Assembly (NCBI GenBank): GCA_003249795.1
Contig: QKHZ01000259.1
Span: 1-34,197 of the forward strand
From: a bacterium
GTDB lineage: Bacteria > Planctomycetota > SZUA-567
Reading direction: 5' to 3'
DNA: 34,197 nt
In this document: positions 1 through 34,197 of the stretch, piece after piece
Position numbering within the stretch: position 1 is the first letter of the stretch
Layout: each line of letters starts with the position of its first letter
Position numbers and translations under genes: made by a program
The notes under the pieces: generated by a model
The model's input: only the letters and a program-made list of their open reading frames with translations
What the model was told of the DNA's origin: nothing
Databases searched by the model: none

Positions 1-333
1 GATATTGTTGTTGTTGCGCCTGAATTAGCCATCTACGATAGCCGCTATACGCATTTCATTTCAGCATTAATTGAAAGGCCCGCGTATGTGGAGGGAACCT
101 ACAAAGATGTCATCAACGCGACTCCAGAAATATACGAAGAGGTAAAACGGCGGCGAAAAGTACTCAGCAATATTAACGAAACGGGTTTCATTGATGAAGA
201 ATTGGTTACTCCGAAAAATATCTTTCTGGTTACGAAAAAAACTGCCGAAAAAATTACTGGAAGTCATGAGATTGAAGAATTAATGAATAATGAACAGTGG
301 TGCGTTTTGCGAGTCAAAAAAGGCTTACAATAG
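1..333 (+). CDS. C-terminal fragment of an unidentified protein, possibly the soluble tail of a membrane glycosyltransferase
   Basis: The reading frame is open from the first base of the window and stops at TAG 331-333, so only about 110 C-terminal residues are visible. They begin DIVVVAPELAIYDSRYTHF and end in a basic segment (VLRVKKGLQ). The stretch has no membrane segment and alternates strand-like and helix-like sequence. It resembles in style the short extracytoplasmic C-terminal domains that follow the membrane part of GT-C glycosyltransferases, and the neighbours (radical SAM, GT2, AsnB) fit a surface-glycan locus. That identification is an inference; no diagnostic motif is visible. 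The gene is on the same strand as the next three genes, separated from them by about 120 bases with no obvious terminator. Confidence 0.6.
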   Translation, partial: DIVVVAPELAIYDSRYTHFISALIERPAYVEGTYKDVINATPEIYEEVKRRRKVLSNINETGFIDEELVTPKNIFLVTKKTAEKITGSHEIEELMNNEQWCVLRVKKGLQ

Positions 334-453
334 TCTTGCATATCCCTTAATAATAAATTGCGGATATTGTTTGCGTGCGGCATGAATTTCAGTAGAATTT
401 GAATTTTATTTGTGGGCCGATTCGTCTGCCGTATAAAGGCTTCGTGATCAACA

Positions 454-1911
454 ATGAACGTATTATTGATAAATCCTCCAGATGACCTTAAATCACTTTT
501 AGGTGAAGGAGTTAACCTAATTCCGCCTTTCGAGCCGATGGGTTTGTTATATATTGCCGCCGCATTACGACAGGCTGGCATCAAGGTCTCTGTGATTGAT
601 GCTTCGGTTGAAAAGCTGGATGCTGCTGCTCTTCAGCAACGGTTGCTTGAGTTGAAACCGGATGTGATTGGAATGACAGTATTCACATCAAATGGCGGCA
701 TTGTCTATGAATTAGGAAAATGGATAAAAGATCATTTACCTGCCTGTTTTCTCGTTTTAGGGAATGTGCATGCCGCAGTCTATTCCGAACAGTATCTGCG
801 CAATGGCTGTTGCGATGCGGTGATTCATGGCGAGGGAGAAGAGGTATTTGTCAAGCTTGTCCGCGAATTGGAAACACAGAATCCTGATCTTCGAAAATTC
901 TCCAGTATATCAGCCATGATTGATGGCGAATATGTGCCGAATACAGAAATGGCCGTCATTGAGGATTTATCCACACTTCCCCTTCCTGCACGAGATCTTG
1001 TTAATCAGGAATTTTATAACATTCCGTCAATCAGTAACCTCCCGTATAGCGGGAAAGAAAAAACGGTTGGCAAGCATATGTTTACCTCACGAGGATGCCC
1101 AAACCGCTGCACGTTTTGTACAGTTCATCATAGTCGAAAACAGCGTTTCAATTCCGTAGAGAATGTACTCGACGAAATGGAAATATTGCAAAATGAGTAC
1201 AAAACAGATTATTTGTTTATCATGGACTCGCTGTTTATTGGCAAACGCAGCCGGGTTATTGATATTTGTAACGGAATCATCAAACGGGGATTATCTCTTA
1301 AATGGGGATGCGAAGCTCACGTGAGGTTTGTTGATACGGAATTGGTTAAAATCATGGAGTCCGCTGGCTGTTATGACATGGCCTTTGGGATTGAGAGTGG
1401 AGTTCAGCGCCTGCTTGATGCTGTAAACAAGAAAACTACGCTGGACCAAATCCGCAATGCAGTCCATCTTGTGAAGAATAATACAAAGATCAAAGTTTCC
1501 GGCCTTTTCATTCTTGGACTTCCTGGCGAAACAAAGGCAGATACATTACAGACAATCCGGTTTGCCAAGTCGCTGCCTTTGGATATTGCCCAGTTCAGCA
1601 TACTGACGCCCTATCCGGGGTCTGAGATATTTGATAATTTACGGGCTAAGGGTGAATTGGATGATGGACTTCGTCCTGGCGGAACTCTCGACACCTCGGT
1701 TTGGTTGCGGTATTCTTCCTATATAAGCTATACGGATAAAAACCCGATATGGGTAACTCCCGAACAGACGCCTGAACAACTGAAAACACTGCAAAAGCGG
1801 GCACTTCGAGAATTCTATTTCAGGCCAAAACATTTTTGGGAACAAATCAAACGACTACGAATCCGTGAGATTCCAAAAATTGCCAAAACAGCAATTGATA
1901 CTTTTTTCTAA
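454..1911 (+). CDS. B12-binding domain radical SAM protein
   Basis: This 485-residue protein has the classic two-part layout of cobalamin-dependent radical SAM enzymes. An N-terminal Rossmann-like cobalamin-binding domain occupies about residues 1-150 (starting MNVLLINPP, with the PPFEPMGLLYIAAAL helix and the HGEGEE element near its end). A radical SAM barrel follows, with the CxxxCxxC iron-sulfur motif at Cys215, Cys219 and Cys222 (SRGCPNRCTFC) and a GIESG strand typical of the family. Members methylate or rearrange unreactive carbons, or act in lipid, hopanoid and glycan modification; the substrate cannot be read from sequence. It precedes a GT2 transferase and an AsnB-type amidotransferase, so modification of a surface glycan or lipid carrier is plausible. 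The Shine-Dalgarno is weak (AAAGG about 14 bases upstream). Confidence 0.9.
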   Translation: MNVLLINPPDDLKSLLGEGVNLIPPFEPMGLLYIAAALRQAGIKVSVIDASVEKLDAAALQQRLLELKPDVIGMTVFTSNGGIVYELGKWIKDHLPACFLVLGNVHAAVYSEQYLRNGCCDAVIHGEGEEVFVKLVRELETQNPDLRKFSSISAMIDGEYVPNTEMAVIEDLSTLPLPARDLVNQEFYNIPSISNLPYSGKEKTVGKHMFTSRGCPNRCTFCTVHHSRKQRFNSVENVLDEMEILQNEYKTDYLFIMDSLFIGKRSRVIDICNGIIKRGLSLKWGCEAHVRFVDTELVKIMESAGCYDMAFGIESGVQRLLDAVNKKTTLDQIRNAVHLVKNNTKIKVSGLFILGLPGETKADTLQTIRFAKSLPLDIAQFSILTPYPGSEIFDNLRAKGELDDGLRPGGTLDTSVWLRYSSYISYTDKNPIWVTPEQTPEQLKTLQKRALREFYFRPKHFWEQIKRLRIREIPKIAKTAIDTFF

Positions 1912-1960
1912 TGCCAACTGCAATCGCAAACGATACTCTCAGAGCTCGTAAGGTTTGATT

Positions 1961-2926
1961 ATGCTGCATGATAACAAAGTCGCTCTTTCTCTGGTAGCAC
2001 CGCTATATCAGGAAGAATTGTGCCTCCCCGAATTGATCAGCCGGCTGACGGCGGTTTTTGAAGGAATGGGGGAGTCCTATGAATTGGTTTTCGTTGATGA
2101 TGGCAGCCGGGATAATTCATTCGAAATCCTGCGGAAAGCTGCTGCAGGCAACCCCAATATCAAGGCGCTTCGTTTTACCCGAAATTTCGGACAGACACCA
2201 GCCATGGCTGCAGGGATTGATGTGGCCGTTGGTGACGTGATTATCACAATTGACTCTGATCTGCAAAATTCTCCTGAAGATATTCCTATGCTGGTTCAGG
2301 CATTGCGCGACAACCATGTGGATGTGGTTTCGGGGTGGCGCAAGGATCGTCAAGACCGCGTTTTTACACGTAAAATCCCGTCTTGGTGTGCCAATCGAAT
2401 GGTTTCATTGTTCAGCGGATTAAGTCTCCACGATTATGGATGCTCATTGAAGGCATATCGTGCCAGTTTTCTGAAAAGAATTTCATTATATGGTGAAATG
2501 CACCGGTTTATTCCCGCCCTTATCGCACGCGAAGGCGGTAAGGTTATCGAGGTGCCTGTTAATCATCACGCCCGGACGCGCGGAGTCTCAAAGTACGGTC
2601 TTGAGCGGGTTGAAAAGGTCTTTCTCGATCTATTTTTGCTGAAATTCATGTCGGGTTTTTCAACGCGGCCAATTCATTTTTTCGGACGTTTTGGGTTACG
2701 CATGATCGCAGCTGGATTTTTAGTCGGTGGTTACACATTATATATGCGTTTTATCCAGGAAATTCAGGGACTGTTATTATTGCCTCTGGTAATGCTGACC
2801 ATGCTCTTTTTGATTCTCGGGTTACAGACCATTCTGATGGGGCTGCTGGCCGAGATTGGTATCCGCACATATCACGAATGCCAACATGAAAAGTTGATTT
2901 ATGTTATTGCAGAAAAATTAAACTGA
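1961..2926 (+). CDS. GT2 family glycosyltransferase, DPM1/ArnC/GtrB-like, membrane-anchored
   Basis: The protein is about 321 residues. The N-terminal GT-A fold runs over residues 8-230 with the family motifs VAPLYQEE, FVDDGSRDNS and TIDSDLQNSPEDIP (the DxD-like metal/nucleotide site). Two hydrophobic helices follow near residues 245-310, the arrangement of dolichyl/undecaprenyl-phosphate sugar transferases such as ArnC and GtrB, which transfer a sugar from an activated nucleotide to polyprenyl phosphate at the inner leaflet. ATG 1961 is chosen because AAGG at 1950-1953 sits 7 bases upstream; a TTG two codons earlier would have no room for the ribosome site. The stop codon shares one base with the ATG of the next gene, so the two are probably translationally coupled. 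The sugar is unknown. Confidence 0.9.
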   Translation: MLHDNKVALSLVAPLYQEELCLPELISRLTAVFEGMGESYELVFVDDGSRDNSFEILRKAAAGNPNIKALRFTRNFGQTPAMAAGIDVAVGDVIITIDSDLQNSPEDIPMLVQALRDNHVDVVSGWRKDRQDRVFTRKIPSWCANRMVSLFSGLSLHDYGCSLKAYRASFLKRISLYGEMHRFIPALIAREGGKVIEVPVNHHARTRGVSKYGLERVEKVFLDLFLLKFMSGFSTRPIHFFGRFGLRMIAAGFLVGGYTLYMRFIQEIQGLLLLPLVMLTMLFLILGLQTILMGLLAEIGIRTYHECQHEKLIYVIAEKLN

Positions 2927-4833
2927 TGTGCGGATTCGTCGGTATAGTTCGATGCGATCCTAAACAAACGGTCGATACCGGTATACTTACACGGATGAAT
3001 GACTGTTTGAAACATCGGGGGCCAGATGATGCCGGTTTTGCGATTTTTGCGAATGTCGGTATTGCCCATCGGCGGTTAAGTATCATCGACCTTTCAATCG
3101 GGGCATCCCAGCCACTATACAATGAAGACAAATCCGTAGTTGTTGTATTTAATGGCGAAATCTATAACTACATTGACTTACGCAACAACTTACAACAGTG
3201 CGGTCACATCTTCCACACGAAATCAGATACGGAAGTCCTTGTGCATGGATGGGAAGAATGGGGGACCGATCTTCCACAGCACCTGGATGGAATGTTTGCA
3301 TTTGCCCTCTTCGATCACAGCAAATCAACGCTTTTTTTGGCGCGGGATCGTTTCGGGAAAAAACCTTTATATTATTCCTTACAGAACGGCACATTCCTAT
3401 TCGGAAGCGAATTAAAAGCGTTTCGGGAATATCCTGGATTCAACAGGGAGTTGGATCCAGTCGCTATCCGACAATATTTTGCGCATGATTATGTGCCGAC
3501 CCCGAGAACCATTTTCCGCGATTGTTATAAAATGCCAGCTGCATCTTCCATGCTTCTATCGACCAATAGTCTTCATCAATTGCCGTCTCCATGCTCATAC
3601 TGGAGCCTATCGTACAGCCCAAAACTGAAACTATCTTTTTCAGAAGCCTTAGAGGAAGGCAAACGACTTTTGGGGAATGCGGTAAAAAAACGATTGATGA
3701 GTGATGTGCCACTTGGAGTACTTCTTAGTGGTGGCCTTGATAGCAGCTCGGTTGTTTCAATGCTGCGCGAGTATCTCCCGGAAGGCGACATTCAGACATT
3801 TTCAATTGGCTTTGACCAAGATTCATATGATGAGTCTCCTTACGCACAGCGGATATCGGATCATTTTCGCACAAGACATCATGTCAAGCGGATTACAGGC
3901 GAAGATGTAGTCTGCCAACTTGAACCTGTGCTGGCACAAATTGATGAGCCCTTTTCTGATACGTCTCTCTTACCAACAACCGTTTTGTGCAAATTTGCCC
4001 GTGAGAATGTAACTGTCGCGCTCAGCGGTGATGGCGGTGATGAACTTCTGGCAGGATACGATCCGTTTCTTATGTGGCGTTTCCTTGGGTTTCCAGGGCG
4101 AATCATTGGCATGACGCGTTTTTTCTGGCGCTGGATCGAGAGGTCTCTTCCTGCTTCTGATCGAAACATGAGCCTGCGTTTCCGGTTGCACCACTTCCTT
4201 CAAGGTTTTCCGCAAGGCATAAGAAATGACAATGCATTGCGATGTGCATTATGGATGTCCTCGTTCCCACCTGAAGAACACGCGAATTTATTTATCAACA
4301 ATGCAATTGACCACCAAGACATCATACATGCACCAGTTCCGCCGACATTGAATATTTCGAAGGAACATTCAATCGATCAGATGGGTGATTGGTTTTCACG
4401 TTTTTATTTGCATGACGATATTCTAGTTAAGGCTGACAGGGCAAGTATGATTCATTCACTTGAACTCAGGTCGCCATTTTTGGACACAGAGCTGACTGAG
4501 TTTATATGCCATCTTCCTGTAGAAATGAAAATAAAACATTCTGAGCGGAAGGTTATTTTGAAGAAGATGATGTCGGATCGTTTACCATCCGATATTCTAC
4601 GGCGGAAGAAAAAAGGATTTGGGATGCCAACGGCAAACTGGCTCCGTGGGCATTTATCAGAGCCACTTCAAGAACTAAGCTCTCCAGATCTTCTGCATAA
4701 ACAGGGACTGTTCAACCCAGGTTACATCGGGCGCCTTGTTCATGAGCATATTTGCAGAAAAGCTGATCATCGGAAGCAATTATGGACATTTTTAGTCTAT
4801 CAGCTATGGTCTCAACAGCACCACTTGATATAA
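2926..4833 (+). CDS. asnB: Asparagine synthase (glutamine-hydrolysing), AsnB family
   Basis: This 635-residue protein starts MCGFVG, giving the N-terminal nucleophile Cys2 of class II glutamine amidotransferases. The glutaminase domain (about 1-210, with HRGPDDAG, HRRLSIID and FNGEIYNY) is followed by the ATP-pyrophosphatase domain with the PP-loop SGGLDSS at residues 268-274 and the ALSGDGGDELLAGY element. Family activity is ATP-dependent transfer of glutamine nitrogen to a carboxylate, usually aspartate. Copies embedded in polysaccharide loci often amidate sugars or other acidic groups instead. The gene starts on the last base of the GT2 stop codon (TGATG), and it lies in a glycan-type block, so an amidation role in a surface polymer is as likely as free asparagine synthesis. 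The start is fixed by the catalytic Cys2. Confidence 0.92.
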   Translation: MCGFVGIVRCDPKQTVDTGILTRMNDCLKHRGPDDAGFAIFANVGIAHRRLSIIDLSIGASQPLYNEDKSVVVVFNGEIYNYIDLRNNLQQCGHIFHTKSDTEVLVHGWEEWGTDLPQHLDGMFAFALFDHSKSTLFLARDRFGKKPLYYSLQNGTFLFGSELKAFREYPGFNRELDPVAIRQYFAHDYVPTPRTIFRDCYKMPAASSMLLSTNSLHQLPSPCSYWSLSYSPKLKLSFSEALEEGKRLLGNAVKKRLMSDVPLGVLLSGGLDSSSVVSMLREYLPEGDIQTFSIGFDQDSYDESPYAQRISDHFRTRHHVKRITGEDVVCQLEPVLAQIDEPFSDTSLLPTTVLCKFARENVTVALSGDGGDELLAGYDPFLMWRFLGFPGRIIGMTRFFWRWIERSLPASDRNMSLRFRLHHFLQGFPQGIRNDNALRCALWMSSFPPEEHANLFINNAIDHQDIIHAPVPPTLNISKEHSIDQMGDWFSRFYLHDDILVKADRASMIHSLELRSPFLDTELTEFICHLPVEMKIKHSERKVILKKMMSDRLPSDILRRKKKGFGMPTANWLRGHLSEPLQELSSPDLLHKQGLFNPGYIGRLVHEHICRKADHRKQLWTFLVYQLWSQQHHLI

Positions 4834-5155
4834 ATCGTTGCTACAAAAGAAGGTACAAACAAAGACGATCAACGGTATCCTGACACACAAAATCAAAACC
4901 ATGGGATGCGACATTCAAAAACAATACGCGGTAAGCGAATTTTTTTTGTTTACGAATTGAGCCTGCCACGGGCAAAACACTTACGCCTTATCACAGAACA
5001 GCATATCAGACTTTACGCACTTAGTTTGTTCACGACCCTACGGACCGACCACCAAGCCGCGGCGGACTAAAAACGTCATGACATGAACAGAGAGATGAAT
5101 CCTTGACGGATTTGTGATCTTGCGGTATTTTTGGGCTGGGCAGAAAGGAGAATTC
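4834..5155. other. Intergenic region, about 320 bases, no gene seen
   Basis: No credible coding frame is visible on either strand. The first half is AT-rich with a T8 run near 4940 but without a clear stem in front of it, so I do not call a terminator. The last 55 bases hold the promoter and ribosome site of the downstream SH3/M48/cyclase operon. Confidence 0.6.
5103..5131 (+). promoter_or_regulatory. Sigma70-type promoter of the SH3-M48-CHASE2 operon
   Basis: TTGACG at 5103-5108 and TATTTT at 5126-5131 are separated by exactly 17 bases. The expected transcription start near 5138 would leave a leader of about 18 bases carrying AAAGGAG (5144-5150) before ATG 5156. Prediction by eye from the consensus only. 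Confidence 0.55.
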
Positions 5156-5665
5156 ATGGAAACAATCCAACGATTGTGCCGTGTGGTATTGGTTGCGATA
5201 CTCGCGGTACTCGTAATTGCCTGGGTAGCTGGACAAACGGCACGGGTTCAGGTACGACAGGCCTCGGTTCGTAGCCAACCGGATTATTTTATGGGACATG
5301 TTCTAGACGTGATTCCGTATGATACGCCAACGAAGATTGCGGAAGTCCGCGGGACATGGCTCAAGGTCGATACTGAAGGAAAACCGCAGGGCTGGGTCAA
5401 TGAATCCGCTTTATTTTTGCGAGGAGTGTCAGCACAATCAGATTCGGCTTCTGTTCAGGAAAGCGCCGCTCAGGAAGAGTTGAGTCTGGCCGGACGCGGT
5501 TTTACCCAACAGATGGAAGACGAGTATCGTCTTGAGGCCGGGAGCGACGCCTATCAGTATGTCGACAGGATCGAAAACGATGCACTTTACCAGATAGAGG
5601 AAAACAGCCTTGGCGCATTTCTGCAGGAAGGCGGGCTCATGCTCAGAACAGGAGGTGCACAATGA
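5156..5665 (+). CDS. Exported bacterial SH3 domain protein
   Basis: This 169-residue protein has an N-terminal signal or anchor segment (residues about 8-26, VVLVAILAVLVIAWVAG). A bacterial SH3 domain follows (about 28-82: VRQASVRSQPDYFMGHVLDV, then GTWLKVDTEGKPQGWVNESAL), and then a polar, acidic tail of about 85 residues without recognisable motifs. Such domains bind peptidoglycan or partner proteins in the periplasm. ATG 5156 is chosen because AAAGGAG ends 5 bases before it; a GTG at 5114 would add a non-signal-like extension. The gene overlaps the M48 protease start by four bases (ATGA), so the two are likely co-translated, and the SH3 protein may target or regulate the protease. Direct function is unknown. 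Confidence 0.85.
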   Translation: METIQRLCRVVLVAILAVLVIAWVAGQTARVQVRQASVRSQPDYFMGHVLDVIPYDTPTKIAEVRGTWLKVDTEGKPQGWVNESALFLRGVSAQSDSASVQESAAQEELSLAGRGFTQQMEDEYRLEAGSDAYQYVDRIENDALYQIEENSLGAFLQEGGLMLRTGGAQ

Positions 5666-6579
5666 AAAATAAAATCATCACAATTGCAACTGCCTGTGTC
5701 GCACTCGTATGCACGATCCTGATCGTCACTTCTCCTGACGCCCTGAGCTTTGGCCTCGGGAAAGGAATCGGATTCGGCGACATAAAAAAAGCTGTTGAGA
5801 TCGGTAAAAAAACGAAACACGCATTTGAGGCAACCGACATGACGGCAGAACAGGAATATTATCTCGGCCGCTCTGTATCCGCAAAAATACTTGGCACCTG
5901 CAAGCTATACGAAAAACCGGAAACAGTACAATATATCAACCGACTGGGCAATATGCTGGCCAAGGCGTCAGACCGCCCGGAATTATTCAACGGCTATCAC
6001 TTTGCGATTCTGGAGTCAGACGAGATCAACGGCTTATCTGCTCCGGGAGGATTTGTTTTTGTCACACGCGGTCTGCTGCGTTGTTGTGACTCGGAAGACG
6101 CGGTTGCTGCGGTCCTAGCCCACGAGATCAGCCATATCGTCTACAAGCACGGCCTGCGCTCGATCCGGACAAACCGCATGGCACCGGTGGCCGGAATCCT
6201 GATCGGTGAGGCAGCATCACGTGCCGGTGCCGGACAGGCGACGTCACTACTCAGCACATTTTCCGGCAGCATTGATGACATCAGCACGCAACTGATCAAC
6301 GGCAAATACAGCCGCGAAACAGAAGATAAAGCCGACGAGCATATGCTGCAGATCCTGCAGCGACTGGGATATGATCCTGCGGCGTTCATCTCTGTGCTTC
6401 AGGCTTTGGCGGAAAACGCAGTAGCAGGAAAAAGCAAAAGCGGTTTTTCCAAAAGCCACCCCGATCCTCAGTGGCGCACCAGCAGGATGCAAAACCGGCT
6501 GACAAAAAGTCCGGCTATCCCCGTAAAAACGACGCCTGAACGACAGCAACGATTTTTCACGGCAATGAGCGGAATCTGA
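5662..6579 (+). CDS. M48 family zinc metalloprotease, periplasmic BepA/LoiP-like
   Basis: This 305-residue protein has an N-terminal hydrophobic signal segment (residues 4-25). The peptidase M48 core carries the zinc motif HEISH (His154, Glu155, His158) and the third ligand Glu221 in the ETEDKADE helix, preceded by the substrate-edge element NGLSAPGGFVFVTRGLL and followed by the conserved SHPDPQWRTSRM. This is the layout of soluble or lipoprotein M48 proteases such as BepA and LoiP, which degrade misassembled envelope proteins, rather than the multi-membrane HtpX. It overlaps the SH3 gene by four bases and is followed closely by a CHASE2 cyclase, which suggests a shared role in envelope monitoring. 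All zinc-site residues are intact, so an active enzyme is expected. Confidence 0.9.
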   Translation: MKNKIITIATACVALVCTILIVTSPDALSFGLGKGIGFGDIKKAVEIGKKTKHAFEATDMTAEQEYYLGRSVSAKILGTCKLYEKPETVQYINRLGNMLAKASDRPELFNGYHFAILESDEINGLSAPGGFVFVTRGLLRCCDSEDAVAAVLAHEISHIVYKHGLRSIRTNRMAPVAGILIGEAASRAGAGQATSLLSTFSGSIDDISTQLINGKYSRETEDKADEHMLQILQRLGYDPAAFISVLQALAENAVAGKSKSGFSKSHPDPQWRTSRMQNRLTKSPAIPVKTTPERQQRFFTAMSGI

Positions 6580-6600
6580 GTATTGCATACAGAACAGACA

Positions 6601-8754
6601 ATGCCATACGAGGTGCATGATTCCAGCCGCTCAAAACGTTGGCTGGCTGGAATCGGCATCGGTATTCTCTGCGGCGTCCTTGCGCTTGTCCTGTTATATA
6701 CCACACCGGTACTGGACGGAATTGAAAATGTCAGTTGGTCGTGGCGGGCAAAGTGGATAGCGTCACCAACAGAAACAACCAAACAAATCAACATCATCGC
6801 CATCGACGATGCCAGCCTGAACTGGGTTGAAAACAAGGCTGGTGTCTCGTGGCCCTGGCCGCGTGAGATCTACGGCCATATTCTTTCCTATTTAAAACGT
6901 GCACCGATCCACTCACTCACCGCCGACCTCTTGTTTGAGCAAGAGCAAACAGTCGCATCGGATCAGGCTCTCGCCGAATCGATCCGACAAGGCCCGCCTG
7001 TTATTGCTGCATTTTCATTGTCAGACAGCACTGGCCCAGACGAGAAACTGCCGACCGAGATCTCCCGTTTTTTTACGGCACTGCCGCCGACTCAGAATCA
7101 GCAGTTACCCCAAAAGTTCATGACCACAATATCACGGCGATTTGCGCGATTTCCGATTCCTGAGCTGTGGCCGGTGATCAGTAGTCTCGGCAATGTCATT
7201 ACAGAACCAGACTCTGATGGTGTCATCCGTCGGGTTCCGCTTGTTCGCCTTTATCAAAACAAAATCGTCCCTTCACTCGCACTTGCGTCGGTTGCATTGG
7301 GGAAAAATTTAACACTGAATGAGATTTCCGATGCCCCCGCACTTGTGAGTCCTTCGGTTCCTCGCCGCGTCCTGCTTGGGCAGAACGCAGAAATCATCCT
7401 GCGCTACCGTGGCCCTGCCCAAACCTATCAGACCATCAGCGCTGCTGCGATCCTGCAGAGTGAATGGCAAATCCGTGAAGGTAAAACAGCGCAAATTGAT
7501 CCTATGACCTTCCGACAAAAACGCATTCTGCTGGGTATCACAGCAACCGGCGGCACCGGAGGATTCGATCTGAAAGCGACTCCAGTGTCCAAAACCATGT
7601 GCGGTGCGGAGATCAACGCGACAGCCATCGACAACCTGATCAGCGGTGACTGGATGACCCCTCCCTCCCGTCTGACTGTAATTTTTGCAGTGCTGCTATC
7701 AACTGTTCTCACCGGCCTGATCTGCCTTCGGTTTTCGAAATCATGGCAAAATCTGTTGCTGATTCCGTTGACACTTGCAACACTACTGGGAGCAAGTATT
7801 GTCCTGTACAAGGCCGGTTTCTGGTGGCCGGTCGCCGGACACGGAATCGCACTTCTAATAACCATCGTCCTGATGATCGCCTACCATTACGCAACAGAAG
7901 GCAGGCGCCGGCGATTTATCCAGAACGCGTTCATGCACTATCTTAGTCCGAAAGTCATCGCAGAATTGATTACACATCCAGATCAGCTGAGGTTGGGTGG
8001 ACACCGCCGCCCCCTAACCATTTTCTTCAGCGACCTGCAAGGATTCACTTCCATTTCAGAACGGCTGGAGCCTGAACATCTCACACAACTTTTAAACGAA
8101 TACCTCGGCGAAATGACCGAAATCATACTGGACTGCGGCGGAACGCTTGACAAGTACGAAGGCGATGCAATCATCGCATTCTGGAATGCTCCGGTTTCCC
8201 AAGCAGACCACGCGGAACGCGGAGTCCTCGCTGCCCTGCTCTGCCAGAAGAAGCTTGCACAGAGAAGACGGGAGTGGCAACAGCGGTATGGCGTAGCACT
8301 GCATATGCGCATCGGCATGCATACCGGTGACGCCATTGTCGGCAATATGGGGTCTGGACGGCGGTTTGACTACACGATGCTGGGGGATGCCCCGAATCTT
8401 GCATCCCGTCTTGAGGGCGTCAACAAAGTCTTTGGAACAACGATTCTTGTTTCAGGCAGTACTTGGTCTCTCACGAGCGACCGATTTCAGTTTGGCAGAA
8501 TCGGGCGCATCCTTGTCGTCGGGCGGCAGACACCAGTTGATGTCTACACGCCGTACGGTGACAGTGATCAGGAACGTGAACCAGCCTATGATGAAATTGC
8601 AGAAGCCGTCGAGTTGTGCCTGCAGCAAAAGTGGGAAGAGGCGTTGCCATTATTAAACAGGCATCTGGCATTCCCGGCCGCGCAGGCCTACCTCACAAAG
8701 CTGGAAGAGTGCCAGAATAAATGGGACGGCATCTGGCATCTGAATGAAAAATAG
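6601..8754 (+). CDS. CHASE2 domain class III adenylate/guanylate cyclase
   Basis: About 717 residues. A membrane segment lies near residues 13-32, then an extracytoplasmic CHASE2 sensor (about 45-345, with INIIAIDDASL and WPWPREIYGHIL), then three membrane helices (about 355-430), and a C-terminal class III cyclase domain. The two metal-binding aspartates are present (Asp478 in FFSDLQGFTS, Asp522 in YEGDAIIAFW), and so are the transition-state Asn599 and Arg603 (NLASRLEG), so the enzyme looks active and should make cAMP or cGMP. CHASE2 ligands are unknown. It follows the M48 gene by a few bases and ends the operon. The start is uncertain: ATG 6601 has no clear ribosome site, and a TTG at 6583 adds only six residues. 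Confidence 0.9.
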   Translation: MPYEVHDSSRSKRWLAGIGIGILCGVLALVLLYTTPVLDGIENVSWSWRAKWIASPTETTKQINIIAIDDASLNWVENKAGVSWPWPREIYGHILSYLKRAPIHSLTADLLFEQEQTVASDQALAESIRQGPPVIAAFSLSDSTGPDEKLPTEISRFFTALPPTQNQQLPQKFMTTISRRFARFPIPELWPVISSLGNVITEPDSDGVIRRVPLVRLYQNKIVPSLALASVALGKNLTLNEISDAPALVSPSVPRRVLLGQNAEIILRYRGPAQTYQTISAAAILQSEWQIREGKTAQIDPMTFRQKRILLGITATGGTGGFDLKATPVSKTMCGAEINATAIDNLISGDWMTPPSRLTVIFAVLLSTVLTGLICLRFSKSWQNLLLIPLTLATLLGASIVLYKAGFWWPVAGHGIALLITIVLMIAYHYATEGRRRRFIQNAFMHYLSPKVIAELITHPDQLRLGGHRRPLTIFFSDLQGFTSISERLEPEHLTQLLNEYLGEMTEIILDCGGTLDKYEGDAIIAFWNAPVSQADHAERGVLAALLCQKKLAQRRREWQQRYGVALHMRIGMHTGDAIVGNMGSGRRFDYTMLGDAPNLASRLEGVNKVFGTTILVSGSTWSLTSDRFQFGRIGRILVVGRQTPVDVYTPYGDSDQEREPAYDEIAEAVELCLQQKWEEALPLLNRHLAFPAAQAYLTKLEECQNKWDGIWHLNEK

Positions 8755-8911
8755 GCATACGTTTTATTTTTCTTTAACATAAGCAACCGCACGAACAACA
8801 TTCATATGCAAAAACAGTAACGCACACATTGCCGTTTTCTATCGTAATCTTTTATTCAAAACCAGAGTGCCCATTTCGATCAACATGAATTCGGCCGTTG
8901 GTACGAAATTT

Positions 8912-8950
8912 AAAAAAAAAGAAACCTGAACAATCCGTCAGGCTTCTTTC
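8912..8950 (-). terminator. Rho-independent terminator of the sugar kinase gene
   Basis: Read on the minus strand, an AAGCCTGA/TCAGGTTT stem with an 8-base loop is followed directly by a run of nine T. It lies about 50 bases past the stop codon of the kinase at 9002. Confidence 0.8.
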
Positions 8951-9001
8951 TCATTCTGTTCAAACTTTTCAAAAGCTCACGCTACAGCGGTTGTCCGAGC
9001 C

Positions 9002-10090
9002 TTAGCGCTGCACACGTCCTGAAGCGTTACCGCCCATCAGTGCTGCAATTTCCGCGGCGCTGGTGAAGTTGAAATCGCCTTTGAGCGAATGCTTCAGGCA
9101 GCTTGCCGCCACAGCAAACGAGATCGCCGACTGTGAATCAGCGTAGTCTTTCGAGGTCAGCGCATAGATCAGACCGCCTGCAAAGGAGTCGCCGCCGCCG
9201 ACGCGGTCAACAATCCAGCGGATTTCATACGGCTCATATTTGCCCTCAAACGACAGCGGCGCGAAGAAGGCTTTACCCGCGGCCTTGTCATACAGCATCG
9301 CGCCCCAGTTGTTATGAGTTGCTGAGATGCTTTCGCGCAGGGTGATGGCGACCTTGCTGACATTGGGGAAGCGTTCGCAGATCTGGGTAGCAACCGACAC
9401 GTATGCGGCGCTGTTAATCTGCCCGCTTTCGACCGAGGTGCCTTCTGCGTGGATGTTGAGAACATCTTCAGCATCTTCTTCATTGCCGATGACAACGTCG
9501 ACATACTCAAGGATCTTCGGCATGCATTCGCGTGCGAGATCTTTCGGTGCTGTACCGGCGCGCCACTTCCACAGTTTCTTGCGGAAGTTCAGGTCACATG
9601 AAACGGTGACGCCTTTTTCCTTCGCCTTTTTGACAAACGCGAGCTGTGCCTTGTAAGCGGCTTCACTCAGTGACGGGGTGATGCCGGTCACGTGCAGCCA
9701 CGTTGCGCCGTCAAGCGCTTTATCGAAGTCATAATCTTCCGGCCCGGCCATCGAGATCGAGCTGTAGTCTCGGTCGTAGACCACCGACGAACCGCGCTGG
9801 TTGGCGCCGGTTTCGAGAAAATACAGGCCAACGCGTCCCTTGTCAGAGCGCAGGATGCAGTTCGTGTCGACACTGAGGCCGCGTAGCTGGGTGATGATGC
9901 TTTCAGCAAGAACGTTTTTCGGAAGAGCCGTGATATAGCGGACGGGGATGTTGTTGATGCCGAGGAACGCCGCGACGTTTGCCTCACCGCCGCCGAAGGT
10001 GACATCCACACTTCCGGGCAGAACCTGCCGGAACCGGTAAAACTCTTTCGGTGCAAACCGAATCATGATTTCGCCAAAGGTCACAATCAT
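9002..10090 (-). CDS. kdgK: PfkB family sugar kinase, 2-keto-3-deoxygluconate kinase type
   Basis: This 362-residue protein begins MIVTFGEIMIRFAP, with the substrate-side glycines TFGGGEANVA near residue 35 and the ATP/anion-hole motif DRVGGGDSFAGG near the C-terminus, where Asp301 is the expected catalytic base. The segment GRVGLYFLETGANQRGSSVVYDR is typical of KDG kinases, which phosphorylate 2-keto-3-deoxygluconate on the way to KDPG in uronic acid breakdown; other 2-keto-3-deoxy sugars are possible. The start is set by AGGAG seven bases before ATG 10090; an in-frame ATG at 10108 would overlap that site. The protein is slightly longer than the usual 310-340 residues. It stands alone between its terminator and a long intergenic region, so it is probably monocistronic. 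Confidence 0.85.
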   Translation of the reverse strand: MIVTFGEIMIRFAPKEFYRFRQVLPGSVDVTFGGGEANVAAFLGINNIPVRYITALPKNVLAESIITQLRGLSVDTNCILRSDKGRVGLYFLETGANQRGSSVVYDRDYSSISMAGPEDYDFDKALDGATWLHVTGITPSLSEAAYKAQLAFVKKAKEKGVTVSCDLNFRKKLWKWRAGTAPKDLARECMPKILEYVDVVIGNEEDAEDVLNIHAEGTSVESGQINSAAYVSVATQICERFPNVSKVAITLRESISATHNNWGAMLYDKAAGKAFFAPLSFEGKYEPYEIRWIVDRVGGGDSFAGGLIYALTSKDYADSQSAISFAVAASCLKHSLKGDFNFTSAAEIAALMGGNASGRVQR

Positions 10091-10552
10091 CACAACTCTC
10101 CTAGTCATATGCAAAAAAGGGTCAAAGCCTGCAACCGCTGAAAGCAAGCGGCAGGCAGAAAAACTTCAATTCAAGACCCTACTGCTATAGCAGACAAGGC
10201 AAAAAAACGCAACCACAATCCGCCCTACTTTTTCTCATATAACAAAAAAGCATCTTGTATTGTGCCCTCCCTGCGTGCAAAAAGTTTTACCTTGACTATT
10301 CTTGAGTAATATGAATTATTCTTTATTAACAATGACACGCAAAATAGCAACAAGCATCGGGATCATTGCGTTTCCGTCTATATCATTGCCAAAGATGTTT
10401 TCAAGATGCATCATCGTGTAATTATTAGTCGAACGATTGAGTTTCCCCGACAATCAAGACGCGTTTCACCGTATGCCCTTAATGAAACGAAAAGTATCTG
10501 CGATATTAAAATATCCTCTGGCATAGAGGCCATGTAACTAAAGGAGAAGAAT
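10091..10552. other. Divergent intergenic region between kdgK and the SPFH gene, about 460 bases
   Basis: No coding frame is supported. The region contains a perfect 12-bp palindrome CTGCTATAGCAG (10182-10193) about 90 bases upstream of kdgK, which could be an operator. Two small inverted repeats lie just before the SPFH ribosome site: GATATT/AATATC (10502-10515) and CCTCT/AGAGG (10515-10529). A TTGACT at 10292-10297 has no good -10 partner. I cannot assign a promoter with confidence. Confidence 0.5.
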
Positions 10553-12016
10553 GTGCTGCTGAATATGATTACAACAACTGGCTATCTCTTACTTCTTGGC
10601 GCAGTATTAATGGGGCTTTACAGTTGGCTGCGTAAAACCTCATTTGAGAACCAGCAATCTGGTGAAGACAGCATGTGGAAAAATCTTCCAAAACCCTTTA
10701 GCAAAAAAGTGATCGCCTGCATTTTTATTCTTGGCGCGATTGGTATCAGTGTCGACAAAGCGATTTTCTATGCCGAGGCAGGACAATCGTATCTGGTTCA
10801 GTATCCCTGGGGAACACAAACTGCCGTGCTGACTCCGGGGTTCCATCCTCGCTGGCTGGGCGAAACAATTGTCTTTAAAAAATTTCTGACCGTTTCCTTC
10901 GGACCAGACAATAACGAAGATTTTTCCGGTACGGCACCAACACAGACAATCCGCTTTAATGACTCGGTCACTGCAGACGTCCGCCTGACAGCCCGGTTTC
11001 AGCTCCCAGAAAATGCTGAACAGTTTCTGCCCATGGCCATCGCATACCGCAGTCAGGAAAACCTGATTAACTCGTCATTGATCCCGGCCATGCAGGAATC
11101 GATGCGAAATGCCGGACGGATGTTCTCGGCACAAGAATATATCGGCGGCCGGGGCGGTGACTTTGAAAACGCAGTCCTCGACCAGATCCGCAATGGGATC
11201 TACCTGCTTGATGTTGAAGAAGATCGCTCCAGTCACGGGCTGAAACAAGTCACCGATGAAGCGACCCGGACAATCCAGCAGGACCAGACAATTCAGGTCT
11301 GCGTAAATATCCGACGCGATATGAACGGGCAGGAAATGCGGAAAGATTCAGGCGAAAACCCGCTGGAAAAGTTCGGGATCACACTTGCCCAGGCAAACGT
11401 TCAAGACGTTGACCCAGATCCGAAATTCAAGGAAAAACTCCAGGAACAACGCGATGCCGCAGCGCAAGTCGCAATTGAACGGCAGAATGCCCGCAAAGAA
11501 GAAGAACGCAAAAAACGAATTATTGCACAAGGTGAAGCCGAAAAGGCTGAAACTCAAATCGGCCTCGAAAAGAAACAGATCGAACAGGTCGTCGCAGCAG
11601 AAACCAAAGCAAAAATGGCAAAACAAGAACAGCTTGAACGCATCACGCAAGCAGAAACACAGAAGCGTGAGGCAGAGATCGAAAGACAAAGAAAAGAAGT
11701 TGAACTGGAAACCGCAAAACTGGAAGCCCAGCGCCAGCTGGAACTGGCTCAGGCAGAAGCAAAAGCACGCGAGTTGAAAATGAAAGCGGATAATGCGCTC
11801 GAACAGCGTTTGGCTGCTTACGTCGAAGTATCACGCGTATATGCCGAGGCGATCCGTGGCAATCAGATCGTACCGCAAGTCGTCGTTCAGGGAAGCGAAG
11901 GCAAAGGCGGGTCAAACGCAACCGATTTAATCAACCTCCTTACCGCAAAAGCTGCGCACGACTTGGGAGTAACCATATCAGAAAGTGCACCACCCGCAAC
12001 AGCGGCAACAAAATAA
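10553..12016 (+). CDS. Membrane-anchored SPFH/band 7 protein with long coiled coil
   Basis: The protein is 487 residues. Two hydrophobic segments (about residues 3-22 and 51-66) precede an SPFH-like domain (about 75-260: YAEAGQSYLVQYPWG, then DSVTADVRLTARFQLP). A highly charged heptad-like coiled coil follows from about 295 to 425, rich in Glu, Lys, Gln and Ala, with a short C-terminal region after it. This is the flotillin/prohibitin-like plan: oligomeric scaffolds at membrane microdomains, often regulating proteases or membrane fluidity. The start is GTG 10553, fixed by AAGGAG at 10541-10546; the ATG at 10565 would be too far from it. The sequence ends shortly before the GFA-fold gene, which probably shares the transcript. 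The specific partner is unknown. Confidence 0.85.
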   Translation: MLLNMITTTGYLLLLGAVLMGLYSWLRKTSFENQQSGEDSMWKNLPKPFSKKVIACIFILGAIGISVDKAIFYAEAGQSYLVQYPWGTQTAVLTPGFHPRWLGETIVFKKFLTVSFGPDNNEDFSGTAPTQTIRFNDSVTADVRLTARFQLPENAEQFLPMAIAYRSQENLINSSLIPAMQESMRNAGRMFSAQEYIGGRGGDFENAVLDQIRNGIYLLDVEEDRSSHGLKQVTDEATRTIQQDQTIQVCVNIRRDMNGQEMRKDSGENPLEKFGITLAQANVQDVDPDPKFKEKLQEQRDAAAQVAIERQNARKEEERKKRIIAQGEAEKAETQIGLEKKQIEQVVAAETKAKMAKQEQLERITQAETQKREAEIERQRKEVELETAKLEAQRQLELAQAEAKARELKMKADNALEQRLAAYVEVSRVYAEAIRGNQIVPQVVVQGSEGKGGSNATDLINLLTAKAAHDLGVTISESAPPATAATK

Positions 12017-12110
12017 GAGAAAACAACGCGAATCGCTGCGCAAAACGCCGAACAAAGAAATGTCGAAGAGCTGGGATAATCCATTCGGCTCCCTGCACGA
12101 AGGAGAAAAA

Positions 12111-12587
12111 ATGAACACGAAATTTGTCCGTCTGATTCTTTGCATTTCTCTGATTGCATGTGGTCTTTTATGCTACCAGCAACAATACGCCGGTGCCGAA
12201 GGGCAGGATGAAAACGCCAAAGGCAAAAATGAGAAAAAGGAGGCGCTCGTGATCACAGGACAATGTCATTGCGGAAAAATCAAATACAAAGCCACAGGCG
12301 AAGTCGTTGAGTGCAACTATTGCAGCTGCCGCGGTTGCCAGCTAGCAACGGGAACATTGAAAGCACCGTTTGTGAAAATATTCCGGAAAGATCTGCAGAT
12401 CCTATCGGGAGAGCCCAAGACGTTCCAATCCGATTCCAAAGCCCAGTGTGACGTAAACGGCGTATGGCATTTTTGCCCCGATTGCGGCTCGCAGATTTTC
12501 TGGGTCGGGCACAACAGCGACAAAATGGATCTCTTCGCCGGTACACTTGACGACACCTCGCTATTCAAAGTAAAAGAGGAGAATTAG
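12111..12587 (+). CDS. Exported GFA/CENP-V-fold zinc protein
   Basis: This 158-residue protein starts at ATG 12111, five bases after AAGGAG (12100-12105). Residues 1-25 form an export signal. LIAC at residues 14-17 fits a lipobox, so it may be a lipoprotein. The rest is a GFA-like domain with the expected zinc cysteines: the CHCGKIKY motif, CNYCSCRGC, and CPDCGSQIFW. The fold is named for glutathione-dependent formaldehyde-activating enzyme, but most members have no proven activity. Family members are normally cytosolic, so an exported copy is unusual. It follows the SPFH gene by about 95 bases on the same strand and is closed by the terminator at 12645. Catalytic function is not predictable. 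Confidence 0.85.
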   Translation: MNTKFVRLILCISLIACGLLCYQQQYAGAEGQDENAKGKNEKKEALVITGQCHCGKIKYKATGEVVECNYCSCRGCQLATGTLKAPFVKIFRKDLQILSGEPKTFQSDSKAQCDVNGVWHFCPDCGSQIFWVGHNSDKMDLFAGTLDDTSLFKVKEEN

Positions 12588-12644
12588 CGTCAGCCATTCG
12601 CATTGTACAAACCTGAGAGAAAAAAAAACGACGTCATAGCAAAC

Positions 12645-12685
12645 AAAAGCAATCCCAGTAATTTTACCGGGATTGCTTTTTTATT
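12645..12685. terminator. Bidirectional rho-independent terminator between convergent genes
   Basis: A perfect 12-bp stem (AAAAGCAATCCC at 12645-12656 with GGGATTGCTTTT at 12669-12680) with a 12-base loop has A runs on the left and T runs on the right. It can therefore stop the GFA transcript (plus) and the GH95 transcript (minus). Confidence 0.88.
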
Positions 12686-12707
12686 TATTCACGAAAAAGG
12701 TTTCTCG

Positions 12708-14936
12708 TTATGCAGGTAGCAGCTGGACGGTCTGCCCTGATTTCAGGTTCAGCGTCAGGATATCGCCTTTCTTGACTTCGTCCTTGCCGCCTTTCACCTT
12801 GACCTTGACCGTGCCGCCGAAAGGATTAGCCAGCATCACCCTCGCCGCACTCTCCGGCCGCAGCGTCACCGACACAGCTCTGCCCTTCTCCGCTTTGCCG
12901 TCAACCAGCACGCCGCCTTCTGCGCGCACCCCTTTAAACGAGCACGTCGGCCAATCAATCGGCACCCCTCGCATCACATACAGAACGCCGCGCTGTGACT
13001 GTACGAGCATCTCCATAATCGCACCGGTTGCGCCCATGCCCGCATCCATCTGCATAATTTCGCCACGGCGGCCTTCCGCACACATGATTGACGACGCAGC
13101 ACTTTTACCAAGCAAAGAGAGACCGGGGAAATTCACATCGTGCAGCGTGCCCTGCCCCTCATTGGTAAACACCCTCTTCCAGATCTCAAGCGTCAGCTCA
13201 GCCATCCGGCCGTTGCCCATCCGCGAGTGCAGGATCGACGCCCACGGCATGCACCAGCCGCTCCAGCGTCCCATACCCATGCCGACCCAATGGTCAATTG
13301 ATCGGGCGACTGTCATCGTCCACTCCGGATCGTTTACATCAATCGAATCAAACGGATACATCCCGCCGAGATGAGAATGGTGGCGGTGGCTTTCTTCCAG
13401 ATCTTTCCCGTCCCACAGCCCGATATGTGCGCTATCGCCTTCGCCAAAGATAGATGCTTTCGGAAGATTAGCATGAATATCTTCCCACACCGGATCCGCT
13501 TTTACCTTCAGGCTTTTTGCCGCCGCCATCAGGTTTTCACACAGCTTATGAATCGCCGCAAGTTGGAAGCTGGAGTTTGCACCCCACGCATCCATGTTCG
13601 CTCCACCGTACTCTGGGCTGACGCTGACGGGCAGGTGATATTTCCCGTTTGGCTTCTTCTCCATCATCGCGGCAAACACCTTCATCGTGCCGACCATGAA
13701 CGGATACGCCTTTTCTTTCAGGAACTTCATATCCGGCTTGAACACCGCATAGTCGTACATCATCTGCGCCACCCACGCCGTGCACGCGTGGTCGATGGTT
13801 CCCGTCCAGAAACTGCCCATGCACATGCAACGGTCGTCAACCGCGTGCGGCAAGAGGCGGCCGTCTTCCACGCCGACAAACTTCTTCGCATTGTCCTTGA
13901 GCGTCTCTTCCCACCCGAGAACCAGATCAAACAGTGGCATCAGGTGGTCAAGGGCGTTGCCCCGATACGACGGCCAGTAACACATCTGTACGTTAATATT
14001 GAAGTGATAGTCGCTCGACCATGGCGGCAGCTGATACTCTTCGATCCACGGCCCTTGCAAAGTCGCGGCAATCGCGCCGGGGCGGGTAAGGCCTGCAAAC
14101 TTGAACATCCCGTACTGATATAAAAACTGCAGCTTTTCATTCGGTAGTTCCAACTCGGGCGACTGTTTCCAATATGATTTCCACCACTTCGCCACCGTTT
14201 TCGTCAGCGCCTCAAAGCCGCCTTTTTTCACCGACGCAGCAATCAACGAGGCAGCCGCCCAACTTGCATCCGCATCCTTGCCGCGCGCAGTCGTCAGCAG
14301 AATTGTATTGCCGCAGATTTCATGATATACCGCAATCCCGTCATTGACCGGCATCGGCTGCGCCCATCCGCCGACCGTTTTTTCACTCTTGCGTACCGGC
14401 GCTTCAAACGAAATTTTTTCGAGCTGTCCGTTCAGCGTATCCCACGCCGGACAATCATTGATGCTGATCTTTCCGAGCCCCGCACCTGAGATGCCGATCA
14501 AATTCTTTTCCATGTGCATCGTAATCTGCAGCGTAGTTTTTTTATTGTTCTTCAAATACGTAATCGTAATCAGGCCAGTCTCATAGCAGAGGCTGCCGGA
14601 CACAAGGCTCGCGCCCTTGCCCAGATCCAGTTCAACCCGTCCGACCGGAATCACACTCGGACGCGGCGGTTGCCCTTCGACCTTCTCGGTCGTGGTCACA
14701 AATAAGCTGCGCAACCCCGCTTCGTCATTAGCCTCAAGGCACCGGCGGATCGCGACAAAGTTCTGCTTCTCTGTCCACGGCATCCCCCCGCGGTGGTCCC
14801 ACAGATCTGCCTGTCCCAGCGTCACCCGCAGGATCTGTCCTTCGCCCCAAACCATCGCCCCCATCGTTCCGTTGCCCAAAAGCATCCCCGTATGGGTTCG
14901 TGGTAACGGAAATTCCCACCCTGCCGTCTTGTGCAC
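12708..14936 (-). CDS. Glycoside hydrolase family 95-like protein (alpha-L-fucosidase/alpha-L-galactosidase type)
   Basis: About 742 residues. The N-terminal beta domain has GMLLGNGTMGAMVWGEG, the usual GH95 opening. The alpha6/alpha6 barrel carries LQGPWIEEYQLPPWSSDYHFNIN followed by VQMCYWPSYRGN, with the conserved Asn-x-Asn pair (NIN) that positions water in GH95. HRHHSHLGGMYP and the acidic MQMDAGMGATGAIMEML motif hold the remaining catalytic-type residues. No signal peptide is visible, so it probably acts in the cytoplasm on imported oligosaccharides. GTG 14936 is preferred because AAGGAG (14945-14950) lies 8 bases upstream; the GTG at 14945 overlaps that site. It is divergent from an AraC regulator that likely controls it. 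Fucose versus galactose specificity cannot be told by eye. Confidence 0.85.
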   Translation of the reverse strand: MHKTAGWEFPLPRTHTGMLLGNGTMGAMVWGEGQILRVTLGQADLWDHRGGMPWTEKQNFVAIRRCLEANDEAGLRSLFVTTTEKVEGQPPRPSVIPVGRVELDLGKGASLVSGSLCYETGLITITYLKNNKKTTLQITMHMEKNLIGISGAGLGKISINDCPAWDTLNGQLEKISFEAPVRKSEKTVGGWAQPMPVNDGIAVYHEICGNTILLTTARGKDADASWAAASLIAASVKKGGFEALTKTVAKWWKSYWKQSPELELPNEKLQFLYQYGMFKFAGLTRPGAIAATLQGPWIEEYQLPPWSSDYHFNINVQMCYWPSYRGNALDHLMPLFDLVLGWEETLKDNAKKFVGVEDGRLLPHAVDDRCMCMGSFWTGTIDHACTAWVAQMMYDYAVFKPDMKFLKEKAYPFMVGTMKVFAAMMEKKPNGKYHLPVSVSPEYGGANMDAWGANSSFQLAAIHKLCENLMAAAKSLKVKADPVWEDIHANLPKASIFGEGDSAHIGLWDGKDLEESHRHHSHLGGMYPFDSIDVNDPEWTMTVARSIDHWVGMGMGRWSGWCMPWASILHSRMGNGRMAELTLEIWKRVFTNEGQGTLHDVNFPGLSLLGKSAASSIMCAEGRRGEIMQMDAGMGATGAIMEMLVQSQRGVLYVMRGVPIDWPTCSFKGVRAEGGVLVDGKAEKGRAVSVTLRPESAARVMLANPFGGTVKVKVKGGKDEVKKGDILTLNLKSGQTVQLLPA

Positions 14937-14966
14937 TTTTTGCACTCCTTATGCAATTTTTTCGCT

Positions 14967-15019
14967 TCGCATGCAACTCGCATCACAAAAAACACTTGTT
15001 CCTACCATGCGAGATGGTA
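14967..15019. promoter_or_regulatory. Candidate AraC operator region between GH95 and araC-type genes
   Basis: The hexamer TCGCAT occurs at 14967-14972 and again at 14978-14983, an 11-base period. Its inverse lies at 15007-15012, inside a perfect inverted repeat TACCAT(5)ATGGTA at 15003-15019. All lie in the 176-base gap between the divergent glycosidase and regulator genes. Confidence 0.4.
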
Positions 15020-15112
15020 CTATTTGCTTCACATGTATTGCATTTTAATCACTATAAATCGATAAACAAACTATTAAGACCCTACTTTTGAAGCAACTGA
15101 GGTATAATTTTG

Positions 15113-15988
15113 ATGCACAGACAATGGCAAATGCACCTTTGGAATCTGAACCAACCGCCTGCTGGCTCCAATCTGTGGGTTTTTAAAATCACCACATTCC
15201 GCAGTATCGGCGACTTCTACTCACTGCAACTCCCTAGCGGAATTACACTTAGATTATTAATCAAGGGAAGCGGAGTCGTCCGTGTCGGGGATCAGGAATG
15301 GAAAACCGTTCCCGGCGATTTTTTCTGCGCAATCCCCGGTGTCCTGATCGAAATGTATGATAATGAAGATGATCCTTGGCACTGGTTAGAATGGCAGGTC
15401 ACCGGAAGCGGAGCGATGGGATATATCACCGCAATCGGCCTGAAACCGGATCAGCCCGTCCGCCACGCCTCAAATCCTGAATGTGCCGCCGAAACCTACA
15501 ACAAACTGTATAATGAGTTCGTTAATGAAAACAGAAATCCTTATTTAGCAATATCTTACACCTACACCCTTTGTCAGAATTGCAACAATGAACAAGAGCA
15601 TGCGCAAACATCTTCAGACCACCGAAGCAGCATTGTCAGCGATGCCATAGCGTTTTATGAAGCCCATCAGTCGACAGAAATCAACATCAACTCTCTAGCC
15701 GAGAGTATCGGTGTCAACCGGACAACTCTCTTGCGCGCCTTCCGTCAGACCCTGAACATGTCGCCACTCGAATACCTCCAGCGCCAACGAATGATCAAAG
15801 CCTCGGAACTGCTATCTCTCACAGACCTTCCACTCAAAACCATTGCCCGAAGCATCGGATTTCGCAATGAAAAATACTTCAGCCGATGCTTTGACCAGAA
15901 CTATGGAGTCCCTCCCGGAATCTGGCGAAAACAGCGGATGGCAAACCCACTAGGCAAAGAGGTTGACACTGCAACGAAAAAACGGTAA
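15113..15988 (+). CDS. AraC family transcriptional regulator
   Basis: This 291-residue protein has an N-terminal AraC-type cupin sensor (about 1-140; VRVGDQEWKTVPGDFF and HWLEWQVTG are typical of the ligand pocket and its rim). A linker follows, then a C-terminal double helix-turn-helix (about 178-280; INSLAESIGVNRTTLLRAFRQ, then PLKTIARSIGFRNEKYFSRCF). Such proteins usually activate neighbouring carbohydrate genes when a sugar binds the cupin. It is divergent from the GH95 gene, the most likely target, and may also affect the membrane protein cluster downstream. ATG 15113 follows GAGG by 10 bases. A TATAAT lies only five bases before the ATG and is too close to serve with this start unless the message is leaderless. 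Confidence 0.9.
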   Translation: MHRQWQMHLWNLNQPPAGSNLWVFKITTFRSIGDFYSLQLPSGITLRLLIKGSGVVRVGDQEWKTVPGDFFCAIPGVLIEMYDNEDDPWHWLEWQVTGSGAMGYITAIGLKPDQPVRHASNPECAAETYNKLYNEFVNENRNPYLAISYTYTLCQNCNNEQEHAQTSSDHRSSIVSDAIAFYEAHQSTEININSLAESIGVNRTTLLRAFRQTLNMSPLEYLQRQRMIKASELLSLTDLPLKTIARSIGFRNEKYFSRCFDQNYGVPPGIWRKQRMANPLGKEVDTATKKR

Positions 15989-16052
15989 ATATCCCAAAAT
16001 CAACTTTTCTCGGATGCACAATCATGACTCCATGATGTTTTCCTGTAAGGTA

Positions 16053-16080
16053 TTGTAATTGCGCACGCAATTCCTATGAT
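16053..16080 (+). promoter_or_regulatory. Candidate promoter with operator for the GT-C cluster
   Basis: TTGTAA (16053-16058) and TATGAT (16075-16080) are 16 bases apart. The spacer is filled by a perfect inverted repeat, AATTGCG-CA-CGCAATT (16057-16072), an ideal position for a repressor. The first gene of the cluster starts at 16180. Confidence 0.45.
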
Positions 16081-16179
16081 TAATAAAAAGTCAACACATT
16101 GCACCGAAATAGATCATCCTTGCCAACCCGAAATCCGGTTACACCGGAAAAGGCATAAACCAGACTGAGGAGTTTGTTG

Positions 16180-17865
16180 ATGAATGAAACAGGCACCGCC
16201 CCAAATCAGGATCTTGCAGGATCACAGCAGTCGCAAGCCTTTCTGTCACCCAAAATAGTTGGCATTGCGGTGTTCGTCTTTGCCATGGTGTTTGCCTTTT
16301 TTACAAACCACGCTTGGGAAGACTTTTACATCACATATCGAACCAGCGTAAACCTCGCGACAGGCAAAGGGTTTGTCTTCACCCCCGGCCAGCACATCCA
16401 CGCCTACACGTCTGTACTGAATACCATCGTGCCTGCGTTCTTCCGTTTTATCGTTGGGGAAGGAAAAGACCAACTCGTTCTCTGGCTTTACAGGATCGTC
16501 AGCGCCGGATCGTTGGCGGTAGCATGCTCGATAGTGTACGCACAACTACGACAAATGAAGTTCGGAAATCTGACGTTGCTTGCGACAATGGTAATCTTCG
16601 GCCTTGAAGCAAAACTGATCGACTATACCATTAACGGGCAGGAAGTCGCATTCATGGTTCTGTTTCTGAGCCTGTCGGCGATGGTGCTTGTCGGCAACAT
16701 CAAGCGCCCTGCATTGGTTCTCGGCCTTGCCTGGGCTGGAGCCATGTACACCCGCCCCGATGCGTTCATCTACTGCGCGGCGATTGCCATCAGTGTCTTT
16801 ATCTTCCCGGCTGCATCCTCACGCAAGCGGATTGAACTGCTCAAGATATTTGCCATCGCAACCGGATGTGTCGTTATTCTCTATCTGCCTTGGGCATTGT
16901 GGGCATGGAGCTATTACGGAAGCCCGGTTCCCCATACCATTACCGCAAAAGGTCTGGGACTTCCGACCGGACTGCGGGGACAACTCGAACGACACCTCTA
17001 TATTATGCGCAATGTACAGACAATTCCACTGAGCCAGGCATGCAAGTCAGTCTATATGCCTGCAGTCTTCTTTTATGGCGGCTGGCCGAAACAGCTGACT
17101 TGGGCATTTGCCGGACTCGCCTATATCGCCTCATTCTACTGGCTGATTCCCTTTGCAAATCCCAAAGCACGCGCCTTCAGCTTCGCAACCCTGATCTGCC
17201 TTTACTATCTGAACTATGTTCCGACAGTCGCCGCTTCATGGTACTATCCCAACGCCGGAGTGTTCACATCACTGGCAATCGGTTTCATTCTCTTTGACCT
17301 GAAACGATCGACGGACTGTATCATCAGCCACAACCCTGAACAAAGCCTCATCCGCACCCTAAAGCTGATCCGCACAGCCATCCCGGCAATCATTATTCTT
17401 GCCATTCTGGCTGTCACTTGCATGGTCGCGATCCAAATCCGCATCCAACAGCGGCTCATCGAAGACGGTGTCCGCACCAAAATCGGCCTCTGGCTGAAAG
17501 ATAATGCCAAATCCCCGAATGACACCGTATTTCTTGAGTGTTTGGGGTATATCGGCTATTTCTCAAACCTGAAGATGTACGACTTTCCGGGGCTCTGCTC
17601 GCCGGAGGTCGTTGAAGCCAGAAAACGGGTCGGAAATGACTGGGGCAATCTCATTCAAGACCTGAAACCGGATTGGCTTGTATTGCGCGTCAAGGAAATC
17701 GGAGGCCTCAACAGCAATCACCCGGGGTTGCTTGAATCACAATATACCGTAGCCAAAAGGATTGACGTCCTGAAAGAAGTCGAAGCGCAACCGTTTATCC
17801 CGGGCAGAGACTACCTGTATTTCGATATCGGATTCACGATTTTCAAACGCAAGGCCAATGAATAA
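16180..17865 (+). CDS. Polytopic GT-C-like membrane glycosyltransferase, paralogue 1 of 4
   Basis: 561 residues with about ten hydrophobic segments. After the first membrane helix (about 25-42) comes the loop NHAWEDFYITYRTSVNLATG (Trp46, Glu47, Asp48), then FVFTPG. This pattern parallels the acidic first external loop of PMT/AftB-type GT-C transferases, where the acidic residue is catalytic. Further shared blocks are DYTINGQEVAFM, MYTRPDAFIYC, and YYGSPVPHTITAKGLG. A soluble C-terminal domain follows (about 425-561: DTVFLECLGYIGYFS, then KPDWLVLR). The likely role is adding a polyprenyl-linked sugar to an external acceptor; this is inferred from fold and motif, not from a known orthologue. 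ATG 16180 follows GAGGAG (16167-16172) by 7 bases. Confidence 0.85.
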   Translation: MNETGTAPNQDLAGSQQSQAFLSPKIVGIAVFVFAMVFAFFTNHAWEDFYITYRTSVNLATGKGFVFTPGQHIHAYTSVLNTIVPAFFRFIVGEGKDQLVLWLYRIVSAGSLAVACSIVYAQLRQMKFGNLTLLATMVIFGLEAKLIDYTINGQEVAFMVLFLSLSAMVLVGNIKRPALVLGLAWAGAMYTRPDAFIYCAAIAISVFIFPAASSRKRIELLKIFAIATGCVVILYLPWALWAWSYYGSPVPHTITAKGLGLPTGLRGQLERHLYIMRNVQTIPLSQACKSVYMPAVFFYGGWPKQLTWAFAGLAYIASFYWLIPFANPKARAFSFATLICLYYLNYVPTVAASWYYPNAGVFTSLAIGFILFDLKRSTDCIISHNPEQSLIRTLKLIRTAIPAIIILAILAVTCMVAIQIRIQQRLIEDGVRTKIGLWLKDNAKSPNDTVFLECLGYIGYFSNLKMYDFPGLCSPEVVEARKRVGNDWGNLIQDLKPDWLVLRVKEIGGLNSNHPGLLESQYTVAKRIDVLKEVEAQPFIPGRDYLYFDIGFTIFKRKANE

Positions 17866-17893
17866 GCCGGTATCACACGCAGACTCACAGTAC

Positions 17894-17924
17894 CCCAGAG
17901 AAGGCGCGGACGCGTCACTCTGGG
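17894..17924 (+). other. Stem-loop immediately before the ribosome site of paralogue 2
   Basis: CCCAGAG (17894-17900) pairs with CTCTGGG (17918-17924). The GAGGAG ribosome site (17926-17931) starts two bases later, so the hairpin could influence translation of the next gene. It has no T run, so it is not an obvious terminator. Confidence 0.45.
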
Positions 17925-17936
17925 TGAGGAGTAGGA

Positions 17937-19655
17937 ATGCCTTCTTCAGCTGACTCCAATCGCGATATTTCCGATACGGATCAAATCTGCATTGAAACGC
18001 AACGCGACCGGAAACCGCCGCTGGCTTGGGCGGTAGGCGGAGCGATATTTCTTATAGCAATCATCTTTGCGCTTTTCACGAATCATGCGTGGGAAGATTT
18101 TTACATCACTTACCGTTCCAGCGTCAACCTCGCCATCGGAAACGGCCTCGTGTTTACTCCGGGCGAACGCGTCCATTCATTTACATCTCCCACCAATACG
18201 CTGATTCCGGCACTGCTGCGCTATATGGTTGGTGAGGGGCGGGATCAGACAGTCCTCTGGCTTTACCGAATTTTGTGCGCACTGGCTCTCGGTACATCCG
18301 CATCAATGGCCTACCGCTGGCTGTATCGCGTCGGCTTCGGTAAAATCGCTCTGGCAGTAACACTGGTCTTTTTGGGGCTAGAATCAAAAGTACTCGACTA
18401 CACCATTAACGGTCAGGAAGTCGCTTGGATGATCCTGTGCCTGATCCTCGCGGTCACGGCGCTGATGGGATCAGGCTCGCAAAAGCGCGTTTCTCTCTGG
18501 CTGGGACTGGCGTGGACGGGGGCAATGTACACCCGCCCGGACGCATTCATCTATTGCGCAGCATTAGCATCCGGCATTTTCCTGTTCCCGAAATCGACCG
18601 CATTCGCACGCAAAGAGCTGTTGAAAATCTACGCACTGGCGACTCTCGGCGTCATCGTTCTCTACATGCCGTGGATTCTGTGGGCGTGGAGCTACTACGG
18701 AAGCCCTATCCCGCACACAATCATGGCCAAAGGCCTCGACATCCCCCACGGGATTCTGGCCAAAGCGCAGGATCACATCAGCCAACTGCTGCATAAAAAA
18801 CCGCTGAGCATGTCCACGTCATTTGTGTTCATGCCAGCCTACCTCCGCGTCGGCGGGTGGCCCTTCGGGCTGCTCCTCGTCTTCAAATCGATCGCATACC
18901 TAGCTGCGTTTTACTGGCTGGTACCATCTGCAAGCGCAAAAGGTCGCGCCCTCAGTTTTGCCACGCTCTTTTCATTTTACTATCTGAATTATGTCCCCAA
19001 AATGCCGGCATGGTGGTATTTTCCGAATGCGGAAGTCTTCGCATCACTCACAGTCGGTTTTATTGTCCACGACCTCTACCGTCTGGCGAACCACATCGGC
19101 ACACACAAGTCCAACCCGCGCCGCAGCCGACTACTACGCTGCTCAATCCATATCGCAAGCACTGCCATGGTTACGCTGGTTTTAACAGTAACGCTACTTG
19201 CCGCGCGGTCGATCCATTACCACCAGTTGCTGGTTGAAGACGGTGTGCGGACGAAAATCGGCCTTTGGCTCAAAGAACATGCGGCCTCACCACGAGACAC
19301 GGTTTTTCTTGAGTGCCTCGGCTATATCGGTTACTTCTCTAATCTGAGGATGTACGACTATCCGGGCCTCAGCTCTCCCGAAGTCGTCAAAGCCAGAAGA
19401 AAGGTCGGTAATGACTGGGCAAAGATCATTGAGGAGCTTAAACCCGACTGGCTCGTCCTACGTCCCTGCGAAATCGGAACCATTACGCAAAATGATCAGG
19501 AACTACTGACAAAAAAATACAGCATTGCCTACGCCCTCGATAACATGGAAAATCTGAAACAACTGCCGATGTTTCCGGGAATCGGTTATTTATACTACGA
19601 TATCGGTTTTTCAATTTATAAAAAGAACAATGCCCACAATGATCCCTGTCCGTAA
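17937..19655 (+). CDS. Polytopic GT-C-like membrane glycosyltransferase, paralogue 2 of 4
   Basis: 572 residues with the same plan as paralogue 1: a polar N-terminal tail of about 30 residues, the first membrane helix, then HAWEDFYITYRSSVNLA with Trp52, Glu53 and Asp54. Multiple membrane helices with DYTINGQEVAWM, MYTRPDAFIYC and YYGSPIPHTIMAKGL follow, and a C-terminal external domain (DTVFLECLGYIGYFSNL, DYPGLSSPEVVKAR, LKPDWLVLRP). It is closest to paralogue 1 in the KIGLWLKEHA junction. A 55-base stretch is nearly identical to paralogue 4. ATG 17937 follows GAGGAG by five bases. Divergence is concentrated in the N-terminal tail and central loops, consistent with different acceptors or sugars. 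Confidence 0.85.
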   Translation: MPSSADSNRDISDTDQICIETQRDRKPPLAWAVGGAIFLIAIIFALFTNHAWEDFYITYRSSVNLAIGNGLVFTPGERVHSFTSPTNTLIPALLRYMVGEGRDQTVLWLYRILCALALGTSASMAYRWLYRVGFGKIALAVTLVFLGLESKVLDYTINGQEVAWMILCLILAVTALMGSGSQKRVSLWLGLAWTGAMYTRPDAFIYCAALASGIFLFPKSTAFARKELLKIYALATLGVIVLYMPWILWAWSYYGSPIPHTIMAKGLDIPHGILAKAQDHISQLLHKKPLSMSTSFVFMPAYLRVGGWPFGLLLVFKSIAYLAAFYWLVPSASAKGRALSFATLFSFYYLNYVPKMPAWWYFPNAEVFASLTVGFIVHDLYRLANHIGTHKSNPRRSRLLRCSIHIASTAMVTLVLTVTLLAARSIHYHQLLVEDGVRTKIGLWLKEHAASPRDTVFLECLGYIGYFSNLRMYDYPGLSSPEVVKARRKVGNDWAKIIEELKPDWLVLRPCEIGTITQNDQELLTKKYSIAYALDNMENLKQLPMFPGIGYLYYDIGFSIYKKNNAHNDPCP

Positions 19656-19781
19656 CAGAAAACCCAATGCGGGTATCATGGCATCAGGCAGCAGATCGTA
19701 ACACAAACCGGAAACGACAGACGCCCTCGCAAACAAATGATGCGGCGAGAGTCGAAAAGAAATAAACGTTAAGGAAACAAA

Positions 19782-19799
19782 CGCGGTTTGATTACCGCG
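19782..19799 (+). other. Small stem-loop upstream of paralogue 3
   Basis: CGCGGT (19782-19787) pairs with ACCGCG (19794-19799) around a six-base loop, 28 bases before ATG 19827. A leader structure or operator is possible; it is short enough to be chance. Confidence 0.3.
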
Positions 19800-19826
19800 C
19801 TGCGGCAAGCAAAAACAGGAGTAACC

Positions 19827-21545
19827 ATGAGTTCTTCATCCCCTGACCAATCGACTCAGGAGTGCGGCACGGAACAATCCAGCCATACCGGATCACCTGC
19901 ACGGATGCCGTGGGCGGTCGGCGGCATCGTCGTTCTTGTTGCGCTTCTCTTTGCCGCCTACACCAACCACGCATGGGAAGACTTCTACATCACCTACCGC
20001 ACCAGCGTCAATCTGGCTGAAGGTAACGGCCTCGTCTTTACTCCCGGGCAGAAAGTCCATACGTTTACGTCACCAATCAACACGCTGCTACCGGCACTGA
20101 TTCGTTATCTTCTTGGCAAGGGAAGCGACACGATGGTTCTCTGGATCTACCGCATCGCCTGCTCTGCAACGCTTGCGGCCGCATGCATGCTGCTTTACCG
20201 GTGGATGAGAACGCTGAAGATCAAGCACATGATCCTGTTGACAGCGACCATCCTGATCGGTCTGGAATCGAAGGTCATCGATTTCACAATCAACGGGCAG
20301 GAAGTCGCGTTCATGATCTTCTTTCTGGCGATGTCGATTCTCTGCATGATGGGTCGGCCCAAACGCCCATGGCTATGGCTCGGGCTTGCATGGGCTGGCG
20401 TCATGTACACCCGACCCGACGGCTTTGTTTACTGCACCGCAATCGCGATCGGGATGTTTGCCTTCCCCGATGCCTGCGGATACGGCAGAAAACAGCAACT
20501 CGCGCTATATATCAAGGCAGCCCTGTGCGTCACGATTCTCTATCTTCCATGGACGCTGTGGACATGGCATTACTACGGAAGCCCCGTGCCGCATACAATT
20601 ACCGCCAAAGGATTGAGCCTTCCGCACCACTGGAAAGGGATCATCGCGTTCCATCTGCAGCGATTGACCAACCGCCCGCTCTTGTCGGAAAGTCTGGCGT
20701 GGGTGTATATGCCGACCTGTTTCTTTCTGGGCGGATGGCCGAACTATCTGGAACTGTTTGCGACACTGACAGCAATCATCGGGGCATTCAGCTGGCTGAT
20801 CCCAGTTGTCTCGCCAAAGACACGCGCTTTCAGTCTGGCCGGCTTCCTGTCGCTTTATTATTTGAATTACATTCCCGCAAGCAAATTCGCCTGGTACTAC
20901 CCGAATGCTTGGATCTTCCTTGCGCTGGCGATCTGTTTTCTATTGCACGATCTCGCCCGTGCCGTCAACTGGTTGCAGGTCAATCAGCCCTCTCCGCAAT
21001 GGGTCATATGGGGTCGCAGACTGCTCAAAGTCACGCCTATCTTGCTGATCTGCGTGACGACACTGACGACGCTTGCCGTCGCATTCCAGATGCGTACCCA
21101 GCGCAAAGTAGCTGAAGAACAGGCGCGGATTCCTCTGGCAATGTGGCTGAAGGAACACGCCCGCTCCGAGAAAGATACGGTTTTCATCGAATGCCTCGGC
21201 TATGTCGGTTATTTCTCGAATCTGAAAATCTACGACTATCCGGGACTGAGTTCCCCCGAAGTCGTCAAGGCGCGTATTGATACGGGGCACACCGACTGGG
21301 GGCGGTGGGACTTGGTCATCAGACATCTAAAACCTGATTGGATCGTCCTGAGGCCGGTTGAAAAAACAGATATCGAAAACAAAGACCCGAATCTGCTGAC
21401 CAAAGCCTATACCGCGGTCAAAGAATTTGACTCAAGCAAGGAACTTGACGGGTACCGCTTCCTTCCGGGAAAACCCTATGTCCGATATGATACGCGATTT
21501 ACCGTCTACAAACGCAATAATAATACAGGAGTACCGCATGAGTAA
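19827..21545 (+). CDS. Polytopic GT-C-like membrane glycosyltransferase, paralogue 3 of 4
   Basis: 572 residues. The conserved loop reads NHAWEDFYITYRTSVNLAEG (Trp50, Glu51, Asp52). DFTINGQEVAFM, MYTRPDGFVYC and YYGSPVPHTITAKGLSLP follow, and the C-terminal domain has DTVFIECLGYVGYFSNL and DYPGLSSPEVVKAR. That domain has a small insertion (DTGHTDWGRWDLV) where the others read as GNDW. ATG 19827 is chosen because AGGAG (19817-19821) ends five bases before it. The last eight bases overlap the start of paralogue 4, so the two are translationally coupled. As for its relatives, a transferase using a polyprenyl-phosphate sugar at the outer face of the inner membrane is inferred. Confidence 0.85.
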   Translation: MSSSSPDQSTQECGTEQSSHTGSPARMPWAVGGIVVLVALLFAAYTNHAWEDFYITYRTSVNLAEGNGLVFTPGQKVHTFTSPINTLLPALIRYLLGKGSDTMVLWIYRIACSATLAAACMLLYRWMRTLKIKHMILLTATILIGLESKVIDFTINGQEVAFMIFFLAMSILCMMGRPKRPWLWLGLAWAGVMYTRPDGFVYCTAIAIGMFAFPDACGYGRKQQLALYIKAALCVTILYLPWTLWTWHYYGSPVPHTITAKGLSLPHHWKGIIAFHLQRLTNRPLLSESLAWVYMPTCFFLGGWPNYLELFATLTAIIGAFSWLIPVVSPKTRAFSLAGFLSLYYLNYIPASKFAWYYPNAWIFLALAICFLLHDLARAVNWLQVNQPSPQWVIWGRRLLKVTPILLICVTTLTTLAVAFQMRTQRKVAEEQARIPLAMWLKEHARSEKDTVFIECLGYVGYFSNLKIYDYPGLSSPEVVKARIDTGHTDWGRWDLVIRHLKPDWIVLRPVEKTDIENKDPNLLTKAYTAVKEFDSSKELDGYRFLPGKPYVRYDTRFTVYKRNNNTGVPHE

Positions 21546-23238
21546 CCCGGATCCAGCTCTTCATCCACAGGGGATTCCGTCCAAAAGCCGCGCTCCGATT
21601 CTAGCCGGCATTCTGGTCTTTGCGATTGTCCTCGGTTTTGCCGCCTACACCAATCACGCGTGGGAAGATTTTTACATCACTTACCGCACCAGCGTCAATC
21701 TGGCCGAAGGCAAAGGGATGGTCTTCACTCCCGGTGAAAAAGTCCACTCTTTCACCTCGCCGCTCAACACCGTCATCCCCGCCGTCTTCCGTTATCTTGT
21801 CGGAGCCGGAAAAACACAGACCGTTCTCTGGCTCTACCGCCTCGTCTGTGCAGGGCTTCTGGCTCTTGCCTGCGCGCTACTGACCAAAGCACTCCAAAGC
21901 CTGAAATTCGGACTCATGCCGCTGCTGGCGACCATCGTGTTGACCGGACTCGAGGCCAAAGTTGTCGACTACACCATCAACGGTCAGGAAATTGCTCTGA
22001 TGGTCTTTTTCCTGACACTCTCGATCATTGCACTCCTCGGCACGAGTAAAAAGCCGGCGATCCTGCTGACAATCGCATGGACCGGCGCAGCGTACAGCCG
22101 TCCGGATTCAGCGGTCTACTGCGGCGCCATCGCCCTCGGTTTCCTCCTCTTTCCGCAAGCCAGTGTCAAACAGGATAACAGCGCTCGTTCGCGGCTCGAA
22201 CTCTTAAAGATGTTCGGTACCGCCGCTGCCATCTCAATTTTATTATTCCTGCCGTGGATTCTGTGGGCGTGGAGCTATTACGGAAGCCCTATCCCGCACA
22301 CAATCACCGCCAAGGGCCTTGGCATGCCGCACGGTCTGAAAACAGTGCTCGCGTATCATCTGCAACAGATTTTCGTCTGGGATCCGTTGCTCAGTCGCAG
22401 CTTGCAAAGCGTCTTCATGCCTGCCAACTACCACGTCGGCGGCTGGGGAGTATACCTTCCGGTAATCACCTGCGTCGTCTCCTGCATCGGTGCGTTTTAT
22501 TGGCTATTTCCGTTGGGTAACCCGAAAGCACGCGCTCTCAGCCTCGCCTCATTCATTTCGCTTGCTTATCTTTGCTATATCCCCAAAACCGCATTTTCAT
22601 GGTACTACCCTAACGCATGGGTCAGCACCGCCCTTGCCCTTGGTTTTATTCTGCAGGATATTTACTGCCTCGCTAAATGGGCTGGCAGCAAAGCGGAACA
22701 ACAACAAACAGTCTGGCTGAAGCGTCTGTCATGCGCCGTCCCCGCAGCCCTAATTTCACTGACGATACTGATGACTCTACTTGTGGCCTGCCAGATGCGC
22801 CAGCAACAGCAGATCATCGAGACCGGACTCCGGATGCCGCTTGGCAAATGGCTGAAAGAAAACGCAGATTCACCTCGCGACACAGTCTTTGCCGAATGCC
22901 TTGGCTATGTCGGCTTTTACTCCGGCCTGAAGATGCTCGACTACCCCGGCCTGTCATCTCCAGAAATGGTCGATGCACGAAAACGGCTGGGTGAAAACTA
23001 TGCAGACCTTATTGCGGATCTGAAACCGGACTGGCTGGTACTGAGGCCGTCCGAGTGCGCAGAGATCACAGACCGCATCCCTGAACTGCTAACGAAGGAC
23101 TACGCTCTCTCCAAAGTCTTCGACGCGGCGAACAAAGTAAAAGGAGCGGTATTCATCCCCGGACGAAACTATCTGTATGGGGACATGACATTCCGCGTCT
23201 TCCACCGCATCAGGCACGAGTCACTGCCAGAAAAATAG
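21538..23238 (+). CDS. Polytopic GT-C-like membrane glycosyltransferase, paralogue 4 of 4
   Basis: 566 residues starting at ATG 21538 inside the end of paralogue 3, with AGGAG (21527-21531) six bases upstream. The loop NHAWEDFYITYRTSVNLAEG (Trp42, Glu43, Asp44) is intact. Later motifs have drifted most in this copy: AYSRPDSAVYC replaces MYTRPDAFIYC, and ECLGYVGFYSGLKMLDYPGL replaces the GYFSNLKMYDYPGL form. The central loop carries a short polar insertion (SVKQDNSARS). The hydrophobic pattern and C-terminal external domain are as in the others. It ends the cluster; the spacer downstream has a strong hairpin but no T run. Intact motifs argue for a working but specialised enzyme. Confidence 0.85.
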   Translation: MSNPDPALHPQGIPSKSRAPILAGILVFAIVLGFAAYTNHAWEDFYITYRTSVNLAEGKGMVFTPGEKVHSFTSPLNTVIPAVFRYLVGAGKTQTVLWLYRLVCAGLLALACALLTKALQSLKFGLMPLLATIVLTGLEAKVVDYTINGQEIALMVFFLTLSIIALLGTSKKPAILLTIAWTGAAYSRPDSAVYCGAIALGFLLFPQASVKQDNSARSRLELLKMFGTAAAISILLFLPWILWAWSYYGSPIPHTITAKGLGMPHGLKTVLAYHLQQIFVWDPLLSRSLQSVFMPANYHVGGWGVYLPVITCVVSCIGAFYWLFPLGNPKARALSLASFISLAYLCYIPKTAFSWYYPNAWVSTALALGFILQDIYCLAKWAGSKAEQQQTVWLKRLSCAVPAALISLTILMTLLVACQMRQQQQIIETGLRMPLGKWLKENADSPRDTVFAECLGYVGFYSGLKMLDYPGLSSPEMVDARKRLGENYADLIADLKPDWLVLRPSECAEITDRIPELLTKDYALSKVFDAANKVKGAVFIPGRNYLYGDMTFRVFHRIRHESLPEK

Positions 23239-23298
23239 AACGAGCCCCATTTCCCCGCATAGCCGTGACTGCTAGAAGCACGGCCAAGGCGATGTGGC

Positions 23299-23323
23299 GC
23301 ATCGGCGCGGTTTCAGCCGATGC
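23299..23323 (+). other. Strong stem-loop after the GT-C cluster
   Basis: GCATCGGC (23299-23306) and GCCGATGC (23316-23323) form a perfect 8-bp GC-rich stem with a nine-base loop. A second possible hairpin, GCCGTG/CACGGC, lies about 35 bases upstream. Neither is followed by a T tract, so a factor-dependent terminator or 3' stabiliser is possible. Confidence 0.4.
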
Positions 23324-23471
23324 CGTCATCGTCTGGCCGGTGCGACGACGCAGACACGGGCAACAACAATCCATCCCATCATCTGAAAACCCGCAAACCT
23401 TTCGGCGCATTAATCAAGTATCAATCTCGCACGATCCGAAACAGGCACGCTGTCACCATTTAAGGTTTTCC

Positions 23472-23500
23472 TTGACAAACCCGCCTGAATCAGTTAGTTT
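23472..23500 (+). promoter_or_regulatory. Sigma70-type promoter of the marR-ablAB operon
   Basis: A perfect TTGACA (23472-23477) is followed after 17 bases by TAGTTT (23495-23500), a weak -10. The transcription start would fall within or beside the palindrome at 23502-23520. Confidence 0.5.
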
Positions 23501-23501
23501 G

Positions 23502-23520
23502 TATAGGAATCATTCGTATA
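23502..23520. promoter_or_regulatory. Palindromic operator, likely bound by the adjacent MarR protein
   Basis: The 19-base site TATAGGAATCATTCGTATA is a palindrome with one mismatched pair around a central C. It lies just past the -10 and 12 bases before the marR ATG, the usual place for an autoregulatory MarR site. Which protein binds it is inferred. Confidence 0.6.
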
Positions 23521-23532
23521 AGAAAGTTTTTT

Positions 23533-24024
23533 ATGGAACCGTATGAACTCACGATTCTCCGGTCATTGCGCAAAATTATCCGCGTAGTGGATATTCATTC
23601 CCGGAAGATCAACACACAGTTTCAGATTACGGTTCCGCAGCTTCTGTGTCTGTACTCGGTCGCAAGAAATCCAGAGCACACGATGTCAGAGCTTGCGCAC
23701 GACATCAATCTTGGAACAAGTACCGTCAACGGTATTGTCGACCGCCTGGAAGCGAAAGAACTGATCTGCCGCAGACGGAGCGACAAAGACCGTCGCAAGG
23801 TTTTTCTTGATCTGACAAAAAAAGGCAAACGTTTGATCCATCACGCGCCGCCACTGTTGCAGGAAACACTATCAAAAAAGATGGCTAAGCTGCCTGAACT
23901 TGAACAGGCGACAATCTCGCTTGCGCTAAAAACAATTGTCCAGTTACTGGATGCCGAAGATATCGATGCCTCGGCGAACCTGATTCCCAACGATGCTTTG
24001 AACAAGGAGAATCACAGTCCCTAA
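23533..24024 (+). CDS. MarR family transcriptional regulator
   Basis: This 163-residue protein has the winged helix-turn-helix of MarR proteins: [20 protein letters not shown] (helix 2-3), then [21 protein letters not shown] as the recognition helix region, and the wing with [21 protein letters not shown], which holds the conserved Asp-Arg-Arg. Helices at both ends would form the dimer. MarR proteins usually repress their own operon and release DNA on ligand or redox change. It is followed by ablA after 16 bases and then ablB, and a palindrome sits at its promoter, so it very likely controls osmolyte synthesis. The ribosome site is weak (AAGAAAG). The signal it senses is unknown. Confidence 0.92.
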
Positions 24025-24040
24025 ATTCAAGGAGAACCAA

Positions 24041-25348
24041 TTGATTCCATCCCCGTCGCAACAAAAAATCATCAGCAACATCGACGCTTCAGCGCTTTCA
24101 TCTCACTGGAATGACTGGCGCTGGCAGATCCGCAATTGCATCCATACAGACAAATCATTTGAATCATTATTGGAAGTTGAGTTGGCTGACGAAGAGCGCA
24201 GTGCGTTCCAGAAAACTGTCGCAGAATTTCCAATGTCAATCACACCATACTATCTTTCACTGATCGACACGAATGACATTCAGAACGATCCGATTTTCAA
24301 GCAGAGTTTCCCGTCTCCGTGTGAGTTGACGATGAACCGCTACGACATGAGCGACCCGTTGCATGAGGATCATGACAGCCCAGCCGCCTGCATTACCCAC
24401 CGCTATCCTGACCGCGTCCTGTTTCTTGTCAGCAACACCTGCGCGATGTACTGTCGCCACTGCACCCGCAAGCGTCGCGTAGGCGACCGTGACAGCATTC
24501 CATCAAAAGAAGCGTTAAATGAAGGGATAGACTACATCCGCAAACACACCGAAATACGTGATGTCCTGCTCAGCGGAGGCGATCCGTTTTTACTGCCGGA
24601 CGAGATGCTCGACGATCTTCTCAGCCAACTGTCTGCAATTGATCATATTGAGGTCATCCGAATCGGTACGCGTACGCCCATCGTCCTGCCACAGCGGATT
24701 ACGCCGCAACTTGTGGATATGCTGAAAAAACATCATCCGCTCTGGATCAATACTCACTTCAACCATCCGCGCGAGCTGACAAGCTCTGCCTGCCGCGCAC
24801 TGAAGCTTCTGGCAGACTCTGGGATTCCGCTTGGTAACCAGACGGTGCTTCTGGCCGGAGTCAACGACTGTCCACGGATCATGAAACGGCTGGTACAGAA
24901 ACTTGTCGCCAACCGCGTACGCCCATATTATCTTTACCAATGCGACCTCTCCCGAGGGCTCAGCCATTTTCGCACCCCCGTCGGTAAAGGCATTGAGATC
25001 ATGGAGAGCCTGATCGGACATACCAGCGGATTTTGCGTGCCGACCTATGTAATCGACGCGCCCGGTGGCGGCGGTAAAATCCCTGTCATGCCAAACTATC
25101 TGATTTCATGGTCAACCAATAAAGTCGTCCTGCGCAACTATGAAGGTGTCATCACAACCTACAAAGAACCGGACGCGTACGAGCCAACATTCTGTGACCG
25201 CAACTGTGAAACCTGCGACAAACAACTCGCACTCAGCGGCGCCGACGAAACAAAAACCATCGGTATCGAAAAACTGCTCTGTGACTGGGACAAGACGATA
25301 TCTCTCGTTCCGGAAAACAATGCGCGTCTTGAGCGTCGCAATTCGTAA
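24041..25348 (+). CDS. ablA: Lysine 2,3-aminomutase (KamA/AblA family)
   Basis: This 435-residue radical SAM, PLP-dependent enzyme interconverts L-lysine and L-beta-lysine. The iron-sulfur motif is CAMYCRHC (Cys134, Cys138, Cys141), followed by [21 protein letters not shown] is the SAM-binding GGDP element, [14 protein letters not shown] carries the PLP lysine (Lys346), and the C-terminal CDRNCETC supplies the zinc-type cysteines of the family. The start is TTG 24041, decided by AAGGAG six bases upstream (24029-24034). The gene lies between marR and a GNAT acetyltransferase. The ablA-ablB pairing is the signature of N-epsilon-acetyl-beta-lysine synthesis, known from methanogens and some bacteria as a salt-stress solute, rather than lysine fermentation. 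Confidence 0.95.
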
Positions 25349-25374
25349 TCGTTTATAAAACAGGAAATGGAACG

Positions 25375-26304
25375 ATGCCTACGAGCCCCTCCAACGCACA
25401 CGCATCACCGACCACGGATCATTCAGATTCGTCAACACAATCGTGCGGAGATCAGACGGCTACACTCCACGGCGCAGTAGTACAGTACGGGAAGCATAGC
25501 GACCGGATCTATCTGATGAAGATCAACAGCGCCGACCCGATGACGTTGCTTCCCGAGCTCGACCGGCTCGCGGAAAAGGAAAATCTCGGCAAGATCTTCG
25601 CAAAAGTCCCAGCACGAATCGCCCCGGTCTTTCAGGCCAATGGCTATGTCATTGATGCAACAATTCCGTTGTTTTACAATGGCTCCGAAGACGGAATCTT
25701 TCTGGGCAAATATCTGCAGGCCAGCCGTCAACAGGCCGCAGATATCGAAGAGCTTGATCGCGTTCTTGATCTGGCCAGGAAAAAAGTGGAACCGCAAGCA
25801 GGAGAGACATACAGCAACACGGATGCAACACGGCCACTTCCTGCTCAATTCCGTTTTCGCTACTGCCGAGAATGCGACGCAGAAGAAGTCAGCGCAGTAT
25901 ATAAAGAAGTATTTGCATCATATCCGTTTTCGATCGACGATCCGGCATATATCCGCCAGACAATGAAGGAAAACGTCCTTTATTTTTCAATCCGAAACGA
26001 AGGAAAAATCATTGCGCTGTCGTCGGCGGAAATCGACTGGAAAAGTGCGAACGCGGAGATGACCGACTTTGCAACCCTGCCTGAGTATCGCGGCTACGGC
26101 CTTGCCTGCTTTCTTCTTGCGAAGATGGAACGGGCAATGAAAAAACTCGGCATTAAAACAGCATACACAATCGCCCGCGCAATCTCACCTGGCATGAATA
26201 TCACATTCTCCAAAGGCGGCTACCACTACGGCGGACGGCTGATCAACAATACGCAGATCAGCGGGACGATTGAGTCGATGAATATCTGGTATAAAACGCT
26301 CTGA
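25375..26304 (+). CDS. ablB: Beta-lysine N6-acetyltransferase (GNAT family)
   Basis: This 309-residue protein has an N-terminal domain typical of AblB (about 25-120: RIYLMKINSADPMTLLPELDRLAEKE, then KVPARIAPVFQANGYVIDATIPLFYNG). A C-terminal GNAT fold follows (about 155-290), with the acetyl-CoA loop region at LPEYRGYGLACFLLAKMERAM. It acetylates the epsilon amino group of beta-lysine made by AblA to give the neutral solute N-epsilon-acetyl-beta-lysine. It starts 26 bases after ablA, with AGGA about nine bases before the ATG. The first 25 residues are polar and low in complexity, as often seen at the poorly conserved N-terminus. It ends the operon at a bidirectional terminator. Confidence 0.92.
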   Translation: MPTSPSNAHASPTTDHSDSSTQSCGDQTATLHGAVVQYGKHSDRIYLMKINSADPMTLLPELDRLAEKENLGKIFAKVPARIAPVFQANGYVIDATIPLFYNGSEDGIFLGKYLQASRQQAADIEELDRVLDLARKKVEPQAGETYSNTDATRPLPAQFRFRYCRECDAEEVSAVYKEVFASYPFSIDDPAYIRQTMKENVLYFSIRNEGKIIALSSAEIDWKSANAEMTDFATLPEYRGYGLACFLLAKMERAMKKLGIKTAYTIARAISPGMNITFSKGGYHYGGRLINNTQISGTIESMNIWYKTL

Positions 26305-26319
26305 ACGCATTCAGCAACC

Positions 26320-26364
26320 ACAAAAGAAAACGCCCTGCGCAAACCGCAAGGCGTTTTCTTTTGT
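26320..26364. terminator. Bidirectional terminator between ablB and the chemosensory operon
   Basis: A perfect 15-bp stem (26320-26334 with 26350-26364) is made of ACAAAAGAAAACGCC and its complement, with a 15-base loop. A and T runs lie inside the stem on both sides, so it can act on either strand between the convergent genes. Confidence 0.85.
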
Positions 26365-26378
26365 AAAAGCCAGAATAA

Positions 26379-28853
26379 TCAGAGCGGACGAACCACGTGC
26401 GCACACCATGCAAGACCGCGGTACTCGCGATAGCCCTGCGTCCGTGAAGAGCCGAGGATGTAACGTTTCTCGTTCTGATGATAGACCCCTGATGCACTTT
26501 GACCATCGGCAAGTTTGCGGTGGGCATCCGGCAAACTGATCACCGCGCCGACAGGGAACGCATCTTCATTTGTTGTTTCAATCACTTCATGCTGCTCGTT
26601 TGTGTAAAACGCCGCGCATCCGGCGATGAAGTTTCCTTCCGCATCACGCGGCAGACAGTTATGCAAGATCTTCTTGGCTTCGGTGTCCCAGTCGAACATC
26701 ACACCCAATACACCGGTCGCATCCCCCTCTCGCGCACCGGCGGTACGGATTCCGCCCGAATAAATCAGCGAACGCTCTTTGTGTTTTTCAAGAACGGATT
26801 TCTGGATATCCTGCACGGCGTACTCGTTTGAGCGTTGCGTCCGCATCCCGTTCTGGAACCACTCCTGATCTGAAACATTCACCTTCTTCAGTTCATTGCG
26901 CAGTTCCATCTTCGCGCAGGCGACGATCTCGCCGCTGGAGTCAGCAAGCACAAGATTGCGGTACATGGTATAACTGTTATTGATCACCTTTAGGCGGTTG
27001 CACGCTCGCTGGAACGCCTCTTCAGACGGATCAGACAATGCTTCCCAGAAATAGCGGTCGGTAGACCACCAGCGGATATCAGCAGACCGTTCAAAGAGGT
27101 TGCGGTCGATCAGGTCGATCGCCTGCTTGCTGAACATCTCCAACGCCTGCAGGTTGAGCGCGAGTTCACCCGCAGCCATTTCGCCAAGCAGGTCTTCCAT
27201 GCGGCTTGTTGCAAAGTCACCAGTTTTCGTGATCTGGTCAAAGATCGGCCCCAGCGCAACGCCGCGCTTGCCGAGTTTGGACGCAAACACAATCCCGTTC
27301 AGCGAAATAAGCTGGATCGACTCTTTGTCTTCCTGAATTTTCTCATACGTCTGTTTATTGATATCGGGAATGATCAGCGAGTCCATCAACTCTTCTGTGC
27401 TGATGCCGGCATAACCGACATGATAGCGGCTTCCGAAAATCCCCTCACGCGGAACAATCAGGTGCGAACTCCAGCCGAGTCCCTTGTACTCAAGATAGCC
27501 GTCTGTTTTAGCGGTAAAGATCGCCGCGTCCTGCCCTTCGACAATCGCGTAGCTACAGACTTTCTCACCCGAGGAAAGCGAGCGGTGGTTGCGCGGTACA
27601 TGCGCCGAGCGCTCCGGCTCAAAGATTGCCTCATCACTCGAGCCGATGATGCGGCCTTTTTCATTGGTGAAAAATGAATACCAGCCAGTGGCCAACGAAC
27701 CGTTATCCTCTTTGGGAATGTAGTCCTCAAGAATGATCGTCGCCTCTCCCTGAAAATCAAACAAGATGCCCATCGCCCCGATCACCGCGCCGTTGTTATC
27801 GACATTCTCGCGAATCGCAGTCGTATAGACCAGCGACTGCACATCCTCGATCATGCCATGGGTCAGGTCTTGCGCAAAATACTCGTTGCCGTCCCGCGTT
27901 TTCATCGCTTCCCTAAACCACTGGGTATCGGAGATATCAGTCCCCAGAACACGGTGGCGGGTCTGGCGGTTGGCATTGGCAATCACAACGCCCAACCGGT
28001 CGCAAATCACGAGGTCACGGTACAACGTGTACGAGCTGTTAATATCTTCCAGGCGCTGGCAGGCGAATTGAATTTTTTCATGAAGACGCGTCAGTTCGAC
28101 CGTCGAATCGCGGAACTGCTTCTGCAACTCTTTGCCCGGTGCAGTCGTCGGCAGCGCATTGATCAGCGCATCCACCTTTTCTTCATACACGGCAAACGAT
28201 TCCTGATCGACCAGTACTTTTACATTTTCCGAAAGTAACGGAAGAACCTGACGGATACACAGGAGCAAATGCGGCTCGGAACCGATCTCCGCAACCCGCA
28301 TAATATCAGAGTCGGCATAGTCGCCCCGTTTTTCAATCGAATGCTCCAGATCTTCCAACTGGCTGACAAGCGTTCCGATCATTTCGCGGACGTCATTGAA
28401 CGAGCCGACACAATCGGCAAACGCCGTTTCCAGCGCCCACCACCGAACATCACACGTCCGTTCAAGCAAGTTGCGGTCGATCAGGTTGATTTTGACATAC
28501 GCAACGTTCGACAGAATCATGCGGTAGAACTCTTCCTTGGCCTGATAAAACTGGTCGAAAAGTTTTTTCGTCACATCCAAGAGTTCATGACTGAAGTTTT
28601 CCACGCGGATCATCAGGTCAGTAATCTGCTCCTGCTCGGTTGCGTCCTCACTGATCTCAACGGCAGAACACTTTCCCTGATTGCAGATCGGAAACAGACC
28701 GTTCAGTTCATTGACGATCTTCTCATAGAACTCGCGGTGTTCATACGTAATCACCGGATCAAAGATACTGAACTTGGTCTTCATTCCGATGCCATCATCC
28801 TGATTTTCGTCATGTTCGGATTGCGTGGCAGAAGCGGATTTACTCGCAGGCAT
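26379..28853 (-). CDS. Soluble sensor protein with two Cache-like modules, chemosensory-operon partner
   Basis: About 824 residues with no signal peptide or membrane segment. A helical N-terminal region (about 1-120) is followed by two copies of one module. Each has the leader LIDRNL(L/F)ER..D(V/I)RWW (about 124 and 581), a helical part ending in NSYT(L/M)YR(D/N)LV, and a Cache/PAS-like sensor fold (SDTQWFREAMKTR..NEY..QD and SDQEWFQNGMRTQ..NEY..QD). Each ends in a G(A/V)(M/L)G(I/V)(L/M)FD strand and a REYRGL/LEYKGLGW segment. No methyl-accepting or HAMP domain is seen. It is the last gene of the cheA-cheW operon and probably supplies the input. ATG 28853 is chosen because GAGAGG sits 7 bases upstream; an ATG two codons earlier is too close. 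Confidence 0.8.
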   Translation of the reverse strand: MPASKSASATQSEHDENQDDGIGMKTKFSIFDPVITYEHREFYEKIVNELNGLFPICNQGKCSAVEISEDATEQEQITDLMIRVENFSHELLDVTKKLFDQFYQAKEEFYRMILSNVAYVKINLIDRNLLERTCDVRWWALETAFADCVGSFNDVREMIGTLVSQLEDLEHSIEKRGDYADSDIMRVAEIGSEPHLLLCIRQVLPLLSENVKVLVDQESFAVYEEKVDALINALPTTAPGKELQKQFRDSTVELTRLHEKIQFACQRLEDINSSYTLYRDLVICDRLGVVIANANRQTRHRVLGTDISDTQWFREAMKTRDGNEYFAQDLTHGMIEDVQSLVYTTAIRENVDNNGAVIGAMGILFDFQGEATIILEDYIPKEDNGSLATGWYSFFTNEKGRIIGSSDEAIFEPERSAHVPRNHRSLSSGEKVCSYAIVEGQDAAIFTAKTDGYLEYKGLGWSSHLIVPREGIFGSRYHVGYAGISTEELMDSLIIPDINKQTYEKIQEDKESIQLISLNGIVFASKLGKRGVALGPIFDQITKTGDFATSRMEDLLGEMAAGELALNLQALEMFSKQAIDLIDRNLFERSADIRWWSTDRYFWEALSDPSEEAFQRACNRLKVINNSYTMYRNLVLADSSGEIVACAKMELRNELKKVNVSDQEWFQNGMRTQRSNEYAVQDIQKSVLEKHKERSLIYSGGIRTAGAREGDATGVLGVMFDWDTEAKKILHNCLPRDAEGNFIAGCAAFYTNEQHEVIETTNEDAFPVGAVISLPDAHRKLADGQSASGVYHQNEKRYILGSSRTQGYREYRGLAWCAHVVRPL

Positions 28854-28972
28854 GATCATTCCTCTCTACTGACCCGGGAACCCCGGCACGGATCTTCATA
28901 TACCCTAATATCGCATCAAAATATTCTTTCACCTACAGCAGGTCTGCTTGAAACAGAACATTGATTGCCCAC

Positions 28973-29464
28973 TCAGCCAGACTCAACCGCATTCGCCGCT
29001 TCCGCATTTGCAAGAATCGTATCAATCAGCGTCCGAATGCAGAGAAGCATCATATACCCATCATCAATCCGGACAATCCCGTAAACAAAGTCATGCAGAA
29101 TATGTGCAGGACGCGGTAAAATCTGTTCAGGAGTCACATTCAGAATTCGGCTTGTCCTGTCCACCCGCAGCGCGACGCTCTCTTCATGTGAATGCACGTC
29201 CAGCGAAATCGCCTCTTCAGTCAAATCATCCTGCGTTTCAAGCAGAATCATTTTACTCGGAGCATCCGCTGACTGCTCGGGCTTATCCAGACACCGCCGC
29301 ATATCAAGCACGGTCGCCGTCTTTCCACGCACATGGATCAGACCCTCGACACGAGAATCGGCCAGCGGAACCGGCGTCACCGGCACAGGACGAAAAAACT
29401 CCTCCACCAACAGAACTGGAATCCCGTACACGCCATCACCGATGTGAAAGGACACGATTTGCAT
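28973..29464 (-). CDS. cheW: CheW-like chemotaxis coupling protein
   Basis: This 163-residue single CheW domain has MQIVSFHIGDGVYGIPVLLVEEFFRP as strands 1-2, then PLADSRVEGLIHVRGKTATVLDMRRCL, the G-x-x-x-x-R-G-x(7)-D core of CheW proteins, and EESVALRVDRTSRILNV as the second subdomain. It couples receptors to CheA. The ATG lies inside the end of the cheA gene (29 bases of overlap), so the two proteins are made together. The 113-base gap to the downstream sensor gene contains no terminator. An insertion with an acidic stretch (QDDLTEEAISLDVHSHEE) is somewhat longer than usual. The assignment is secure at the family level; the partner receptor is inferred to be the adjacent sensor protein. Confidence 0.9.
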   Translation of the reverse strand: MQIVSFHIGDGVYGIPVLLVEEFFRPVPVTPVPLADSRVEGLIHVRGKTATVLDMRRCLDKPEQSADAPSKMILLETQDDLTEEAISLDVHSHEESVALRVDRTSRILNVTPEQILPRPAHILHDFVYGIVRIDDGYMMLLCIRTLIDTILANAEAANAVESG

Positions 29465-32400
29465 GGCCTGCTCCCGTTGATGCTAATTCATCCCGTACAT
29501 TTACGCCTGTGGATTTCGCTGTCTCAATCTTCCGGGCAAACAACTCCACACAACGCGTCAGGCTGTCTTTGTCAACCTTAACCACGTATTCGTCAAACCC
29601 GAGCCGCATCCCGCGCTCACGGCTTGCGCTGTCCTGAAGCGCCGTCAGTGCAATCACAGGCAACTCCTGCAGCAGTGGGTCGCCGCGAATGGCCTTGACC
29701 AACCCGAACCCGTCCATGTTCGGCATTTCTATATCAGTCACCACCATATCATATGAGGTCGGATTCTGACGCAGATTCAGCAGCGCCTCGCGGCCGTCAT
29801 TGACAATCGTCAGATCACGCCCCGGCCCTGACAGATACGTCGAGTTCAGCTTGCGGTAAAAAAGGCTGTCCTCCACAATCAGAATCCGCGCAGGAGTAAT
29901 CGTATCGCGACCGGAGGTGTCAAAGTTATCCGGATCGTCATGCTCAAACAGCGCGTAAAGATCCAGAAGCATCACAAGCTTACCACCGTGCATAAAGGTG
30001 CCCAGCACGCCTTTGTCATGCGTGATCTTCGAGTCAAACTTCTCAGAGATGTCATGAACGGCAATATCGAAATTGGTCAAGAGACCGATCGGAAACTTCA
30101 CGCGCGCCGGCAGAATCAGGTTATAGTATTCCAGATCACGCGGCAGTTTTGAAATCGGCAGGTGTTTGTCCAGATACAGCAACGGAATCGTGTTGCCCTT
30201 AAACGGATAGTAACAGCGGTCGCCAACCCGGCGGATATCCGAAGCCTTGATCTTCTCAACAAGCGAGACCAGTTCAAGCGGTACCGCGAAATACTCTTCT
30301 TCCGAATAATTAAAGATAATCATGGTCTGCAGATCGGAACGCTTACCGACACTGAGCGCAGGAAGCTTTGACTCCATCTTCTGCGGCACAGCATTGAACT
30401 TCATATTCATCCGCTCGACCACGCCGCCAATGTCCACCAGCATTACGACCTGACCGTCACCAAGAACCGTGTGACCGCTGAAGACATTTGAACCGGATGC
30501 CAATTTGGGAAGCTCCCTGACAACCGCCTCTTCAATCCCGATAATTTCGTCAACAATCATCCCGACCAGATTCTGACGATGCTGCAAAACGATCAGGGTC
30601 TGACCGGCTGTCGCTCCACGGGTATGTCTTCCACCATGTTTGCCGTTCTGCTTTCCGGCAGGTTTACCCGAATGGCGAGCCCCCCCGGAGGCAACCGCAT
30701 GCGCGTTGACAGAATTCGCGTTTGCGACTTCCGCATCAGACGCCGCTTCTTTTGTGTGAACACCCAGAGCCGAGGCAAGCGGTATAATCGGCACCACAAG
30801 CTCGCGGTGCTGGAACACCTCCTGCCCCTGCAGAATCCGGATCTTGGTATGACGATCACTCTCCGAAACACGGATCAGCTCATTCACAGCGCTCTGCGGA
30901 ATACAGAAACGGTGCCCGCTAACCCGAACGACCAGCGCCGCGATCAATGAAGATGCAACCATCGCCTTCGTCAGCGGCAGACGCGCCTGAATCGTGGTGC
31001 CCCGCCCCATCTCGGTCTGGCAATCGATCACACCGCCGATGGCTTCGATATTCGTCCGCACAACATCCATACCAACGCCACGCCCCGACACCGCGCTCAA
31101 TTTTTCCGCAGTCGAAAAACCTGGTTCAAAGATCAGAAGCACAGCCTTGTTGTCCGGCATGCTCTCGGCTTGCGTGGGGGTAATGATTCCCTTCTCCAAC
31201 GCCTTGCCTTTCACCCGCCCAATATCGACCCCGCGGCCGTCATCACAAACCGCGATAATAATTTCACCGCTTTCCTGATAAGCTTTCAGGGTGATGGTCG
31301 CCATATGCGGTTTTGCGGCGACCTGACGCTCCTGCGCAGTTTCAATTCCGTGGTCAAGTGAATTGCGGATCATGTGCGTCAGCGGATCAACAAATGCCTC
31401 GAGGATTGTCCGGTCAAGCTCCATCTCCCCGCCTTCGGTGCGCAGCTCTACATTCTTATCCAGCTGGTGCGACAAGTCACGTACCACGCGGCGGAAACGA
31501 TCAAAAAGCGAACTGACCGGATTCATCCGCGTCTGGACAACGCCGCGGTGGACTTCGGTGATCGCCTGACTCAATGTCGCGAATGCGGAATCATCGGCAA
31601 AATCATACCGAGTCAGGAGCTGGTTGCGGCTCATAACCATGTTGCCCGTCAGCCGCAGAAGCTGATCGAGAAAGCGCGCATGAATCTTAATCATGGCGCC
31701 GTCATCAGCACCGGCTTTCGCTGCACGGCCGGAGCGTTTCGATGCCGGTTTATCGTCGACCACGACGGTATCTTTTTTCGAAGGAGCCTTTTTCACCGGC
31801 ACGCCCTGCGGTGCAGACTTTGCAGCCGCTGGAACAGGAACAGACTGCGCGGGTTTTACGGCAGGTGGAGCGACCGGAGCGGCTTTCTTGCCACTGGAAG
31901 ATTTGCCTTCCAACACATCGCAAACAACCGTTTTCGACATCGCCCCCATCTGGTCAGGCTTGATATTTGCAGAACACGCAAGCATATCTTCATCAAGAAC
32001 TGTCAGGATCAGCGCCTTGCCCGCTCCTTCTTCATGGACAGCCAACACACCGACCTCGGTCATGCTGCCGGTAATAATATCATCCTGCTCCGGATCAACG
32101 CAAATCCAGTACGGCATCTTTCCCTGCCGCAGCTCCTGCTTCAGCTGATCATCGCTGATCCCGCCTGCACGGTGGCCGCTTGCAAGAAGATCAAGCATCT
32201 GCTTCTCGACCGATGCGCCAACGCCTGATGCTGAACTGTCGCCTTCTGGTGGAATTTCAGAAAGGACATCCGCCTCAATCCGCGTATCACTGTCGAAGCT
32301 CATCCCGGCCGCACCCGCAGCTTGCGATGCAGCTGGCGCTGATGCGGGATCATCCTGCATCGTCTGCTGCAAAAGCGAAAGCACCATCGACGTGTCATAG

Positions 32401-32729
32401 CTTGCGCCCAAGTCAGACGACTCGACCATCGCACGCAACGCATCTGTAGTTTTCAGAAGAACATCAGTGATTTCCGCAGTCAGCTCACGCTCATCCTTGC
32501 GGACTTGATCCAGAAGAGTTTCACCAAGGTGGCTGACTTCAAGAATATTGTCAAGACCAAGATAGCCGCTGCTGCCCTTCATCGAGTGAATGGCGCGGAA
32601 CATCTTGTTGATGAGTTCGGGAGTAACGCCCGTCTCTTCCAGTGCCAGCAGATCCTGCTCAAATATTTCCAGATTCTGGCTGTTTTCGACAACAAATTCT
32701 TCCAACAGCGCTGGATCTTGATCTTGCAT
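29436..32729 (-). CDS. cheA: CheA hybrid histidine kinase with Hpt, two CheW-like modules and C-terminal receiver
   Basis: 1097 residues. The Hpt domain has the phospho-accepting His48 (FRAIHSMKGSSGYLG). An acidic, then Ala/Pro-rich region (about 110-345) replaces a clear P2 domain. The dimerisation helix follows (about 350-420), then the ATPase with N box Asn456 (MIRNSLDHGIE), G1 (CDDGRGVD) and G2 (SAVSGRGVGMD). A CheW-like P5 module is interrupted by a Gly/His/Lys-rich insertion, and a second CheW-like module starts after about residue 790. A receiver ends the protein, with phospho-acceptor Asp999 (MVVTDIEMPNMDG) and KVDK. The protein can therefore take phosphate from ATP to His48 and on to its own receiver. 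No CheY, CheB or CheR lies nearby. ATG 32729 follows CAGGAG by six bases. Confidence 0.93.
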   Translation of the reverse strand: MQDQDPALLEEFVVENSQNLEIFEQDLLALEETGVTPELINKMFRAIHSMKGSSGYLGLDNILEVSHLGETLLDQVRKDERELTAEITDVLLKTTDALRAMVESSDLGASYDTSMVLSLLQQTMQDDPASAPAASQAAGAAGMSFDSDTRIEADVLSEIPPEGDSSASGVGASVEKQMLDLLASGHRAGGISDDQLKQELRQGKMPYWICVDPEQDDIITGSMTEVGVLAVHEEGAGKALILTVLDEDMLACSANIKPDQMGAMSKTVVCDVLEGKSSSGKKAAPVAPPAVKPAQSVPVPAAAKSAPQGVPVKKAPSKKDTVVVDDKPASKRSGRAAKAGADDGAMIKIHARFLDQLLRLTGNMVMSRNQLLTRYDFADDSAFATLSQAITEVHRGVVQTRMNPVSSLFDRFRRVVRDLSHQLDKNVELRTEGGEMELDRTILEAFVDPLTHMIRNSLDHGIETAQERQVAAKPHMATITLKAYQESGEIIIAVCDDGRGVDIGRVKGKALEKGIITPTQAESMPDNKAVLLIFEPGFSTAEKLSAVSGRGVGMDVVRTNIEAIGGVIDCQTEMGRGTTIQARLPLTKAMVASSLIAALVVRVSGHRFCIPQSAVNELIRVSESDRHTKIRILQGQEVFQHRELVVPIIPLASALGVHTKEAASDAEVANANSVNAHAVASGGARHSGKPAGKQNGKHGGRHTRGATAGQTLIVLQHRQNLVGMIVDEIIGIEEAVVRELPKLASGSNVFSGHTVLGDGQVVMLVDIGGVVERMNMKFNAVPQKMESKLPALSVGKRSDLQTMIIFNYSEEEYFAVPLELVSLVEKIKASDIRRVGDRCYYPFKGNTIPLLYLDKHLPISKLPRDLEYYNLILPARVKFPIGLLTNFDIAVHDISEKFDSKITHDKGVLGTFMHGGKLVMLLDLYALFEHDDPDNFDTSGRDTITPARILIVEDSLFYRKLNSTYLSGPGRDLTIVNDGREALLNLRQNPTSYDMVVTDIEMPNMDGFGLVKAIRGDPLLQELPVIALTALQDSASRERGMRLGFDEYVVKVDKDSLTRCVELFARKIETAKSTGVNVRDELASTGAGHANRVLSHR

Positions 32730-32927
32730 GCCTAACTCCTGCCCCTAACCCGGAATTATTTCTAGCAAATTACATGCAATCACACAAAAACACCACCGTT
32801 TTTCTATACAAAAAACGCATTATCGCAATTTCCGCATTGTCAACTGCTGTTAGTGTCTGTTTGTCAAATATTTATAAGATACTGAATTGGAAAGGGTTCA
32901 AAATTTATTCTGCAACTCAATATAATC

Positions 32928-32954
32928 TAGTCTTTTCTTGTCAAGAAAAGACTA
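32928..32954. repeat. 27-bp perfect palindrome between the four-helix gene and cheA
   Basis: TAGTCTTTTCTTG (32928-32940) is followed by one central T and its exact complement CAAGAAAAGACTA (32942-32954). On the minus strand it lies 41 bases past the four-helix stop and about 200 bases upstream of cheA. It has no T run after it in that direction. An operator or a factor-dependent terminator is possible. Confidence 0.8.
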
Positions 32955-32994
32955 CACTTGCGTATGCGCGAAGATATTATCTACATTGATGTAT

Positions 32995-33387
32995 CTAAGC
33001 AATATTTCTATTATAGTCACCGAGGTGCATTGTGTTAAAAATCATTTCACGAAGTTGATCGGCAAGGATAAAAGCGTTGATCAGTTTCTCATAAATCGGA
33101 TCAGACTGTGGCCGACGGCTCTGGCTATAGGCACGTGAGGCCATCTCATGCAGCAACAAATCAGCCCGGCGAGTCAAAGAAAGTGCATCTGCGTAACATT
33201 CGATCTGCACATCCATCGTTTCAGCCATAACGCCTTCTGCCACGCAACGAGGAATCTGGCGCATCAAGGATGCATACTCTTCACCAACAGGCTCTTCAGA
33301 GCAGACCATCGCTTCATGCATCGCCTTGAACATCCGGCTGGCCTGTTTCCAGAGATCATTATTCCGAAGTTGTTCTACATCCGCCAT
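32995..33387 (-). CDS. Four-helix-bundle protein (23S rRNA intervening-sequence protein family)
   Basis: 130 residues, all helical by inspection. The pattern LWKQASRMFKAMHEAMV is followed by LMRQIPRCVAEGVMAET, then ECYADALSLTRRADLLLHEMA and a last helix. It matches the four-helix family, whose hallmark is the xxQIRRAxxSIxxNIAEG helix, seen here with changes (QIPRCVAEG). Members form pentameric bundles of unknown role; some sit in rRNA insertions, others near retroelements, but no rRNA or reverse transcriptase is present here. ATG 33387 is preferred: AAGGAG (33394-33399) is six bases upstream and the length fits the family. An in-frame ATG at 33477 also has AAGGAG at eight bases and would add 30 residues that look less protein-like. 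Function is unknown. Confidence 0.75.
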   Translation of the reverse strand: MADVEQLRNNDLWKQASRMFKAMHEAMVCSEEPVGEEYASLMRQIPRCVAEGVMAETMDVQIECYADALSLTRRADLLLHEMASRAYSQSRRPQSDPIYEKLINAFILADQLREMIFNTMHLGDYNRNIA

Positions 33388-33670
33388 TTCAAGCTCCTTG
33401 TACGCGCTAACGCTGCCAAATTTGATTTGTAAAAATATTAGTTCCCCACCGTAAACGGCAGTCGTTAGCTTCTTCATCGTCGCATCTCCTTAAAATAATT
33501 AGGAAAAGACAACCTTTTCTCTATTAGCATTCTCATACTCAATATACATGTAACGCATAATCAAAAACAGTAACGCTTTTTCTCAAAATCTCACAGAACC
33601 CACAACATATTTAACAACAATAAATTAAACAAACCAGCATCACCATTTTCATAAAAAAAACCATTCCAAG

Positions 33671-33698
33671 TTGACTAGGCATCTTCATCATGTATTAT
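33671..33698 (+). promoter_or_regulatory. Promoter of the Gfo/Idh/MocA gene
   Basis: TTGACT (33671-33676) and TATTAT (33693-33698) are 16 bases apart. The -10 touches a palindrome (33698-33711), so repression at the start site is likely. Confidence 0.55.
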
Positions 33699-33711
33699 GT
33701 CAACGTTGACA
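33698..33711. promoter_or_regulatory. LacI-type palindromic operator
   Basis: TGTCAACGTTGACA is a perfect 14-base palindrome with the central CG and symmetric half-sites usual for LacI/GalR-type repressors. It overlaps the expected transcription start of the oxidoreductase gene. No LacI gene is in the window. Confidence 0.55.
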
Positions 33712-33735
33712 CACTTTAAAGAAAGGACTACTCTA

Positions 33736-34197
33736 ATGTCAGCAAAAAAGAAATTCGTACAGGTTGGAACCGGTGGGCGCTCGGAAATGTACTGGGAAGC
33801 GCTGGCAAAAGATTACGCAGACAGCTCCGAGCTTCTGGCGCTTTGCGACAACAACAAGGGGCGTCTTGAACTGCGCCAGAAAAATCTGGCTGACCTTGGC
33901 GTCACCGTCAAGATTTATCCTGAAACCGAATTTGATAAAATGATCGCGGAGTGCAAACCCGATTGCGTCATTGTCACCACCAAAGACTGCACACACGACG
34001 ACTATATCTGCCGCGCAATGGAAGCCGGTTGCGATGTCATCACGGAAAAGCCGATGACAACCGATGAGGTCAAATGCAAACGCATCCTCGACACGCAGAA
34101 GAAAACAGGCAAAAGCTGCCGCGTGACATTCAACTACCGCTACGCCCCGCCGCGCACACAGCTGAAAGACCTGCTCATGAGCGGCACCATCGGCCAC
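33736..34197 (+). CDS. Gfo/Idh/MocA family oxidoreductase, N-terminal part (runs off the window)
   Basis: The frame opens at ATG 33736, preceded by AAAGGA (33722-33727), and stays open to the end of the window, giving 154 residues of the NAD(P)-binding domain. The start MSAKKKFVQVGTGGRSEMYW contains the GxGGR dinucleotide loop. CDNNKGR follows strand 2, and ITEKPMTTDEVKCK holds the Glu-Lys-Pro motif whose lysine is catalytic in this family, followed by VTFNYRYAPP. Relatives oxidise or reduce sugars and inositols, and many in glycan-degrading bacteria act on sugars released by glycosidases. The promoter carries a LacI-type operator, fitting sugar-responsive control. The substrate is not determined and the C-terminal domain is not visible. 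Confidence 0.9.
   Translation, partial: MSAKKKFVQVGTGGRSEMYWEALAKDYADSSELLALCDNNKGRLELRQKNLADLGVTVKIYPETEFDKMIAECKPDCVIVTTKDCTHDDYICRAMEAGCDVITEKPMTTDEVKCKRILDTQKKTGKSCRVTFNYRYAPPRTQLKDLLMSGTIGH

Follow-up and report, generated by a model that had tools for sequence, protein, structure and literature searches.

How CheA can be addressed by a soluble protein, and what such a unit controls, are the questions raised by a locus in which genes for a CheA hybrid and CheW are accompanied by a gene for a Cache sensor (the window analyzed here is a planctomycete contig, QKHZ01000259.1, of 34,197 nucleotides). The initial annotation rightly saw here a small chemosensory operon in which a soluble Cache sensor takes the position of an MCP, and this arrangement proved to be conserved across phyla. 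We find that the unit is real and conserved. It is not well described as an operon with a hairpin-less sensor; a soluble tandem tip-Cache receptor that has a CheA and a CheW of its own is the more fitting description.

The locus, its CheA and their conservation

The coordinates and Pfam matches bear out that cheA, cheW and the sensor gene lie on the minus strand with cheW overlapping cheA; the gap between cheW and the sensor gene is 113 bp (Table 1). The reported absence of CheR, CheB, CheY and MCP genes holds for the locus. A scan of the locus for promoter and terminator consensus sequences gave counts near those of shuffled sequences; thus, co-transcription rests on the gene overlap, the spacing and the conservation. 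The 160-aa protein encoded 5' of cheA had no match in a Pfam search, and just one genome, of the same family, was found to have a homolog ahead of this operon (1e-19; L061:3851-4306).

Table 1. Positions of genes, domains and sensor segments in the window
Feature	Position	Strand	Remarks
ORF upstream of cheA	32995..33477	(-)	160 aa; possible further unit member
cheA hybrid	29436..32729	(-)	1097 aa; Hpt - dimerisation - HATPase - CheW - CheW - receiver
CheA Hpt domain	32430..32708	(-)	PF01627 4.7e-12; phospho-acceptor His48 (IHSMKG), aligned across orthologs
CheA HATPase_c	30969..31388	(-)	PF02518 2.3e-16; N, G1 and G2 boxes intact (alignment)
CheA first CheW domain	30414..30938	(-)	two PF01584 pieces, 30741-30938 and 30414-30611
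CheA second CheW domain	29910..30287	(-)	third PF01584 stretch; segment conserved among orthologs
CheA receiver	29556..29885	(-)	PF00072 4.3e-18; phospho-acceptor Asp999 (VTDIEMP), Thr1029 and Lys1051 present (alignment)
cheW	28973..29464	(-)	163 aa; 29-bp overlap with cheA end; PF01584 5e-25
Sensor gene	26379..28859	(-)	826 aa, soluble, two modules
Module 1 helical segment	28434..28745	(-)	aa 39-142; LNGLFPICNQGKC; LN 76 aa before DRNL, as in single-module relatives
Module 1 dCache	27450..28079	(-)	about aa 261-470; PF02743 and structure matches
Module 2 helical hairpin (predicted)	27066..27365	(-)	about aa 499-598, turn at LGKRG; AlphaFold, PDB search
Module 2 diverged MCP tip motif	27231..27311	(-)	aa 517-543; LISLNGIVFASKLGKRGVALGPIFDQI
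Module 2 dCache	26382..27065	(-)	about aa 599-826; Pfam and structure matches

Pfam matches in CheA comprise Hpt, HATPase, CheW (in three stretches) and receiver, and the cheW product matches CheW. The three CheW pieces amount to two domains because an insertion splits the first of them; such an insertion, giving three CheW profile pieces, has been noted for Desulfobacteraceae CheAs (PMC10782961). The annotation of CheA as a hybrid with its own receiver agrees with the Pfam matches and the intact residues. Furthermore, the alignment of CheA orthologs from the triads (sensor, cheA and cheW) shows no loss of key residues wherever the segment is present: the histidine of Hpt, the three ATPase boxes (N, G1, G2) and Asp, Thr and Lys of the receiver are all conserved. 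The two-CheW hybrid architecture is common to these triads. CheA class F5, a flagellar class, is recognized by its two CheW domains plus a receiver (PMC10782961). The window CheA resembles this class in its two CheW domains and C-terminal receiver, insertion included, but its operon lacks MCP, CheR, CheB and CheY genes. In the CheA tree, from which labelled class references were absent, the window CheA clusters with two-CheW CheAs of alphaproteobacterial plasmids.

Two peptide patterns, run against 84,980 species genomes, gave at least 22 loci with the sensor. In all 16 bacterial loci with enough flank, cheA and cheW lie beside the sensor gene (in four of them the missing che genes were recovered by tblastn), and thus the co-conservation of the three genes is confirmed; three more bacterial loci end at the sensor because the contig ends there, and are not among the 16. 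The hosts of the triad belong to Planctomycetota, Verrucomicrobiota/Lentisphaerota, Desulfobacter, Fibrobacterota and Bdellovibrionota, and the gene order is either cheA-cheW-sensor or sensor-cheA-cheW. No che genes were found near the sensor in three loci of the archaeon Methanolobus, and the pairing of sensor and CheA is therefore not universal. No relatives of the sensor were found in viral contigs. In the CheA tree, the triad partners form two supported groups (11 and 3 rows), and the smaller one has as its sister a CheA (L067) that is encoded in the window genome beside two ordinary MCPs. Thus, the sensor has either joined CheA at least twice or been exchanged with MCPs, as one would expect for a receptor, and it probably fills the MCP slot.

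The window assembly (3.8 Mb in 291 contigs, about 82% complete) contains matches for 9 MCPs, 13 CheWs, 5 CheRs and 3 CheBs, as well as FlhA. The absence of such genes thus stands at the locus but does not extend to the genome, and the MCP, CheR and CheB parts are missing only from the operon. A fragment of a second sensor was found at the end of another contig of the same genome (C271).

Modules and signalling tip of the sensor

In each of the two sensor modules, a long helical segment precedes a dCache domain, which starts near DRNL[LF]ER..D[VI]RWW. The initial annotation had mentioned neither these two modules, each with a dCache domain, nor the two CheW domains of CheA. The sole Pfam match of the sensor is dCache_1 (PF02743; 46.5 bits against a cut-off of 45), and a structure search with the model of the whole sensor found dCache domains, the DctB and Tlp3 sensor domains being among the top matches; from this score and these structure matches we assign the double Cache fold. 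Solved structures were not found by a sequence profile of the sensor. The sensor has no membrane segment, as annotated: in a Kyte-Doolittle scan the highest 19-residue mean was 1.50, within a Cache domain. Cache domains are usually extracytoplasmic (PMC4822843), whereas the window sensor, having no hydrophobic segment, does not share this location. This conserved family of Cache sensors seems to be intracellular, which is an unusual place for Cache domains; our literature searches gave no direct description of cytoplasmic Cache chemoreceptors.

The sensor has no Pfam match to MCPsignal (PF00015) above the cut-off. A recognizable tip is present, however, in single-module relatives, which are mostly 340-440 aa long and occur in the same phylum and on proteobacterial plasmids. 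In those examined by Pfam, the MCPsignal match is limited to the tip part of the profile and is followed by dCache (profile positions 39-89, 1.7e-15; 35-92, 3.5e-13; 43-110, 9.9e-22). We built a tip profile from the single-module proteins and used 2000 shuffles as controls. Module 2 scored above all 2000 shuffles in 18 of 18 two-module proteins, with 12.3 bits for the window sensor and 7.7 bits for the weakest ortholog; the best shuffle reached 6.1 bits. Along the whole window sensor the best place for this profile is aa 500-560 (domain E-value 0.0074), and the Methanolobus tips are nearer to the canonical sequence (2.7e-5 in one protein). The distance from LN to the Cache anchor (DRNL; DRNLYER in the single-module proteins) is 76 aa in the single-module relatives and also in module 1 of the window sensor, whereas in module 2 it is 65 aa, that is, 11 shorter.

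Structure prediction points to the same segment. The AlphaFold model of the full sensor (22 sequences, mean pLDDT 83) has a helix break at the LGKRG turn, and the break appears again when the module 2 segment is modelled alone. In a Foldseek search with this segment (210 matches), chemoreceptors took ranks 1-5 and 10 of the top 11, with a probability of up to 0.97. The matches (3g67, 3g6b, 2ch7, 1qu7 and models) are Thermotoga soluble chemoreceptors, integrative models of B. subtilis MCPs and the cytoplasmic domain of Tsr. The E-values of these matches were 0.16-0.6, with no control hairpin for comparison, and we take the ranking of the modelled segment as supporting evidence, short of proof. 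The tip segment has a mean column identity of 80%, compared with 55% for the whole sensor protein. It is strongly diverged, with no Pfam match and weak profile-profile scores, and in the window sensor Phe and Lys take the places that Glu and Arg have in the EAARAGE motif; through these substitutions, the usual trimer contacts may have been lost. On the profile, AlphaFold and Foldseek results, module 2 thus contains a diverged signalling-tip hairpin of the MCP type at about aa 499-598, and the description of the sensor as having no CheW-docking hairpin is not upheld.

In the predicted structure, helices of about 30 residues precede and about 62 residues follow the tip, the latter running straight into the Cache domain. 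A hairpin placed before the Cache domain is the reverse of the usual order. Judging from the helix lengths in the AlphaFold model, methylation helices were not found in the sensor, so that methylation-based adaptation is not expected, and a short tip hairpin of this kind fits the absence of cheR and cheB.

Possible mode of action and output

The gene set and its conservation, the intact kinase and receiver residues, the tandem, the diverged tip with its fold class, and the repeated pairing with CheA are established by computation. We consider it probable that the chemosensory unit is a reduced one, lacking adaptation by methylation, in which a cytosolic chemoreceptor has taken over from the MCP, and that this receptor arose by tandem duplication of a small receptor with the tip before dCache. 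An intracellular ligand would bind one or both dCache domains, and the change that it induces would travel down the long helix to the hairpin, which lies on the N-terminal side of the Cache domain. The tip of module 2 would then dock on CheW and on the CheW-type domains of CheA and determine how fast CheA phosphorylates its own Hpt histidine. The phosphate could pass to the CheA receiver and also to a distinct response regulator whose gene lies elsewhere; in Desulfobacter vibrioformis this regulator could be the product of a receiver-GGDEF gene with two receiver stretches, which begins about 17 bp past the end of the sensor gene. In several bacterial phyla, a chemosensory core is paired with a receptor that lacks both a membrane part and a methylation region and has a reversed domain order and two fused copies. 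Such a compact unit offers a natural way to test what CheA and CheW actually require of a receptor.

One possible output, compatible with this cytosolic receptor, is the flagellar motor, driven via a CheY encoded elsewhere with intracellular (energy or metabolite) taxis as the input. The class F5 architecture (PMC10782961) and the presence of FlhA and other Che proteins in the window genome speak for it, but the locus has no cheY or flagellar gene, and the receiver-GGDEF gene after the Desulfobacter triad points to c-di-GMP; we regard flagellar output as a tentative proposal, with the balance somewhat against it.

Another explanation is that the hairpin is a relic, and that a soluble Cache regulator titrates CheW or is an accessory, while ordinary MCPs elsewhere drive CheA. 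Such MCPs are indeed present in the window genome and in all eight other host genomes examined, and the Methanolobus copies of the sensor stand alone. However, the sensor, cheA and cheW are strictly co-conserved in bacteria, a second CheA pairing exists, and few parts of the protein are as conserved as the tip segment, which makes a relic improbable. Less probable still is the view in the initial annotation, that no receptor hairpin exists and that CheA is controlled by another route via helical leader segments: the sensor has no Pfam MCPsignal match and its tip is far from the consensus, but a diverged tip does occur where one would expect it, its conservation is strong, and the hairpin predicted for it matches chemoreceptors. 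As the annotation itself had named such a hairpin as the finding that would speak against it, the statement that signal transfer must work differently falls, and there is no need to postulate a novel signalling route.

The earlier statement that output ends at the CheA receiver is also unsupported, because about a third of all CheAs carry a receiver (PMC10782961), a receiver-GGDEF gene follows one conserved operon, and the window genome has further Che proteins, as well as a flagellar gene, outside this locus. That signalling stops there, with the receiver as a phosphate sink or cis regulator and no downstream regulator, might be suggested by the intact receiver residues and by a window operon without a separate regulator, but it is very unlikely, since CheA receivers often occur alongside separate regulators (PMC10782961) and a plasmid locus (L118) has such a CheA beside a response regulator and cheZ.

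Origin of the tandem and comparison with known receptors

The sensor is the tandem-duplicated form of a 'tip-Cache' receptor, a type that has been little described and has its MCP signalling tip ahead of dCache. In a tree of Cache modules (midpoint root), module 1, module 2 and the single-module proteins form three separate groups, and this topology fits one duplication before the spread of the family. We considered module 1 as a second intact tip but found no support for it: the spacing of 76 aa fits, but its profile score was not above the 2000 shuffles, the profile-profile score was likewise at chance, and the AlphaFold helix break lies elsewhere. His41 and Cys59 are invariant in module 1. 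The sensor may be a natural asymmetric single-chain 'dimer' with intrachain hairpin pairing, in which module 2 keeps the kinase-contact tip and the tip of module 1 has been repurposed (His41/Cys59, possibly a metal or redox site). We regard this as speculative and rather unlikely; if it were true, one soluble molecule would couple an intracellular signal to CheA without a membrane, methylation or the usual trimer-of-dimers array.

Several known receptors share one or another of these features. DosM of the Vibrio cholerae F9 system is a double signalling domain receptor, described as a rod with a signalling domain at each end that spans two baseplates (PMC7534058). Like the window sensor, it is soluble, has two signalling segments per chain and belongs to its own chemosensory cluster. 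In the window sensor, however, each module has a dCache domain and only one tip is recognizable; two complete signalling domains per chain were not found, as module 1 does not exceed the shuffles. An engineered single-chain fusion, Tsr~Tsr, can control CheA, and natural soluble single-chain MCP signalling domains have been described, without a sensor, in Rhodospirillum centenum (PMC4692393). Both have two receptor copies in one chain, as does the window sensor, which may thus be a natural counterpart of the engineered receptors; Tsr~Tsr differs from the window sensor by its consensus signalling domains and by having the domains in the usual order. Chemoreceptors with a C-terminal sensor domain are also known, for example the CZB types (PMC7390727). 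The sensor domain of the window protein likewise lies C-terminal to the predicted hairpin, but it is a dCache, in tandem, with no methylation region.

The domain order is the same in single-module soluble proteins annotated as methyl-accepting chemotaxis proteins (for example Burkholderia stagnalis WP_060148510.1 and Methylobacterium WP_318784668.1). They share with the window sensor the MCP tip followed by dCache, the DRNLYERSCDVRWW anchor and about 26-34% identity in the matching parts. They have one module and a near-consensus tip and are mostly not beside cheA or cheW, whereas the window sensor joins two modules with diverged tips and is accompanied by cheA and cheW genes of its own. Among the annotated neighbours of plasmid copies of the single-module receptor, no che genes were found; one single-module gene (L082) divergently adjoins a gene for a two-CheW CheA hybrid.

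Conserved residues of the sensor

In the N-terminal module of the sensor (window 26379-28859), we found that His41, Cys59 and Cys150 are invariant across the two-module sensors, and that Cys136 and Cys267 are near-invariant. This module may hold a metal or redox site.

Other copies of the two-module sensor

The sensor fragment in the window genome (contig C271) resembles the sensor-first type (gene order sensor-cheA-cheW) of SZUA-421 (L101), and the remainder of its operon probably lies past the end of the contig. The frame change in the GEM2.Bin49 sensor may be either an assembly error or a genuine break. In archaea, the Methanolobus copies (L104, L105 and L108) are solitary, with che genes absent nearby; an Ion_trans_2 channel gene follows the sensor in L105, and the gene after the sensor in L108 is similar to it in appearance.

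Features in the window, its genome and compared loci
Feature	Location	Strand	Remark
Fragment of second two-module sensor	G000:C271:2-523 (L071; window genome)	-	at contig end
Sensor split in two ORFs	L110:6941-9365 (GEM2.Bin49)		frame change; ORFs overlap
Fer4/iron-only hydrogenase large subunit/MCP signalling fusion gene	G000:C156, L067:5750-7891 (window genome)	-	domain matches
Lysine-2,3-aminomutase family gene, then GNAT acetyltransferase gene	window 24041-26304	+	domain matches
Four consecutive related membrane-protein-like ORFs (563-603 aa)	window 16174-23238	+	common sequence stretch

Other genes of the window and its genome

Contig C156 of the window genome carries a gene for a chemoreceptor whose MCP signalling domain is fused to Fer4 and to the large-subunit domain of iron-only hydrogenases (PF02906, 1.4e-33). 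Next to it are genes for a dCache_2 MCP and for a CheA whose sister group is made up of some of the CheAs encoded with cheW and the sensor. The aminomutase and acetyltransferase genes, which are transcribed towards the sensor gene, have the same arrangement as the gene pair for the osmolyte N-epsilon-acetyl-beta-lysine. The four membrane-protein-like ORFs, which are probably tandem duplicates, all contain the stretch NHAWEDFYITYR(T/S)SVNLA.G.G.VFTPG.
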